A DNA stretch of 64,000 bases, taken from Snodgrassella alvi. GTDB taxonomy: Bacteria; Pseudomonadota; Gammaproteobacteria; Burkholderiales; Neisseriaceae. Below, piece after piece: positions 1-64,000 of the stretch. The position numbers and the translations under genes were made by a program. The notes beneath the pieces are model-generated. The model was not told the DNA's origin and did not search any database. It saw only the letters and a program-made list of their open reading frames with translations. The DNA lies in NCBI RefSeq assembly GCF_002777425.1, contig NZ_MDVC01000115.1, forward strand, positions 62,001-126,000, given 5' to 3'. Position 1 is the stretch's first letter, and every line of letters begins with the position of its first letter.

Positions 1-37
1 ACTCCAGCAACAATATGGCCTGAATTCTAATGCCTGA
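1..37 (+). CDS. C-terminal fragment of an upstream gene, possibly rdgB
   Basis: The frame beginning at base 2 stays open and ends at a TGA at 35-37, giving the tail LQQQYGLNSNA. It would overlap the hemW start by 8 bases. In many proteobacteria the gene just before hemW is rdgB (XTP/dITP diphosphatase), whose protein ends in a short helix, and this tail is compatible with that. A second frame ends at a TAA at 28-30 (TPATIWPEF), so neither frame nor identity is certain from so few residues. Confidence 0.3.
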   Translation, partial: LQQQYGLNSNA

Positions 38-1229
38 GTTTTCTGTCTCATTACAAACACCACAGAGTCACTCTCCACATCTGTCCAGTTTACCGCCATT
101 ATCGCTGTACATTCATATTCCATGGTGTGTGCGTAAATGTCCGTATTGCGATTTCAATTCGCATCAGTTGAAACAGGAGTTGGATGAACAGGCCTATATT
201 GCTGCCTTATTAACCGATCTAGAAACGGAACTGCCCTATTTCTGGGGCAGGCCAGTGCATACGATTTTTATTGGCGGCGGTACCCCTAGCCTGCTTTCGG
301 CCGCAGCTTTTGAGAAGCTGTTAAGTGGTATTCGTGCGCGGGTTAATTTGTTGCCAGCAGCGGAAATCACGCTGGAAGCCAATCCGGGCACATTCGAACG
401 CAATCGTTTTGCTGCTTTTGCGGCAGCGGGCATTAACCGCCTTTCAATCGGCGTGCAAAGTTTTGCCGACGACAAACTGGCAACTCTGGGACGTATTCAC
501 AACCGTGATGAAGCGCTAAGTGCAATTGAATCCGGTTTAACTTTATTTCCTAAAGTGAATATAGATTTAATGTATGCCTTGCCTGGACAAACAGTCACAC
601 AGGCACAGGAGGATATTCGTATAGCCATTGCAACCGGCGTACAGCATATTAGTGCCTATCAGCTTACACTGGAACCAAATACACCGTTCGCCCATACTCC
701 TCCGCCACAATTGCCAGACGATGACCATATCGCTGATATCGAAGAAACCGTGCATACAGCATTACATCAGGCCGGATTCACTCACTACGAAACTTCAGCT
801 TTTGCCCAGCCACAACAGGAATGTCAGCATAATCTGAACTACTGGCAATTTGGTGACTATATCGGTATTGGTGCTGGTGCTCATGGTAAAATATCTACTG
901 CTCAGGCAATCGAGCGTACAACCCGCAGCCGGCATCCAAAAGACTATTTGCAGGCCATGCAACAGCAACCGCAACGTGCAATTACCCGTCAACAGATATC
1001 GGCACAGGATTTGCCGTTTGAATTTATGCTGAATGTCCTGCGACTGACTGCTGGCGTGCCCAGTGCATGGTTTAGTGAACGTACCGGCCTGCCACTGGCT
1101 TCGATACAGCATGCCATTACTCAGGCAGTTGAACACGGCTTACTGGATGCAAATCCAGTGTATTTACGCCCCACGCCACTGGGACGCAGTTTTCTGAATG
1201 ATTTACTGGCTTTATTTTTAAAAACCTGA
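30..1229 (+). CDS. hemW: Radical SAM haem chaperone HemW
   Basis: The 399-residue protein belongs to the HemW (YggW) family, cytoplasmic radical SAM proteins related to coproporphyrinogen dehydrogenase HemN that bind haem and pass it to membrane targets such as respiratory enzymes. The cluster motif CX3CX2C is C33, C37 and C40 in PWCVRKCPYCDF, followed by the SAM-binding GGGTPS at 82-87. HemW rather than HemN is indicated by the length (HemN is about 455 residues) and the CPYCDFNS context. The ATG overlaps the upstream stop in one frame (TAATG), suggesting translational coupling. A haem-delivery role fits the cytochrome bo operon and hemB elsewhere in the window, although these are not adjacent. 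Confidence 0.93.
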   Translation: MPEFSVSLQTPQSHSPHLSSLPPLSLYIHIPWCVRKCPYCDFNSHQLKQELDEQAYIAALLTDLETELPYFWGRPVHTIFIGGGTPSLLSAAAFEKLLSGIRARVNLLPAAEITLEANPGTFERNRFAAFAAAGINRLSIGVQSFADDKLATLGRIHNRDEALSAIESGLTLFPKVNIDLMYALPGQTVTQAQEDIRIAIATGVQHISAYQLTLEPNTPFAHTPPPQLPDDDHIADIEETVHTALHQAGFTHYETSAFAQPQQECQHNLNYWQFGDYIGIGAGAHGKISTAQAIERTTRSRHPKDYLQAMQQQPQRAITRQQISAQDLPFEFMLNVLRLTAGVPSAWFSERTGLPLASIQHAITQAVEHGLLDANPVYLRPTPLGRSFLNDLLALFLKT

Positions 1230-1273
1230 TTATTTGATAATCCTTTTTTTCTTTAATGCAAAGGAGTAGCAAC

Positions 1274-1660
1274 ATGAGTAAAAATATTATTCATACTGAT
1301 AAAGCACCAGCCGCCATCGGCGCTTATTCTCAGGCTGTACGCGCTGGCAACACCGTATACCTGTCCGGCCAGATTCCACTAGTAGCCGAAACCATGCAGG
1401 TAGTAGAGGGTGGTTTTGCAGAACAGGCACACCAAGTATTTAAAAACCTTCAGGCAGTTGCAGAAGCTGCTGGCGGCAGCCTGAATGATCTGGTGAAAGT
1501 AAACGCTTATTTAACCGACTTAAGCAATTTTGCTACCTTTAATGAGATTATGGCGCAATACTTTACTGCTCCATACCCTGCCCGTGCCGCTGTTGAAGTT
1601 TCTGCCTTACCCAAAGGTGTGCAGGTTGAAGCAGAAGGTGTTCTGGTTCTAGACAAGTAA
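1274..1660 (+). CDS. ridA: RidA family reactive imine/enamine deaminase
   Basis: This 128-residue protein is a RidA (YjgF/YER057c/UK114) family member. RidA hydrolyses reactive 2-aminoacrylate and related enamines released by PLP enzymes such as threonine dehydratase (an ilvA gene lies at 26.6 kb). The hallmark stretch [12 protein letters not shown] is at residues 25-36 and the substrate-binding arginine is R104 in PARAAVE. I place the start at 1274 because AAGGAG (1261-1266) sits 7 bases upstream; an in-frame ATG at 1256 lacks such a site and would add non-conserved residues. The gene lies 44 bp after hemW and may share its transcript. Confidence 0.93.
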
Positions 1661-1668
1661 GCAGACAA

Positions 1669-1708
1669 ATTCAGGACAGGCAGTCAAAATGGCTGTTTGT
1701 TCCTGAAT
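1669..1708 (+). other. Long hairpin between ridA and apaH
   Basis: ATTCAGGA at 1669-1676 pairs exactly with TCCTGAAT at 1701-1708. The stem extends inward through CAGGCAG and CTGTTTG using G-U pairs and one bulge, leaving a loop of about nine bases. No T-run follows, so it is not a standard terminator. It ends only five bases before the apaH ribosome binding site and could be an mRNA processing site or a translation-modulating structure; that role is speculative. Confidence 0.5.
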
Positions 1709-1724
1709 GGCTGGGAGGTTGGAT

Positions 1725-2558
1725 ATGGCGCAATACGTAATTGGTGATATACAGGGATGTCTGGCAGAATTTCAGAGTCTGCTGACGAAACTGGACTTTA
1801 ATCCCGGTACCGATACTTTATGGCTTACTGGTGATCTGGTCAATCGTGGCCCCCAGTCACTGGCTACTTTGCGTCTGGTTAAACAGCATGATGGCTGTAT
1901 GCAAACTATTCTGGGCAACCATGATTTGCATTTACTGGCGCTGCATTACGGCTATGGCAAACTCAAACGTGCGGACACAATCAGCGACATTCTCAATGCG
2001 CCCGACAGAAAAGAATTAATTGATTGGTTACGCCAGCAACCTTTATACCGCCGGCAGGCAGATTATGTACTGGTGCATGCAGGTATCTGGCCAGAATGGA
2101 CATGTACACAGGCACAATTGCTGGCACAGGAAGTGGAAACCGTCTTACAGAATACACCGCAACAGTTCTTTGCCCACATGTACGGTAATAAACCCGATCA
2201 ATGGAACAACAACCTAAGTGGCGATGAAAGACTGCGTTTCATCACCAACAGCTTCACACGGATGCGTGCGCTCACCGATAATGGTGCCATGGATTTTGAC
2301 TATAAAGGCACACTTAATGATATGCCGGCACATCATTTACCATGGTTTGAGGCTCCAGACCGACAGAATACAGATAAAACTATTTTATTTGGTCACTGGT
2401 CGGCATTGGGTCTGTATGAGACAAATAATGTTGTCTGCGTGGACACTGGTGCATTATGGGGCGGCAGCCTGACTGCATTTAATCTGGACGACAGAAGCGT
2501 GGTACAGACACCAAGTCAAACAAAGTTAAATTTTGAAAATTTAATGTACAAAAAATAA
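1725..2558 (+). CDS. apaH: Bis(5'-nucleosyl)-tetraphosphatase, symmetrical (ApaH)
   Basis: ApaH splits diadenosine tetraphosphate into two ADP and also removes Np4A caps from RNA 5' ends. The 277-residue protein has the metallophosphatase signature in order: GDIQG (7-11), GDLVNRGP (36-43) and GNHD (64-67). Later come VHAGIWPEW, the histidine motif FGHWSALGL and CVDTGALWGG, all typical of ApaH. The start at 1725 follows GGGAGG (1713-1718); an in-frame codon at 1707 would add MAGRLD across that site and is rejected. It lies 64 bp downstream of ridA. Enterobacterial apaH sits with ksgA/apaG, so this context differs. Confidence 0.95.
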   Translation: MAQYVIGDIQGCLAEFQSLLTKLDFNPGTDTLWLTGDLVNRGPQSLATLRLVKQHDGCMQTILGNHDLHLLALHYGYGKLKRADTISDILNAPDRKELIDWLRQQPLYRRQADYVLVHAGIWPEWTCTQAQLLAQEVETVLQNTPQQFFAHMYGNKPDQWNNNLSGDERLRFITNSFTRMRALTDNGAMDFDYKGTLNDMPAHHLPWFEAPDRQNTDKTILFGHWSALGLYETNNVVCVDTGALWGGSLTAFNLDDRSVVQTPSQTKLNFENLMYKK

Positions 2559-2797
2559 TGACCATTACGTGCAAATGTTTAATCGATAAAGCAAATATTG
2601 TATTTAAACATCACGTTGTGCGGAAATTTCTATCCCGGCATTCTTCATACAATAACAATAACGTTTATTGGATATTTTTAATACTAACCAACATTAGATA
2701 AAAAAGAATAAGATACATCCATTGCATCTTTACCTAAGCCAAGTATGATGGTTTATGTTATCTAAAAATTTATTCATAAATGCTTGAAGGAGTTGTC

Positions 2798-3376
2798 ATG
2801 AAAAAAGTTCTTGTCCCTGCTGTAATGTTAATGCTTGCTCTGACTGGCTGTGCATCTAAATCTCATCACAAGGCACCTGTCACCCAGTCAACCACAACTA
2901 CTACAACCACAGCAGCTACTGCTGCTGATGTACAGATTGACGGACGTAAAGAAGTATCTTACCTGTGTGGTACCGGCAACGCCAGAAACAGCTTACGTGT
3001 AATGTATGGCTTGCAAGGCCAGAACGTAGTGGCAGCTCAGGTAAATTATCAAGGCAAACTGTCTCCGGTAATGATGCGTGATGCCCGCGACGTTAACTAC
3101 AATACTTTCGTTTCTCCTGAAGGCATCACCTGGAAAACAGCTATTGCTACCAGCGACACTGTAGATCAAGTAGATGCTTTAGGTCTGGTGCAACCTAGCA
3201 AACAGGTTGTTAATGGTCAGGAAAGAATTGTTCCGCAAATTGTTACCCAGAATTGCGTCGTAGATAATGGTACAAATGGTACAGTAGCAACTGCTCCTGC
3301 GAAAACCAAAACTGTTAAAACCACCAAAACCGTTACCACTAAAAAAGTATACAAGCACAAAAAAACAAAAAAATAA
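2798..3376 (+). CDS. Lipoprotein resembling neisserial ACP / MliC-type lysozyme inhibitor
   Basis: A 192-residue secreted lipoprotein. Its signal peptide ends in the lipobox LTGC, so it should be lipidated and anchored in the envelope. A Thr/Ala-rich linker precedes a domain with VSYLCGTGN and a late cysteine in TQNCVVD. This spacing resembles the adhesin complex protein (ACP) of Neisseria, a surface-exposed inhibitor of C-type lysozyme of the MliC/PliC fold. The last 25 or so residues form an unusual Lys/Thr-rich tail (TKTVKTTKTVTTKKVYKHKK). The start at 2798 is supported by AAGGAG; the earlier in-frame ATG at 2780 is not. It is monocistronic, with a hairpin terminator directly downstream. 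The family assignment is by eye. Confidence 0.6.
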   Translation: MKKVLVPAVMLMLALTGCASKSHHKAPVTQSTTTTTTTAATAADVQIDGRKEVSYLCGTGNARNSLRVMYGLQGQNVVAAQVNYQGKLSPVMMRDARDVNYNTFVSPEGITWKTAIATSDTVDQVDALGLVQPSKQVVNGQERIVPQIVTQNCVVDNGTNGTVATAPAKTKTVKTTKTVTTKKVYKHKKTKK

Positions 3377-3389
3377 GTAACCGTGTTTG

Positions 3390-3424
3390 AAAAACGGCAA
3401 CCTTTCAGGTTGTCGTTTTTTTAT
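3390..3424 (+). terminator. Rho-independent terminator of the lipoprotein gene
   Basis: AAAACGGCAACC and AGGTTGTCGTTTT form a stem around a TTTC loop, with a run of Ts extending to 3422. It begins 14 bases after the lipoprotein stop codon. Confidence 0.85.
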
Positions 3425-3516
3425 ATAAATAAAGCAGCCATTCTAAAAATATGATATACCTTAGTTAGTTACATTCATCAGCATACAATATCCCCGCTGA
3501 ATAAACGGCATATAAA

Positions 3517-3545
3517 CTTGAAAGCCAGCCAGACTGCCCTTATTT
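3517..3545 (+). promoter_or_regulatory. Heat-shock (sigma-32 type) promoter of hslVU
   Basis: CTTGAAA at 3517-3523 is an exact match to the sigma-32 -35 element. After 13 bases comes CCCTTATTT (3537-3545), close to the CCCCATNT -10 element. It lies about 60 bases upstream of the hslV start. HslVU is a classical heat-shock operon, so position and sequence agree. Confidence 0.7.
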
Positions 3546-3606
3546 AAAGGCAGTTATTTTTTTCCGACAGTTATTGTGGCTGTTGGTCAACAAAGGATCA
3601 CGAGAC

Positions 3607-4140
3607 ATGCAACAATTCGACGGCACCACCATTATTTCCGTTCGGCGCGGCGAAAACGTCGCCATCGGTGGCGATGGTCAAGTGACATTGGGGAATACCA
3701 TTATTAAAGGCACCGCACGCAAAGTGCGTAAACTGTATAACAATCAGGTTCTGGCCGGCTTTGCCGGTGGTACTGCCGATGCATTCACCCTGATTGAACT
3801 ATTTGAAAGCAAATTGCAAAAACATCAGGGTAAACTGATGCTGGCAGCGATTGAGCTGGCCAAGGAATGGCGTACTGACCGCGCGCTGCGTCGTCTGGAG
3901 GCAATGTTAATTGTGGCTGACAAAAAAAATACACTGGTGATTACCGGTAACGGCGATGTACTTGAACCAGAACAAAGTATTGCCGCCATTGGTTCCGGTG
4001 GTGCATTTGCCCAGTCTGCCGCCCGCGCACTAATGGAAAACACCGAACTGGAACCAGCTGTGGTAGTTAAAAAATCACTGGAAATCGCCGGTGATATCTG
4101 CATTTATACCAATCAGAGCCATACTATCGAAACCTTGTAA
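3607..4140 (+). CDS. hslV: ATP-dependent protease peptidase subunit HslV
   Basis: HslV is the N-terminal-nucleophile threonine peptidase of the HslUV (ClpQY) protease, a double hexamer that degrades unfolded and regulatory proteins in the cytoplasm. The 177-residue product starts [14 protein letters not shown]; removal of six residues exposes T7 as the catalytic N-terminal threonine, as in other HslV proteins. [11 protein letters not shown] and the [14 protein letters not shown] segment are also typical. The start at 3607 has AAGGA upstream and keeps the normal short propeptide; the longer reading from 3574 would spoil it. hslU follows 59 bp downstream. Confidence 0.96.
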
Positions 4141-4199
4141 TTACCTTGGTTGGTTAATTTAAATTGTCAATAACGGTCAAACCTCAAGATTGGAACAAG

Positions 4200-5537
4200 A
4201 TGAGTACAGCAGTAATGACCCCGAGCGAAATCGTTCATGAACTGGATAAACACATTATCGGCCAAACTCAGGCCAAACGTGCGGTAGCAGTAGCACTGAG
4301 AAACCGTTATCGCCGCAGTCGTGTTGCCGAACCATTACAAAGTGAAATTGTCCCGAAAAACATTCTGATGATTGGCCCTACCGGCGTGGGTAAAACTGAG
4401 ATTGCGCGCCGCCTCGCTCGTCTGGCCAATGCGCCGTTTATCAAGATAGAAGCCACTAAATTTACCGAAGTGGGCTATGTTGGCCGCGATGTGGACAGCA
4501 TTATTCGCGACCTGATTGAAATTGCGCTGAAAAACATCCGCAGCCAGACAATCGCCAAAAATCGCGACCGTGCACAGGATGCGGCGGAAAACCGCATTCT
4601 GGATGCCCTGCTGCCGCCACCACGCAGCGTAGGTTTTGCTGGCGAACCGCAGGAAGCACAACCGGAAAACCACACCCGGCAAAAATTCCGCCAAATGCTA
4701 CGTAAAGGCGAACTGGATGATAAAGAAATTGAAATCGAAGTCGCCGCTTCTCCTTCTCCAGCCATGTCAGTAATGGGCCCTCCGGGAATGGAAGACTTTA
4801 CCAATCAGTTACAGGACATGTTCAGCAGCATGGGACAGGGTAAAACCAAAGCGCAGAAAATGAAAGTAAGCGCTGCCATGAAACTGTTACTGGATGAAGA
4901 GGCAGCCAAACTGGTAAGTGAAGAAGAATTACGCGAGCAGGCTATCAAAGCGGTTGAGCAAAACGGTATTGTATTTCTGGATGAAATCGACAAAATCGCT
5001 ACTGATAGCAACCGTCATGGTGGTGATGTGTCGCGTCAGGGTGTGCAACGTGATCTGTTACCACTGGTTGAAGGCACAACAGTGCAAACCAAGTATGGCA
5101 TGATTAAAACTGACCATATCCTGTTTATCGCCTCTGGCGCATTCCATCTCAATCGTCCGAGTGACCTGATACCCGAATTACAGGGACGCTTCCCTATCCG
5201 GGTTGAGCTGGATAATCTGAGTGTGGACGACTTCAAAGCCATCCTCACCACCACACATGCCAATCTAACCGAGCAATATGCTGCCCTACTGGCTACTGAT
5301 GACGTAAATCTGCAATTTACTGATGACGGTATCGCCCGTATTGCCGAAATTGCATTTCAGGTTAATGAAAAAACTGAAAATATTGGCGCACGCCGCTTGC
5401 ATACAGTGATGGAAAAACTGCTTGAAGAAGTTTCTTTCGAAGCTCCTGCCGGTGATATAGCCATAGATGCAGCCTATGTAGATGCGCGATTGCAGGATAT
5501 TGCCGAGCGTGAAGACTTAGCTCGTTACGTACTGTAA
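4200..5537 (+). CDS. hslU: ATP-dependent protease ATPase subunit HslU
   Basis: HslU is the AAA+ unfoldase that feeds substrates into HslV. The 445-residue protein carries Walker A GPTGVGKT at 59-66 and Walker B with DEID at 261-264. An inserted I domain lies roughly between residues 110 and 240, as usual for HslU. It ends in DLARYVL, the C-terminal peptide that docks between HslV subunits and activates them. ATG 4200 gives [12 protein letters not shown], matching family N-termini; upstream in-frame TTG 4164 is unlikely. A terminator follows within 15 bases. Confidence 0.96.
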
Positions 5538-5547
5538 CCCAATATTC

Positions 5548-5570
5548 AAGCGGCCACGGCCGCTTTTTTA
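5548..5570 (+). terminator. Rho-independent terminator of hslVU
   Basis: The GC-rich stem AAGCGGCC / GGCCGCTT has a two-base loop and is followed by a short T-run. It lies directly after the hslU stop codon. Confidence 0.85.
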
Positions 5571-5622
5571 TTTGCCTGCCGTGTGTCTTTTCACCTGATT
5601 TTTATTCTGTTTAAGGCTTTCC

Positions 5623-6213
5623 ATGAATTCCACATTATCCCGTACCTTTCAGCCTTATCTGCTGCAATACTGTTCTTTAGTCCAGTGGCAGCGCAAATTA
5701 CTGGCAACTACAGCCGCAGCACTGATAATGGCCTTATCAGCCAATATCAGCATTCCCCTGCAACCTGTGCCTTTATCCCTGCAATCTCTGGCTGTTTTAC
5801 TGATTGGCGCCGGTCTGGGGCGCAGACTTGCCGTATTGGCCATGCTTGAGTATCTAATACTGGGGGCTTGCGGCCTGCCTTTTTTTGCCGGTGGCCATGG
5901 CGGGATAAATGTCCTGACATCGGCTTCAGCCGGTTATCTGTATGGATTTGTTGTCAGTGCCTATATAGCAGGCATAGCGGCCGAAAGAGGTTACGACCGG
6001 CATTTTCTTAGCGGACTGTGTGCCTTTGCCCTTGCTCACCAGATTATATTTGTCTTTGGAGTTGTTTATCTGGCTCTCTATCTGCACACTGATATCTATC
6101 AAGCCCTGCAACTGGGCTATCTGCCATTTGCCGGTTTTGATTTACTCAAGTTTTTTATCGCCACCGTGACGATGCTGGGGCTGTGGCATCGCCCTGACCA
6201 AAAACGGCACTGA
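5623..6213 (+). CDS. bioY: Biotin transporter S component BioY
   Basis: A 196-residue integral membrane protein of the BioY family, the substrate-capturing component of ECF-type biotin transporters. The conserved segment IPLQPVPLSLQSLAVLL lies near residues 44-60. It is followed by GAGLGRR, then LEYLILGACGLPFFAGGHGG, the family hallmark. About six hydrophobic helices can be seen. No bioM/bioN energising genes are adjacent, so it either works alone, as has been shown for some BioY proteins, or uses components elsewhere. The start is the ATG at 5623; the ribosome binding site is weak. Confidence 0.9.
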   Translation: MNSTLSRTFQPYLLQYCSLVQWQRKLLATTAAALIMALSANISIPLQPVPLSLQSLAVLLIGAGLGRRLAVLAMLEYLILGACGLPFFAGGHGGINVLTSASAGYLYGFVVSAYIAGIAAERGYDRHFLSGLCAFALAHQIIFVFGVVYLALYLHTDIYQALQLGYLPFAGFDLLKFFIATVTMLGLWHRPDQKRH

Positions 6214-6233
6214 TATTTTATAGACACAGAAAA

Positions 6234-6294
6234 ACCGTCTGAATACAACTGATTGATACATTAAAGTATTCTGTTGTAGTTGAGTTCAGACGGT
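6234..6294. terminator. Bidirectional hairpin built from an inverted pair of a DNA-uptake-like word
   Basis: ACCGTCTGAA (6234-6243) and its exact reverse complement TTCAGACGGT (6285-6294) flank a 41-base spacer in which CAACT and AGTTG extend the stem after a two-base bulge. It lies between convergent bioY and glnB. Nine of the ten bases equal the neisserial DNA uptake sequence GCCGTCTGAA. Paired uptake sequences used as terminators are well known in Neisseria. Confidence 0.7.
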
Positions 6295-6316
6295 ATGGTA
6301 TTAATCTGGCCTGCGT

Positions 6317-6688
<372 letters not shown>

Positions 6689-6821
6689 TTAAAAACTACC
6701 ATATCCTTATCTGAAACTCAAACCACTCCTACCCAATAACATAAAATCAAGCATAGCGCCTAGTTTTCGCGTAAAATTGCGCCTCAGCCCAAACCCACTA
6801 CCAAAGTGAGCTACCCTCATC

Positions 6822-9800
6822 ATGTCAGTTGTACTGTCACTATGCGGCGAGGCCGCACTTTCCCCCTTTCGTATTGAAAAATTGTTACAGCAGGCTGCAA
6901 AACTGCAACTGGACTGCAACATTCAGATAAATAGCGAATTTCGCTATTTTGTGGCTTCAGCAACTGCACTCAATTCAGACAATCAGCAAAAACTACTTGA
7001 ACTATTGCGTGCCACGCACCTAAACTGCAATACCTTGCCTGGTACCCAGCTACTGGTTATCCCACGTTTGGGAACCATTTCGCCCTGGGCTTCCAAAGCC
7101 ACCAATATTGCTCACAATTGTGGCCTTACTGCAATTGAACGCATCGAACGCGGTATTCTGTATTCCTTTTCCCGCCCGCTCAGTCAGCAGGAACAGGATA
7201 GCTGGCAGGTAATATTGCATGACCGCATGACTGAAAGCGTACTTGCTTCTGTTGCAGATGCGGCACAACTGTTTCACGCCACAGCAGCGCAGAGTTTTAC
7301 CTGTATTGATATACTGGCAGAAGGCAAATGCGCGCTGGAAACTGCAAACCGGCAAATGGGACTGGCATTATCCGCAGATGAGATAGACTATCTGGTGGAA
7401 AATTATCAGCAGCTACAACGCAATCCTACAGATGTAGAACTGATGATGTTTGCTCAGGCAAACTCCGAACATTGCCGCCACAAGATTTTTAATGCCAAAT
7501 TTATCATTGATGATGAAGCCAAACCCGATTCCCTGTTTGGCATGATTCGCGCCACCCATCAGGCTCATCCCGAAGGCACACTGGTAGCTTATAAAGACAA
7601 TTCTTCCATTATTGCCGGCGCCAGTATTGAACGCTTCTACCCACAGGCTAATCAACAACAGCAATATCGGTTTAATACAGAAGAAACCCATATTCTGATG
7701 AAAGTGGAAACTCATAATCACCCTACTGCAATTGCACCTTTTGCCGGTGCGGCTACCGGCTCCGGAGGTGAAATCCGCGATGAAGGCGCAACAGGCAAAG
7801 GAGCGCGCCCTAAAGCGGGTCTAAGTGGTTTCAGCGTTTCCAATCTTTCCATACCCGAATTTATCCAGCCGTGGGAACAATATACAGCTACCCGTAATCA
7901 GTATGGCAAACCAGCACACATCAGCAGTGCACTGGATATCATGCTGGACGGCCCGATTGGCAGTGCAGCTTTTAATAATGAATTTGGCCGTCCCAATCTT
8001 CTCGGTTATTTCCGCACCTTTGAAGAATTATTCAGCGGTACCATGCGTGGCTTTCATAAACCCATCATGATAGCCGGCGGACTCGGTAATATTCAGGCAC
8101 AGCAGGTTTTCAAGGACAATATCCCTGCCGGTGCATTACTCATTCAGCTCGGCGGCCCCGGCTTGCTCATCGGTCTGGGTGGAGGAGCTGCATCCAGCAT
8201 GAGTACCGGAACCAATCATGCCGATCTAGATTTTGACTCAGTACAACGCGGTAATCCAGAAATTGAGCGTCGTGCCCAGGAAGTTATCGATCGCTGCTGG
8301 CAACTGGGTACAGACAACCCAATTATTTCCATTCATGATGTCGGTGCTGGTGGTTTATCCAATGCCTTTCCGGAACTGGTAAACGATGCCGGCCGTGGGG
8401 CTGTATTTCAGTTACGTCAGATACCACTGGAAGAACATGGCCTCAATCCGCTGCAAATCTGGTGTAATGAAGCGCAGGAACGCTATGTATTAGCCATACT
8501 GCCAGAAAATCTGGAAATCTTTCAGGCCATTTGCCAGCGTGAACGCTGTCCATTTGCTGTGGTTGGTACCGCTACAGACGACGGACAATTACAGCTGCGT
8601 GATGATTTGTTTAACAACAATCCGGTGGATATCCCACTGGACGTATTACTGGGCAAGCCACCCAAAGTTACCCGTACCGACTATACCGTTAACGAAGAAA
8701 TCGCGCCCTTTGATGGCAGCAAACTGGACATTCGTGAAAGTCTTTACCGGGTATTACGTCTGCCAACAGTAGCCAGCAAGCAGTTTCTGATTACCATTGG
8801 TGACCGCAGTGTTGGCGGCCTTACCCACCGTGACCAAATGGTTGGACGTTTCCAGACACCGGTGGCAGACGTCGCGGTTACCAAAATGGGCTTTAATACC
8901 CTGCTTGGTGAAGCCATGAGTATGGGCGAAAAATCACCTCTGGCATTATTTTCCGGCGCAGCATCTGGACGCATGGCCGTTGGCGAGGCATTAACCAACA
9001 TCGCCGCTGCCGACATCGGCACACTCAGTAAGATTAAACTTTCTGCCAACTGGATGGCTGCCTGTGGTTTTGCTGGTGAAGATGCACGTTTGTATGAAAC
9101 AGTAGAAGCGGTATCTGAGCTATGCCAGAAATTGCAACTAAGTATTCCCGTTGGCAAAGATTCCTTGTCAATGCAAACAATCTGGCATGATACCGGCGAA
9201 GAAAAAAGAGTGGTGTCACCATTATCTGCGGTTATCACTGCTTTTGCCCCGGTAAACAATGTTTGTCATACCGTTACGCCTGAATTACAGAATATCGCGG
9301 ACACTACCCTGCTGGCCATCGACCTTGGACAGGGCTGTAGCCGCATGGGTGGCAGTGCCCTGCAACAGGTATGGAAAAACCTCAGCGGCCGTGCACCTGA
9401 TGTAAATACACCAGCACTACTGGCTGATTTTTTCCTGCTCATACAATCATTAATCCGCGCACAGAAAATTCTGGCGTATCATGATCGCAGCGACGGTGGT
9501 CTGGTGGTGACACTGGCAGAAATGATGTTTGCCGCTCATATAGGCGTAACCATTAACATCGCCTCACTTATCCAGCAAACCAACCAGCACAGCCACAACC
9601 AGAAGCTACAGGATGCGGCTGTGCGTAGCCTCTTTACTGAAGAGCTCGGTGCCGTGATTCAGGTACACAATGCAGATGTTGCCGGTATTCAGGCTGCCTT
9701 TGCTGCGGCCGGCTTGGCTGATACGCTGCATATTCTTGGCCACATCAACACCACCGACCGGTTAATGGTACATCACGGCAACACGGTTCTACTCAATGAA

Positions 9801-10757
9801 AATCGGGTAGACCTGCAAAAGAGCTGGAGTGAAACCAGTTATCACATGCAACGCTTACGCGATAATCCGTACTGTGCCGACAGTGAATTTGCCTTACTGG
9901 AACAGGAACGCTTAGCCGGATTATTTGCCGAATTAAGCTTTAACCCTGCCGAAGATATTGCTTTGCCCTATATTCATCGTGGTGAGCAGCCTAAAGTGGC
10001 TATTCTGCGTGAACAGGGCGTAAACGGACAGCAGGAAATGGCCGCCGCATTCACACGTGCCGGCTTTGCTGCCCATGATGTGCACATGAGTGATTTGCTG
10101 GCCGGACGGGTAACACTGAAAGATTTTCACCTGCTGGCTGCCTGCGGTGGTTTTAGCTATGGTGATGTGCTCGGTGCCGGTGAAGGCTGGGCCAAAAGTA
10201 TTTTATTTAACCAGCAGCTTCGGCAACAGTTTGCTGAATTTTTTGCCCGTCAGGATACGCTAACTCTGGGTGTGTGCAATGGTTGCCAGATGCTCAGCAA
10301 TCTGGCCGAGATTATCCCGGGTACAGATACATGGCCGCGTTTCCACCGCAATCATTCCGAACAGTTTGAAGCACGCCTGAGTATGGTTACCGTCCCTGCC
10401 TCACCATCATTAATTCTGGCGGATATGGTTGGCAGCAGCTTGCCAGTTGTAGTAAGCCATGGTGAAGGACGGGCAGACTTTGCCCATTTATCGGAAAACA
10501 GCGTACCGCCAGAGCTGGCCATTGCGCTACAATATGTGGACGGCCATAATCAGGTAACGGATATGTATCCGCTCAACCCGAATGGATCTCCCGCCGGTAT
10601 TGCAGGTGTCAGCAGTCAGGATGGTCGCGTCACCATCATGATGCCGCACCCGGAACGAGTATTTCAGACAGCACAAATGAGCTGGGCTCCACGAGACTGG
10701 CCGGAAATGTCTGGCTGGTACCGGCTGTTTGCCAGCGCTCGGAAAGTTTTAGGCTAA
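6822..10757 (+). CDS. purL: Phosphoribosylformylglycinamidine synthase
   Basis: PurL converts FGAR, glutamine and ATP to FGAM in purine synthesis, in the cytoplasm. At 1311 residues it is the long single-chain form of beta- and gammaproteobacteria. The order is an N-terminal PurS-like domain, a linker with [11 protein letters not shown], and two AIRS-like halves with [13 protein letters not shown] and [14 protein letters not shown]-terminal class I glutamine amidotransferase ends the protein, with nucleophile C1152 in [10 protein letters not shown] and the His/Glu of HPERVFQ. The ATG at 6822 gives the usual [14 protein letters not shown]. luxS follows after 19 bp and is probably cotranscribed. 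Confidence 0.97.
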
Positions 10758-10776
10758 CAACTACCAAGGAATCATC

Positions 10777-11283
10777 ATGCCATTACTGGATAGTTTTACT
10801 GTAGACCATACCCGCATGCATGCACCAGCAGTGCGTGTAGCCAAAAACATGACGACGCCCAAAGGGGATGACATTACCGTGTTTGATTTGCGTTTCTGCA
10901 AACCCAATCAGGCCATTCTGCCAGAAAAAGGCATGCATACACTCGAACATTTGTTTGCTGGTTTTATGCGCGACCACCTCAACAGCGACAAAGTGGAAAT
11001 TATCGACATTTCCCCCATGGGCTGTCGCACTGGCTTTTACATGAGCCTGATTGGAACACCTGATGAAGCCACCGTGGCCAAGGCCTGGGCAGCGGCCATG
11101 CAGGATGTACTTGCCGTAGCCGACCAGAATCACATACCCGAACTGAACCGTTATCAATGTGGCAGCTACACCATGCATTCGCTTGAAGAAGCCAAAGCCA
11201 TTGCTCAAAAGGTACTGAACAGCCAGATTAGTATTAATTACAACAATGACTTAAAACTGGATGAGTCACTATTGCAACACTAA
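10777..11283 (+). CDS. luxS: S-ribosylhomocysteine lyase (autoinducer-2 synthase)
   Basis: LuxS cleaves S-ribosylhomocysteine to homocysteine and DPD, the precursor of autoinducer-2, completing the activated methyl cycle. The 168-residue protein has the metal site HTLEH (H54, H58, with E57 catalytic) and C128 in NRYQCGSYT. The catalytic cysteine is C83 in [16 protein letters not shown] lies nine bases before the ATG. Its position directly behind purL suggests a shared transcript. Confidence 0.96.
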
Positions 11284-11301
11284 AGCCCAGTACCTGTAAT
11301 T

Positions 11302-11355
11302 ACTGTCTAAAATTAAGTGACGCCATGCCGAGCTTATATTTTAGGCAGTATATCT
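11302..11355 (+). terminator. Imperfect inverted repeat, likely luxS terminator
   Basis: ACTGTCTAAAA (from 11302) pairs with TTTTAGGCAGT (to 11349) with one G-T wobble; TTAAG and CTTA continue the stem inward. A short pyrimidine-rich stretch (TATCTTTTTC) follows. The loop is long, so termination efficiency is uncertain. Confidence 0.5.
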
Positions 11356-11576
11356 TTTTCCCTGTAAATGTAGCCAGATACAGCGCAGATTTATCCCCCG
11401 ATATAAAAAAACTAATAAAACTGAAAAATTAATAATTTTTTTTACTGTTTCATTCAAAATGAGACAAATCAAACCAAACTGTTTGTGAATCAACAAAAAT
11501 CATTACATCGCTTAACCCACCCATTATGAAGAAGCGGATATAGTCAGTTTTGACAAGTCTTTTTTTTAAAGCAAAA

Positions 11577-11624
11577 AACCAGTATATTGTGTTCAGAATA
11601 ACAGTTGACCACTACATTTTGTGT
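11577..11624 (+). promoter_or_regulatory. Pair of NrdR-type boxes upstream of nrdA
   Basis: Two 16-mers match the NrdR consensus acaCwAtATaTwGtgt at 13 of 16 positions each by my alignment. Box 1 (11577-11592) is centred on CAGTATATTGTGT and box 2 (11609-11624) on CACTACATTTTGTGT. Their starts are 32 bases apart, about three helical turns, the known arrangement for the repressor NrdR. The rest of the 386-bp gap between luxS and nrdA is AT-rich with no other gene; a TTGACA at 11550-11555 has no well-spaced -10 that I can see. Confidence 0.7.
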
Positions 11625-11669
11625 CGTCACTGTTTTTTTCTGCTTTACTTGTGCTAGAAAGAATCACTC

Positions 11670-13949
11670 ATGAATGCGGTAGCCAATCTCAAAGTAACCA
11701 AACGTAACGGAAGTTTGGAAGACATCAATCTGGATAAAATTCATAAAGTTGTTACCTGGGCAGCAGAGGGACTGGATAATGTATCCGTATCTCAGGTAGA
11801 ACTACGCTCACACATTCAGTTTTACAATGGTATTCGCACGGATGACATTCACGAAACCATTATTAAGGCAGCCGCCGACCTGATTTCTACAGAAACACCA
11901 GACTATCAGTATCTGGCTGCCCGTCTGGCTATCTTCCATTTACGCAAAATTGCTTTCGGCCAGTTCGAACCGCCACATCTGTATGACCATGTAACCAGCC
12001 TGACTGAATCAGGCAAATACGATAAACACATATTACAGGATTATTCACGAGCGGAGTTTGATGAACTGAATGCCTGTATTGACCATAATCGCGACCTAAC
12101 GTTCTCCTATGCAGGAGTCAAACAGCTCGAAGGCAAATATCTGGTACAAAACCGGGTTACCAAACAAATCTTTGAAAGCCCACAGTTCTTATATATGCTG
12201 GTAGCAATGTGTCTGTTTGCCCGCTATCCGCAGACAAGCCGACTGGAGTATGTAAAAAAATTCTATCACGCCATCAGTACCTTCAAAATTTCCCTGCCCA
12301 CACCAATTATGTCTGGTGTGCGCACACCAACACGCCAGTTTTCTTCCTGCGTGCTGATTGAATGCGATGACAGCCTTGACAGCATCAATGCCACCACCAG
12401 CTCGATTGTCAAATATGTATCCCAGCGAGCCGGCATTGGTATTAACGCAGGCCGTATTCGCGCTCTGGGCAGCGAAATACGCGGTGGTGAAGCCCAGCAC
12501 ACCGGCTGCATCCCGTTTTATAAAATGTTTCAGGCGGCGGTTAAATCATGCTCACAAGGAGGAGTACGCGGCGGAGCAGCCACCCTGTTCTATCCCTTAT
12601 GGCATCTGGAAGTAGAAAATCTGCTGGTACTGAAAAACAACCGTGGTGTGGAAGAAAACCGTGTCCGTCATCTGGATTACGGCGTGCAGATTAACCGCCT
12701 GCTGTATACCCGCCTGATTAAGGGTGAAAACATCAGCCTGTTTTCACCATCAGAAGTACCGGGGCTGTATGACGCATTTTTTGCTGATCAGGACGAATTT
12801 GAACGCCTCTATGTCTTATACGAAAAAGACAGCAGTATTACCCGTCGCAGTATTCCTGCTGTTGACCTGTTCTCACTGTTAATGCAGGAACGCGCCGGTA
12901 CCGGACGTATATATATCCAGAATGTCGACCACTGCAATACCCACAGTCCGTTTGATCCCAAACTGGCACCGGTACGCCAGTCCAACCTGTGTCTGGAAAT
13001 TGCCCTGCCCACCCGTCCATTGAACGACATCAATGACCCGGATGGTGAAATTGCCCTGTGTACCCTATCGGCATTCAATCTGGGCGCACTGGAAAATCTG
13101 GAAGAACTGGAAGAGCTGGCCGAGCTCGCTACCCGTGCTCTGGATGCCTTGCTGGATTATCAGAACTATCCCATCAAGGCTGCCGAACTGGCTACCATGA
13201 ACCGGCGTACACTAGGTATCGGGGTTATCAACTTTGCTTACTATCTGGCCAAAAACGGCGTGAAATACAGTGATGGCTCAGCCATCGGCCTTACCCATCG
13301 TACATTTGAGGCCATCCAGTACTACCTGCTCAAAGCATCGGTAAAACTGGCAAAAGAGCTGGGTGCCTGCCCTAAATTCAGCGACACCACCTATGCACAA
13401 GGCTTATTGCCAATTGATACTTATAAAAAAGATTTGGATAAAATCTGTCAAGAACCGCTACATCTGGACTGGGAAGCCTTGCGTGCTGATATCGTCAAGC
13501 ATGGCCTGCGCAATTCCACTCTGACAGCACTGATGCCTTCAGAAACATCCAGCCAAATTGCCAATGCCACCAATGGTATTGAGCCTCCGCGCGGACTGGT
13601 ATCTGTAAAAGCATCCAAAGACGGCATTCTCAAACAAGTTGTGCCAGAATTTGAACGCCTACATAACCAGTATGAGCTGCTGTGGGATATGCCAAACAAT
13701 GAAGGCTACCTGCATCTGGTGGGTATCATGCAAAAATTCATCGACCAGTCGATATCAGCCAATACCAACTATGACCCGCAACGCTTTGAAGGACAAAAAG
13801 TTCCGATGAAGCAATTAATCAAGGATTTGCTGACAGCCTATAAATTCGGCTTGAAAACCTTGTATTACCAGAATACCCGTGATGGTGCCGACGACATGCA
13901 GACCAGCATTCAGGATGACGGCTGTGCCAGCGGTGCCTGCAAAATCTGA
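11670..13949 (+). CDS. nrdA: Ribonucleoside-diphosphate reductase, alpha subunit (class Ia)
   Basis: NrdA is the large catalytic subunit of aerobic ribonucleotide reductase, reducing NDPs to dNDPs with the radical generated in NrdB. The 759-residue protein starts with an ATP-cone (VTKRNGSLEDINLDKI) used for dATP feedback. The active-site cysteine is C441 in NLCLEIALP. The redox-shuttle pair C752 and C757 is in the C-terminal DDGCASGACKI, almost identical to E. coli. The gene follows two NrdR-like boxes. Unusually, a terminator-like hairpin separates it from nrdB. Confidence 0.97.
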   Translation: MNAVANLKVTKRNGSLEDINLDKIHKVVTWAAEGLDNVSVSQVELRSHIQFYNGIRTDDIHETIIKAAADLISTETPDYQYLAARLAIFHLRKIAFGQFEPPHLYDHVTSLTESGKYDKHILQDYSRAEFDELNACIDHNRDLTFSYAGVKQLEGKYLVQNRVTKQIFESPQFLYMLVAMCLFARYPQTSRLEYVKKFYHAISTFKISLPTPIMSGVRTPTRQFSSCVLIECDDSLDSINATTSSIVKYVSQRAGIGINAGRIRALGSEIRGGEAQHTGCIPFYKMFQAAVKSCSQGGVRGGAATLFYPLWHLEVENLLVLKNNRGVEENRVRHLDYGVQINRLLYTRLIKGENISLFSPSEVPGLYDAFFADQDEFERLYVLYEKDSSITRRSIPAVDLFSLLMQERAGTGRIYIQNVDHCNTHSPFDPKLAPVRQSNLCLEIALPTRPLNDINDPDGEIALCTLSAFNLGALENLEELEELAELATRALDALLDYQNYPIKAAELATMNRRTLGIGVINFAYYLAKNGVKYSDGSAIGLTHRTFEAIQYYLLKASVKLAKELGACPKFSDTTYAQGLLPIDTYKKDLDKICQEPLHLDWEALRADIVKHGLRNSTLTALMPSETSSQIANATNGIEPPRGLVSVKASKDGILKQVVPEFERLHNQYELLWDMPNNEGYLHLVGIMQKFIDQSISANTNYDPQRFEGQKVPMKQLIKDLLTAYKFGLKTLYYQNTRDGADDMQTSIQDDGCASGACKI

Positions 13950-13955
13950 TTCCCC

Positions 13956-13979
13956 AAGGGTGCTCAGGCACCCTTTTAT
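13956..13979 (+). terminator. Intercistronic hairpin between nrdA and nrdB
   Basis: GGGTGC (13958-13963) and GCACCC (13968-13973) enclose a TCAG loop and are followed by TTTTATT. It is a compact terminator-like structure seven bases after the nrdA stop. It may attenuate readthrough so that NrdA exceeds NrdB message, or protect the 3' end of an nrdA transcript. Confidence 0.7.
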
Positions 13980-14023
13980 TACCCTATTTCCCATCTACGT
14001 CAATTTGAATAAAGAGTATCGCC

Positions 14024-15178
14024 ATGGCCTGTGAACATCTGTCAATGAACTACAGCACATTCTGTCAAAAACCGAATAATGCCCTGACAGAACCTATGTT
14101 CTTCGGTCAGCCTGTCAATGTAGCTCGTTATGATCAGCAGAAATTTGATATTTTTGAAAAACTGATTGAAAAACAGTTGTCTTTCTTCTGGCGCCCGGAA
14201 GAAGTGGACGTGTCGCGCGACCGCATCGACTATGCTAACTTACCCGAGCATGAAAAGCACATCTTTATCAGCAATCTGAAATACCAGACTCTGCTTGATT
14301 CCATACAGGGACGTAGTCCTAATGTTGCTCTACTGCCTCTAGTATCCATTCCCGAATTGGAAACCTGGATTGAAACCTGGTCGTTTTCCGAGACCATTCA
14401 TTCACGCAGTTATACCCATATCATTCGTAATATCGTCAACGACCCGTCCATCGTATTTGATGACATCGTACAAAACAAACACATCATTGCCCGTGCCGAA
14501 GAAATTGCTTGTTACTATGATGATTTAATCGAATATACTCAATACTACAACTTACTGGGCGCAGGCAAACACGAGATTAACGGCAAAACCGTAGAAATCA
14601 GTCTGCATGAGCTGAAGAAAAAACTCTACCTGTGCCTGATGTGTGTCAACGTGCTCGAAGCAATCCGTTTTTACGTTTCATTTGCCTGCTCTTTTGCTTT
14701 TGCCGAACGCGAGCTAATGGAAGGCAATGCCAAAATCATCAAACTGATTGCTCGCGATGAGGCTTTACATCTCACCGGCACACAGCAAATACTCAACCTG
14801 ATGCGTACAGGTGCAGATGACCCAGAAATGGCACAGATTGCGGCAGAGACTGAAGAAGAATGCTTCCAGCTCTTCCACCGTGCCGCCATGCAGGAAAAAG
14901 ACTGGGCTGAATACCTGTTTAAAGACGGATCCATGATTGGCCTGAATAAAGACATTCTTGGCCAGTATGTCGAATACATCACCAATCTGCGCATGCAGGC
15001 TGTGGGTTTACCACCTGCTTTTGAGCATGCCAAGCAGAACCCGATTCCCTGGATTAATGCCTGGCTGTCTTCAGACAATGTGCAGGTTGCACCACAGGAA
15101 GTTGAAGTCAGCTCATATCTAGTTGGCCAGATTGATGCTGAGCTGAATGAAGACGATTTAAGCGACTTTGAGCTTTAA
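14024..15178 (+). CDS. nrdB: Ribonucleoside-diphosphate reductase, beta subunit (class Ia)
   Basis: NrdB carries the diiron centre and tyrosyl radical that drive NrdA. The 384-residue protein aligns closely with E. coli NrdB (376 residues), shifted by eight. The radical tyrosine is Y130, with ligands E123 and H126 in ETIHSRSY, D92 in LDSIQ, and the second half in RDEALHLTG. The C-terminal tail ending DDLSDFEL is the NrdA-docking peptide. ATG 14024 has AAAGAG at a normal distance. The internal ATG at 14045 (MNYSTF) matches the E. coli start better and is an alternative. Confidence 0.97.
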
Positions 15179-15240
15179 ATCCCTACTGCGCCAGTCTGGC
15201 AAAAGTCACAAACACTAACCAGAATGCAGCAACGCTGAAA

Positions 15241-15558
15241 ATGAGCCTAATCACCACCTGCGACAAAACGTTTACCCTACAACAGGATGAAACCTTGCTG
15301 GAAGGGCTAGAACGTACCGGACACGAAGTTGAATACCAGTGTCGCAGTGGTTATTGCGGTTCCTGCCGCCTCAAGCTGCTTTCCGGACAAGTGAGTTATC
15401 CAGAGCAGCCACTGGCCTTTATCGCACCAGGTGAAATACTGCCCTGCTGCTGTCAGGTAGATAGTGATGTGCATCTGGACTGCCATCTCAGAAGCGATGC
15501 TCCAGAACATAATCCTGATCTTTTTGATAACGATTTATTTGCAGCAAAACAAAGTTAA
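15241..15558 (+). CDS. yfaE: YfaE-like 2Fe-2S ferredoxin for NrdB maintenance
   Basis: A 105-residue plant-type [2Fe-2S] ferredoxin. The cluster cysteines are C34, C39 and C42 in QCRSGYCGSC plus C70 or C71 in the LPCCCQ segment. In E. coli the gene behind nrdAB encodes YfaE, which supplies electrons to rebuild the NrdB diiron-tyrosyl cofactor; the same position 62 bp after nrdB supports the same role here. I see no strong Shine-Dalgarno, and a later start would lose the conserved N-terminal strand. Confidence 0.88.
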   Translation: MSLITTCDKTFTLQQDETLLEGLERTGHEVEYQCRSGYCGSCRLKLLSGQVSYPEQPLAFIAPGEILPCCCQVDSDVHLDCHLRSDAPEHNPDLFDNDLFAAKQS

Positions 15559-15632
15559 ATTAGTTTATCTTTACAGCCGAGTAAGGGTAAAGTATCGTGA
15601 TATACCATTTAATCAGCACTAGGTAAAAGCTT

Positions 15633-16364
15633 ATGCTACTTGGCGTAAACATAGATCACGTTGCAACAGTGCGTAATGCTCGCGGCAGTATTTATCCTAG
15701 CCCACTAGAGGCAGCACTGATAGCTGAAACGCATGGTGCCGATCTGATTACCATGCATCTGCGTGAAGATCGGCGTCATATCCGTGATGCTGATGTATTT
15801 GCTGTCAAAAACGCCATCAGCACGCGCCTCAATCTAGAAATGGCGCTTACCCCAGAGATGTTGGATAATGCGCTGGCCGTTCAGCCAGCCGATGTATGCA
15901 TCGTTCCAGAAAAAAGGCAGGAAATCACCACCGAAGGTGGGCTGGATGTGCTATCACAGCAAAACAAAGTAGCGGAATACACCCAAAAACTAACTGCTGC
16001 CGGTATTCGCGTATCACTGTTTATCGACACTGATAGCCGACAAATACAGGCTTGTCGTGAAGTCGGCGCACCAGTCATAGAACTACATACAGGTGCTTAT
16101 GCCGATGCCACTAACACACGGGAACGCCAGCAGCAACTGGCGCGTATCGAAGATGCTGCTCATCAGGCCAGCGAAATGGGCATAATCGTCAATGCCGGGC
16201 ATGGGCTGAATATTCATAATGTCGCCCCCATTGCCAAAATTCTGGCCATTCATGAACTCAATATCGGCCATGCACTGATTGCTCAGGCCATTTTCATCGG
16301 ATTGCCCCAAGCCATTGAACAAATGAAAACAGCCATTTTTCGTGCGCGCAACATTCCTTATTAA
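15633..16364 (+). CDS. pdxJ: Pyridoxine 5'-phosphate synthase
   Basis: PdxJ condenses 3-amino-2-oxopropyl phosphate with 1-deoxyxylulose 5-phosphate to give pyridoxine 5'-phosphate, the final ring-closing step of the DXP-dependent vitamin B6 route. The 243-residue TIM barrel starts [18 protein letters not shown] and contains [10 protein letters not shown]-like [26 protein letters not shown] and GHGLNIHN, all family signatures. AGGTAA precedes the ATG. acpS lies 22 bp downstream; the pdxJ-acpS pair is conserved in proteobacteria. Confidence 0.96.
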
Positions 16365-16386
16365 TCTTTACCACTAAAGGGAAAAA

Positions 16387-16773
16387 ATGATTTACGGCAT
16401 AGGTACAGACTTAGTAAAAATTGACCGCATCGCCAAAATGTGTAAAACCTACGGAGCCAATGCCGTGGCCGAAAAAATGCTGTCACGGATCGAAGCACTG
16501 GAATGGCCTTCAGCCAATCAGCCTGTCGAGTTTCTGGCCAAACGTTTTGCAGCCAAAGAAGCTTTCGCCAAAGCCGTACATACCGGTTTGCGCAGCCCGG
16601 TTACTCTTCGCAACATCGGTATTGGTCACAATGAACTGGGTCGTCCTGAATTTATTGTTGAAAAGCCATTGTCACAATGGCTCAAGCAAAAAAACATTGG
16701 GCGTATCCACCTGAGCCTAACTGATGAAGACAATCATATCGTGGCCTTTGCTGTAGCCGAGTATGCCGAATGA
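16387..16773 (+). CDS. acpS: Holo-[acyl-carrier-protein] synthase
   Basis: AcpS transfers 4'-phosphopantetheine from CoA to a serine of acyl carrier protein. The 128-residue protein has the magnesium ligand D8 in GIGTDLVKIDRI and E58 in AKRFAAKEAFAKA, the two signature motifs. AAAGGG precedes the ATG. Its stop overlaps the start of the next gene (ATGA), showing translational coupling. Confidence 0.96.
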   Translation: MIYGIGTDLVKIDRIAKMCKTYGANAVAEKMLSRIEALEWPSANQPVEFLAKRFAAKEAFAKAVHTGLRSPVTLRNIGIGHNELGRPEFIVEKPLSQWLKQKNIGRIHLSLTDEDNHIVAFAVAEYAE

Positions 16774-17558
16774 GTGATAGCAGTCTAATTGAAGTGGTTG
16801 CCGGCATTCTTTACAACCAGCAGGGTGAATTTCTGCTTAGTTCGCGTCCGGCAGGCAAAGTCTATGCTGGCTACTGGGAATTTGCCGGTGGTAAAGTTGA
16901 AGCAAATGAAAGCCGTCTGGCCGCATTACAGCGCGAATTTGCTGAAGAGTTGGGCATAGAAATCACCACTGCCGCCCTATGGCTAACCAAAATTCACCAT
17001 TACGAACATGCCCATGTTCACCTGCATTTCTATCGCATTGCCGCCAACCAGTGGCATGGACAATTAACTGCACGTGAACAGCAAAGCTGGTGCTGGCAAA
17101 AACCCGGTAATCTCACGGTTGCCCCAATGTTGCCGGCAAACGCGCCTATTCTGGCTGCATTAGCCATTCCAACTAACATGAGCGGCCATTTAAATACAGG
17201 CTTTCATACCGCAACACCACAACAACCAGCATTACAGATACTGCCCTATCAGCCTGGTATAGCTACAACAACAGTTGTTTATGTACCAGCCAGCCAACTA
17301 AAACAATTAGCAAATCAACATCCCACAACCAACATCTGGGCTATCTGTCACAACTATAAACAGTGGCTAGAGGCACAAACAGCCGCAGCTATTATCTGGC
17401 CTATAGCCAACAGTGAAGATATCCAGCTACTCCTTACCCTGTTACAGCAACATCCATCCGGCGTACCAGTTATGGTTTTACTGGAAAAATCCAGTCAGCC
17501 TGTAGCACAGCCCAACTGGTTTACACTAGGCGTCCATGGCGTCATTCAGGAGCAATAA
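16770..17558 (+). CDS. Nudix hydrolase (MutT-like) with degenerate C-terminal extension
   Basis: Residues 1-130 form a MutT-type Nudix domain. The Nudix box runs from G41 to I63 with the pattern GX5EX7REFAEELGI, so the metal-binding glutamates are intact; MutT enzymes hydrolyse 8-oxo-dGTP. The remaining residues (about 150-262) have no conserved catalytic motif that I recognise. In many betaproteobacteria the equivalent protein is a fusion of MutT and a thiamine-phosphate-synthase-like domain; the final LGVHGVI fits a decayed version. The gene overlaps acpS by four bases. Confidence 0.8.
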   Translation: MSDSSLIEVVAGILYNQQGEFLLSSRPAGKVYAGYWEFAGGKVEANESRLAALQREFAEELGIEITTAALWLTKIHHYEHAHVHLHFYRIAANQWHGQLTAREQQSWCWQKPGNLTVAPMLPANAPILAALAIPTNMSGHLNTGFHTATPQQPALQILPYQPGIATTTVVYVPASQLKQLANQHPTTNIWAICHNYKQWLEAQTAAAIIWPIANSEDIQLLLTLLQQHPSGVPVMVLLEKSSQPVAQPNWFTLGVHGVIQEQ

Positions 17559-17651
17559 TAGTCAACGTCAGTCTGTTTCTTTATCCATCATAGTCTGCCC
17601 GACAACTACCAAATATTGACTTCTTAACTTACACTACTGCCTGCCAACACC

Positions 17652-18092
17652 ATGACTCAGCCTGCCAGAAATTCAACCACCGTCATCATCGGACTACTTA
17701 TCTTTATCATAGCTGTCCCCAGCATCATTGGCATTGTTCTTTGGCAAAACAGCCGTATAAATGCACTAAGCACACTCAGTAATTGCAACGTGCGCACCGG
17801 CTGCATATTGCCCGGCGGAGCAGTAATCCAATTTACACCGCCGGCCGATATCACCAAACCCTTTGACATCAGCATGCATCATGTACCAGCATCAGTACAG
17901 CGAATCAGCATCCATTTCACCATGCGCAATATGGATCTGGGCTTTAACCGCACCGATTTCAAACCACAAGGACAAGGCATCTGGACAGCGCACCACGCCG
18001 TACTACCAGTATGTGTTGATGAGCGCAATGATTTTCTCGGCGATTTAACCCTTGACGGCCAGCACTACAATATTGTGTTTTCTGCTCCCTGA
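17652..18092 (+). CDS. Membrane-anchored protein of unknown function
   Basis: I do not recognise this 146-residue protein. It has one strong hydrophobic segment near residues 10-29 (TVIIGLLIFIIAVPSIIGIV) and then a soluble, probably periplasmic domain of about 115 residues. Two cysteines sit close together in NCNVRTGCILPGG and a third follows in LPVCVDERND. The beta-rich look (ISIHFTMRNMDLGFN, QGIWTAHHAVLPVC) hints at an immunoglobulin-like or cupredoxin-like fold, but no metal site is evident. It lies between the Nudix gene and ubiK in the same direction. Confidence 0.6.
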   Translation: MTQPARNSTTVIIGLLIFIIAVPSIIGIVLWQNSRINALSTLSNCNVRTGCILPGGAVIQFTPPADITKPFDISMHHVPASVQRISIHFTMRNMDLGFNRTDFKPQGQGIWTAHHAVLPVCVDERNDFLGDLTLDGQHYNIVFSAP

Positions 18093-18176
18093 ACAACACA
18101 TAAGCATTGCATTGCCAACTGTTTCACCCGTACAATCACAGACATTGATTACCTTGCCATTAAAAGGATTCAGGTC

Positions 18177-18476
18177 ATGTTCAGCAAAAAGTTTTTTGAC
18201 GACATCAGCGATAAACTCGGTGATACCATCAGCAACAGCCCTATCAAAGACATGGAGAAAAATGTCAAATCCATGCTTGGCAGTGCTTTCAACCGGATGG
18301 ATCTGATTACACGCGAAGAATTTGATATTCAGCAGCAGGTGTTACTGAAAACCAGAGAAAAACTGGCCGAGCTAGAAACACGGGTAATTGCACTGGAAGC
18401 ATTGCTGGCACAAAACAGCAACAACAGCACCACCCCTGCTTCTGCACCAGAGAACAATACCGATTCGCCTGCCTGA
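18177..18476 (+). CDS. ubiK: Ubiquinone biosynthesis accessory factor UbiK
   Basis: A 99-residue BMFP-domain protein (YqiC/UbiK). UbiK assists UbiJ in the cytosolic ubiquinone biosynthesis complex needed for aerobic growth. The N-terminal half is amphipathic; residues 39-80 form a coiled coil (EFDIQQQVLLKTREKLAELE) that mediates trimerisation. The Ser/Thr/Asn/Pro-rich tail is unstructured. AGGATTCAGGTC precedes the ATG. comM begins 11 bp downstream. A ubiquinone role fits the quinol oxidase encoded at 46-51 kb. Confidence 0.85.
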   Translation: MFSKKFFDDISDKLGDTISNSPIKDMEKNVKSMLGSAFNRMDLITREEFDIQQQVLLKTREKLAELETRVIALEALLAQNSNNSTTPASAPENNTDSPA

Positions 18477-18487
18477 GGAATCAACCC

Positions 18488-19984
18488 ATGTCATGGGCAG
18501 TTATTTATAGTCGTGCCCTGACAGGCATGGCAGCACCACTGGTAGAGGTAGAAGCCCATCTGGCCAATGGTCTACCTGCATTCAATATAGTTGGCTTACC
18601 GGATACCGAAGTCAAGGAAAGCCGGGATCGAGTAAGAGCTGCCATTATTCAGTCCGGTTTCGATTTTCCGGCAAAAAAAATTACCGTTAACCTAGCACCA
18701 GCTGATTTGCCTAAAGAATCGGGTCGGTTTGACCTACCAATTGCTATTGGCATACTGGCAGCCTCCGGGCAGATAGACAGCGCCACTCTGCATCAGTATG
18801 AGCTAGCCGGAGAACTCGGCCTATCCGGCCAAATCAGGCCAATCCGTGGTGCCATCGCCATGGCAGAAGCAGCACGGCAACACCAGCGCGCCTTTATTCT
18901 GCCACAAGACAACGCTTTTCAAACTGCCTTACTGCCGCAAACACGGGTATATGGAGCCAGCACACTGGCTGCTGTAGCTGCCCATCTCAACCAGCAGCAA
19001 TTACTTACTGCCGTTGAGACACAACACCTGCAACAGCAGCCGGTCGAAGCAGCCTATCCCGATATGGCAGATGTGCGCGGACAGCAAACAGCCAGACTGG
19101 CACTGGAAATAGCCGCAGCCGGTGGTCACAGCTTATTGATGTCAGGACCACCGGGAACAGGCAAATCCATGCTGGCGCAGCGCCTGCCCGGTATATTACC
19201 TCCATTAACCGCAACAGAACTGGTAAGCGTCTGGTCTTTACAGTCACTTTTACCGCACGGGCAGCAACAATACCAGCAAATACGGCCTTTTCGCTCCCCT
19301 CATCACAGCACCTCAGCCGTTGCGCTGGTAGGTGGTGGTTCCGATCCCCGGCCTGGTGAAATTTCTTTAGCGCACCACGGCATTTTGTTTCTGGATGAGC
19401 TGCCTGAATTTGACCGCAAAGTACTCGAAGTATTGCGGGAACCACTGGAAAGTGGCGAAATTCACATTTCCCGCGCCGCACGTCAGGCTACCTATCCAGC
19501 CAAATTTCAGCTTGTAGCCGCAATGAATCCCTGCCCATGTGGTTATCTTGGGCATCCAGTCAAGCCGTGTCGCTGCACACCGGAAGCCATATCCCGTTAC
19601 CGAGATAAAATTTCCGGCCCCCTGCTCGACCGCATAGACCTCATTATCGATGTACCCAGCCTGCCGGCCAGTGACTTAATACAACAGGCGAATGGCGAAA
19701 ACAGCAGCAGTATTCGTGAGCGTGTCAGCACAGCCCGCACGCGCCAGTATCAGCGTCAGGGTAAAATCAATGCACAATTAAGCAACCGTGAACTGGACAA
19801 TATCGCCCGAATCAGCACTGATGCCAAGCAGACTCTGGCCAGTGCCATGGAAAAACTATCACTTTCAGCACGCAGCTTTCATCGTATTTTGCGTATTGCC
19901 CGTACACTGGCAGATATGGCGGATACTCATGACGTTGAAACCAGTCATATTTTGCGCGCCATAAGTTTCCGCCGTGCTTTATAA
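18488..19984 (+). CDS. comM: ComM/YifB family Mg-chelatase-like AAA+ helicase
   Basis: ComM is a hexameric AAA+ helicase that promotes branch migration during natural transformation. The 498-residue protein has an N-terminal Lon-protease-like fold (GLPAFNIVGLPDTEVKESRD). An Mg-chelatase-type AAA+ domain follows, with Walker A GPPGTGKS at 220-227 and Walker B in GILFLDELPEF, and then a C-terminal helical domain. A zinc-finger-like CPCGYLGHPVKPCRC is present, as in the family. GAGGAATC precedes the ATG. Competence would fit the uptake-word hairpin at 6.2 kb. Confidence 0.93.
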   Translation: MSWAVIYSRALTGMAAPLVEVEAHLANGLPAFNIVGLPDTEVKESRDRVRAAIIQSGFDFPAKKITVNLAPADLPKESGRFDLPIAIGILAASGQIDSATLHQYELAGELGLSGQIRPIRGAIAMAEAARQHQRAFILPQDNAFQTALLPQTRVYGASTLAAVAAHLNQQQLLTAVETQHLQQQPVEAAYPDMADVRGQQTARLALEIAAAGGHSLLMSGPPGTGKSMLAQRLPGILPPLTATELVSVWSLQSLLPHGQQQYQQIRPFRSPHHSTSAVALVGGGSDPRPGEISLAHHGILFLDELPEFDRKVLEVLREPLESGEIHISRAARQATYPAKFQLVAAMNPCPCGYLGHPVKPCRCTPEAISRYRDKISGPLLDRIDLIIDVPSLPASDLIQQANGENSSSIRERVSTARTRQYQRQGKINAQLSNRELDNIARISTDAKQTLASAMEKLSLSARSFHRILRIARTLADMADTHDVETSHILRAISFRRAL

Positions 19985-20082
19985 TATCAACAGGGCAAAA
20001 AATGGGCGTCATACCCATATGGATGACAATCCGGTCCTGAACAGATTTTGCCGTATACAATGCCAACATAAAGGCTTTCAAC

Positions 20083-20802
20083 ATGCATATAAACATACCT
20101 CTTCATCAGGCAGGTAAAGGACTCGTCAGCTTTATCGTCGGTTTGCTAATTGCAACCATCGTCATTGCTGGCGTCCTGTTTTACCTGAACAAAAGCAAAT
20201 CAGATTTCAAAACTCCTGGTCACTCTACTGCTTCTGCGCCGCCACAGCCAGAAATACTCACACCAAATAATGCTTCACCTACCCAGCCATTTATACCGGA
20301 GACCTCTGCACCTACAGTCACAGCCAGCGAAACACAGGCTACTCCTACTGCCTCACAGCCGGTTAACATGGGTGGTATCGAAGATGAGGTCATTGACGAA
20401 GTCATTACAAACCACTCACAAGTAACCCAGCCAGCCAAACCGCATAAAACACCAGACAAAACACCCAAAAAAGCACCGTCTGCCCCCAAACATGCACATG
20501 TCACCCCAGAACAGATACTAAATAACGGCAGTCTGGAAAAAGCCCAGCAGGCTGCGGAAAAACAACATACTGACGGCAAAGTCTATCTGCAAATCGGTTC
20601 GTTTAACAATCGCACCGATGCCGATGCACAACGCGCCAAACTAGTGATGCTTGGCATCAACAGTAGCGTGCACAGTGCCAAAGTCAACGGTACAACCAAA
20701 TACCGTGTTCAGACCGATCACCTGACCCAGACTCAGGCCAGCCAAATTAAAAAAACCTTGCAACAACACAATATCGACAGCCTGACCAGAGCAGCATCCT
20801 GA
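20083..20802 (+). CDS. SPOR-domain protein, FtsN/DedD-like
   Basis: A 239-residue bitopic membrane protein. A short cytoplasmic N-terminus is followed by a transmembrane helix (about 15-35), a long Pro/Thr/Ala/Lys-rich periplasmic linker (40-155) and a C-terminal SPOR domain (about 165-239) beginning GKVYLQIGSF. SPOR domains bind denuded glycan strands at the division septum, so a role in cell division or septal peptidoglycan is likely. The layout matches FtsN and DedD but no FtsN activation motif can be assigned with confidence. Its position between comM and dsbA resembles the order I recall in Neisseria. Confidence 0.8.
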   Translation: MHINIPLHQAGKGLVSFIVGLLIATIVIAGVLFYLNKSKSDFKTPGHSTASAPPQPEILTPNNASPTQPFIPETSAPTVTASETQATPTASQPVNMGGIEDEVIDEVITNHSQVTQPAKPHKTPDKTPKKAPSAPKHAHVTPEQILNNGSLEKAQQAAEKQHTDGKVYLQIGSFNNRTDADAQRAKLVMLGINSSVHSAKVNGTTKYRVQTDHLTQTQASQIKKTLQQHNIDSLTRAAS

Positions 20803-20835
20803 ATCAGCCAGCTTTCATGAAAACAAGGAATCAAC

Positions 20836-21531
20836 ATGCTTAAAAAAATTATTAGAATCATGGCCACCACACTGGCATTTGCCAGTGGTATGGCACAGGC
20901 AGCATTAGTTAACGTAGACTACGTCGTACTCGATAAACCCATTCCACAACTGCACAAAAACAAAGTTGAAGTGCTGGAATTTTTCTCCTACAGCTGTATC
21001 CACTGTTCACATCTCGAACCATACATGCTCAAGGAAATGAAATCCTTCGCCCCCGATACCTATCTGCGCCCAGTGCACGTAGTGTGGGATGATAATATTT
21101 ACTACAATCTGGCTCGTGTCGCCGCAGCAGTAAACAGTACCGGAATGAAACTACAGGCAGACCCGCCAATTTTTGATGCCATCTTTAACAAACAAATCGA
21201 ATTATGGCGGCCTGAGGTATTCAACAAATGGGCAGTACAGCAAACTACATTTGATGGTCAAAAACTTGTCAAAGCCTACAACAGCCTGGAAAACGCTGCC
21301 GCAGCCACCAGCATGCGCAAACTGAGTGAAAAATACGACATCCAGTCCACACCAATCGTTATCGTTGGCGGCAAATACCAACTTAAATTTCCGCGAGGAT
21401 TCGGAGCGGGAATGAAAACACTAAATGAATTAATTGAAAAAGTACGCAATGAAAATAGCACAGGGGCTACAAATACACGTAAACTACCCAAAAGCATAGG
21501 TGCCTCACTGGCTGCTTCTGCAAATCGATAG
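20836..21531 (+). CDS. dsbA: Thiol:disulfide interchange protein DsbA
   Basis: A periplasmic oxidase that introduces disulfide bonds into secreted proteins. The 231-residue precursor has a signal peptide probably ending AQA at residue 22. A thioredoxin fold follows, with the active site CIHC (C54-C57) rather than the enterobacterial CPHC, and a cis-proline in STPIVIVGG. Neisserial DsbA proteins also carry a hydrophobic residue here (CVHC as I recall). The C-terminus has a short Ser/Thr/Ala-rich extension. AAGGAATC precedes the ATG and a strong hairpin follows. Confidence 0.93.
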   Translation: MLKKIIRIMATTLAFASGMAQAALVNVDYVVLDKPIPQLHKNKVEVLEFFSYSCIHCSHLEPYMLKEMKSFAPDTYLRPVHVVWDDNIYYNLARVAAAVNSTGMKLQADPPIFDAIFNKQIELWRPEVFNKWAVQQTTFDGQKLVKAYNSLENAAAATSMRKLSEKYDIQSTPIVIVGGKYQLKFPRGFGAGMKTLNELIEKVRNENSTGATNTRKLPKSIGASLAASANR

Positions 21532-21547
21532 ATTTTAATCTACAACT

Positions 21548-21587
21548 AAAACAATAGTGTGTTTACCCCTAAACACACTATTGTTTT
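21548..21587. terminator. Perfect 18-bp hairpin after dsbA
   Basis: The arm at 21548-21565 is the exact reverse complement of 21570-21587 around a CCCC loop. A-run and T-run flanks make it a bidirectional terminator. It separates dsbA from uppP. Confidence 0.9.
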
Positions 21588-21639
21588 GCTGTTTTGCGTA
21601 ACAATCATGGCATCAATACACAAAGCACAGTAAATAAAA

Positions 21640-22458
21640 ATGGATATTATCTTATTTCTAAAAGCCCTAATACTGGGCATCGTCGAAGGCCTAACCGAAT
21701 TTTTGCCTGTTTCCAGTACTGGCCATCTCATTGTCGTTGGTAATCTGCTCAAATTTCAGACCACAGGTGAAGTATTTGACATCACCATTCAGTTGGGTGC
21801 AATCCTCGCTATTGTTTTTGAATACAAACATCGCTTTGCTCATATCATTACCCATATCGGCAAAGAGCCTGCCACCAATCGCTTTGTTCTCAATCTGGCC
21901 ATTGCTTTTATCCCCGCAGCCATCATAGGTTTACTGTTTAATGAACAAATTAAACACTACCTGTTTAATCCCATTACCGTCGCTGCCGCCCTAGTCATCG
22001 GCGGCTTACTAATTCTTTGGATTGAAAGACGCCAGAGCCGCATCAAACCCAAAATCAGAAGCGTTGAAGAAATGCGTCCGCGCGATGCCTTAGTAGTGGG
22101 ACTAGCACAAATTCTGGCTCTAATTCCTGGCACCTCCCGCTCCGGTAGTACCATCATGGGCGGCATGCTGTGGGGTATTGAGCGCAAAACAGCCACAGAA
22201 TTTTCGTTTTTTCTGGCCGTGCCGGTAATGATTGCCGCCACCGGTTACGACATGCTCAAGCATCTGAGTGAATTTACCCGGGACGATTTACTTTTAATCG
22301 CGATTGGCTTTGTAGCAGCATTTCTATCCGCACTCGTAGCCGTTAAAGCATTACTGCGCTTTGTTGCTCACAAAAACTATATTCCTTTCGCTTGGTACCG
22401 GATTATATTTGGCGGCATCATTTTGCTTACCTGGGCTACCGGCTGGGTAAAATGGTAA
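21640..22458 (+). CDS. uppP: Undecaprenyl-diphosphatase UppP (BacA)
   Basis: An integral membrane enzyme that dephosphorylates undecaprenyl diphosphate to recycle the lipid carrier for peptidoglycan and other envelope polymers; overproduction gives bacitracin resistance. The 272-residue protein has both family motifs: [18 protein letters not shown] at 13-30 and PGTSRSGST near residue 165. About eight hydrophobic helices can be seen. It stands alone between a hairpin and hisZ. Confidence 0.96.
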
Positions 22459-22559
22459 TCTAACCATAATTGTCACTGGTATAAAAACGTTAAATTGTGA
22501 TAAAGTGATGTTTTAACAGACCTCAGGCACAGCATTCACCTGCCTTTTCATGTCCATGT

Positions 22560-22585
22560 CACACTGTTCCCACAGGCTCAGTGTG
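22560..22585 (+). terminator. Possible weak terminator after uppP
   Basis: CACACTG (22560-22566) and CAGTGTG (22579-22585) form a seven-base stem with a 12-base loop, followed by a T-rich stretch (GCTTGTATTTTG). It lies 25 bases before the hisZ start and could instead be a leader structure of hisZ. Confidence 0.35.
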
Positions 22586-22609
22586 GCTTGTATTTTGTGA
22601 GGAATCCCA

Positions 22610-23761
22610 ATGCAGTCTTGGCAATTGCCCGCATACATTGCCGACATCCTTCCTTCTGCCGCGCGCCAGCTAGAAAGCGCCAAAGAACAGCTGTTAGCAC
22701 TTTATCGCGTTCATGGCTACGAACTTGTCAGCCCTCCTCTACTCGAATACAGCCAATCCTTACTTACCCGTATCGATGAAGGCCTGTCTCTAAAAACCAT
22801 TCGCGTTGTCGACCAGCTCAGCGGTCGTCAGCTTGGCCTGCGTGCAGATATCACCCCACAGGTTGCCCGCATTGACGCTCACCTGCTTTCAGCCAATAGC
22901 GGAGTGAATCGCCTGTGCTATGCCGGTTCGGTACTGCATGCACGCCCCGATGGCTTTTTAAGCACACGTGAACCTTTACAGATTGGCGCAGAACTGTATG
23001 GCCATGCGGGCATTGAAGCAGACATTGAACTAATTGATTTAATGCTGAAAAGCCTGGCAATCGTCAACGTACCAGAGCCAACCTTGTCATTAGGCCACAT
23101 AGGAATTTTTCACGCACTGGCCAAAGCGGCCAATCTGGAAGCACAACAGGCTACTACCCTGTTGCAGCTCATGCAGGCTAAAGACGCCGCCGCTGTACAG
23201 CAATGTGTACAGCAATGGCAGCTTCCAGAACAATGGATTAATGCATTCGTGGCATTACCCACATTATACGGCACCGAAAAAGTATTGCAGACTGCCATAG
23301 CCACATTGCCGGATTTACCGGAAATACACCAGGCATTACAACAACTACAGCAAATCTGCACTGCTTTTGCCAGCCATAATATATTTATTGACCTGAGCGA
23401 ACTGCGGGTAGACAACTACCATACCGGATTATTGTTTGCCGCCTATAGTGAAGACTGGCCCGATGCATTGGCACGTGGTGGCCGCTATGATGGCTTGGGT
23501 AAATATTTTGGCCGCAGCCGCCCTGCGTCCGGTTTCAGTTTTGACTTACGCGATTTAATCGGGCATCTGCCTCCAGTAGAAAAACTGCGCGGCATAAAAG
23601 TCAGCGTGCACGATGCCACCGCTGCAAAAAACGAAATAGAGCAACTGCGTTCAGCCGGTGAATGCGTCATCATCGATTACACGCCTGAATGCAACAATGT
23701 CAAAGGATGCGATCGCCAACTAGTGTGGCAAAACCAGCAATGGCAACTGATTCCTTTGTAG
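22610..23761 (+). CDS. hisZ: ATP phosphoribosyltransferase regulatory subunit HisZ
   Basis: HisZ is a histidyl-tRNA-synthetase-like protein without aminoacylation activity; with short-form HisG it forms the first enzyme of histidine synthesis and mediates feedback. The 383-residue protein retains the class II synthetase-like core (QLGLRADITPQVARIDAH and ARGGRYDGLGKYFG) but lacks the anticodon-binding domain of HisRS. TGAGGAATC precedes the ATG. purA follows 36 bp downstream, an arrangement also known in Neisseria. Confidence 0.93.
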   Translation: MQSWQLPAYIADILPSAARQLESAKEQLLALYRVHGYELVSPPLLEYSQSLLTRIDEGLSLKTIRVVDQLSGRQLGLRADITPQVARIDAHLLSANSGVNRLCYAGSVLHARPDGFLSTREPLQIGAELYGHAGIEADIELIDLMLKSLAIVNVPEPTLSLGHIGIFHALAKAANLEAQQATTLLQLMQAKDAAAVQQCVQQWQLPEQWINAFVALPTLYGTEKVLQTAIATLPDLPEIHQALQQLQQICTAFASHNIFIDLSELRVDNYHTGLLFAAYSEDWPDALARGGRYDGLGKYFGRSRPASGFSFDLRDLIGHLPPVEKLRGIKVSVHDATAAKNEIEQLRSAGECVIIDYTPECNNVKGCDRQLVWQNQQWQLIPL

Positions 23762-23791
23762 CAATAATTAACCCTTAGTATGAGCAGGTAA

Positions 23792-25090
<1,299 letters not shown>

Positions 25091-25100
25091 TTAATGCAAA

Positions 25101-25132
25101 AAAGAAACCCATCTACAGATGGGTTTCTTTTT
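25101..25132. terminator. Terminator after purA
   Basis: AAAGAAACCCATCT (25101-25114) and its exact complement (25117-25130) form a 14-base palindromic stem followed by Ts. Being symmetric it could also serve the minus-strand gene ending at 25291. Confidence 0.9.
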
Positions 25133-25290
25133 AAATAAAACTTATCCAAAACCGTAACATATACCATTTAACCGTTTACCAGCCCAATCCATATCACTGA
25201 CAAGCTGAATCAGTCACAGTAACCAAAATCAGCAAGCACTAGCCCAGCCGGAAATATCAACCTGCTTACTGCCTGCATCGCAAAGTATCA

Positions 25291-26433
25291 TCAGCTAAAA
25301 AGGCCGCGCCACCACAAAGACACACCATCCAGCCAGCGGCTAAACCAACCAGCTTCACCCACGTCATCCAAGGCCACCACTTCCTGCTGCGCCACTACCT
25401 GCTTACCAAGCAGCAATTTCAACGTACCCATACTTTGCCCTTTACGCACCGGCGCTACCACCGGCTGCACCGCTTCCAGTTCCATTGATAACTGCTTTGC
25501 CCCACCAGATGGCAAAGTAACATACGCATCACGCAAAAAACCCACAGCTACCTTACCATGCGCCCCCTTATAAACAGCAATATCTGCCACCTTGTGGTTG
25601 GCAGGATACACTCTGGCTGTATTAAAAGAAGTCAGCGCCCAGCTCAATAACTTACTGCCTTCTGCCGCTCTGGCCTCACTGCTATCCGCACCTACCAGTA
25701 CCGCAATAACTCTGCGCTCATTGCGCTTACTGCTCACCGCCAGATTGTAACCGCCATTGATCGTATAACCCACAGCCAGCCCATCCACCTTATCATCCCG
25801 GAACAATAGCAAATTACGGTTTAACTGAGTAATCCCATTATAGGAAAATGATTTTTTAGCAAACCAACTTTGATATTGAGGAAAATCACGCACCAATGCC
25901 TGTGCCACCAGCAACAAATCACCCACACTGCTATATTGCCCTTCTGCCGGCAAGCCCGTGCAATTAACAAAGTGGGTATTTTCCAGCCCCATTTTCTGTG
26001 CTTCCGCATTCATACGCCGTACAAACGCCTTCTCTCCCCCGCTAACTGCTTCAGCCAACGTAATCGCTGCATCATTGGCAGAAACAACCAGCATCCCCTG
26101 CACCACCGTTTCAGCATTTACCGGCACACCCTGCTGTAAAAACATGCGGCTACCATCAGTGTGCCAGCCAGCAGTTGAAATCTTCAACGGTTGCTGCGCT
26201 TTCAACTTACCACTCTGTAAAGCATCAAAAACCAGATAAGCGGTCATCAGCTTTGTCAGAGCTGCCGGCTCTATCCGCGCATCCTTATCTCTACTGGCCA
26301 GAATCATGCCGCTTTGCTCATCAGCCACCGCATATGCAGCTGCATTGATTTCAGGCAAACTCACCGCCTGCGCTAATGGCAGAACACCCATCAGCAAAGC
26401 CGTATAGAGCCAACGAAAAACAATTCTCATCAT
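25291..26433 (-). CDS. D-Ala-D-Ala carboxypeptidase homologue (PBP5/6 type) lacking catalytic motifs
   Basis: The 380-residue precursor is a clear low-molecular-mass penicillin-binding protein of the DacA/DacC type. It has a signal peptide ending AQA near residue 23, the SxxK-type domain, a second beta domain, and an amphipathic Trp-rich C-terminal anchor (GWFSRWLDGVSLWWRG). Active members trim the terminal D-alanine of peptidoglycan pentapeptides. Here the nucleophile position reads EPAALTK, with Ala58 in place of serine (codon GCT), although K61 is kept. The KTG triad reads AVG (220-222, VDGLAVGYT). The SxN motif S118-A-N120 is intact. It should therefore be inactive and perhaps acts as a peptidoglycan-binding pseudoenzyme. 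The reading frame is otherwise undamaged. Confidence 0.9.
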   Translation of the reverse strand: MMRIVFRWLYTALLMGVLPLAQAVSLPEINAAAYAVADEQSGMILASRDKDARIEPAALTKLMTAYLVFDALQSGKLKAQQPLKISTAGWHTDGSRMFLQQGVPVNAETVVQGMLVVSANDAAITLAEAVSGGEKAFVRRMNAEAQKMGLENTHFVNCTGLPAEGQYSSVGDLLLVAQALVRDFPQYQSWFAKKSFSYNGITQLNRNLLLFRDDKVDGLAVGYTINGGYNLAVSSKRNERRVIAVLVGADSSEARAAEGSKLLSWALTSFNTARVYPANHKVADIAVYKGAHGKVAVGFLRDAYVTLPSGGAKQLSMELEAVQPVVAPVRKGQSMGTLKLLLGKQVVAQQEVVALDDVGEAGWFSRWLDGVSLWWRGLFS

Positions 26434-26635
26434 ATCTACTATCTAATTTAAATCCGGATTAACCCATATCAAGCACATTCTGTACCCATCATTATAAACA
26501 GTTGCCTACCCATAATAGGCCATATTGGCAAATTTACTTGCATAAAAAAAACAGCCGCGTTATCGTTAATTTTGGATTAAATAAGTTAAACAGATAATCT
26601 GTATAATAAAATCAGCCATTCCCTCACTACATACC

Positions 26636-28171
26636 ATGAACAATCACGCAAATTACCTTACCCGCATTCTTACCGCCGCTGTTTACGATGTGGCTATTGA
26701 AACTCCTCTGGATTATGCTGCCAATCTGTCCGACCGCCTGAACAACCACATCTGGCTGAAAAGAGAAGACCTGCAACCCGTATTCTCCTTTAAAATCCGT
26801 GGTGCCTATAACAAAATGGCCAAACTGCAAAGCAGTGCCCTGAAAAAAGGCGTGATTACCGCGTCTGCTGGCAATCATGCTCAAGGAGTAGCACTTTCAG
26901 CACAAAAATTAGGTTGTGAAGCTACCATCGTCATGCCCCAAACCACACCACAAATCAAAATAGACGCCGTCAAAAAACGCGGTGGCAAAGTAGTACTGGC
27001 GGGAGAATCCTACAACGATGCCTACAACCATGCCATGCAACTCGTTGCCCAAAGCGGCCTAACCTACATTCCGCCCTTTGATGACCCAGACGTAATTGCA
27101 GGCCAGGGTACCATCGGCATGGAAATACTGCGGCAGCACCCCAAACCAATAGACGCCGTTTTTGTGGCTATCGGCGGTGGTGGCCTCGCCGCCGGCATAG
27201 CAGCCTATATAAAAAACGTACGCCCTGAAATCAAAGTTATCGGTGTAGAAACCGAAGACGCCTGCGCCATGAAACAATCCATTGCTGCGGGCAAGCGTAT
27301 AGAATTGAAAGAAGTCGGCCTATTTGCCGATGGCACCGCCGTTAAACTGGTGGGTGAAGAAACGTTTGCCCTGTGCCGTGATCTGCTTGACGACATCATC
27401 GTAGTAGACACCGATAGCATCTGTGCCGCCATAAAAGATATATTCGATAATACCCGCAGCATAACCGAAACTTCCGGCGCACTGGCACTGGCCGGCCTGA
27501 AAGCCTATATTGGCCGTAATCAGTGCCAGCATCAAAACCTGATAGCAGTAACCAGTGGCGCAAACATGAATTTTCACCAGCTACGCCACGTATCTGAGCG
27601 CTGTGAACTATCAGAAGGCCACGAAGGCATCTTTGCCGTTACCATTCCAGAAAAGCCGGGCAGTTTCCGCCATTTTATCGATTTGATTGGCAACAGAAGC
27701 ATTACCGAATTTAACTATCGCTATGGCGACGACCACAAAGCCCATATCTTTGTCGGCATTCAGAGTAATGACACCGCCGACTTACAGCACATTGCACAAG
27801 AACTAAACAGCAATGGCCTACCCACGCTGGATTTAACCCATAATGAAATGGCCAAACTGCACATTCGCTATATGGTAGGCGGACGCACCAGCAAAGTAGC
27901 CAACGAGCATCTGATAAGCTTTGAATTCCCCGAACGGCCGGGCGCATTAAGACGCTTTTTGCTTCACATGCAATCAGACTGGAACATCACCCTGTTTCAC
28001 TATCGCAATCATGGCGCCGATTTCGGCCGTGTACTGGTGGGATTGGACATTCCCCCGGCAGATACAGAAAAATTCCAGATTTTTCTGGATAATGTTGGCT
28101 ACACCTATCAGGAACAGACCCACAATGCTGCTTATCACCTATTTCTGGGCGCGCCAGCAGATAAAAATTGA
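26636..28171 (+). CDS. ilvA: Threonine ammonia-lyase, biosynthetic
   Basis: IlvA deaminates threonine to 2-oxobutanoate, the first step towards isoleucine. The 511-residue protein has the PLP lysine K53 in SFKIRGAYN and the glycine-rich phosphate loop GGGGLAAG near residues 179-186. Two C-terminal ACT-like regulatory domains (about 330-500, each with a PGxxRxF-like motif: KPGSFRHF and RPGALRRF) give isoleucine feedback; their presence marks the biosynthetic rather than the catabolic form. It is divergent from the carboxypeptidase homologue. TATAAT at 26602-26607 may be its -10 element. Its enamine product is a substrate for RidA. Confidence 0.95.
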   Translation: MNNHANYLTRILTAAVYDVAIETPLDYAANLSDRLNNHIWLKREDLQPVFSFKIRGAYNKMAKLQSSALKKGVITASAGNHAQGVALSAQKLGCEATIVMPQTTPQIKIDAVKKRGGKVVLAGESYNDAYNHAMQLVAQSGLTYIPPFDDPDVIAGQGTIGMEILRQHPKPIDAVFVAIGGGGLAAGIAAYIKNVRPEIKVIGVETEDACAMKQSIAAGKRIELKEVGLFADGTAVKLVGEETFALCRDLLDDIIVVDTDSICAAIKDIFDNTRSITETSGALALAGLKAYIGRNQCQHQNLIAVTSGANMNFHQLRHVSERCELSEGHEGIFAVTIPEKPGSFRHFIDLIGNRSITEFNYRYGDDHKAHIFVGIQSNDTADLQHIAQELNSNGLPTLDLTHNEMAKLHIRYMVGGRTSKVANEHLISFEFPERPGALRRFLLHMQSDWNITLFHYRNHGADFGRVLVGLDIPPADTEKFQIFLDNVGYTYQEQTHNAAYHLFLGAPADKN

Positions 28172-28220
28172 TATTTTTATCTGAATTGTTTATGAGTAAT
28201 ACCATAACTGATTACCCCAA

Positions 28221-28257
28221 TAACCGGTTTATTAACTAATAGTTGAAAAACCGGTTA
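28221..28257. repeat. Inverted repeat downstream of ilvA
   Basis: TAACCGGTTT (28221-28230) pairs with AAACCGGTTA (to 28257), and the inner TTAACT/AGTTGA bases extend the stem. No clean T-run follows on the plus strand, so it may be a weak ilvA terminator. Nothing else is evident in 28258-28440, which is AT-rich. Confidence 0.5.
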
Positions 28258-28439
28258 GCACCATCAACAATTTGTAGACTCAATAAACGAATATCATATT
28301 ATTTATAGTATTAATTACCAAACATATACTTCACTAATGATCTGGTATAAAAACATCAACTCCTCATAAAACTTAAGCCGTGGAAGACCATCTATTATTC
28401 CTGATTTAAATCATCAATACCCACAACCATAAACACCAA

Positions 28440-28690
28440 TTGTAACTTTCAGACGCGACTAAAACATTTAGGAAAGCCACAGCCTAGATGCTTGCCAGTG
28501 ATGCTTAGTACCGACATAATCATTAAAGCATCCTGTAATTTGGGTTGATATTCATAAGAACAGCTTACGGCAAAGTTCTTTGACAGGAATACCGGCTTGA
28601 TGTTCAGTCATCTTTTTCATGTTTAAATCCTCTTTGGGTTAATGGAGAGAATTTTCTACTGTTGGGCGGTACTATTTTAGGGAATAGTCA
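28440..28690 (-). mobile_element. Decayed IS3-family insertion sequence remnant
   Basis: On the minus strand an ATG at 28620, preceded by a good ribosome binding site (AGAGGA), opens a 22-codon frame reading MKKMTEHQAGIPVKELCRKL before a TGA at 28552. AGIPVKELCRK is typical of the N-terminal helix-turn-helix of IS3-family OrfA, and the MKK start also fits. The rest of the transposase is missing. A 16-base word, CRGTACTAYTTTAGGG, occurs twice just outside it (28667-28682 and 28691-28706), perhaps part of the old element end. Confidence 0.6.
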
Positions 28691-28695
28691 CAGTA

Positions 28696-31600
28696 CTACT
28701 TTAGGGGGGAGTTATGTATCAATTCTAACAATGGGATATCAGCAACATCATTAGGAATAAAGGGATCATCTTCATCCAAATCCACACCAATACGATCAAC
28801 ATCATTTAAGCCAATTTCCCATGCCCATCTAACATCTAACGCATTCATTTCTATACCTAAGCTATCTTTTCGTGGGAAATCAGTAGTAATACTCTTTAAC
28901 ATTGCATCACATCCAAGATAGAATTTTCCGCAGGAATGGTAAGCTGCAAGAAATCTGTCTAGATTGACATTGTTATTGGGAGTTATTTTATTAATTCGAC
29001 TGATCATTGTCATTCTTTTGGTCATTGGGGCATTCTTCATATTCTCAGATATCAGTACCCTATAATGAGCTGGATTTTTAACTGAAATACCTTTAACAAT
29101 ACATACACGTAATCTGGATTTACTATTTAATAAGCCTACTGATGATATAAGGTCTTTAAAAATATCTTCACCTACACTAGCATCTTTAAACAATAAATAT
29201 AACCCCGGGTAACATGATTTGAATTGAACGAAACCCACCCCTTGCCAGAACGTTCTATCCCATAAACGAGGTTTAATTAAATTTTGTATGTAATAATCTT
29301 TATGTGTTATATTTTGTGTACTAAATTTCTCTTCCGATGTTCTCTCTCTTCCAAAAATTGGATCACTACCCCCATTCATCTCCAATACTTTAGGAAATTC
29401 ATTATCCCAAGATTTGTTTCTTAGCAGAGGATAAGTTCTCTTTTCAACACTAGTGGAATAAATTTTCTTAATTTGTTGGTCGATATCATTTCCTAGAACA
29501 TTTTCAATGGCTTTGACACAAGCACCAAAGTTAATTGCTCTTTCAAATGCTGCATCTTCAAAGATCATCTTTTGAATGTATTCTGTATTTTTTATAAGAA
29601 ACAACTCAGGGAGAAGATCAAATACCAAATTTTTAAATTCGTTTATAATTTTTTGTTGATCATCGATTTTAAAGAGACTTTTGTCGAAACCAGCACAGTT
29701 AATTGTAAGATTTAGCTTTCCACCATCACTATTTATCTCGTGTGATAATGATAAATCATCTTCATCTTCTGCTACTATTTCAATAACTAAGAATGCTTCT
29801 TTAAGATGAATGTTATCAACTGCACAAGTTGCAAAAGCACCTTCTAAAAGTGCTAAGACATTAGCTGAAAACTCTGTAAATGGTGAACGGTTTGGAAAGC
29901 TAATTTCTATTTTGCATCCAAAAATAAAAGATTTATATAGTCCTCGTTTCTGTTGATATCCAATTATGCATTCACTGTTGAATCCAGTATCAAAATCACG
30001 AACCTTTTGTAAAAAATCATCTTGCTCATGATTGGCTGTAGTCCCGTATTCACGTTCAAAATCTTCAATATAACCTAACGAGTATTTAAGGCAACCAGAT
30101 GATACAAATAACCTTAACTTATCAAGTTCGTCGGGTACGTTAATTTGATGCTCTAACTCTTTCAGATCAGCGTTTAAAATAAGTTTGCTTATATAAAAGT
30201 CAATTTGCTGATTTTCTTCCTCGCCAAATGAGTTATCACTAATATTTTGGTTAATAATCAAAAACAATTCATACCATAAAAGAGCATGTGCTAATTTTCC
30301 AAGTTTAATTTCTATAAGGCATAAATGGTAATAAGTATTAGCCTGCTTTAGTGAAATCTCATCATATTTCCAATAGTTATCAGTAATCAAAGAAGCTGAT
30401 AGTAGTAAGCAAGAACGTGAAATCCATAGTAATCCAATAGATTCGTAAGCATAAGCTATAGCTTTTAATGATAAGATTAACTTATCACGTGATTCTTCTT
30501 TATATAGCGGGATAAGAGATTTTCCTAGATGCTTTATTGCTTCATAGAAGTGGCCATTTTGGACTTTCTTTATGCCCCTTCTTAGATTTAATAACGCTCC
30601 TTTAACATCACCATCTCTTAGAGCAGATTGTTCTGTCAGGTAGTCTAATAATTTCTCATACGCATCAACGTCAAAAAAAATATCGCTCAGCTCATTCAAA
30701 AGATGAAAGCTTTTTTCAAAGGGGTAGCCAATTAAATTCTCACTTTTTTTAATAATATTATATAACTCTTCAAAAACAGGAGAAATATCTTCTATGTTTG
30801 AAAAGGTTGTCATATTATAAATGGCTTTATAAGTTTGAGCTGTAAGCGAATTACTGGGCCGCGATTCATCCTTTGCTATTTCATCTAATTTGTATAACAT
30901 ATTGCGCTCAATACTCTCAATATCGATTGTAGATATTGCAGCATTGTTAAGTTTTATATAACTTTTATGGACTGTAACTAAGTTTAAAATTTTCTCCCAT
31001 TTTGAAGAGTTAGTCGATGATGCTATACAGTTATAGGCTAATTGAAGATTTTCTTCAAATATATTAAAATCTTCCATCCAAAAAAGGGACTTCCAAGCAT
31101 AATGATAATATGCATCCAATAATTGCTGGTTTGTCCCAAATTTTGTTGAAATTTTTATAGCTCTTTCAAATAAACCTTGTGTTTCAATTAATGGTTTCTC
31201 AAGCTCAGCACTCAATTCTGCAATTTCTAAAAAAACATCCACTTGCTCATATGAAATTTCAGACGGGTTTACGTTATCTCGGATATACTCAGTTAGTTCA
31301 TCATATTTCTTTTGTTTTCTATAATCATTCTCACCAAAAATAATCTCTCGTTTATATTGTGTTGGAATTGATAATGTTTCAATAGTCAATTCTTCAAAAT
31401 GATTTTTGTAAATCTGATCTAGTAGCCAATTACTATCTAGTACACGAACGTCGATTCCTGTTTGTGTTTGTAGTTCATCTTCAACTTCCGAGCGAATATT
31501 AGATTTGGCAGATTGATTCGTAATACAGAATATCTTTGTATAACCACGTCCTGTTTCTTTTATTTTAAATACATCTTCACGGCATTTTTTCTTCCAGTCC

Positions 31601-31959
31601 TTACGTGTACTTACAGCAAAGGCCCAGCGCTCTTTATTTGATGCTTCATTAATCCCTTCGAACCAAAGAAGTTTACTCTGTTCTGAAACAGGAAAGGTTT
31701 GTGTATCGGTTTTACCATCGCCTCCAGCAACAGGACCTGTCTGTTCAAGAAGATTAGGACAAATGATTTTTTCACATATTTTTTTCGCAAAATCTTCGAA
31801 TTGTAATTCTTGATTTCGTGTACTTAACGTTGAAAGGAAGTGTTCAAGTACAACTCTATCTAAAGAGCCAGTTTCTCGAATCGATGAGTCAGAAAATTTT
31901 TCAGGACGACGGCGTTTAAGGAATTCTTTGAATGAGAATTTGACATCCTGTACATTCAT
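28696..31959 (-). CDS. Large putative defence protein: PD-(D/E)xK-like nuclease domain plus helical repeats
   Basis: This 1087-residue protein is the main accessory gene of the window. Residues about 30-190 look like the restriction-endonuclease-fold domain found at the N-terminus of several antiphage proteins (Cap4/Avs-type). GGDGKTD at 79-85 supplies the acidic residues, RWAFAVSTRKDW at 111-122 the strand with the active lysine, then TKIFCITNQ (141-149) and GIDVRVLDSNWLLDQI (168-183). Residues about 205-640 are helical and TPR-like (for example HFYEAIKHLGKSLIPLY). Residues about 640-1087 are an unrecognised conserved-looking region. I see no Walker A motif, so it is not a STAND NTPase. Base composition is clearly AT-richer than the neighbours, pointing to transfer. 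GGAG precedes the ATG. No methylase or second gene accompanies it. The last codons lie within an IS-like repeat, so the C-terminus may be altered. Confidence 0.75.
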   Translation of the reverse strand: MNVQDVKFSFKEFLKRRRPEKFSDSSIRETGSLDRVVLEHFLSTLSTRNQELQFEDFAKKICEKIICPNLLEQTGPVAGGDGKTDTQTFPVSEQSKLLWFEGINEASNKERWAFAVSTRKDWKKKCREDVFKIKETGRGYTKIFCITNQSAKSNIRSEVEDELQTQTGIDVRVLDSNWLLDQIYKNHFEELTIETLSIPTQYKREIIFGENDYRKQKKYDELTEYIRDNVNPSEISYEQVDVFLEIAELSAELEKPLIETQGLFERAIKISTKFGTNQQLLDAYYHYAWKSLFWMEDFNIFEENLQLAYNCIASSTNSSKWEKILNLVTVHKSYIKLNNAAISTIDIESIERNMLYKLDEIAKDESRPSNSLTAQTYKAIYNMTTFSNIEDISPVFEELYNIIKKSENLIGYPFEKSFHLLNELSDIFFDVDAYEKLLDYLTEQSALRDGDVKGALLNLRRGIKKVQNGHFYEAIKHLGKSLIPLYKEESRDKLILSLKAIAYAYESIGLLWISRSCLLLSASLITDNYWKYDEISLKQANTYYHLCLIEIKLGKLAHALLWYELFLIINQNISDNSFGEEENQQIDFYISKLILNADLKELEHQINVPDELDKLRLFVSSGCLKYSLGYIEDFEREYGTTANHEQDDFLQKVRDFDTGFNSECIIGYQQKRGLYKSFIFGCKIEISFPNRSPFTEFSANVLALLEGAFATCAVDNIHLKEAFLVIEIVAEDEDDLSLSHEINSDGGKLNLTINCAGFDKSLFKIDDQQKIINEFKNLVFDLLPELFLIKNTEYIQKMIFEDAAFERAINFGACVKAIENVLGNDIDQQIKKIYSTSVEKRTYPLLRNKSWDNEFPKVLEMNGGSDPIFGRERTSEEKFSTQNITHKDYYIQNLIKPRLWDRTFWQGVGFVQFKSCYPGLYLLFKDASVGEDIFKDLISSVGLLNSKSRLRVCIVKGISVKNPAHYRVLISENMKNAPMTKRMTMISRINKITPNNNVNLDRFLAAYHSCGKFYLGCDAMLKSITTDFPRKDSLGIEMNALDVRWAWEIGLNDVDRIGVDLDEDDPFIPNDVADIPLLELIHNSPLK

Positions 31960-32197
31960 TATTGTTTTACTCCATTGGTTACCGTATCAAACCCTTATGT
32001 TTACCAGCTTTAGATATCATTTATACAACTTTTTAGAGTAAAACACTATAGGATATTATGTTGAAGCAAACTGACTTCATATGACATCTCAAGTTAAAAT
32101 AACAAAAATAAATGTCTGTGGAAGTCTTAATTTTCACAATTTATTACTTACTCATAGTTTTATTGTTTGAAAAGGTGTTACCCCATTCCATTGGAAT
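31960..32197. other. AT-rich spacer between the accessory gene and recR
   Basis: This 238-bp stretch is AT-rich and should contain the minus-strand promoter of the defence-like gene (candidate -10 GTATAAAT on the minus strand near 32019-32026). No terminator for recR is visible, so readthrough from recR is possible. No gene is supported here. Confidence 0.4.
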
Positions 32198-32815
32198 TTA
32201 TTTAATGTTGCGCCGCTCATATACAGCTTGCGCTAAGGTACCGGCATCTACATATTCCAGCTCGCCGCCTAGAGGCATACCCTGCGCCAGTCGAGTGATT
32301 TTGGCCGGAAAATCCGCTAGTAACTGAGACAGAACATAAGCTGTTGCATTGCCGTCTGCGGTGAAACTGGTAGCAATGATGATTTCATCTACTTCATGTT
32401 CCTGTAGGCGAGTAATCAGCTTATCCAGAGCAATCGCCTTTAAATCTGCTCCCTGCGCTGGACTAACCTGCCCCATTAGCACAAAATACAGGCCATCATG
32501 GCAGTTGGCAGCCTCCATACTAGCCACATCCACCGGCATATGCACAATCATCAGCCGTTTAGGATCGCGCTGCTCGTCGGCACAGATATCACACAATTCA
32601 CCTTCACAAAAAGTGTTACACAAACGACAATGGTGTACCTGCAATAGAGCCGCCTGAATAGCTGCTACCAGTTCTTCAGCTCCGGCACGTTTATGCTGTA
32701 ACAATTCATAGGCCATGCGCTGCGCTGTTTTGGGACCAACATTCGGCAACACCTTCAATGCGTTTGTTAAACGACTCAATGCATCAGTTGATTTAGGGCT
32801 CATTCCGTTACTCAT
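32198..32815 (-). CDS. recR: Recombination protein RecR
   Basis: RecR acts with RecO and RecF to load RecA at single-strand gaps. The 205-residue protein has the helix-hairpin-helix LPNVGPKTAQRMA near residues 23-35 and a zinc finger with C63, C66, C75 and C78. A Toprim domain follows (MIVHMPVDVASME onward), with the C-terminal GMPLGGELEYVD Walker-like motif. The start at 32815 is the longest; an internal ATG at 32803 (MSPKS) is equally plausible because neither has a good ribosome binding site. It completes the conserved dnaX-ybaB-recR order. Confidence 0.95.
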   Translation of the reverse strand: MSNGMSPKSTDALSRLTNALKVLPNVGPKTAQRMAYELLQHKRAGAEELVAAIQAALLQVHHCRLCNTFCEGELCDICADEQRDPKRLMIVHMPVDVASMEAANCHDGLYFVLMGQVSPAQGADLKAIALDKLITRLQEHEVDEIIIATSFTADGNATAYVLSQLLADFPAKITRLAQGMPLGGELEYVDAGTLAQAVYERRNIK

Positions 32816-33017
32816 TAATAAATTGGCTGCTGATTCAATATCTCAGCAAACCGGCAACAAGCGTAATTAACAACATAAAATTTTATTTTATTATTGCAAC
32901 CAGAAATTTAGCTCTAGTTATTAAAAGAAATTTATTCATGATAGCCAGTTTCCAAACTGGCCTGCTGTGCTGGCAGTAAGAATTAACTATTGGGAAATAG
33001 CACCGCTTTATTTTTAA

Positions 33018-33046
33018 GGAGAATAATCTTTAGTAGATTATTCTCC
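33018..33046 (-). terminator. Hairpin after ybaB
   Basis: GGAGAATAATCT (33018-33029) and AGATTATTCTCC (33035-33046) form a perfect 12-bp stem with a five-base loop just past the ybaB stop. No T-run follows in the ybaB direction, so it may stabilise the message end rather than terminate. A second perfect hairpin, GCCAGTTT/AAACTGGC, lies at 32944-32961 in the same 243-bp gap. Confidence 0.5.
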
Positions 33047-33058
33047 TATTACAGTGAA

Positions 33059-33400
33059 TTATTTAAAAAAGTCACCCATGCCTGCCGGCAGATTCATACC
33101 CTGAGTAAATTGTCCCATCCGTTCGGAAGAAGTTGCTTCTGCTTTACGCACAGCATCATTCACTGCAGCAGCAATCAAATCTTCCAGCATCTCTTTGTCA
33201 TCAGCAGCATCTGCTAACAGACTGTCATCAATATGAATACGTTTCACGCCATAATGACAGTTCATGGTTACCTTAACCATTCCGGCACCAGATTCACCGT
33301 CCACTTCTACATTAGCCAATTCTGCCTGCGCCTTTTTCATGCGTTCCTGCATTTGCTGCGCCTGCTTCATCAAACCACCCAAACCTGCTTTTCCAAACAT
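33059..33400 (-). CDS. ybaB: Nucleoid-associated protein YbaB/EbfC
   Basis: A 113-residue YbaB/EbfC family DNA-binding dimer, thought to organise the nucleoid. [21 protein letters not shown] is the typical start, followed by the coiled region and the beta core ([21 protein letters not shown]). AAGGAAG lies upstream of the start at 33400; the frame extends further up to 33499 but into the dnaX gene without support. It lies 55 bp after dnaX and is probably cotranscribed. Confidence 0.93.
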
Positions 33401-33455
33401 GATAACTTCCTTATACTTCAAATTTAAAGGGAAAAAATTAAACAAAATATTGCAA

Positions 33456-35426
33456 TTATTCTTTATCCAAACGTAAGCTTTCTGGCACCCAGCTTGCATT
33501 AAATGTTTCCATCAGCATCTGTACTGCGGGCTGCGCCTCCAAGATAGATTGAGCCTGTTGCTGTTCTTCAGCATGTAATCGCTGCTGGCGCATTTGCGGA
33601 GTCTCTAACGCACTCTGCTCCTGCCAGCTACAGGTATGCAACTGAATCGGGCAGCCATAAACTTCAGACAAGGTTTCTGCCAGCCGAGTCAGCAACTCGC
33701 GATTAGCTGTCGGTTCGCCCTGCTCTGCCAGCGCAATGGTTAAATCGCCACTATTTTCATCATAATCAGCAATTGCTGTATGTTGGCTAAACAACTGCAC
33801 AGCCCCCAGCCGGTGCGCCAGCAAAGTTAAAATTTCCGGCCAATTTTCTGCTGTTAACGGTGGGAAATTATCTTTTGCCGTGGTTATTTCTGTAGTATCA
33901 GCCTGTGCCGGTATCAAGGTATCATTATGCTGTTTGGCTGATACCTGCTTATGCTCGCCCGTTTCTTTTGTATCTATCAATTCCGGTGCAACAAAGCCGC
34001 TATCAGATGCATAAGGAATATCTTCTGCACTAATTTCCCATGGCGGCGGTAGTTCATCATCGGCCATAGCAGACTGGGAAGAACCCATAATTGATGGCGA
34101 TACATTTTCTGGTATGCTACTAACAGCTACAGCCGGTATTGGTTCACTAACTGTTTCCAATTCTGCCAGTGCTGGTGCCGTATCTGTCTGAGGTACTGCC
34201 GCAGACTGCGATACTGAAGTCGAAGCAGGCTCAGCTTGCTCAATAACAGGAGGTGTCACTACTGCCTGATGATTTGTCACCGGTGCATTTTGCAATTGTG
34301 TTCCGTCAATCTGCCCATGCAGGCGCTGCGTATTCATTGCTGCCAGTGGTGCAAAGGCCAGCATCCGCAGCAATGTCATCACAAAACCGGCCTTTTCATC
34401 TGGAGCCAAAGGTAAATCCGCTTTACCGCGTAAGGCACATTGATAATACAGTTGAATTTGTTCACCGGAAAACAGACTGGCAAAGCGGGTTAAAGCCGCA
34501 TATTCGGGTTCATCTTTGCCAATCGCCGTAGGCACGGATTGCAATATAGTTAAACGTTGCAATAACAACGCCAGCTCAGTTAGTGCACTGTCAAAACCCA
34601 CCGCACAACTGGCCATCTCCTCAGCTTTAGATAATAAAGCCTGTCCATCACGTGCTGCCAGAGCCTCCAGTAATGCATACAGATAGCTTTTATCCACTGC
34701 ACCAATCATATTGCGTACATCAGATTCAGCGACCTTGCCTGAACCAATGGCAATCGCCTGATCAAGCAGACTAAGTGCATCGCGCATTGAACCGGCAGCA
34801 GCACGGCCTAACAGCAGCAGTGCGGCGTCTTCATAAGCAATCTTCTCCTGCTGCAATACATAAACCAGATGGTCATGTACTTGAGTGCTATTCAGATTAC
34901 GCAGTACAAGCTGAAGACAGCGGCTTAAAACCGTAATCGGCACTTTTTGCGGGTCTGTTGTCGCTAAAATGAATTTAACATGCTCCGGTGGCTCTTCCAG
35001 CGTTTTAAGCATGGCATTAAAAGCACTTTTCGACAACATATGCACTTCGTCGATGATATAGACTTTGTAACGCCCCATCGTTGGCGCATATTGCGCGTTT
35101 TCCAGCACCTCGCGAATGTTATCAATCCCGGTATTAGAGGCCGCATCGATTTCCAGTACATCTACAAAACGGCCGGCATCAATCTGACGGCAGGTATCGC
35201 ACTGATTGCACGGTTCACCATGTTCAGCATGCAAACAGTTCAGGCTTTTGGCCAGAATACGGGCAATTGTGGTTTTGCCTACCCCTCGCGTTCCTGTGAG
35301 CATATAAGCATGATGCAAACGTCCCTTATCAAGCGCATTTATCAATGCCTTGACCACATGCTCCTGCCCCACCAAATCGGCAAACTTTTTCGGTCGCCAT
35401 TTACGAGCCAATACTTGATAAGTCAT
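33456..35426 (-). CDS. dnaX: DNA polymerase III subunits tau/gamma
   Basis: DnaX is the AAA+ clamp-loader motor of the replisome. The 656-residue protein starts [12 protein letters not shown], with Walker A GTRGVGKT at 45-52. Zinc ligands are C64, C73, C76 and C79, and the Walker B segment is IIDEVHML. A long Glu/Ala/Pro-rich linker (about 385-520) precedes the C-terminal polymerase-contact domain. I saw no A-AAA-AAG slippery site of the E. coli kind, so a frameshifted gamma form is not evident. ATG 35426 is preferred; two earlier in-frame ATGs (35432, 35438) would add only V/M/W residues. Confidence 0.95.
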
Positions 35427-35951
35427 AACCATCCACAACTGCCAGCCACAGCAAAATTCAAACTCATTAATTTAAACTTCGTCCGGCAAAAATTCCAAAC
35501 AAGCACCACATTGTAACCAAAAACCGGTGGCAATGGTTAGGATAAAAGACATGAATGAAGCGCTGCAAACCAGAAGAAACAACCCGAAACAGGTTTTATT
35601 AATAAGGACTGAAAGGTAAAATTCAACCTGAATCAGCAAAACGCCTTTAGCCATCGTTGTCGCAAGCTTGTGCCTGTCTCAAAATAGTTGTTCAGTTAAT
35701 ATTTACTATTAAACCGAACAGCCTGAATAACAGGAAACTGTTCTTTAAGCACTACACATCACTACTTAGTAAGAAAAACAAAACAGTACAGCACACAGCC
35801 CTACACTGGCTAACATTATCTGTTTAATCTGAAACCGACTAATCGCAAATCTTGTAGCACATATCATATATTGTATAGATAGGTTTTGCCTTGATACCAT
35901 CCTGCCTACCCTCTTTCAATCACCTAGACTGTCTGTGCAACCTGCTGCAAT
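35427..35951. other. Gene-free spacer upstream of dnaX
   Basis: About 525 bases with no convincing gene. A 60-codon hydrophobic frame on the minus strand (35472-35654) has no ribosome binding site and no recognisable family. I looked for a signal-recognition-particle RNA, which neighbours dnaX in some bacteria, and did not see its conserved GGAAG/AGCA core. Confidence 0.5.
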
Positions 35952-35981
35952 AAAAAGCCACCCGTCACAGCAGGTGGCTGG
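35952..35981 (-). terminator. Terminator of the lytic transglycosylase gene
   Basis: On the minus strand AGCCACC and GGTGGCT form a stem with a GC-rich loop followed by TTTTTATT. It starts 22 bases after the stop codon of the gene at 36003. Confidence 0.85.
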
Positions 35982-36002
35982 TGATTCAGTAACAGATTAA
36001 AT

Positions 36003-37079
36003 TTATAAGTTGGCATTCGCAGCGGCCAGATTATTGGCAATCTGGCGAACTGCGGCTACATAATGCCGGCTGTGATTATATTGCCAGATAGTATAAAAAT
36101 TATTCAGACCAAACCAGTAATCATATTTACCGGGAGATTTTTCCAGACGATATAAAACACCTTTTTCCTGATTCCCAATCTGCGCCGGAATAACCACCCC
36201 CAGCTGACGCAACTGCCCGGCGGTATATTTCAGCGCAGTAGGCTCATCAATAATTTGCTGTAACTTTGGTGTCGGCTGCATCGCTACTGGTACGGCAATC
36301 GGCGCGCCAGACTGCCAGCCGTGCTGTTTCATATAATTGGCTACTGAAGCCAGTGTATCGCCAGAATTGCGCCAGATATCCCGATGACCATCGCCATCCC
36401 AGTCTACAGCATATTGACGAAAACTGGATGGCATAAATTGTGGCATTCCCATGGCACCGGCAAAACTGCCTTTAAAGCTGAATGGGTCCTGCTTTTCTTC
36501 ATAGGCCAGTTGCAGAAACTCTGCTAGCTCACGCTGAAAATATTCTGCCCGGCGCGGGTAATGATAGCCCAGTGTAGTCAGCGCATCTGCTACACGATAC
36601 GACCCCATCGTAGCACCATAATTGGTTTCAATACCCACTATGGCTACCAGCAATTGCGGTGCAACACCATAGTGTTTTGCTACCGCCTGAATTACCTCAG
36701 TATTATTCCGCCAGAAAACATTTCCGGCACTAATGCGAATATTACTGGCATTATTCTGTACAAATGTATACCACGGTAACGAAGTACCTGGTTTATCCAT
36801 TCCACGGATAATACTTGGCTTGTAGTGCACTTGCCGAAAGAAATTCTCCAGCTGCGCCCGGCTGTAGTGTCCACGCCTGACCTCATTGTCGATAAAACGG
36901 TTAACATCACTACGACCCAGTAAATCTAATCCACTATCGGTTAAAGCAAATACCTTTTCTTCCGCAGACAAAGGCACATTTACTGTCGCAACAGCCTGAA
37001 CTGGTTTCTCCTGTACAGGCTGTGTACTTTGACAGGCAGCCAGCAATAAAGCTGCACTTATAATCCGAACTAATTTCAT
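36003..37079 (-). CDS. mltB: Membrane-bound lytic murein transglycosylase B-like lipoprotein
   Basis: MltB-type enzymes cleave the glycan strand of peptidoglycan between MurNAc and GlcNAc, leaving 1,6-anhydroMurNAc ends. The 358-residue precursor has a lipobox LAAC with C16, so it is an envelope lipoprotein. The catalytic glutamate is E151 in AIVGIETNYGA. GAMGMPQFMPSSFRQYAVDWDGDG and the later NYMKQHGW are MltB/SltB signatures, the former including a Ca-binding DxDGDG. AGGAACC precedes the ATG at 37079. It is monocistronic and has a terminator. Confidence 0.92.
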   Translation of the reverse strand: MKLVRIISAALLLAACQSTQPVQEKPVQAVATVNVPLSAEEKVFALTDSGLDLLGRSDVNRFIDNEVRRGHYSRAQLENFFRQVHYKPSIIRGMDKPGTSLPWYTFVQNNASNIRISAGNVFWRNNTEVIQAVAKHYGVAPQLLVAIVGIETNYGATMGSYRVADALTTLGYHYPRRAEYFQRELAEFLQLAYEEKQDPFSFKGSFAGAMGMPQFMPSSFRQYAVDWDGDGHRDIWRNSGDTLASVANYMKQHGWQSGAPIAVPVAMQPTPKLQQIIDEPTALKYTAGQLRQLGVVIPAQIGNQEKGVLYRLEKSPGKYDYWFGLNNFYTIWQYNHSRHYVAAVRQIANNLAAANANL

Positions 37080-37140
37080 TATTCTGGTTCCTAGCATATG
37101 CTTAATGCACATTTTAAACTATTCTTACTATTAATAACAA

Positions 37141-37171
37141 AAAAGCTGTCTGGAATAATCCAGACAGCTTA
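37141..37171 (-). terminator. Terminator of the rpsF-priB-rpsR-rplI operon
   Basis: AAGCTGTCTGGA and TCCAGACAGCTT form a perfect 12-bp stem with an ATAA loop (37143-37170), followed on the minus strand by a T-run. It lies 28 bases after the rplI stop. Confidence 0.9.
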
Positions 37172-37198
37172 TATTTTCCTGATGTGTGTCAGTTGTAC

Positions 37199-37654
37199 TT
37201 ATTCGGCAGCAGCCACAACAGTAACTGTAATAGCAGCAACAGCATCGCTGTGTAAAGCCACTTCGATTTCATATTCGCCAATGGCTTTCAGCGGGCCATC
37301 AGGCAAACGTACATTGGCTTTAACCACTTCCACACCAAGCGCAGCTTTAATTGCTTCTGCAATATCGTGAGTGGTTACAGAGCCAAACAGACGGCCATCC
37401 ACACCAGCTTTTTGGGCAACACTGATATTCTGACCATCCAGTTTCAGTTTGCGTGCTTCGGCATCAGCCAGCACGGCAGCCTGATGTGCTTCATATTCAG
37501 CACGTTTTTCTTCAAATGCAGCCAGATTAGCAGCATTGGCACGCTGAGCTTTACCCTGAGGGATCAGGAAGTTACGCGCATAGCCATTTTTTACATTAAC
37601 CAGATCACCCAGATTACCCAGGCCACCGACTTTTTCTAACAAAATAATCTGCAT
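37199..37654 (-). CDS. rplI: 50S ribosomal protein L9
   Basis: The 151-residue L9 binds 23S rRNA domain V and its long helix projects from the ribosome. The start [19 protein letters not shown] and [14 protein letters not shown] are the family signature; a long connecting helix and the C-terminal domain follow. It is the last gene of the operon rpsF-priB-rpsR-rplI, 15 bp after rpsR. Confidence 0.97.
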
Positions 37655-37669
37655 AATAAATCTTCCTTA

Positions 37670-37900
37670 TTATTTATGTTGATCGGTGTAAGGCAGCAAA
37701 GCCAGAAAACGGGCACGTTTTACCGCGGTAGATAGCTGACGCTGATAATGTGCTTTGGTTCCGGTGATGCGCGCCGGAATGATCTTACCATTTTCAGTAA
37801 TAAAGTCCTTTAACAAATCAACTGCTTTGTAGTCAACCTGTTTGATACCTTCCGCAGTAAAGCGGCAAAATTTTCTACGTTTGAATGATTGACGAGCCAT
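37670..37900 (-). CDS. rpsR: 30S ribosomal protein S18
   Basis: The 76-residue S18 pairs with S6 on the platform of the small subunit. [18 protein letters not shown] and IDYK-like [13 protein letters not shown], with [14 protein letters not shown], are typical. It lies 5 bp downstream of priB. Confidence 0.97.
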
Positions 37901-37905
37901 GTCGT

Positions 37906-38202
37906 TTAACCTTTATATTCACGAATTTGTTGGATATGCAGTACCGGACGGGAGTGGTAAATACCTTTCTGGCTGAGAAATCCACTGATTTCCACCATAG
38001 TTCCCGGCTGATACAGCCAGTTTTTAGCTAAATCACCCAGTGCTTTTGCCTGAATTTCCACTTTTGCCAGATACCGCTGTTGCAGCTCTATTTGCCATGA
38101 TTCATGTGTAAGCCACATGGTCAATACTGGCAATCCAGCGGGGGTATAGCGTAAATCGTCCAGACTTTTAATCTGTGCACACAGGCATAATTGATTCAGC
38201 AA
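37906..38202 (-). CDS. priB: Primosomal replication protein N (PriB)
   Basis: PriB is a dimeric OB-fold single-strand DNA-binding protein that bridges PriA and DnaT during replication restart. The 98-residue product has [21 protein letters not shown], close to the RYTPAG motif of neisserial PriB, and ends IQQIREYKG. Its place between rpsF and rpsR is the conserved one. The start appears to be a TTG at 38202 with GAGG five bases upstream; there is no suitable ATG nearby. Confidence 0.9.
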
Positions 38203-38221
38203 ACCAGCCTCAATAAATTAA

Positions 38222-38602
38222 TCAGGCTTCAGCTTGTTCTGCAGCAGCTTCAGTGCTGTTACCTGCTAACAGATTCTTGGACTTCTCGTCTTTCATCATC
38301 GGAGAAGCTTCAGTTACCGCTGCGTCCATTTTCACAGTCAGATGACGCAATACAGCATCATTAAAGCGGAACGCAGTTTCAATTTCGTCAATCACTTCAG
38401 GTGTAGTTTCAACGTTCATCAGCACATAGTGTGCTTTGTGAATTTTGTTGATTGGGTAAGCCAGCTGACGGCGACCCCAGTCTTCCAGACGGTGAATTTT
38501 ACCGTTGGCTTCGGTAATCATGGTTTTGTAACGCTCAACCATGGCACCGACCTGTTCGCTTTGATCCGGATGGACAATGAACACGATTTCATAATGACGC
38601 AT
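38222..38602 (-). CDS. rpsF: 30S ribosomal protein S6
   Basis: The 126-residue S6 forms the S6-S18 heterodimer. [18 protein letters not shown] and [16 protein letters not shown] are family signatures. The Glu/Ala-rich C-terminal tail is typical; in some species it is modified by RimK-type glutamate ligation. AAGGAG precedes the ATG and a sigma-70 promoter lies about 70 bp upstream. Confidence 0.97.
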
Positions 38603-38672
38603 GTGTACTCCTTGTGGCTAATCGATCCCTTTACCATGCGAAAGTGCAAAGGGCAAGGTTGGAAAACCAGCT

Positions 38673-38701
38673 ATTATAAGCATCTTTGCATTCAGAATCA
38701 A
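38673..38701 (-). promoter_or_regulatory. Sigma-70 promoter of the rpsF operon
   Basis: On the minus strand TTGATT (38696-38701) and TATAAT (38673-38678) are separated by exactly 17 bases. This is a strong match placed about 70 bp before rpsF. The remainder of the 338-bp divergent gap to 38940 is AT-rich and must also contain the mscS-family promoter, which I cannot place. Confidence 0.75.
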
Positions 38702-38940
38702 ATAATAGCCCATAGTATCAGTTTTATTCTCCTAAATAACACTAAATAACTGGTTTTATAAATAATTTTATATTATCCGTTAAGCACAAAAGCACCATTC
38801 TCTAATATGGCAGATAGGCACATCTGGTTAAAACTACCTTACCAACCGCTAACCATTGCTAAATTTAATAGGGACAGTTTACAGGGTTCTACTAAAACGC
38901 CTAACATTAAGGCTAATTTCAAATTCTTCTTTGCCTTACC

Positions 38941-40386
38941 ATGAACAACTATTTTGACTCCATGTTTGCCCGCAAAGAATTTCTGGCACGACTGATAGTC
39001 CATAGCTTACAAACCACTTCCGGTTGGCTGGAGCTGGCTTGTGCAGTCATGATTATGCTTAGCACCTACTGGCTTAGCCTGAAAATCCTGTCAGTTGTAT
39101 CCAGACATACCCAGCAGCAGAAAAACATTCGATTCCCGCTGCTGCACCATCTGTTTTCACGTCTGTTATGGCCGATATTACTGTTTATCAGTACCATCAT
39201 TGCCATCGTTGTCTGGCGAGACAGTACAGGTGAATCAGTATTATGGTTACAGATCACTGTATTTGCTGCGCGCTGGTTACTGATGATTCGCATCATCATG
39301 GCCATATTGCACAACGCAATTCCCAATAACCTGTTTAATGACTACTACGAACGTTCACTATCCACTTTCCTGTGGGTATGCTTCGTACTATGGCTTACCA
39401 GTCTGGATACCTTTATCATTCGCCTGCTGAAGTCACTGGCACTGCCTGTAGGTTCAACCAGTTTGAGCCTCTATACGGTTATTACCGGCAGCATTATTGT
39501 CGGAATTGCCATCATTATCGCCATGTGGCTATCGCGCATCACTGAACAACGTATTCTCAAAGCAGAAAAACTTGACGTCAATCTGCGTTATGTGCTGGTG
39601 AAAATTATTAAAACCCTGCTGGTAGTCATTGCCGTACTGATTGCCCTACCCATGGTTGGCATCAATCTGACTATTCTTTCGGTATTCGGTGGTGCTCTGG
39701 GCGTTGGTCTCGGGCTGGGTTTACAGAAAATCGCCAGCAACTATGTATCTGGCTTTATTATTCTGGCTGATCATTCAGTGCGCCCGGGAGACCGGTTGAA
39801 TATTAACAACTTCACCGGTTATGTCACCAAAATAACCGCACGTTTTGTGGTATTGCGCAGTAGTGATGGTTCTGAAGCACTGATTCCGAACGATACTTTT
39901 GTTTCCAATACTGTTATCAATGATTCTTATTCCAGTAAAATCATGTCTACCAACCTAACTATGCAGGTAGCCTACAATACCAATCTGCCTCAGGCACTGG
40001 AAATATTGAAGGAAGCGGCTGCCAAACAGGTACGTGTGTGTGATGACCCCAAACCTAACAGCTTTGTTACCAGTTTTTCTGATTCTGGCATTACTCTGTA
40101 TGTCAATTACTGGATTCATGATCCGGAAAACGGCTTTATGAGTATCAATTCAGCCATTTTGATGGAAATCTGGAACCGTTTTAAAGAAGTTGGCATTGAA
40201 TTTTCCTTTCCAAAGCAGGAAATACGCATTCTGAATGATGCAGGAGACCCAATTATCTACGACACAATGCCCAAACCGGTAAATAATGTAGAAACAAAAC
40301 CTACCTATCCGGAGCCATTACCCACTGAATTAAATGTTTCGTCTTCTTATCGCTCTGGACAACAAACGCATCATGACCAACAATAA
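38941..40386 (+). CDS. MscS family mechanosensitive ion channel
   Basis: A 481-residue inner-membrane channel of the small-conductance mechanosensitive family, which releases solutes on hypo-osmotic shock. About five to six hydrophobic helices precede the pore helix region (LSVFGGALGVGLGLGLQKIA), with its Gly/Ala spacing. The MscS beta domain follows (DHSVRPGDRLNINNFTGYVTKI) and then the mixed alpha/beta vestibule. The C-terminal tail after about residue 445 is polar and variable. It is longer than E. coli MscS (286 residues), resembling YbdG/YnaI-type members. nudB overlaps its end by 14 bases. Confidence 0.88.
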   Translation: MNNYFDSMFARKEFLARLIVHSLQTTSGWLELACAVMIMLSTYWLSLKILSVVSRHTQQQKNIRFPLLHHLFSRLLWPILLFISTIIAIVVWRDSTGESVLWLQITVFAARWLLMIRIIMAILHNAIPNNLFNDYYERSLSTFLWVCFVLWLTSLDTFIIRLLKSLALPVGSTSLSLYTVITGSIIVGIAIIIAMWLSRITEQRILKAEKLDVNLRYVLVKIIKTLLVVIAVLIALPMVGINLTILSVFGGALGVGLGLGLQKIASNYVSGFIILADHSVRPGDRLNINNFTGYVTKITARFVVLRSSDGSEALIPNDTFVSNTVINDSYSSKIMSTNLTMQVAYNTNLPQALEILKEAAAKQVRVCDDPKPNSFVTSFSDSGITLYVNYWIHDPENGFMSINSAILMEIWNRFKEVGIEFSFPKQEIRILNDAGDPIIYDTMPKPVNNVETKPTYPEPLPTELNVSSSYRSGQQTHHDQQ

Positions 40387-40816
40387 ACACTACAAACAGC
40401 CAATATCTGTGCTGGTTGTTATTTACAACAATAACCAGCAGATATTGTTACTGGAACGCGCAGATAAACCCGGCTACTGGCAATCTGTAACAGGCAGTCA
40501 GGAGCCGGATGAGACTCTGGAACAGACTGCAATACGGGAACTGGCCGAAGAAACCGGTATTCACAGTAGTACTATTAATAACTGGCATCAGTCGAGTATA
40601 TTTGAAATTTACCCGCATTGGCGCCATCGCTATGCTCCCGGCGTTACCCACAACACCGAACATGTTTTTTCTCTATGTATTGCCGCAGATACTCCTATCT
40701 ATCTGGCACCAAGGGAGCATTTACGTTATGTGTGGTGTTCTCTTGAACAGGCAATCGAGCAGGTGTTTTCCCCTTCTAATCGTGCTGCACTATTGCAATT
40801 ACCACAACACTGGTAA
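40373..40816 (+). CDS. nudB: Dihydroneopterin triphosphate diphosphatase
   Basis: NudB removes pyrophosphate from dihydroneopterin triphosphate in folate synthesis. The 147-residue Nudix protein has its box at G41-I63: GSQEPDE then RELAEETGI. SVTGSQEPDETLEQ is the NudB version of the motif. PHWRHRYAPGVTHNTEH downstream matches the family's substrate loop. I choose ATG 40373, which overlaps the mechanosensitive channel stop; the longer frame from 40334 lies inside that gene and adds unrelated residues. Confidence 0.88.
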   Translation: MTNNKHYKQPISVLVVIYNNNQQILLLERADKPGYWQSVTGSQEPDETLEQTAIRELAEETGIHSSTINNWHQSSIFEIYPHWRHRYAPGVTHNTEHVFSLCIAADTPIYLAPREHLRYVWCSLEQAIEQVFSPSNRAALLQLPQHW

Positions 40817-40837
40817 TTTAACTCACCGGCCATTTTC

Positions 40838-41596
40838 ATGAATACCATCACCATTGCCACCTATAATATTCATAAAGGCATGTCTGCACTTAATCAGAAA
40901 GTACAGCTTTCCCAAATGGCCTCTGCTTTACAGCAACTTGCTCCGGATATTCTGTTTTTACAGGAAGTACAGGGATACAACAGTAAGCGGGCAGAAAACA
41001 TTCCTGATTTTCCCCGACAACCGCATTACCAGATTCTCAGCGAACAGCTAGATTATCACGTTAGTTATGGTCGTAATGCACGTTATAAATATCGCGACCA
41101 CGGCAATGCCATCTTGAGCCGTCATCCTATTGTTACCTGTCACAATCTGGATATCAGTGTAAATAATATGGAACAGCGCGGCCTTTTGCACTGCGAAATC
41201 AAGCTGCCCCAATGGTCACGGCCTTTAGTGTGTCTGTGCGCTCATCTTAATCTGCGCGAACCCGACCGCATCAAACAGTATCAAACCATTTCCGACTACA
41301 TTCAAAGCGAAATTGATCCGGCCAATCCATTGATTCTGGCTGGTGACTTTAACGATTGGCGCCAGCGCTCACATGACAATCTGGGTTTGAAGTTAAATAT
41401 GTATGACGCATTCTGTACTTACCGCAATGCTCCAAAAACCTTTCCGGCACGCCTGCCCATTCTGAGTCTGGACAGAATTTTTACCCGCCATTTAAATGTA
41501 CTCGAAGCCAAACCTTTAAGCGGCCTGCCATGGCAAAAACTTTCTGACCATCTGCCTTTATATGCAATCATTGCCCCCGAAAATACAACAAAGTAA
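40838..41596 (+). CDS. Endonuclease/exonuclease/phosphatase family protein
   Basis: A 252-residue protein of the metal-dependent EEP superfamily (exonuclease III / DNase I fold). N10 in ATYNIHKG, E43 in LQEVQG, the AGDFNDWR motif and the C-terminal SDHLPLYA histidine supply the usual catalytic set. It resembles E. coli YbhP, whose substrate is not established. There is no signal peptide. It lies 21 bp behind nudB. Confidence 0.85.
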   Translation: MNTITIATYNIHKGMSALNQKVQLSQMASALQQLAPDILFLQEVQGYNSKRAENIPDFPRQPHYQILSEQLDYHVSYGRNARYKYRDHGNAILSRHPIVTCHNLDISVNNMEQRGLLHCEIKLPQWSRPLVCLCAHLNLREPDRIKQYQTISDYIQSEIDPANPLILAGDFNDWRQRSHDNLGLKLNMYDAFCTYRNAPKTFPARLPILSLDRIFTRHLNVLEAKPLSGLPWQKLSDHLPLYAIIAPENTTK

Positions 41597-41748
41597 CCAA
41601 ATCAATTTTAGTATCAGCAAGCTATAGTCCAAATCAGCCAATATATTAAAATCTATTGTGTTAACTACAAATAAAGAAAAAATCTGGAGAAGCAATATTG
41701 ATGCACAACTACTCTGTTTACCCAAAAATATAATTGGATAAAAAATAA

Positions 41749-42348
41749 ATGTCTGCCTTACTATCTGGATTAGGACTTGGTTTTTCCTTAATTATGGCCA
41801 TCGGTGCCCAAAATGCTTTTGTTTTAAAGCAAGGCTTAAAACGGCAATATGTTTTCTGGGTATGCCTGATTTGCTCACTGTCAGATACTATTCTGATTTA
41901 TCTAGGCGTAACAGGATTTTCAAAAGTACTTAAAAGCTATCCTGATATTATTGTCTACTCAAGGTATTTAGGTTCTGCATTTCTCTTTATTTATGGCGCG
42001 CGAAATTTTTATTCTGCATTGATACAAAAGTCAGCGCTGAAGCCAAGTCAAATTGATAAAAGTTCATTGATGAGTGTCCTCGGTGTTTGTCTGGCACTGA
42101 CGTGGTTAAACCCACATGTATATCTGGATACTGTTATTTTAGTGGGTTCGATATCTGTTTCTTTCAAGGAAAATCTCTATTCATTCGCAATCGGAGTGAT
42201 GCTTGCATCATGGCTATTTTTCTTTTCTTTAGGCTATGGCGCGAAATATTTATCTCCACTATTTAATAAAAATATTTCCTGGAAAATATTAGATTTTATT
42301 ATAGGAATTATCATGTGGAGTATAGGCTATGGCTTAATATCTATGTGA
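41749..42348 (+). CDS. argO: LysE/ArgO family amino acid exporter
   Basis: A 199-residue inner-membrane exporter. MAIGAQNAFVLKQGLKRQY and LTWLNPHVYLDTVILVGS are nearly the same as in E. coli ArgO, the arginine exporter, and in LysE. About six helices are visible. The gene is somewhat AT-richer than its neighbours. No LysG/ArgP-type regulator is adjacent. The substrate (Arg or Lys) cannot be decided from sequence alone. Confidence 0.85.
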   Translation: MSALLSGLGLGFSLIMAIGAQNAFVLKQGLKRQYVFWVCLICSLSDTILIYLGVTGFSKVLKSYPDIIVYSRYLGSAFLFIYGARNFYSALIQKSALKPSQIDKSSLMSVLGVCLALTWLNPHVYLDTVILVGSISVSFKENLYSFAIGVMLASWLFFFSLGYGAKYLSPLFNKNISWKILDFIIGIIMWSIGYGLISM

Positions 42349-43660
<1,312 letters not shown>

Positions 43661-43744
43661 AACCATATAAAGAAATTACACCATCAACGTTCGGTGGAAT
43701 ATATACACGAGGCACAACTCAATATATTCTGGAAAGAATTTAAT

Positions 43745-45109
43745 ATGAAGCAATCGATTGACCTGACAGCCTCAGAAAGAAAGTTAGTGTTTGCTATGAC
43801 ACTATCTAGTATATTGCCATTATTAGATAGCAGTATTGTTAATGTTATTTTACCCTCAATTTCGAATGACATTAATACCTCTTATGCTTATATGCAATGG
43901 GCTGTTACCATATATATGCTTGCTTGCGCAGCTGGCATATTACTATCACCTTATGTACATGAAAATTTTGGACTCAAGAAAGCATGGGTATGCTCAATTT
44001 TTGTCTTTCTTGTTGGTTCTATATTAGTTGGATTTTCATATAACCTGGTTTCTTTAATCTTGTATAGATGTCTACAGGGTTTTGGTGCAGGAATTTTAAT
44101 TCCTATTACCCAATCTACAATAGCAACTTATTTTGGTAAGGAAAGACTAAAGCCGGTTATGGCATTGATTGCTATTCCATCAGTCTTTGCCCCTGCACTA
44201 GGGCCAATTTTTGGAGCAATCATATCAGAACAGTTAAATTGGAGAATAGCTTTTTTTATCAACATACCTTTAGTACTTATGGCTTTTTTATTTGGCAGGA
44301 CGACAATGCCTGATAATAAAACGTCTAAATACAATATGAATATTTATGTATTAATGACATTTTTAATTGCTTTAATAATATTTTTCATCTCTATTAAAAA
44401 TATCATTTCTGGGCATTTTTTTGATATTTTTAATATTATTATGCTAGTTTTAGGTATTGGTTTGATGATGGTTTCGCTTATTATTAATAACAAGTCAGAC
44501 AGTAAACTGATCGATTTAAGTTCATTTAGTTGTATTCAATATTCGTTTGCAATAATTATGGGATTTCTGACGTCACTTATCTTTTTTGGTTTCATGATTT
44601 TTTTTCCCTTAATACAAGCAATAAATGATAATATATCTATTACATATATTGGTATGTTGCTAGCTCTACAAGGTGTAGGTGCTTGGTTGGCTAGAAAATT
44701 TATTTATGAATCGCTAAGTGAGATAAATTCATTTCTAATTATTGGTGTAGGATTAATAATATCAGCAATAAGTATATTAATAATTCAAGTAGGTGGCAAC
44801 GCCTTTGAAATTATCGGTTTTACTGTTCGAGGTTCCGGATTAGGCGTCGCCACGATTGCTGTTCTCTCTTCTCCATTTGAGTTCTGTGATAAAAATCAAA
44901 TTAAGGACACGAGCGCTATCACGCGTGTTACACAGCAAATTGGTGGTGCATTTGGAGGCGTATTATCAGGAATATTAATCAACCTCACTCAACATCAAAT
45001 AATTTCAATAAACTGCGCTTATCAGGCAATGTTTTTTTTGTCTCTGGCTTTTGGTTTTCTAGCGGTTATTGTCTATATTTTCTTTGGCCGAGTGAATACA
45101 AGGATTTAG
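43745..45109 (+). CDS. MFS multidrug efflux transporter, DHA2/EmrB-like
   Basis: A 454-residue major-facilitator protein with twelve or more hydrophobic helices. Motif D1-like LLDSSIVNVILPSI near residues 26-39, LYRCLQGFGAGILIP and ALGPIFGAIISEQLNWRIAFFINIP (motif C region, given in parts) match drug:H+ antiporters of the EmrB/QacA group. Its AT-rich codon use differs sharply from hemB before it, and a decayed transposase follows, both suggesting acquisition. GGAAAG precedes ATG 43745; an earlier in-frame ATG at 43694 lacks a site. No EmrA-like partner or regulator is present. The substrate is unknown. Confidence 0.85.
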   Translation: MKQSIDLTASERKLVFAMTLSSILPLLDSSIVNVILPSISNDINTSYAYMQWAVTIYMLACAAGILLSPYVHENFGLKKAWVCSIFVFLVGSILVGFSYNLVSLILYRCLQGFGAGILIPITQSTIATYFGKERLKPVMALIAIPSVFAPALGPIFGAIISEQLNWRIAFFINIPLVLMAFLFGRTTMPDNKTSKYNMNIYVLMTFLIALIIFFISIKNIISGHFFDIFNIIMLVLGIGLMMVSLIINNKSDSKLIDLSSFSCIQYSFAIIMGFLTSLIFFGFMIFFPLIQAINDNISITYIGMLLALQGVGAWLARKFIYESLSEINSFLIIGVGLIISAISILIIQVGGNAFEIIGFTVRGSGLGVATIAVLSSPFEFCDKNQIKDTSAITRVTQQIGGAFGGVLSGILINLTQHQIISINCAYQAMFFLSLAFGFLAVIVYIFFGRVNTRI

Positions 45110-45114
45110 TATAC

Positions 45115-45148
45115 AAAAAAACGGAACATGTGAATTCCGTTTTTTTTC
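45115..45148 (+). terminator. Terminator of the MFS gene
   Basis: AAAACGGAA pairs with TTCCGTTTT around a short loop, followed by a run of eight Ts. It begins a few bases after the stop codon. Confidence 0.85.
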
Positions 45149-45166
45149 GCTTATTCAGCGATACTG

Positions 45167-45294
45167 CTAAGCCACTTATTCAGTGTTGAACAATTGAATG
45201 TACTATTAAAGAGTCTCAACCGCTGACGCAGGTTTCAACTTGAATAAGGTATTTTTTCTGTTTAAACTAATTTTCTAAACCACTTATACAGTGT
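45167..45294 (+). repeat. Two near-identical 20-mers
   Basis: CTAAGCCACTTATTCAGTGT (45167-45186) recurs as CTAAACCACTTATACAGTGT (45275-45294), with two mismatches and an offset of 108 bases. A related word in inverted orientation (TTCAACTTGAATAAGG) lies near 45230-45250. These may be old insertion-sequence ends next to the transposase remnant. Confidence 0.5.
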
Positions 45295-45329
45295 AACGGT
45301 ATACTTTTCTTGCAGACATTCTTAGCAGT

Positions 45330-45655
45330 ATGATAAAGCATCAACTAAGAAGATTATCCCGTGACAAGACAGCTAAGTTGTGAATTTAAAATAGTGTAGA
45401 GCTATGGTTGCATTTAGCTACACCAGCAAAACGGTCAGTTCTCATACTGGCTGGCTTAAGGGCGGATGCAATCATATATTGAAATTGACGCCCACCTGTC
45501 CTGCGTTTCTTTATTTTTATGCCAATAGGTGCCAAAACAGGCTTAATATACCTATATCCTTTGTATTAAGTCTTTACACAATGATTGAATTATCTGACTC
45601 TACACTTTGCGTTATTACAATTAAAACCGATTTTTTCATTACTTACCACTAATAT
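45330..45655 (+). pseudogene. Decayed IS1595-like transposase
   Basis: From ATG 45330 the frame reads MIKHQLRRLSRDKTAKL before a stop at 45381, resembling the N-terminus of IS1595/IS1016-type transposases. In a shifted frame CRAMVAFSYTSKTVSSHTGW follows, keeping the spacing of the helix-turn-helix that precedes the catalytic domain. A short YIEIDAH is seen further on in yet another frame, like the EVEIDES motif. Several frameshifts and stops make it non-functional. An 82-codon frame at 45404-45652 is part of this debris and not a separate gene. Confidence 0.45.
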
Positions 45656-45967
45656 GGCATGACAACTGCTTTACACTGGTAAGGCTATTGCTGTGTATGA
45701 AAAGTAGACTTAAAAAATATAATAAAATAATTGTCTAATCTTAAGCTTGTAGTCTGCTTTCATTGTGCACTTTCATCAACAAAAGTAGTTACTGGCTGAG
45801 TGGCATAGATATATTTGCAACACACCATCAATTGCCAAATGCTCAAGTGTTTTTATAATTTCACACTTAAAACAAATATATAAAAGATAAAATTAGCTGT
45901 ATTAACTTTTACAGGTATATTTAAGATATTTTTTAAAGCAATAATTTATTTCAAAACTAATGATAAT

Positions 45968-45981
45968 TTGATTTAGATTAA
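45968..45981 (+). promoter_or_regulatory. FNR/ANR-like box 1
   Basis: TTGATTTAGATTAA matches the FNR consensus TTGATNNNNATCAA at nine of ten fixed positions. It lies 368 bases upstream of cyoA. FNR represses cyo in E. coli under oxygen limitation. The distance and AT-rich background make chance occurrence possible. Confidence 0.4.
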
Positions 45982-46175
45982 ATTTTTCATTAGAGACACG
46001 TAAACAAGCATTGAATATCAAATATTTATTTTTAATAAAAAAACTGCTTTTGCTACAACAGGAATGTAATCTAATTACAATAATTATATGTTAATAATTG
46101 TATTAATATATTAACTTAACAGTTATTCATAGCATTGATTAATTTAATATCGCTCCAAATTTTTTAAATAAACAT

Positions 46176-46189
46176 TTGATTTATATTAA
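46176..46189 (+). promoter_or_regulatory. FNR/ANR-like box 2
   Basis: TTGATTTATATTAA has the same single deviation from TTGATNNNNATCAA as box 1 and differs from box 1 at one base. It lies 160 bases before the cyoA start. Confidence 0.45.
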
Positions 46190-46348
46190 AAATATAATTT
46201 ACAAAATAAACTACAAACAATTTTGTTTGTTATACCTTAAATAACATATAGCCTTAGACAATATACAGTTTCGCAACATTGTCTTAAAATAGTAGCTCCC
46301 GTTTTTTACAAACGTTAATCGTGTTTCCCGTAATGTTGAGGTCGTTAC

Positions 46349-47239
46349 ATGAAATTAAGTAAGCTCTCAGGGATAGTATTGACAATGCTGATCGGCTCGC
46401 TGCTTTTAAGCGGCTGTGATGCTGCTCTGCTAAACCCTAAAGGCCATATAGGTCAGGAAGAACGCTCGCTGATACTGATAGCCATAGGCTTGATGTTGAT
46501 AGTCGTTATTCCGGTGATTATCATGGCGATTCTATTCTCTCTGAAATATAAAGAGGGTAGTAATGCCAAATATTCACCGAAATGGGCGCATTCCAATAAA
46601 CTCGAGGCCATAGTTTGGGGTATTCCTATCCTGATTATTCTCATTCTGGGGACAATCACATGGAAAACCACTCACTCTCTGGACCCTTACCGTCCGCTGG
46701 AAAGTGACAAGAAGCCGGTGGTTATTGAAGTAATTTCATTAGACTGGAAATGGTTGTTTATCTACCCAGAACAGGGTATTGCCACTGTTAATGAAATTGC
46801 TTTCCCGAAAGATACCCCGGTAGAATTCAAAATCACTTCCAATACAGTGATGAATTCATTCTTTATTCCCCAGCTGGGCAGCCAGATTTACGCTATGGCC
46901 GGTATGCAAACCAAGCTTCATCTGATTGCTGATACTGCCGGTGAATACAAGGGTATTTCATCAAGCTACAGCGGTGCCGGTTTCTCTGGTATGAAATTTA
47001 CTGCCATTGCTACACCGGACGAAGCCAGCTTCAATCAGTGGGTGGATAAGGTGAAACAGTCACCCAATACACTTAATGACATGGCTTCATTCAACAAACT
47101 GGCTGCGCCAAGTGAATTCCACAAGGTGGAATATTTCTCCAGCGCAAATCCGAGTTTGTACGGCAATGTGATTGCTAAATTTGCCAATCACAATATGCCT
47201 GCTGCTCTACAGGCCAGTGCTGCCAGCAGTGCTGAGTAA
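46349..47239 (+). CDS. cyoA: Cytochrome bo ubiquinol oxidase subunit II
   Basis: CyoA is the membrane-anchored subunit of the proton-pumping haem b-o ubiquinol oxidase. The 296-residue precursor has lipobox LSGC with C23, two transmembrane helices and a periplasmic cupredoxin-like domain without CuA ligands, as expected of a quinol oxidase. MDWKW-like [24 protein letters not shown] (in parts) and [17 protein letters not shown] are almost identical to E. coli CyoA. It is the first gene of cyoABCDE. Confidence 0.97.
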
Positions 47240-47258
47240 GCTTGCGAGGAAATAAACA

Positions 47259-49244
47259 ATGTTCGGAAAATTATCTTTAGATGCGATACCGTTCCATGAA
47301 CCTATTGTCATGGTAACGATTACAGCTATCATCGTCATTGGCTTGGCGCTGGTAGGTGCAATTACGTATTTTCATAAATGGGGCTATCTGTGGAAAGAAT
47401 GGATTACCACAGTTGACCATAAACGTATCGGTATCATGTATATCATTGTCGCAATAGTGATGTTGGTACGTGGTTTTGCTGATGCGGTTATGATGCGTGG
47501 CCAGCAGGTACTTGCCTCTTCCGGTACCAGTGACGGCTTTTTGCCGCCTCATCACTATGATCAGATTTTCACCGCCCATGGTGTAATCATGATTTTCTTT
47601 GTGGCGATGCCTTTTGTTATCGGCTTGATGAACTTTGTCATTCCGTTACAGCTTGGTGCGCGTGATGTGGCTTACCCATTCCTGAATAATCTGGGTTTCT
47701 GGTTTACTGCCGTTAGTGTAGTACTAGTTAACCTTTCTCTGGGTCTGGGTGAGTTTGCCCAAACTGGCTGGCTGGCCTATCCGCCTTTGTCTGGTCTGGA
47801 ATTCAGCCCGGGTGTAGGTGTGGATTACTGGATATGGAGCTTACAGATATCGGGAATCGGGACTACAGTTAGCGCAGTTAACTTTATCGCTACCATCCTG
47901 AAAATGCGTGCTCCTGGCATGACCATGATGAAAATGCCTATTTTCTGCTGGGCATCTTTCTGTAGCAACATTCTGATTCTGACTTCTTTTCCGATTCTGA
48001 CTGCGTCTGTAGCCATGCTGACATTGGACCGTTACCTCGGTACCCATTTCTTTACCAATGAACTGGGCGGTAACATGATGATGTACATCAATCTGATCTG
48101 GGCGTGGGGTCACCCGGAAGTGTATATTCTGATACTGCCGATATTTGGTGTGTATTCAGAAGTTACTGCTACTTTCTCTCGCAAAACCATGTTTGGTTAT
48201 ACCTCTATGGTATGGGCAACCGTGTGTATTACCATCCTGTCATTCATCGTATGGCTGCACCACTTCTTTACCATGGGTTCAGGAGCCAATGTCAACGCGT
48301 TCTTCGGTATCGCCACCATGATTATTTCCATCCCTACTGGGGTGAAAATCTTCAACTGGCTGTTTACCATGTATGAAGGCCGCATTTCTTTCCATGTACC
48401 AATGCTGTGGACTGTAGGCTTTATTATTACCTTCTCAGTTGGTGGTATGACAGGCGTGCTGCTGGCCGTACCGGGTGCTGACTTCGTACTGCATGGCAGT
48501 TTATTCCTGGTTGCCCACTTCCATAACACCATTATTGGTGGTGTGGTATTTGGTCTGTTTGCTGCTCTCAATTACTGGTTCCCCAAAGCATTTGGCTTCA
48601 AGCTGGATGAAAAATGGGGTAAGCGCGCTTTCTGGTGCTGGTTTATCGGCTTCTTTGTGGCATTCATGCCATTATATGCACTGGGCTTCATGGGTATGAC
48701 CCGTCGTCTGAGCCAGCACATTGATCCGGCTTTCCACAATTTACTGTGTGTAGCCGCTGTTGGTGCTGCCATCATTGCTCTGGGTGTGGCCTGCATGGTG
48801 ATTCAGGTTGTTGTTTCCTGTCTGCATCGCAAGGAAAATCTTGATGTTACTGGTGACCCATGGGATGGTCGTACACTGGAATGGTCTACTTCTTCTCCAG
48901 TACCTTTCTACAACTTCGCTGTGCAGCCACAGGTTGAAAGCCGTGATGCATTCTGGGACGAAAAAGAAAAAGGTATTGCTTACAAGAAACCAGCTAAATA
49001 TGAAGAAATTCATATGCCGAAAAACACTGCTGCCGGTTTAGTTATCGGGGTATTCTCGCTGATTTTCGGTTTTGCCATGATCTGGCATATCTGGTGGATG
49101 GCTATCGTTGGCTTCGCTGGCATGATTATTAGCCTCATTGCCAAGAGCTTTGATACGGACGTGGATTACTATGTGCCGGTTGCTGAAATTGAAGCTATTG
49201 AAAGCAAACGTTTTGATGAATTAACTAAAGCAGGACTGAAATAA
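47259..49244 (+). CDS. cyoB: Cytochrome bo ubiquinol oxidase subunit I
   Basis: CyoB is the catalytic haem-copper oxidase subunit with low-spin haem b, high-spin haem o and CuB. The 661-residue protein contains [15 protein letters not shown] (haem ligand), the [10 protein letters not shown] motif of the CuB site with its cross-linked His-Tyr pair, WLHHFFTMG for the other CuB histidines, and HFHNTIIGG near the haem ligands. About 15 helices are seen. It lies 19 bp after cyoA and its stop overlaps the cyoC ATG. Confidence 0.98.
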
Positions 49245-49855
49245 TGTCAACTGAAACCTTGATTCACGGTAAGACGTCTGAACACGCTCACCACGACAAC
49301 GGTTCACTGAAGGTATTCGGGTTCTGGATTTACCTGATGAGTGACTTGATTTTGTTCTCCTGTCTGTTTGCCACCTATATCGTGCTCCTGCCGGGCACGG
49401 CAGGTGGTCCAAGCGGCAAGGACATTTTCGAGCTGCCTTTTGTGCTGGTAGAAACTTTTGCTCTTTTATTGAGTTCCATTACCTACGGTTTTGCCGTGCT
49501 GGCAATGAATCGCAATAAGCAGAGTCAGGTTTTATTATGGCTGGTTATTACCTTTGTATTCGGTGCCTGCTTCATTGGTATGGAATTATATGAATTCCAT
49601 CATCTGATTACACACGGTATGGGACCTGACCGTAGTGGCTACCTCTCTGGCTTCTTTGCACTTGTGGGTACCCATGGCTTGCACGTTACTGCCGGTTTGA
49701 TCTGGATGGCTGTGATGATGATTCAGGTAGCTTCACGTGGCTTAACCAGTGTTAACCGCATGCGTATCAACTGCCTGAGCCTGTTCTGGCACTTTCTGGA
49801 CATCGTGTGGATTTGCGTGTTCTCAATTGTATATCTGATGGGGGTAGCGTTATGA
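49244..49855 (+). CDS. cyoC: Cytochrome bo ubiquinol oxidase subunit III
   Basis: A 203-residue five-helix subunit that stabilises the oxidase. [21 protein letters not shown] and [16 protein letters not shown] are diagnostic. The start overlaps the last base of cyoB (TAATG) and the end overlaps cyoD (ATGA), so the genes are translationally coupled. Confidence 0.97.
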
Positions 49856-50184
49856 GTCATTCAAACCATCAAGACCATATCCCACAACATGGCAGTTCTA
49901 AAAACTATATCATTGGTTTTATCCTGTCGGTGGTATTAACCCTGATTCCGTTTCTAATGGTAATGAATCAATCTGCAGATAGAACAACTCTGTTTGCTGT
50001 GATTGTCATTACTGCTGTTTTGCAGCTTCTTGTTCAGCTGGTATGTTTCCTCCATCTGGGCAGTAATCCTGAAGAACGCTGGAATCTGATTTCATTTATC
50101 TTCACCGCGATTGTGATTGTATTGTTGGTAGGCCTTTCCATCTGGATTATGTGGAGCCTCAATGCAAACATGGTGTTAGGTTAA
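49852..50184 (+). CDS. cyoD: Cytochrome bo ubiquinol oxidase subunit IV
   Basis: A 110-residue small subunit with three helices that helps CuB binding and assembly. [20 protein letters not shown] and QLVCFLHLG match CyoD. The ATG at 49852 overlaps the cyoC stop; the longer frame from 49807 lies within cyoC. Confidence 0.95.
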
Positions 50185-50193
50185 AGGCAGTTC

Positions 50194-51084
50194 ATGATTA
50201 AGCCATACCTGCAAGTAACAAAACCAGGTATTATCGTCGGCAACCTTATTTCGGTTGTCGGCGGGTTTTTGCTGGCTGCCAAAGGCAGCATAAACGGCTA
50301 CCTGCTTATTCTTACCCTGTTGGGCGTGTCTTTGGTTGTGGCTTCCGGCTGTGCGTTTAATAACCTGATTGACCGCGATATTGATCCGAAAATGGAACGT
50401 ACCAAGAATCGTGCGCTGGCGCGAGGACTGGCCTCTGCGCGTGTTACCTTTGCGTTGGCTACGATATTGGGTATTGCCGGATTTGCTGTACTTTATTTTG
50501 GCGCAAATCCGCTGGCCATGTGGTTATCCGTTATGGGCTTTGTGGTTTATGTAGGGATTTATAGTCTCTATATGAAACGACATTCCGTTTACGGAACATT
50601 AATCGGCAGTCTATCAGGTGCCGCACCACCAGTTATCGGTTATTGTGCAGTGAGCAATAATTTTGATGCGGGTGCACTTATTCTGCTGGCGATTTTCAGT
50701 TTCTGGCAGATGCCACATTCCTATGCAATTGCAATTTATCGCTTTAAGGATTATCAGGCCGCCAATATTCCGGTTTTACCGGTTGTAAAAGGCATTGCGG
50801 TAGCAAAACACCATATCACTTTTTATATTATTGCCTTTATGTTTGCAACATTGATGCTGTCTATCGGAGGCTACGCCGGATATAAATATCTGATAGTGGC
50901 TGCGGCTGTCAGCATGTGGTGGCTATGCATGGCATTATCTGGTTATAAAGCCCAGAATAATGACCGTATATGGGCACGCAAACTATTTGTGTTTTCGATT
51001 ATTGCTATCACTACTTTAAGTATAATGATGTCGGTAGACTTTATGACTCCGGCTTCACCAACTGTATTAAGTCTGGCTGGCTGA
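50194..51084 (+). CDS. cyoE: Protohaem IX farnesyltransferase (haem O synthase)
   Basis: CyoE farnesylates haem B to haem O, the cofactor of the oxidase encoded upstream. The 296-residue polytopic UbiA-family prenyltransferase has the aspartate-rich motif [20 protein letters not shown] and a second site at [19 protein letters not shown]. It is the final gene of cyoABCDE, 9 bp after cyoD, followed by a terminator. Confidence 0.97.
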
Positions 51085-51123
51085 TATCCTGAACATAAAT
51101 ACATAACAATACGCAAACCACCC

Positions 51124-51162
51124 AACCTGCCTTTGTTTCTTTTACAATAGGCAGGTTTTTCT
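51124..51162 (+). terminator. Terminator of the cyo operon
   Basis: AACCTGCC (51124-51131) and GGCAGGTT (51150-51157) enclose an AT-rich loop and are followed by TTTCTTTT. It lies between cyoE and yajR. Confidence 0.85.
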
Positions 51163-51179
51163 TTTAAGCTGTATTCAAA

Positions 51180-52562
51180 ATGAATTCCAAGAATAATGAT
51201 ACGCAAATGAATTTTGCCGAAAGGCGTGCAACCTGGGGACTAGGGGCAGTTTTTTCACTGCGCATGCTGGGTATGTTTATGGTATTGCCAGTTCTGACTA
51301 CCTATGGCATGACATTACAGGGTGCCAGTGAAAGCCTGATTGGGCTGGCAATCGGAATTTATGGTCTGATGCAGGCAATTTTACAGATTCCGTTTGGCTT
51401 ATGGTCTGACCGTTTTGGCCGCAAACCTTTAATTGTTGGCGGCTTATTGATTTTTACTCTGGGCAGTATCATTGCTGCTTTAACGACCTCCATATGGGGG
51501 ATAATTCTGGGGCGCGCTTTACAGGGCAGCGGCGCCATTGCGGCAGCAGTAATGGCTTTGCTATCAGATCTCACCCGTGAACAGAATCGCACCAAAGCCA
51601 TGGCTTTTATCGGCATCAGCTTCGGCATCACTTTTGCGATTGCTATGGTATGCGGGCCGATAATCACACATGCGATAGGTTTGCATGGTTTATTCTGGGT
51701 AATCGCAGCACTGGCACTGGCCGCTATTGTGCTTACTCTATTTTTTGTTCCTGACAGCAGCGTCCATATTCTTAACCGTGATTCAGGTATGGTACGTGGC
51801 AGCTTTGGTACTGTGTTGCGTAATCATTCGCTGTTTAAGCTGAACATCGGTATTTTTTGTATGCATTTCCTGCTGATGTCAACTTTTGTTGCCCTGCCGG
51901 TGCAACTGGAGCTCTCAGGCTTTCCTGCGGCCAGACACTGGCAGATTTATCTATATACGATGCTGATTGCTTTCATTACTGTTCTGCCACCAATCATTTA
52001 TGCTGAAAGCAAACGAAAAATGCGGCGGGTATTTATCTTTTGCGTTGCCGTGCTGCTAATTGCTGAAGCTATATTGTGGCTGGCTGACACTTCCTTCTGG
52101 CCACTGGTTGTAGGTGTTTTATTGTTCTTTATTGCTTTTAATCTGATGGAAGCACTCCTGCCCTCATGGGTAAGTAAAGAAGCACCAGCAGGTTATAAAG
52201 GCACGGCAATGGGTATCTATGCTACGGGTCAGTTTCTGGGCGTAGCCTGTGGTGGCACAACTGGCGGCTGGCTGGCAGCACATACTGGTGCGCATACGGT
52301 ATTCTTATTCGGTATCGGATTAACTTTTGCATGGCTGTTGCTTAGTTTTACCATGCGGGAACCGCCCTATTTAGCCAGCCTGCGCTTAACTCTGGATAGT
52401 AAACAAACTTTGCCCGACAATGCTCAGCAGCAATTAATGCAAATGGCTGGAGTACATCAGGTTTTGATTGTGCCAGAAGAGCACAGTATCTATATCAAAA
52501 TTGACAGTAAAATCACTAGCCGTAATCAACTGGAAACGTTTATCAGCACTATTACAGAATAA
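51180..52562 (+). CDS. yajR: MFS transporter YajR with C-terminal YAM domain
   Basis: A 460-residue major-facilitator protein. Twelve helices include motif A GLWSDRFGRKPL. A soluble C-terminal domain of about 70 residues (from about 390; HQVLIVPEEHSIYIKID) has the beta-alpha-beta look of the YAM domain known from E. coli YajR. In E. coli yajR also lies directly downstream of cyoE, which strongly supports the name. The transported substrate is not established. Confidence 0.88.
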   Translation: MNSKNNDTQMNFAERRATWGLGAVFSLRMLGMFMVLPVLTTYGMTLQGASESLIGLAIGIYGLMQAILQIPFGLWSDRFGRKPLIVGGLLIFTLGSIIAALTTSIWGIILGRALQGSGAIAAAVMALLSDLTREQNRTKAMAFIGISFGITFAIAMVCGPIITHAIGLHGLFWVIAALALAAIVLTLFFVPDSSVHILNRDSGMVRGSFGTVLRNHSLFKLNIGIFCMHFLLMSTFVALPVQLELSGFPAARHWQIYLYTMLIAFITVLPPIIYAESKRKMRRVFIFCVAVLLIAEAILWLADTSFWPLVVGVLLFFIAFNLMEALLPSWVSKEAPAGYKGTAMGIYATGQFLGVACGGTTGGWLAAHTGAHTVFLFGIGLTFAWLLLSFTMREPPYLASLRLTLDSKQTLPDNAQQQLMQMAGVHQVLIVPEEHSIYIKIDSKITSRNQLETFISTITE

Positions 52563-52566
52563 ATAA

Positions 52567-52616
52567 AAACAGGCATAAGGCAGTAATCATTAATATTACC
52601 AGCCTATGCCTGTTTA
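52567..52616. terminator. Bidirectional terminator between yajR and ybaL
   Basis: ACAGGCATA...ATTAC / GTAAT...TATGCCTGT form a long imperfect stem. T-runs on both strands fit termination of both convergent genes, although the ybaL stop is about 145 bases away. Confidence 0.75.
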
Positions 52617-52760
52617 TTGAGTACTACCGAACAGGTTGCAAAAAAATTTTCAGATTTTCCTGCTAACTTTATCGCAATTTATACTCAAATCCGGTGAAGT
52701 TTTACACTGAGCAAAATCTATCTGCATAATTTCCGTTTCTGTGCCCGTATTGATCCTGCA

Positions 52761-54500
52761 CTAAGTGATTGATGCCTGATCGAATACATGCATGATTTCA
52801 TTGGCTAATACAATCTGGCTGTCGACGACCTTAGTTGCACCTGCCTGAATAAATAACTGTTTGTCTTGCTCGTATCTGCTGAAAGTTACTATTTGTAGCT
52901 GCGGATTGAGCGCTATCGCCGCTCTGATAATCGACTCTACCTCGGTTTTATTCTGAATAGTAATAATCAGTTTTTTGGCCTGAGCCACAAATACAGCATC
53001 CAGCATACCATCTGATAATGCGTGCCCATAAGCTACGGGTATCTGGCGTGCACGCAATTGGGTGACTACCTCAAGGCGGTTTTCCTGTACATACACGGTT
53101 TCATTCTGTGCCTGCAAATGCCTGATTACCTCCTGACCAACCGGACCAGCACCGACAAGTACTGTATGATTGCTTACAGGAGGAGCCACTGCCATGTCTT
53201 CATCAATAAAATAAATCGATACCGGTTTAATTGGTGCCGCCACTTTTGCATGGGGCTTATCTGACAACATGCCGCTATCAGGCACACTGGCTGTTGCTAC
53301 TGTTTCCTGCTGGAATTGTTTTTTCACATAACGATTCAGCCAGACAAATAAAAATGGATTACAGATAATTGAAATCAGGGCACTGCCCAGAATCAGGTCA
53401 CTGGCCAATGGTGGCAGAATGTTGTATACCGCCCCCAGACTGGCAATCATAAAGGAGAATTCACCAATCTGTGCCAATGCCACTGCGATTGTCAGTGCAG
53501 TTTGTGGCGGATATCCGAATACGCGCACAATCAGAAATGCCCCCAGACTTTTGCCTATGACCACCACCAGCAGGGTTGCCAATAGCAATAATGGTTCACG
53601 AATAATAATACTGGGGTCAAACAGCATGCCTACTGAAACAAAAAACAGTACGGTAAAAAATTCGCGCAAGCCACTGGAAGCATCTTCAGCAGTATGGTTC
53701 ATGCTGGTTTCACTGATAATGGCGCCAGCAAAAAAGGCGCCCAGTGCAAAAGATACGCCAAAAAGATAATTTGCCAGTATGGCACAGCCCAAAGCAACGG
53801 CAATCACGGCCAGCCGGAAAAGCTCAGGACTACCGGTGCCAACCACCCGCTGTAACGACCATGGAATCAGTCTGCGCCCGAGAAACAGCATCACTAGGAC
53901 AAAGGCGATAATCTGGACACTGGTTTTGCCAAGCAAGTAAAGCAGATTAGCACCTGAAACACTACCCTGCCCGGATAGAACCGGTGCCAGTGCTGGAATC
54001 ATCACCAGCACAAATACCATGGCTATGTCTTCAACAATCAGCCAGCCGGTAGCAATTCGTCCCTGAGAAGAATCGCCCAGATGCCAGCGTTGCAAAGCCG
54101 CTATCAGCACAACGGTAGAAGCACATGATAGTGCCAGCCCAAACACTACGCCCGCACCGGTACTCCAGCCGGCCAGCCAGGCCAGTAGCCAGCCCAGCAG
54201 GGTAGCCAGCGCTATCTGAATCAGCGCACCCGGTATGGCCACACGTTTTACAGCCAGTAAATCACGGATAGAAAAATGCAGCCCCACTCCGAACATCAGC
54301 AAAATCACGCCCAGCTCAGCCAGCTGCTGCGACAAGTGCATATCAGCAGTAAAGCCTTTGGTATAAGGGCCAACGATTATGCCTGCCAGCAAATAACCAA
54401 CGAGTGGAGGCATACGCAGTTTATGCGCGATATAGCCAAGTACAAAGGCAAAAAATAAACCACCAACGATGGTTTCAACCAGTGGAAATGAGTGATGCAT
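52761..54500 (-). CDS. ybaL: Cation:proton antiporter YbaL (CPA2 with RCK domain)
   Basis: A 579-residue monovalent cation:proton antiporter-2 family protein. The N-terminal 390 residues are about 12-13 helices; PPLVGYLLAGIIVGP and GLALSCASTVVLIAAL are very close to E. coli YbaL, and the start MHHSFPLVETIVGG matches too. A C-terminal RCK/TrkA-N domain (about 445-579) begins HTVLVGAGPVGQEV, a Rossmann nucleotide-binding loop in which the usual GxGxxG is GAGPVG. Such proteins are related to KefB/KefC potassium efflux; the ion and ligand are unproven. Confidence 0.9.
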   Translation of the reverse strand: MHHSFPLVETIVGGLFFAFVLGYIAHKLRMPPLVGYLLAGIIVGPYTKGFTADMHLSQQLAELGVILLMFGVGLHFSIRDLLAVKRVAIPGALIQIALATLLGWLLAWLAGWSTGAGVVFGLALSCASTVVLIAALQRWHLGDSSQGRIATGWLIVEDIAMVFVLVMIPALAPVLSGQGSVSGANLLYLLGKTSVQIIAFVLVMLFLGRRLIPWSLQRVVGTGSPELFRLAVIAVALGCAILANYLFGVSFALGAFFAGAIISETSMNHTAEDASSGLREFFTVLFFVSVGMLFDPSIIIREPLLLLATLLVVVIGKSLGAFLIVRVFGYPPQTALTIAVALAQIGEFSFMIASLGAVYNILPPLASDLILGSALISIICNPFLFVWLNRYVKKQFQQETVATASVPDSGMLSDKPHAKVAAPIKPVSIYFIDEDMAVAPPVSNHTVLVGAGPVGQEVIRHLQAQNETVYVQENRLEVVTQLRARQIPVAYGHALSDGMLDAVFVAQAKKLIITIQNKTEVESIIRAAIALNPQLQIVTFSRYEQDKQLFIQAGATKVVDSQIVLANEIMHVFDQASIT

Positions 54501-54783
54501 TGCTTTCCCAGAGTAATAATTAGTAATAGTAAATAATCTATACTAGCGAAAAAATCCCAACAAATAAAAGCTTTTATAAGATTTTAGGTTATAATTATTG
54601 TTTCTTATCCAGATTTTTCATATCTTATGCTTAAATAGCCCTATTTATTTACTGCGTTGCTGAAAAGGGTAACTAAGATGGCCAGATTTGTTACCAGAGT
54701 TAATCAGCCAGACTGAAAAAGGTTATATTGCGGTTTTTTCCGGAACACGGTTAACAATATTTAATTTTATGCCTGTTTTGTAC

Positions 54784-54812
54784 TTAATAACGCTTGTTAA
54801 TTTCACTATAAT
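54784..54812 (+). promoter_or_regulatory. Probable sigma-70 promoter of yfeX
   Basis: TTAATA (54784-54789) and TATAAT (54807-54812) are 17 bases apart, ending 25 bases before the yfeX ATG. The -10 is perfect and the -35 matches at four of six positions. The rest of the 336-bp gap back to the ybaL start is AT-rich with no other feature that I can support. Confidence 0.55.
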
Positions 54813-54836
54813 ATTGGTTTAGGAAAGTATTTATTA

Positions 54837-55775
54837 ATGACAATAGACCGAATACCGCCGGTTGTAGCCAATCCGGGTAGAAGCGCATTATTTATTACCC
54901 TTGGCATTCAGGATAATGATGCGGCCATTGCCAGATTGCTTGAATTCATCACCGGTTTCTCAGCTTTAGTACGCAGTATGCATGGCCGTTTTCACGATGA
55001 AAACTTCAATGCATTAATGGGGATTGGTTCGGATGCATGGGACAAATTACGCCCGGGAAAACCGAAACCAAAAGAGTTAGTGCCCTTTACCGCTATCAAA
55101 GGCGCCAGACACACAGCCGTAGCCACACCAGGCGATTTGTTTTTTCATATTCGCGCAGACCGTCAGGATATTTGTTATGAAATGGCTGCAATGATTCATG
55201 AATTGCTGGCAGACGCTACTTATTCTATTGATGAAGTAAGTGGCTTTCGTTATCTTGATGGACGCGCCATTATTGGTTTTGTTGATGGTACGGAAAATCC
55301 GGAAGATACAATCAGAACTGATTATGCACTGGTAGGTGATGAAGACCCGTTGTTCCGCAATGGTAGCTATGCCTTTACCCAGAAATATCTGCATAATATG
55401 CAGACGTGGCGGCAATTATCAGTGGAAGAGCAGGAAAAAGTCATTGGCCGCCGCCGTTTCAATGATATTGAACTGTCTGATGAGGAAAAACCGCCAACGG
55501 CACATAACAATGTCAGTAAAGCTTATGATGCTGAAGGCAATGAGCTGAAAATTGTTCGCGCCAATGTTGCGTTTGCTCATCCATCGAAAAATGAGTATGG
55601 CACGTTTTTTATCGGTTATGCACGTTCTTTTGCGGTAACACGCCAAATGCTGCAACATATGTTTACAGGTAATGCCGAAGGGCATGTAGACCGCCTGCTG
55701 GATTTCAGTACCCCGGTTAGCGGCAGCCTGTATTTTATTCCGGCACCGGATTTGCTGGATGAATTTGATTCGTAG
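54837..55775 (+). CDS. yfeX: Dyp-type haem peroxidase YfeX-like
   Basis: A 312-residue cytoplasmic dye-decolourising peroxidase. The distal signature GXXDG is GFVDG at 147-151, with catalytic D150 in GFVDGTENPEDT. The start IDRIPPVVANPGRSALFITLG and HDENFNALMGIGSDAWDKL resemble E. coli YfeX, which binds haem and has been proposed to act in porphyrinogen oxidation or iron handling. There is no signal peptide or adjacent encapsulin gene. AGGAAAG precedes the ATG. Confidence 0.92.
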   Translation: MTIDRIPPVVANPGRSALFITLGIQDNDAAIARLLEFITGFSALVRSMHGRFHDENFNALMGIGSDAWDKLRPGKPKPKELVPFTAIKGARHTAVATPGDLFFHIRADRQDICYEMAAMIHELLADATYSIDEVSGFRYLDGRAIIGFVDGTENPEDTIRTDYALVGDEDPLFRNGSYAFTQKYLHNMQTWRQLSVEEQEKVIGRRRFNDIELSDEEKPPTAHNNVSKAYDAEGNELKIVRANVAFAHPSKNEYGTFFIGYARSFAVTRQMLQHMFTGNAEGHVDRLLDFSTPVSGSLYFIPAPDLLDEFDS

Positions 55776-55880
55776 GTTACTATTGCATGTTTTGATTCAA
55801 GGGGAACTTGCTACAAGACTGCGCCAGATTCGAATCAACAACGATTTATTACAACATTTCAATAAAGGAAAACTGTTTGG

Positions 55881-57383
55881 ATGGGTAGTGTACTTTTTTT
55901 ACAGGCAATTACGGTTATTTTTTCGCTGTCTATTGTCACCACGCTTTTAAATAAACGTTTATTTGACATGCCGCAGGCCATTGGTGTGCCAATTGTCTCC
56001 GCGATTCTGGTATTTTCCCTGCAATGGGGTATGAATCTGTTCGGGCGCAATCATTTTATCCATGTGGATATCATGGCACTAAAAGCCGCCGTTAGCCATA
56101 TTAACTTTTATGATTTTCTGGTAAACGGCGTAATCTGTTTTATCCTTACCTCTTCTGCCCTCAAGTTCAGGATTTCCGATCTGAAACGCTACTGGCGCCA
56201 AATTCTGATTCTGGCTACATTGGGCTTGCTGTTATGCTCGACACTCTTTGGCAGCCTGCTTTATGCATTCCAGTTCTTGGTTGGCGATCATGTGCCCTTG
56301 CTGGTATTGTTACTGCTGGGTTCGGCGCTTGGGGCTACAGACCCTATCGGCATTAAGGGTGTATTAAGCTCAGTGCGCACACCTCGCCACTTAATGGTAA
56401 AGCTGGAAGGTGAATCATTATTCAATGATGCCATGTGTATCGTGGTATTCATGACTATTCTTACCCTGATTAGCGGACAGCATGTTTCACCAATTGGTGT
56501 GGTGGAGAATTTTTTCTATGAAATTGTGGTCGCGGTGATTATCGGGTTTATTTTCGGTATTGGTGCACTGCGCCTCTTGCATGGCAAACATGAAAATGAG
56601 TCACTGATTCTGGCAACAGCACTGCTGGCTTCCGGTTCCTACCTTGTGGCTTATTTTGCTCATGCATCCGGCCCGATTGCCTGTGTGGTAGGCGGCCTGA
56701 TTGTCGGCAACAAATGGCAGGAAGTATTACAGAAGAAAGAAATTGATGATGTTAACAATTTCTGGCATGCGGTAGAGGGTATTATTAATTCGTTTTTGTT
56801 TACCCTGATTGGCCTGGAACTCTTCATTGTTGATATGAGCAAAACGCTGGTTATCGGCGGTATTGTGGCGTTTGTATTGCTTCATTTAAGCCGTTTTATT
56901 GGCAATATATTGGCATTTATGCTGTTTCCGAAAGTGTACAAGAAAAGCTATCATGGCAGCCTGACCATTTTGTCATGGGGCGGTGTACGCGGTGGTATTT
57001 CACTGGCTTTGATTCTGGCTGTAGCCAATATGCCGGCACTGGCCAAATACAGTGATATTCTGGTTGGATACACCTTTATCTGTGTACTGCTTTCCGGTGT
57101 AGTATGTGGTCTTGGTTTACCCGAAGTGCTCAATGCGTTTTATCACAATCCAAATGAGCCGAAAACTGGTTTTCGCGGCTGGTATCAGCGCCAGTGTCAC
57201 CGCTTTAACCGCAGTGGTGTTATGTATACCATTGAAGAGCGCTCCGATGGTTCAGAGTACATTTCCGTCTATAATCCGATAGCTGTGGCCACAGCGGCCG
57301 CTGATCCGAGTGAGGAAATTGCGCTGACTCCAGAAGAGTTAAAACAGAAAGTAGATAAACTGGAAAATCCAGATAATTTCTAA
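55881..57383 (+). CDS. Sodium:proton antiporter, CPA1/NhaP type
   Basis: A 500-residue inner-membrane antiporter. ALGATDPIGIKGVL contains the ATDP motif and KLEGESLFNDAMCIVVF the ESLFND motif of the CPA1 family; these unwound-helix and ion-binding residues define Na+/H+ exchangers. About twelve helices are followed by a polar cytoplasmic tail of about 80 residues. AAAGGAAA lies before the start. It probably contributes to pH and sodium homeostasis. The exact subfamily name (NhaP or YjcE-like) is left open. Confidence 0.88.
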   Translation: MGSVLFLQAITVIFSLSIVTTLLNKRLFDMPQAIGVPIVSAILVFSLQWGMNLFGRNHFIHVDIMALKAAVSHINFYDFLVNGVICFILTSSALKFRISDLKRYWRQILILATLGLLLCSTLFGSLLYAFQFLVGDHVPLLVLLLLGSALGATDPIGIKGVLSSVRTPRHLMVKLEGESLFNDAMCIVVFMTILTLISGQHVSPIGVVENFFYEIVVAVIIGFIFGIGALRLLHGKHENESLILATALLASGSYLVAYFAHASGPIACVVGGLIVGNKWQEVLQKKEIDDVNNFWHAVEGIINSFLFTLIGLELFIVDMSKTLVIGGIVAFVLLHLSRFIGNILAFMLFPKVYKKSYHGSLTILSWGGVRGGISLALILAVANMPALAKYSDILVGYTFICVLLSGVVCGLGLPEVLNAFYHNPNEPKTGFRGWYQRQCHRFNRSGVMYTIEERSDGSEYISVYNPIAVATAAADPSEEIALTPEELKQKVDKLENPDNF

Positions 57384-57394
57384 ATGAAATCAGT

Positions 57395-57426
57395 AAAGGC
57401 CAGCATAAGTATGCTGGCCTTTCTTT
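57395..57426. terminator. Bidirectional terminator between the antiporter and thrC
   Basis: AAAGGCCAGCAT (57395-57406) and ATGCTGGCCTTT (57411-57422) form a perfect 12-bp stem with a four-base loop and T-rich flank. It lies between convergent genes. Confidence 0.9.
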
Positions 57427-57469
57427 ATGATACACAATTGCAAAAACAAATTCCGATTGGCTGGTTTAC

Positions 57470-58882
57470 TTACTCCAACTGAGCTTCTACAAACTGTTTA
57501 ACCGCAGCAGTATCATTATCCATCACGGTAACATGTTGAGGTAAATCCTCTAATCCGGCAAGATTATCAGGGCGCGGAATCACCACGCTATCACCGACTG
57601 CCTCATGAATGGTTTGGGCAAATTTGGCGGCCTGCGCAGTTTCCAGACAGATAATGATTTCGCCCGCTTCGCGCAACTGCCGCGCCACCTTTACCCCATC
57701 TGCTGTATGCGGATCAATCAGTTCACCATCTTGTGCATACACTTGAGCAATGGTTTGCAGGCGGTCAGCATGGGTACTTTTACCGGCAGCAAAGCCATAC
57801 TGATGCTGAATTTTATCCAGCAGATGGCTTAAATCAAATCCGCTGCCCGTAGCCACTTGCTGCCATAGCTGCTGAACCTGTGCGCCATCATGGTCGAGTA
57901 AGTCGTAAACAAAGCGTTCAAAATTGGATGCTTTGGAGATGTCCATTGATGGGCTGGAAGTTACAAAAGTATGCGCTGCATCGCGAGGACGGTAATGACC
58001 GGTATTGAAAAACTCGTTCAATACATCGTTTTCATTAGTAGCCACAAGCAGACGATGAACAGGCAAGCCCATACTACGGGCAATATGTCCGGCCAGTACA
58101 TTGCCAAAATTACCACTGGGTACACAAAATGATACTTTCTGCTCATTAGTACTTGTAGCGGCAAAATAGCCTTTAAAGTAGTACACTACCTGTGCCACAA
58201 TCCTTCCCCAATTGATGGAGTTAACTGTACTCAGGTGATAATGAGCTTTGAAGGCATGATCATTTTGCAATGCTTTCACAATATCCTGACAATCGTCAAA
58301 CATGCCCTTAATGGCAATATTGAAGATATTACTGTCCTGCAAACTATACATCTGCGCACGCTGAAAATCGCTCATTTTGCCAAATGGCGATAACATGAAT
58401 ACATTTACCCGTTCTTTGCCACGCAAAGCATATTCAGCAGCAGAACCGGTATCGCCACTGGTAGCACCAATAATATTCAGATAACGGTTTTCACGCTCCA
58501 GCACGTATTCAAACAGATTACCCAGCAACTGCATGGCCATGTCTTTAAATGCCAGTGTTGGCCCATTCGAAAGCGCCTCAATGCGGATACCATCATGTAA
58601 TGTTCTCAGCGGAGTGATTTCATTATTACCAAACACTTCTGTGGTGTAGGTTTGATTAATGATTGTCTGCAAATCTGCTTTGGGAATATCGGTAGCAAAC
58701 AGACTGATAATCTGCATGGCCAGCTCGGCATAACTTAATGAACGCCAGTCATGCAGGGTAATTGCATCAACATGCGGATAGTTTTGTGGCAATAATAAAC
58801 CGCCATCATCGGCCAGACCGGCCATTAATGCCTGACTGAAGCCTTTTGGCGCTGTCTGCCCTCTGGTACTAATGTATTTCAT
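57470..58882 (-). CDS. thrC: Threonine synthase
   Basis: ThrC converts O-phosphohomoserine to threonine with PLP. The 470-residue protein has its PLP lysine K113 in GPTLAFKDMAMQ. SGDTGSAAEYAL is the family phosphate-binding segment. The N-terminus MKYISTRGQTAPKGFSQALM is the standard one. AGGAG precedes ATG 58882; the frame is open up to 58972 but that extension overlaps the upstream small gene and is not conserved. The product feeds IlvA, encoded 30 kb away. Confidence 0.96.
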   Translation of the reverse strand: MKYISTRGQTAPKGFSQALMAGLADDGGLLLPQNYPHVDAITLHDWRSLSYAELAMQIISLFATDIPKADLQTIINQTYTTEVFGNNEITPLRTLHDGIRIEALSNGPTLAFKDMAMQLLGNLFEYVLERENRYLNIIGATSGDTGSAAEYALRGKERVNVFMLSPFGKMSDFQRAQMYSLQDSNIFNIAIKGMFDDCQDIVKALQNDHAFKAHYHLSTVNSINWGRIVAQVVYYFKGYFAATSTNEQKVSFCVPSGNFGNVLAGHIARSMGLPVHRLLVATNENDVLNEFFNTGHYRPRDAAHTFVTSSPSMDISKASNFERFVYDLLDHDGAQVQQLWQQVATGSGFDLSHLLDKIQHQYGFAAGKSTHADRLQTIAQVYAQDGELIDPHTADGVKVARQLREAGEIIICLETAQAAKFAQTIHEAVGDSVVIPRPDNLAGLEDLPQHVTVMDNDTAAVKQFVEAQLE

Positions 58883-58937
58883 TATTTCTCCTGTATGATT
58901 ATCCAACCATATCTGGACCAAGTTAATAACACTATAT

Positions 58938-59270
58938 TTATAAGCTACATACCTCAGCCTGAGATGCAACAAATCCAGCTACTCTTTGCTGGCGCACCTG
59001 AGGATCAACCATTTTTGCAACTTCTTTGATATTAAGCTTGCGTTTGTTGCGTTCAGCAACACAGCTACAATATGGCTTACGCTCTCCTGACAAGTCAATT
59101 GTTCCTAACCCTTGGATACGCAGCGGCTTGCTCAACTGACGCTGACATTCCTGATTAATCATATATCCGGCAATGCCAGAAACCAGCCCATATTCTGAGT
59201 TCTGGTCATATTTAATGCAAACCCCTATCACCACCAATATAAAAATAAGCAAAAACAATATCTTATTCAT
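58938..59270 (-). CDS. Small exported or membrane-anchored cysteine-containing protein, unknown
   Basis: I do not recognise this 110-residue protein. Residues 1-21 form one hydrophobic segment with a basic start (MNKILFLLIFILVVIGVCI), either a signal anchor or an uncleaved signal. The remaining domain is basic and has cysteines in NQECQRQL, PYCSCVAE and EVCSL. GGAAATC precedes ATG 59270. It lies 55 bp upstream of thrC in the same direction and may share a transcript. Confidence 0.6.
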   Translation of the reverse strand: MNKILFLLIFILVVIGVCIKYDQNSEYGLVSGIAGYMINQECQRQLSKPLRIQGLGTIDLSGERKPYCSCVAERNKRKLNIKEVAKMVDPQVRQQRVAGFVASQAEVCSL

Positions 59271-59435
59271 TGATTTCCTTAGTTCGATTAAAATCAGACT
59301 AAAATACAACTGTCCTTTTTATATGTCATGTAATCAAGACGATTATACACATAGTGCAACAGTTATATACCGAGCAAAATTTATACAATCAGGTACAATA
59401 TATTACACTAACTACCGTGTACTGAATGACACGAC

Positions 59436-60749
59436 ATGGATTTATTTAATCAGAAACCTTTACCACCACTGGCAGAACAGCTACGCCCGCAGAATCTGGA
59501 TGAAGTAATTGGCCAGCAGCACCTGATTGGTACAGGTAAACCATTACGGGTTGCTGTAGAAACCGGACATCTGCACTCCATGCTGCTTTGGGGGCCACCA
59601 GGTGTAGGCAAAACCACGCTGGCACGTATTCTGGCACAAAGCTTTAATGCCCAGTTTATTCCACTGTCGGCGGTTTTTTCAGGGGTAAAAGAAATCCGCT
59701 TGGCCGTGGAAAAAGCCCAGCTGGCTTTACAGCACGGCCAGCGTACCATCCTGTTTGTAGATGAAGTACACCGCTTTAATAAATCACAGCAGGATGCATT
59801 TTTACCCTATGTAGAAAACGGCGTGTTTACCTTTATCGGCGCTACGACAGAAAATCCCTCTTTTGAAGTTAATCCGGCACTTTTGAGCCGGTCGCAGGTT
59901 TACACCCTCCATTCACTCAGCATCGAAGAACTGCAACAGCTACAGCAAAAAGTTTTCAGCCTGCCTGAATTCAAATCTTTCACCATTGCTACCGATGCGC
60001 AAACATTAATCCTCAACAGTGCCGATGGCGACGGCCGACGCTTTCTCAACTTACTTGAGCAACTGATCCATACTGCGCAGGCACAACAACAGACTGAAAT
60101 CAGTGCAGCCTTAACAGCCAGTACTCTGGGCACTCAGTTACGCCGTTTTGATAAAGGTGGTGACAGCTTTTACGAACAAATTTCAGCATTACATAAATCT
60201 GTGCGTGGTTCTCACCCCAATGCTGCCCTATACTGGTTTAGCCGTATGCTAGATGGCGGTGCAGATCCGCGCTATCTGGCACGGCGGATTATCCGCATGG
60301 CTTGGGAGGATATTGGTCTGGCTGACCCGCGGGCAATGCAGATAGCCAATGATGCTGCCCTAACCTATGAACGGCTTGGCAGCCCTGAAGGTGAACTGGC
60401 TCTGGCACAGGCAGTGTTGTATCTGGCTTGTGCTGCCAAAAGTAATGCAGGTTATGTGGCTTATAATGAGGCGCGTGTATTTGTCAAAAAACATCCGTCC
60501 AGTGAAGTACCAGTACACTTGCGCAACGCTCCTACCAAACTGATGAAGGAACTGGGTTACGGTCGTGAATACCGTTATGCCCATGATGAACCGCATGCTT
60601 ATGCGGCCGGTGAAACCTATATGCCGGAAGGTATGGATGAACCGGCATTCTATCAGCCAGTAACACGCGGACTGGAAATTAAAATCGCGGAAAAACTGGC
60701 TTTTTTACATAATCTTGATGAAGAGGCCGGACAGAATGAAACAAAATAA
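59436..60749 (+). CDS. rarA: Replication-associated recombination protein RarA
   Basis: RarA (MgsA) is a tetrameric AAA+ ATPase of the clamp-loader clade that acts at stalled replication forks and binds single-strand-binding protein. The 437-residue protein has Walker A GPPGVGKT at 53-60, Walker B FVDEVHRFNKSQQDAF, and sensor-1 GATTENPSF. The C-terminal part SHPNAALYWFSRMLDGGADP and AWEDIGLADPRA is diagnostic. It is divergent from the small gene at 58938. Confidence 0.96.
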   Translation: MDLFNQKPLPPLAEQLRPQNLDEVIGQQHLIGTGKPLRVAVETGHLHSMLLWGPPGVGKTTLARILAQSFNAQFIPLSAVFSGVKEIRLAVEKAQLALQHGQRTILFVDEVHRFNKSQQDAFLPYVENGVFTFIGATTENPSFEVNPALLSRSQVYTLHSLSIEELQQLQQKVFSLPEFKSFTIATDAQTLILNSADGDGRRFLNLLEQLIHTAQAQQQTEISAALTASTLGTQLRRFDKGGDSFYEQISALHKSVRGSHPNAALYWFSRMLDGGADPRYLARRIIRMAWEDIGLADPRAMQIANDAALTYERLGSPEGELALAQAVLYLACAAKSNAGYVAYNEARVFVKKHPSSEVPVHLRNAPTKLMKELGYGREYRYAHDEPHAYAAGETYMPEGMDEPAFYQPVTRGLEIKIAEKLAFLHNLDEEAGQNETK

Positions 60750-61806
60750 ACAATCATTGTGTACGATTGATACGCAACCATTCGGCTTGATAGATGACGA
60801 AAGCACTACTCTGTGGACACTGGCAAACAGTGATGGCATGCAGGTATCGATTATGGACTTTGGTGCCATCATTACTTCGATTGTGATGCCTGATAGAGAC
60901 AACAAGCCGATAGAGTGTGTGCTGGGCTTTGATAGTGCTGAAGACTATGCCAGCACCAGCTATCGTAGCAACAACCCGCATCTAGGCGCGGTAATTGGCC
61001 GCCATGCCGGCCGTATCAGCCATGCCCGTGCGCCACTCAATCAGGAGCTTATCCAGCTCACCCCCAATCAGGGTGAACATCATATGCATGGTGGCTATAC
61101 CGGCTTCGACCAGAAATGGTGGACAGTCAGTGCTACCTACGCAGATGAACATGCAGCTTCTGTTACCCTGCAATTATTCAGTGCCGATGGCGAAGAAGGC
61201 TACCCCGGCAACCTGAATGTACAGGTATGTTATACCCTGACTGCGAACAATGAATTAAATGTTGATTTTAGCGCTCAATCAGACCGAGATACTTTTATCA
61301 ATCTTACCCAGCACAGTTATTTTAATCTGGCTTTGCATGAAAATACTGTCAGCGAGCATCAGTTGTGGCTGTTACCACAGGAAATTATCGTTACCGATAA
61401 AGACATGATGCCAACCGGTGCTATTACCAAAGCATCGGCGGCACTTGATTTTCACTCTGCCCGTCCAATCGCTAACAGTGTTATTGATACAGCCTATGTA
61501 TTACCACTGCATTCAGCCAACAGCATAATCGCACGCATAAGCGCACCAGATACTGGCCTGTCCATGGCGGTTAAAACCGATGCATCAGTGATGGTGGTTT
61601 ATAATGCCCAGCATCTGCCCGAACAGCAGCTACCCAAGCGTAAATCACTCCGGCCATTTGCTGCTATCTGTTTTGAGCCACAAGGCTATACAGATGCTCC
61701 TAACCAGCCTGCTTTCCCGAATAACATTCTGCGCGCCGGTGCTACATTTAAACAGCAGATTACCTACATATTCAGCCGCGATCCTATGCAATCCATTATC
61801 AGTTAA
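60736..61806 (+). CDS. galM: Aldose 1-epimerase (galactose mutarotase)
   Basis: GalM interconverts alpha and beta anomers of galactose and glucose. The 356-residue protein has the substrate histidines in GEHHMHGGYTGFDQKWW and TQHSYFNLA and the catalytic glutamate in ICFEPQGYTDAPNQ. The start at 60736 has GAGG about ten bases upstream and overlaps the rarA stop by 14 bases; an earlier ATG at 60715 has no good site. No other galactose gene is nearby. Confidence 0.93.
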   Translation: MKQNKQSLCTIDTQPFGLIDDESTTLWTLANSDGMQVSIMDFGAIITSIVMPDRDNKPIECVLGFDSAEDYASTSYRSNNPHLGAVIGRHAGRISHARAPLNQELIQLTPNQGEHHMHGGYTGFDQKWWTVSATYADEHAASVTLQLFSADGEEGYPGNLNVQVCYTLTANNELNVDFSAQSDRDTFINLTQHSYFNLALHENTVSEHQLWLLPQEIIVTDKDMMPTGAITKASAALDFHSARPIANSVIDTAYVLPLHSANSIIARISAPDTGLSMAVKTDASVMVVYNAQHLPEQQLPKRKSLRPFAAICFEPQGYTDAPNQPAFPNNILRAGATFKQQITYIFSRDPMQSIIS

Positions 61807-61962
61807 TGGCTAAGGCAGGCACTACTATTTTTGCCACACCAGTTTCATATGCAAAACAAAAACGATTGCCAAACGGAGTAAATGTACAGTAGCGGGCAGC
61901 CATATCTGCAGTATGAACGTGATAAAATAGGGACTTCTTTTACTCAATCAACACTGCCTATC

Positions 61963-62670
61963 ATGAAATGGAATGATATTCATGCCATTGCATTCGATCT
62001 GGATGGCACTCTGGTCGATTCAATTGCCGATTTATGTGCTGCTGCCAATCATATGCGCGCTGAGCTGAACTTATCGCCGCTACCGGCTGCTGAATTGACC
62101 ACCTACGTAGGCGATGGCCTGTCCAGTCTGGTACACCGTGCACTCAGCGGCAGTAAAGATGGTCAGGTAGATGAAACAAGCTGGACGCAGGGCTTTACTG
62201 CCTTTATCGCTTATTATCGTACTCATTTAAGCGTTCATACCCGCCCGTATCCAGAAGTAGAAACTGCGCTGGCACTGTTCCGTGCCCGGGGACTACCTTT
62301 AGCGGTAATCACTAATAAAAATGAAATTCTGGCCGTGGAACTATTGTGCCAGCTCGGGCTGGCTGATGCATTCAGCCTGGTTGTGGGCGGTGACACACTG
62401 GCCGAAAAGAAGCCCTCCCCCATGCCTTTATTACACACGGCGGAAGTATTAGGCGTGCCAATCGCAAATTTATTGATGGTGGGCGACTCAGCCAATGATA
62501 TTCTGGCTGCCAAGGCTGCCGGTGCATTAAGCTGTGGGGTAACTTGGGGCTATGCCGACATGGGACAGCTAGCACAAAATGCCCAAACCAAACCAGACAT
62601 CATCATCGATAACCTGCCACAGATTGATGATGGTATGCGTCATCATGGTGACAGCGATATCCGTGCATGA
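61963..62670 (+). CDS. gph: Phosphoglycolate phosphatase
   Basis: Gph dephosphorylates 2-phosphoglycolate, which arises from repair of DNA 3'-phosphoglycolate ends. The 235-residue HAD hydrolase has the nucleophile motif FDLDGTLVDS (D12, D14), the lysine motif in AEKKPSPMPL, and MVGDSANDILAAKAAG as the third acidic motif. ATG 61963 gives the usual N-terminus MKWNDIHAIAFDLDGT; an in-frame ATG at 61882 has GGAG very close and would add 27 non-conserved residues. recX overlaps the stop. Confidence 0.88.
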   Translation: MKWNDIHAIAFDLDGTLVDSIADLCAAANHMRAELNLSPLPAAELTTYVGDGLSSLVHRALSGSKDGQVDETSWTQGFTAFIAYYRTHLSVHTRPYPEVETALALFRARGLPLAVITNKNEILAVELLCQLGLADAFSLVVGGDTLAEKKPSPMPLLHTAEVLGVPIANLLMVGDSANDILAAKAAGALSCGVTWGYADMGQLAQNAQTKPDIIIDNLPQIDDGMRHHGDSDIRA

Positions 62671-63143
62671 AGCAAAAAATCAGTTTACGCGCCCGTGCCA
62701 TTACCATACTGGCACGGCAGGAAATCAGCCGTGCCGAACTGGCACGTAAACTGCGTCCCCATGTTGACGAGGGCGATGATCTGGAAGCCTTACTGGATGA
62801 GCTGGAACAGCGGCACTGGCAATCAGATGCACGTTATGCTGAAACCTATATCAACAGTAAAAGCCGGATGCATGGCAATCTGCGTTTACAGCAAAGCCTG
62901 AAACAAAAAGGGGTAGATGCTGAGCTGATTGCAGACTATTTACCAGACAAAGATGAACAGATAAGTAATGCTGTAACTGTATTGCAGAAAAAATACCGTA
63001 AGCCGCCGGCTGATTTGAAAGAAAAACACAAATACATGCATTTTCTTGCCTATCGTGGCTTTAGTATGGATATTATTCATGCTGCAATTGAGCAGGCATG
63101 GGCAGATACTGCCCTGCCTGATGAAGATGAATACTGGCAATAG
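62667..63143 (+). CDS. recX: Regulatory protein RecX
   Basis: RecX binds RecA filaments and limits their extension. The 158-residue protein is three tandem three-helix repeats; SLRARAITILARQEISRAEL is the conserved first repeat and HKYMHFLAYRGFSMDII the third. The ATG overlaps the gph stop (ATGA). recA is not adjacent, as in Neisseria and unlike E. coli. Confidence 0.93.
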   Translation: MKQKISLRARAITILARQEISRAELARKLRPHVDEGDDLEALLDELEQRHWQSDARYAETYINSKSRMHGNLRLQQSLKQKGVDAELIADYLPDKDEQISNAVTVLQKKYRKPPADLKEKHKYMHFLAYRGFSMDIIHAAIEQAWADTALPDEDEYWQ

Positions 63144-63238
63144 CAACGGAACCAATACAAGATACATCAGATTTCATGTATAACCATGATAAATCAGCCA
63201 GCCATGTATCCTCAATTCAGCAAATCATTATCTAAAAA

Positions 63239-63267
63239 AAGCCCGGTTAAATAACCGGGCTTTTTTT
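63239..63267. terminator. Bidirectional terminator between recX and the symporter gene
   Basis: GCCCGGTTA (63241-63249) and TAACCGGGC (63252-63260), flanked by As and Ts, form a strong palindromic stem. T-runs on both strands serve the convergent genes. Confidence 0.92.
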
Positions 63268-63281
63268 ATCGATGCCTAACC

Positions 63282-64000
63282 TCAATGCAAACTAACATCT
63301 TCACGTTTTAGATGGTCGTTACTGGTGCCTGTGGGCTTACCAGACCAGTAGCTAGCCAGAAACGAACCGGAAATATTATGCCACAACGAAAATATTGCAC
63401 CGGGCAAGGCTGCCATCGGTCCAAAGAAGCTGGAACCCAATACAGCGGCCAGACCAGAGTTCTGCATGCCTACTTCCAATGCCAGCGTGCGACAGACGGA
63501 TTTGTCAAAACCAAACAAACGGCCACCCCAGTAACCGCCAATCAGCCCCAAGGCATTATGCAGAATCACCCCAATGACAACAATGGCTGTTTCAATCCCG
63601 ATTTTATCACTACTCAGTGATACCACAGTAGACAATACGATGATAATCAAGCACATGGTAATCAATGGTAGTGAAGGTACAACTTTTTTTACCAGTTGCG
63701 GCGCAAAATAATTAATGGTTACCCCGAAAGTGATAGGTAAAGCCACAATCAGTAAAATCTCCTTCAGCATACTCATAACTGGTACAGCAATAGATGCAGC
63801 AATATACATTTTTGCTAATAATGGCGTTGCAAAGATACCCACTATGGTAGACAAAGCACTAATAGTCACCGATAGTGCTACATCACCCTTGGATAAAAAC
63901 ACCATTACATTGGAAGCAGTACCGCTGGCCACACACCCTACCAGCACCATGCCTGCCTGCAATTCTGGCGACATATCCAGCATCTTGGCAATCAGCCATG
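63282..64000 (-). CDS. Bile acid:sodium symporter family transporter (partial)
   Basis: The frame is open to the window edge, so the N-terminal part is missing. About 239 residues are visible, with roughly seven hydrophobic helices. [22 protein letters not shown] and [15 protein letters not shown] are the two sodium-site motifs of the BASS/SBF family. Members include PanS and YocS, which move ketopantoate, pantothenate precursors or bile acids with sodium. An internal ATG at 63983 is not the true start because conserved residues (WLIAK) continue upstream. Confidence 0.88.

Follow-up and report, generated by a model that had tools for sequence, protein, structure and literature searches.

Avs-type nuclease sensors couple sensing to killing through a STAND NTPase. 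Among them, Avs4 (AVAST type 4; PDB 8dgf) is a STAND sensor with a large C-terminal recognition part, to which the putative one of the protein considered here can be likened. Shedu (SduA) provides defence by means of a single-protein nuclease and, to our knowledge, has neither a TPR region nor the type of C-terminal domain described below. Here, these systems are compared with a 1087-residue protein encoded within a 64,000-nucleotide stretch of Snodgrassella alvi DNA (the window). The reading we favour, with a probability of roughly 0.6, is that this protein is a putative mobile single-protein antiphage system that resembles Avs sensor-nucleases but lacks the STAND NTPase. A sequence-only reading of the locus had arrived at a similar interpretation, which is broadly supported by the predicted fold, the TPR region, the absence of a conserved Walker A motif and the genomic context, with the qualifications that K120 varies and that the protein has no match to Avs or Cap4 models at the level of sequence.

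The complete gene occupies positions 28696..31959 of the window on the minus strand, as first reported, and is an open reading frame with an ATG start that encodes a nuclease, a TPR region, a middle region and a C-terminal domain in one protein. The motifs GGDGKTD, RWAFAVSTRKDW and TKIFCITNQ were found where they had been placed, at residues 79-85, 111-122 and 141-149, respectively. The gene was also rightly described as AT-rich, since its GC content of 0.327 and GC3 of 0.237 lie below those of the two flanking genes compared (0.492 and 0.508 for GC; 0.480 and 0.422 for GC3). Judged by eye, its translated neighbours presumably resemble IlvA on one flank and RecR, YbaB and DnaX on the opposite flank. 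Full-length relatives are present in two alignments, A1 and A6, of which A1 comprises 14 rows extending from Pseudomonadota to Cyanobacteriota and Bacillota. Comparison with three ∼80%-identical relatives gave dN/dS values of 0.12-0.13 for the whole gene and 0.07-0.08 for residues 1-205, the lowest in the protein. Given the low dN/dS and an alignment of 14 rows that spans phyla, the reading frame is judged to be a real gene and more than a product of chance, and the pattern of substitution indicates that it is under purifying selection.

The copy in the window looks recently acquired, given that its ∼80%-identical relatives belong to Enterobacterales, that none of 60 genomes related to the host contains a match (the host alone does so among the 61) and that one congener holds a 5′ remnant of the gene. 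The upstream region 31960..32195 (minus strand) appears from the congener comparison to have come with the gene and probably carries the gene's own promoter. Positions 31906-32300 are 88.7% identical in the congener G002, and matches in five other congeners start only at 32195-32200. At the other end, similarity to the ∼80%-identical relatives stops at 28714-28717, and the gene is bordered on its 3′ side by an interspersed repeat (28565..28703), which recurs at many sites in genomes of the genus and is perhaps the end of an insertion sequence. Carriage in E. coli is sporadic (26 of 5426 genomes), 5 of the 20 E. coli matches listed are annotated as two proteins, and the Rahnella copy is frameshifted.

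The protein matched no model of Pfam, NCBIfam or PADLOC 2.0.0 at E ≤1, and thus membership of Cap4 or Avs by sequence was rejected. The 14 members of A1 matched no Pfam family, and in the PADLOC scan a single one of them had a match, to a TPR model at E 0.05. The single PHROG match of the window protein was to a family of unknown function (E 0.036 over 33 residues). No match was obtained in the viral library at E ≤0.001, and scans of viral contigs with L007, L030 and L016 gave no relative. Searches of PDB sequences with profiles A1, A2, A4 and A5 gave nothing convincing, the best match being that of the TPR part to a designed protein, 5HCS_TGFBR2_1, at E 0.0023. Given that no PADLOC 2.0.0 model matches the window protein at E ≤1 and that the TPR match of one among 14 members reaches only E 0.05, surveys made with PADLOC 2.0.0 would miss this family, including its 26 occurrences in 5426 E. 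coli genomes. No protein was recognised as the window protein in the accessible parts of the literature, where E. coli accessions were also sought. In the DefensePredictor study, 13 of 31 validated systems carry PD-(D/E)XK domains and, in the parts accessible, two figure legends bear a TPR label (PMC13092281). Since an E. coli relative, the protein WP_039268304.1, could be among those systems, the term “undescribed” is provisional; a well-known system of this architecture, which would have refuted the earlier interpretation, was not found among the models of PADLOC, Pfam and NCBIfam.

The N-terminal domain (about residues 33-205; 31345..31863, minus strand) was delimited by an AF2 model of residues 1-212, by VIA matches and by its low dN/dS. 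In accordance with the proposal of an N-terminal PD-(D/E)XK nuclease, a core of this type was modelled for residues 33-199, and the N-terminus is predicted to adopt the common alpha-beta core fold of the superfamily. The closest chains by VIA were AspBHI (Z 10.9), Avs4 (Z 10.6 over 140 residues at 3.2 Å, second row), MspJI (9.9 and 9.7) and FokI (9.0), with Z ≥8 in 12 of the 999 chains aligned, and the top Foldseek match was again Avs4 (E 5.9e-4). Rows 1-16 comprise restriction enzymes, Avs4, SduA, a nickase, proteins of the Can2/Card1/Cdn1 type and VC1899; RNA polymerase chains of the Rpb5 type enter the same list from row 17, at Z 7.1. The row for SduA has Z 7.5 but an rmsd of 9.3. The suggestion that the protein opens with the domain found in Avs and Cap4 proteins is sustained at the level of fold, by the likeness to Avs4, with the models of Cap4 and Avs unmatched by sequence.

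Across three phyla, this domain retains acidic residues together with a lysine. The glutamate of a helix in the putative active site, E55 (31795..31797, minus strand), is E in all 13 A1 rows that cover it and in 10 of 11 A6 rows, the exception being Q in L068. Within GGDGKTD (residues 79-85; 31705..31725, minus strand), D81, K83 and D85 are invariant in A1 and A6, and both aspartates are also seen, by eye, in the sister proteins L029 and L030. The following segment (residues 117-129; 31573..31611, minus strand) reads S117-x-(K/R/Q)119, then K125 and D129; columns 117, 125 and 129 are constant and columns 119 and 120 are variable in both alignments. At position 119, the usual site of the lysine, K is present in 10 of 13 covering A1 rows and R in the clade of the window protein, so that in terms of the (D/E/Q)-x-K signature this protein keeps E55, D81 and D85, has R in place of the expected lysine and retains the invariant K125. 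Judged from these columns, K125 may replace the lysine expected at 119, and E55, D81, D85 and K125 are better candidates for the active site than K120, a residue singled out earlier at a position that is not conserved. The loop that bears D81 and D85 (residues 75-96) is of low confidence in both AF2 models (pLDDT 35-51 in the model of residues 1-212), and the active-site geometry of these aspartates is accordingly tentative. In the accessible part of the DefensePredictor study, a set of 24 low-scoring units remotely homologous to defence systems, six of which were PD-(D/E)XK nucleases, is reported to have yielded only one that protected (PMC13092281); on that basis, a nuclease fold by itself is weak evidence of defence.

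The TPR-like helices noted after the nuclease were recovered by AF2 as a predicted superhelix at residues 214-648 (30016..31320, minus strand), which in Avs/STAND terms may be the target sensor, and the structures matched to this part by both Foldseek and VIA include LGN, OGT and Rap proteins, with Z values up to 15.0. In A1, 10 of 14 rows lack the Walker A pattern, as do 7 of 11 in A6; the remaining rows, which belong to the window clade and to Pantoea, show AI(K/R)xxGKS within a TPR helix. No NTPase model of Pfam or PADLOC was matched by the window protein. As far as the alignments indicate, the family thus lacks the conserved Walker A motif of a STAND NTPase, in agreement with the earlier proposal that sensing would proceed without an NTPase. 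The middle alpha/beta region (about residues 660-870; 29350..29982, minus strand) is the least conserved part, with a mean column identity of 35% and a dN of 0.15-0.17 for residues 641-880, and a PDB sequence search with it gave nothing below E 0.59. The rows of the whole-model structure search were filled by the TPR part, which placed residues 660-1087 outside its reach.

The C-terminal domain (about residues 886-1060; 28780..29304, minus strand) is portable, as seen from matches of profile A1 to SEFIR proteins. The last ∼180 residues are also present behind a SEFIR/TIR domain in three proteins of ∼370 residues. Profile A1, which contains no SEFIR protein and so scores such proteins independently, picked two proteins with a Pfam SEFIR domain at E 3.5e-39 and 4.4e-31 and matched L080, which aligns to the bSEFIR model over nearly its full length, at E 1.5e-18. 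The high scores of SEFIR proteins against profile A5 arise by construction because two of them are A5 rows. By sequence comparison, the domain is common to some SEFIR/TIR proteins. A link to the C-terminus of the validated bSEFIR protein itself was considered and set aside, given that the C-terminal pieces alone are unmatched by the bSEFIR model and that the domain was not found at 29 of the 32 SEFIR-model loci searched. Since it lies directly behind SEFIR, with no TPR, in short proteins, the domain can be read as a trigger-binding or assembly module. We tentatively propose, at somewhat below even odds, that it is an undescribed recognition/assembly module that bacteria exchange between PD-(D/E)XK-on-TPR and SEFIR/TIR killer domains, so that immune receptors free of an NTPase would exist alongside the Avs proteins.

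The position of AspBHI and of both MspJI chains among the first four VIA rows, level with Avs4, would also suit a modification-dependent restriction enzyme, whose C-terminal region would recognise modified phage DNA for cleavage by the N-terminal nuclease in the fashion of MspJI and AspBHI. This explanation is unlikely: LGN, OGT and Rap, to which the TPR part is matched, are protein- or peptide-binding scaffolds, the C-terminal domain also occurs behind SEFIR domains, for which we know of no DNA reading, and Pfam families of any kind are unmatched.

The reading as a mobile antiphage system is favoured by genomic context, in that members of the family are associated with mobile elements and with defence genes of other types, an outcome that agrees with the earlier interpretation. 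At 8 of 14 loci (L002-L015), a neighbour picked by hand matches a PADLOC model at E ≤1e-10. Such neighbours include GajA/GajB (Gabija) adjoining the Rahnella copy, HamA/HamB (Hachiman) directly downstream in Sphingobium, IetS/IetA (Iet) in Burkholderia and SAVED adjoining the Bradyrhizobium fragment. Nostoc has an MkoC-like neighbour, Agrobacterium an Avs2-like one and an E. coli island a HEC-04-like one, and in Kluyvera a helicase of the DpdE/ZorD type lies at a distance of about 4 kb. Of the 19 neighbours scanned, two had no PADLOC match (a NACHT protein at L006 and a phosphatase at L009); these neighbours were hand-chosen, the kinase matches are generic, and the scan left out the neighbours of L003, L005, L007, L008 and L014 and took only the phosphatase at L009. 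No defence-type neighbour was found by name at L005, L007 or L008. Across L005-L015, 12 of 154 neighbouring coding sequences have defence-type names, compared with 0 of 222 in five control stretches taken from as many of the same plasmids (Fisher p 1.7e-5; toxin-antitoxin genes excluded on both sides). The names were counted manually against a list of words compiled once the loci had been seen, and the result is a pointer rather than a clean test. Full-length relatives are located on plasmids, prophages and islands. Phage context is apparent at L066 from adjacent replication genes of the O and P types, at L069 from a primase and a terminase and at L017 from tail fibre J; one L068 neighbour had no PHROG match.

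Such carriage by prophages, plasmids and islands could also be expected of a factor for prophage or plasmid stability, or for competition against rival mobile elements rather than lytic phages, a role that overlaps in practice with defence. Relatives also adjoin full defence systems such as Gabija (Rahnella) and Hachiman (Sphingobium), and we consider this explanation quite improbable. It is very improbable that the nuclease of the window clade is catalytically weakened, acting by binding alone, or decaying, as R or Q at position 119 and the broken copies (the Rahnella frameshift, the split E. coli matches and the congener remnant) might suggest, given that the nuclease domain has the lowest dN/dS, that E55, D81, D85, K125 and D129 are intact and that the reading frame in the window is unbroken.

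As a mobile antiphage system, the protein would work as follows. In the uninfected cell, the nuclease would be kept inactive. Upon infection, the TPR, middle and C-terminal parts would bind either a component of the phage or a signal of infection, with the TPR as an additional recognition surface and the C-terminal domain as a trigger-binding or assembly module. Binding would alter the conformation or oligomer state and release the nuclease, which would then cut DNA and bring phage production to a halt, probably at the expense of the cell.

Compared with known systems, the window protein resembles Avs4 in the predicted shape of its nuclease; unlike Avs4, its family has no conserved Walker A motif and no sequence match to Avs models. 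Similarly, unlike Shedu, it has no DUF4263 or SduA match, although a Shedu gene adjoins a sister protein in M. gordonae. For the sister nuclease-first proteins L029 (1016 residues) and L030 (993 residues), the matches to the nuclease profile A2 have E values of 3e-22 and 3e-18, and the similarity of L030 extends to part of the TPR profile (E 7e-9); unlike the window protein, both are unmatched by the middle profile A4 and the C-terminal profile A5. With respect to Cap4/CBASS, the models of Cap4 and SAVED gave no match to the window protein, and inspection by eye showed no cyclase gene next to it. Three proteins that match the bSEFIR model (PADLOC PDLC03957) carry the same type of C-terminal domain behind SEFIR/TIR; unlike them, the window protein lacks SEFIR, with neither the Pfam SEFIR nor the PADLOC bSEFIR model matched at E ≤1. 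If the proposed reading is correct, nuclease, TPR scaffold and portable end domain together would provide a simpler route of activation with no NTPase and, given that this end domain is common to short SEFIR proteins, the ligand of a single ∼180-residue domain may explain two families of the defence type.

Window positions 28696-31959 hold an intact reading frame, on the reverse strand, for the 1087-residue protein noticed from sequence alone, and its three motifs lie at the positions assigned to them. The gene, present in one copy in its own genome, is AT-rich as described (G+C 0.327, compared with 0.48-0.49 in two flanking genes), with a GC3 of 0.237 compared with 0.42-0.51. No Pfam, NCBIfam or PADLOC model matched the protein at E ≤ 1.

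A structural model of residues 1-212 (mean pLDDT 76.3) displays the helix-strand order of a PD-(D/E)XK nuclease and thus supports the N-terminal domain predicted earlier; segment 75-96, holding GGDGKTD, was poorly modelled. In structure comparison by VIA, where entries differing by ≤1 Z count as tied, this model matched AspBHI (Z 10.9, 139 residues, 4.0 Å) and Avs4 (Z 10.6, 140 residues, 3.2 Å), followed by MspJI, FokI, PaqCI and EcoT38I and then by Cdn1, Can2, SduA (Z 7.5, rmsd 9.3), a nickase and Card1. Lower in the ranking came Rpb5-type polymerase chains (from Z 7.1) and HamA (6.0). The matches to AspBHI and MspJI keep alive the main rival to a sensor-nuclease, namely a modification-dependent restriction enzyme.

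Residue conservation was read from two full-length alignments, A1 (14 rows: three from the clade of the window protein and its ~80%-identical Enterobacterales relatives, ten plasmid-borne and one belonging to a faecal phage record; the Pantoea row is without the N-terminus) and A6 (11 rows). E55 is kept in 13/13 covered A1 rows and 10/11 A6 rows, and D81, K83, D85, E110, S117, W122, K125 and D129 occur in all covered rows of both. Position 119 is lysine in 10/13 A1 rows, arginine in the window clade and glutamine in the relatives at L066 and L067. By column counts in both alignments, position 120 varies freely, and the sequence-only assignment of K120 to the active site was not upheld. Two sister nuclease-first proteins (L029 and L030) keep both aspartates and not K83, with a lysine, placed by eye, near the position of K125. 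Given the column conservation and the sister proteins, E55, D81/D85 and K125 are proposed as the putative active site in place of K120.

In the full-protein model (mean pLDDT 75.6, pTM 0.56), predicted paired helices at 214-648 resemble LGN, OGT and Rap proteins with Z up to 15.0, consistent with the TPR-like helices proposed previously. Given that repeat proteins can reach Z near 13 by common arrangement, this match names the fold and no function. The family has no conserved Walker A motif, in agreement with a sensor lacking an NTPase.

Profile A1, which contains no SEFIR protein, found the C-terminal domain (about residues 886-1060) in two genome-encoded proteins (L024, 369 residues, E 3.5e-39; L025, 362 residues, E 4.4e-31) and in a 372-residue Lactiplantibacillus plasmid protein (L080; E 1.5e-18). 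Pfam SEFIR is matched by the first two (E 1.3e-14 and 8.7e-18), the third is annotated as a TIR protein, and each of them also hits the bSEFIR model with an E-value no higher than 2.3e-56. These were the only 3 of the 32 SEFIR-model loci searched to carry the domain. Given its position behind two effector types and its presence in 3/32 SEFIR loci, the domain is portable between effectors and no standard component of SEFIR proteins. On the small Lactiplantibacillus plasmid (L080, 3060-5100), an AbiEii-type gene lies two genes upstream of the SEFIR/TIR gene with this domain.

The closest relatives, at about 80% protein identity, are from Kluyvera, Photorhabdus and Rahnella. A search of 5426 E. 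coli genomes with the Kluyvera gene found close relatives in 26, of which 23 retain at least 80% of the query. In a set of 61 genomes centred on the host, the host itself was the only one to match; a phylum sample gave 4/398 with the host counted, two of the four having the C-terminal domain alone. Close relatives also occur on five viral-type contigs, including the Kluyvera locus itself (L020); the L021 relative spans residues 1-447 only. The gene's neighbours on such contigs include O- and P-type replication genes (L066), primase and terminase (L069) and a tail fibre gene (L017). The family is thin and widely scattered, as expected of a mobile gene.

In a survey for neighbouring defence genes, 8 of 14 family loci (L002-L015) had a neighbour matching PADLOC at E ≤ 1e-10 among neighbours chosen by hand, in line with the antiphage role suggested earlier. 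These were a DpdE/ZorD-type helicase about 4 kb from the gene in Kluyvera, GajA and GajB in Rahnella, an MkoC-like protein in Nostoc, an Avs2-like protein in Agrobacterium Sta004, HamA and HamB directly downstream in Sphingobium, IetS and IetA in Burkholderia, a kinase (generic match) in Cupriavidus, and SAVED adjoining a broken copy of the gene in Bradyrhizobium. PADLOC matched neither the L006 NACHT protein nor the L009 phosphatase, and no neighbour in L005, L007 or L008 bore a defence-type name. Beyond these loci, the island holding the gene in E. coli 300490 includes an HEC-04-like gene, and the phage-borne relative at L066 is flanked by SIR2-like and FRG-domain genes (669-2585 and 11329-12420), possibly a phage-encoded defence cluster. 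The sister proteins (L029, 5959-9009; L030, 5902-8883), of about 1000 residues, have an N-terminal nuclease related to that of the family but differ from it at the C-terminus; the former is beside Shedu and the latter beside IetS and a kinase. Pairs of S8 peptidase and ATPase genes recur beside family and sister (L012, 3185-6883; L015, 3914-7375; L030, 803-4299), identified by PADLOC as IetS/IetA in L012 and IetS in L030, and by name only in L015.

Both flanks are present and the gene absent in the stretches read from congeners G001, G004, G005, G007 and G009; those from G008 and G010 covered one flank only. Congener G002 retains window 31906-32300 at 88.7% identity, comprising the upstream region and first 18 codons, and the rest of the gene is absent. 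The gene would thus have entered the site in an ancestor common to the host and G002 and later been lost from G002. An interspersed repeat at window 28565-28703, copies of which occur in genomes throughout the genus, is perhaps an insertion-sequence end; similar-looking sequence adjoins the truncated gene in G002 (L053). Given that the repeat reaches 28703 and that similarity to the ~80% relatives stops at 28714-28717, the element end appears to have altered only the last few codons. Directly upstream of the gene is a 13-nt inverted repeat (31960-31972 and 32036-32048), a possible operator; the G002 remnant has a changed version of it, and none was apparent in the Enterobacterales copies. Elsewhere in the window, a 471-residue protein, MFS-type transporter-like by eye (43694-45109, forward strand), is encoded partly within a 32% G+C stretch and was possibly also acquired. 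In Kluyvera the gene is near an open reading frame resembling an annotated integrase of E. coli NWU_3, where the gene lies beside mscS. It is on the paoD side in E. coli 300490 and GZ04-0086, and the 300490 island is flanked by repeats, one inside a tRNA-Thr gene.

From the observed parts and contexts and the predicted fold, we read the window protein as a sensor-nuclease. The nuclease would be held inactive until the TPR/C-terminal part encounters a phage product and sets it free; we infer this inactivity and trigger, as well as substrate and outcome. Caution for a nuclease-based defence reading comes from the DefensePredictor paper (PMC13092281), section 6 of which reports that just one protected among 24 low-scoring units with distant homology to defence genes, a set that includes six PD-(D/E)XK nucleases. 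An E. coli family member may already be among the systems of that paper. The window protein is proposed to work like Avs proteins but without the STAND NTPase, a defining Avs feature; with SEFIR proteins it has the C-terminus alone in common, and with some of them only.
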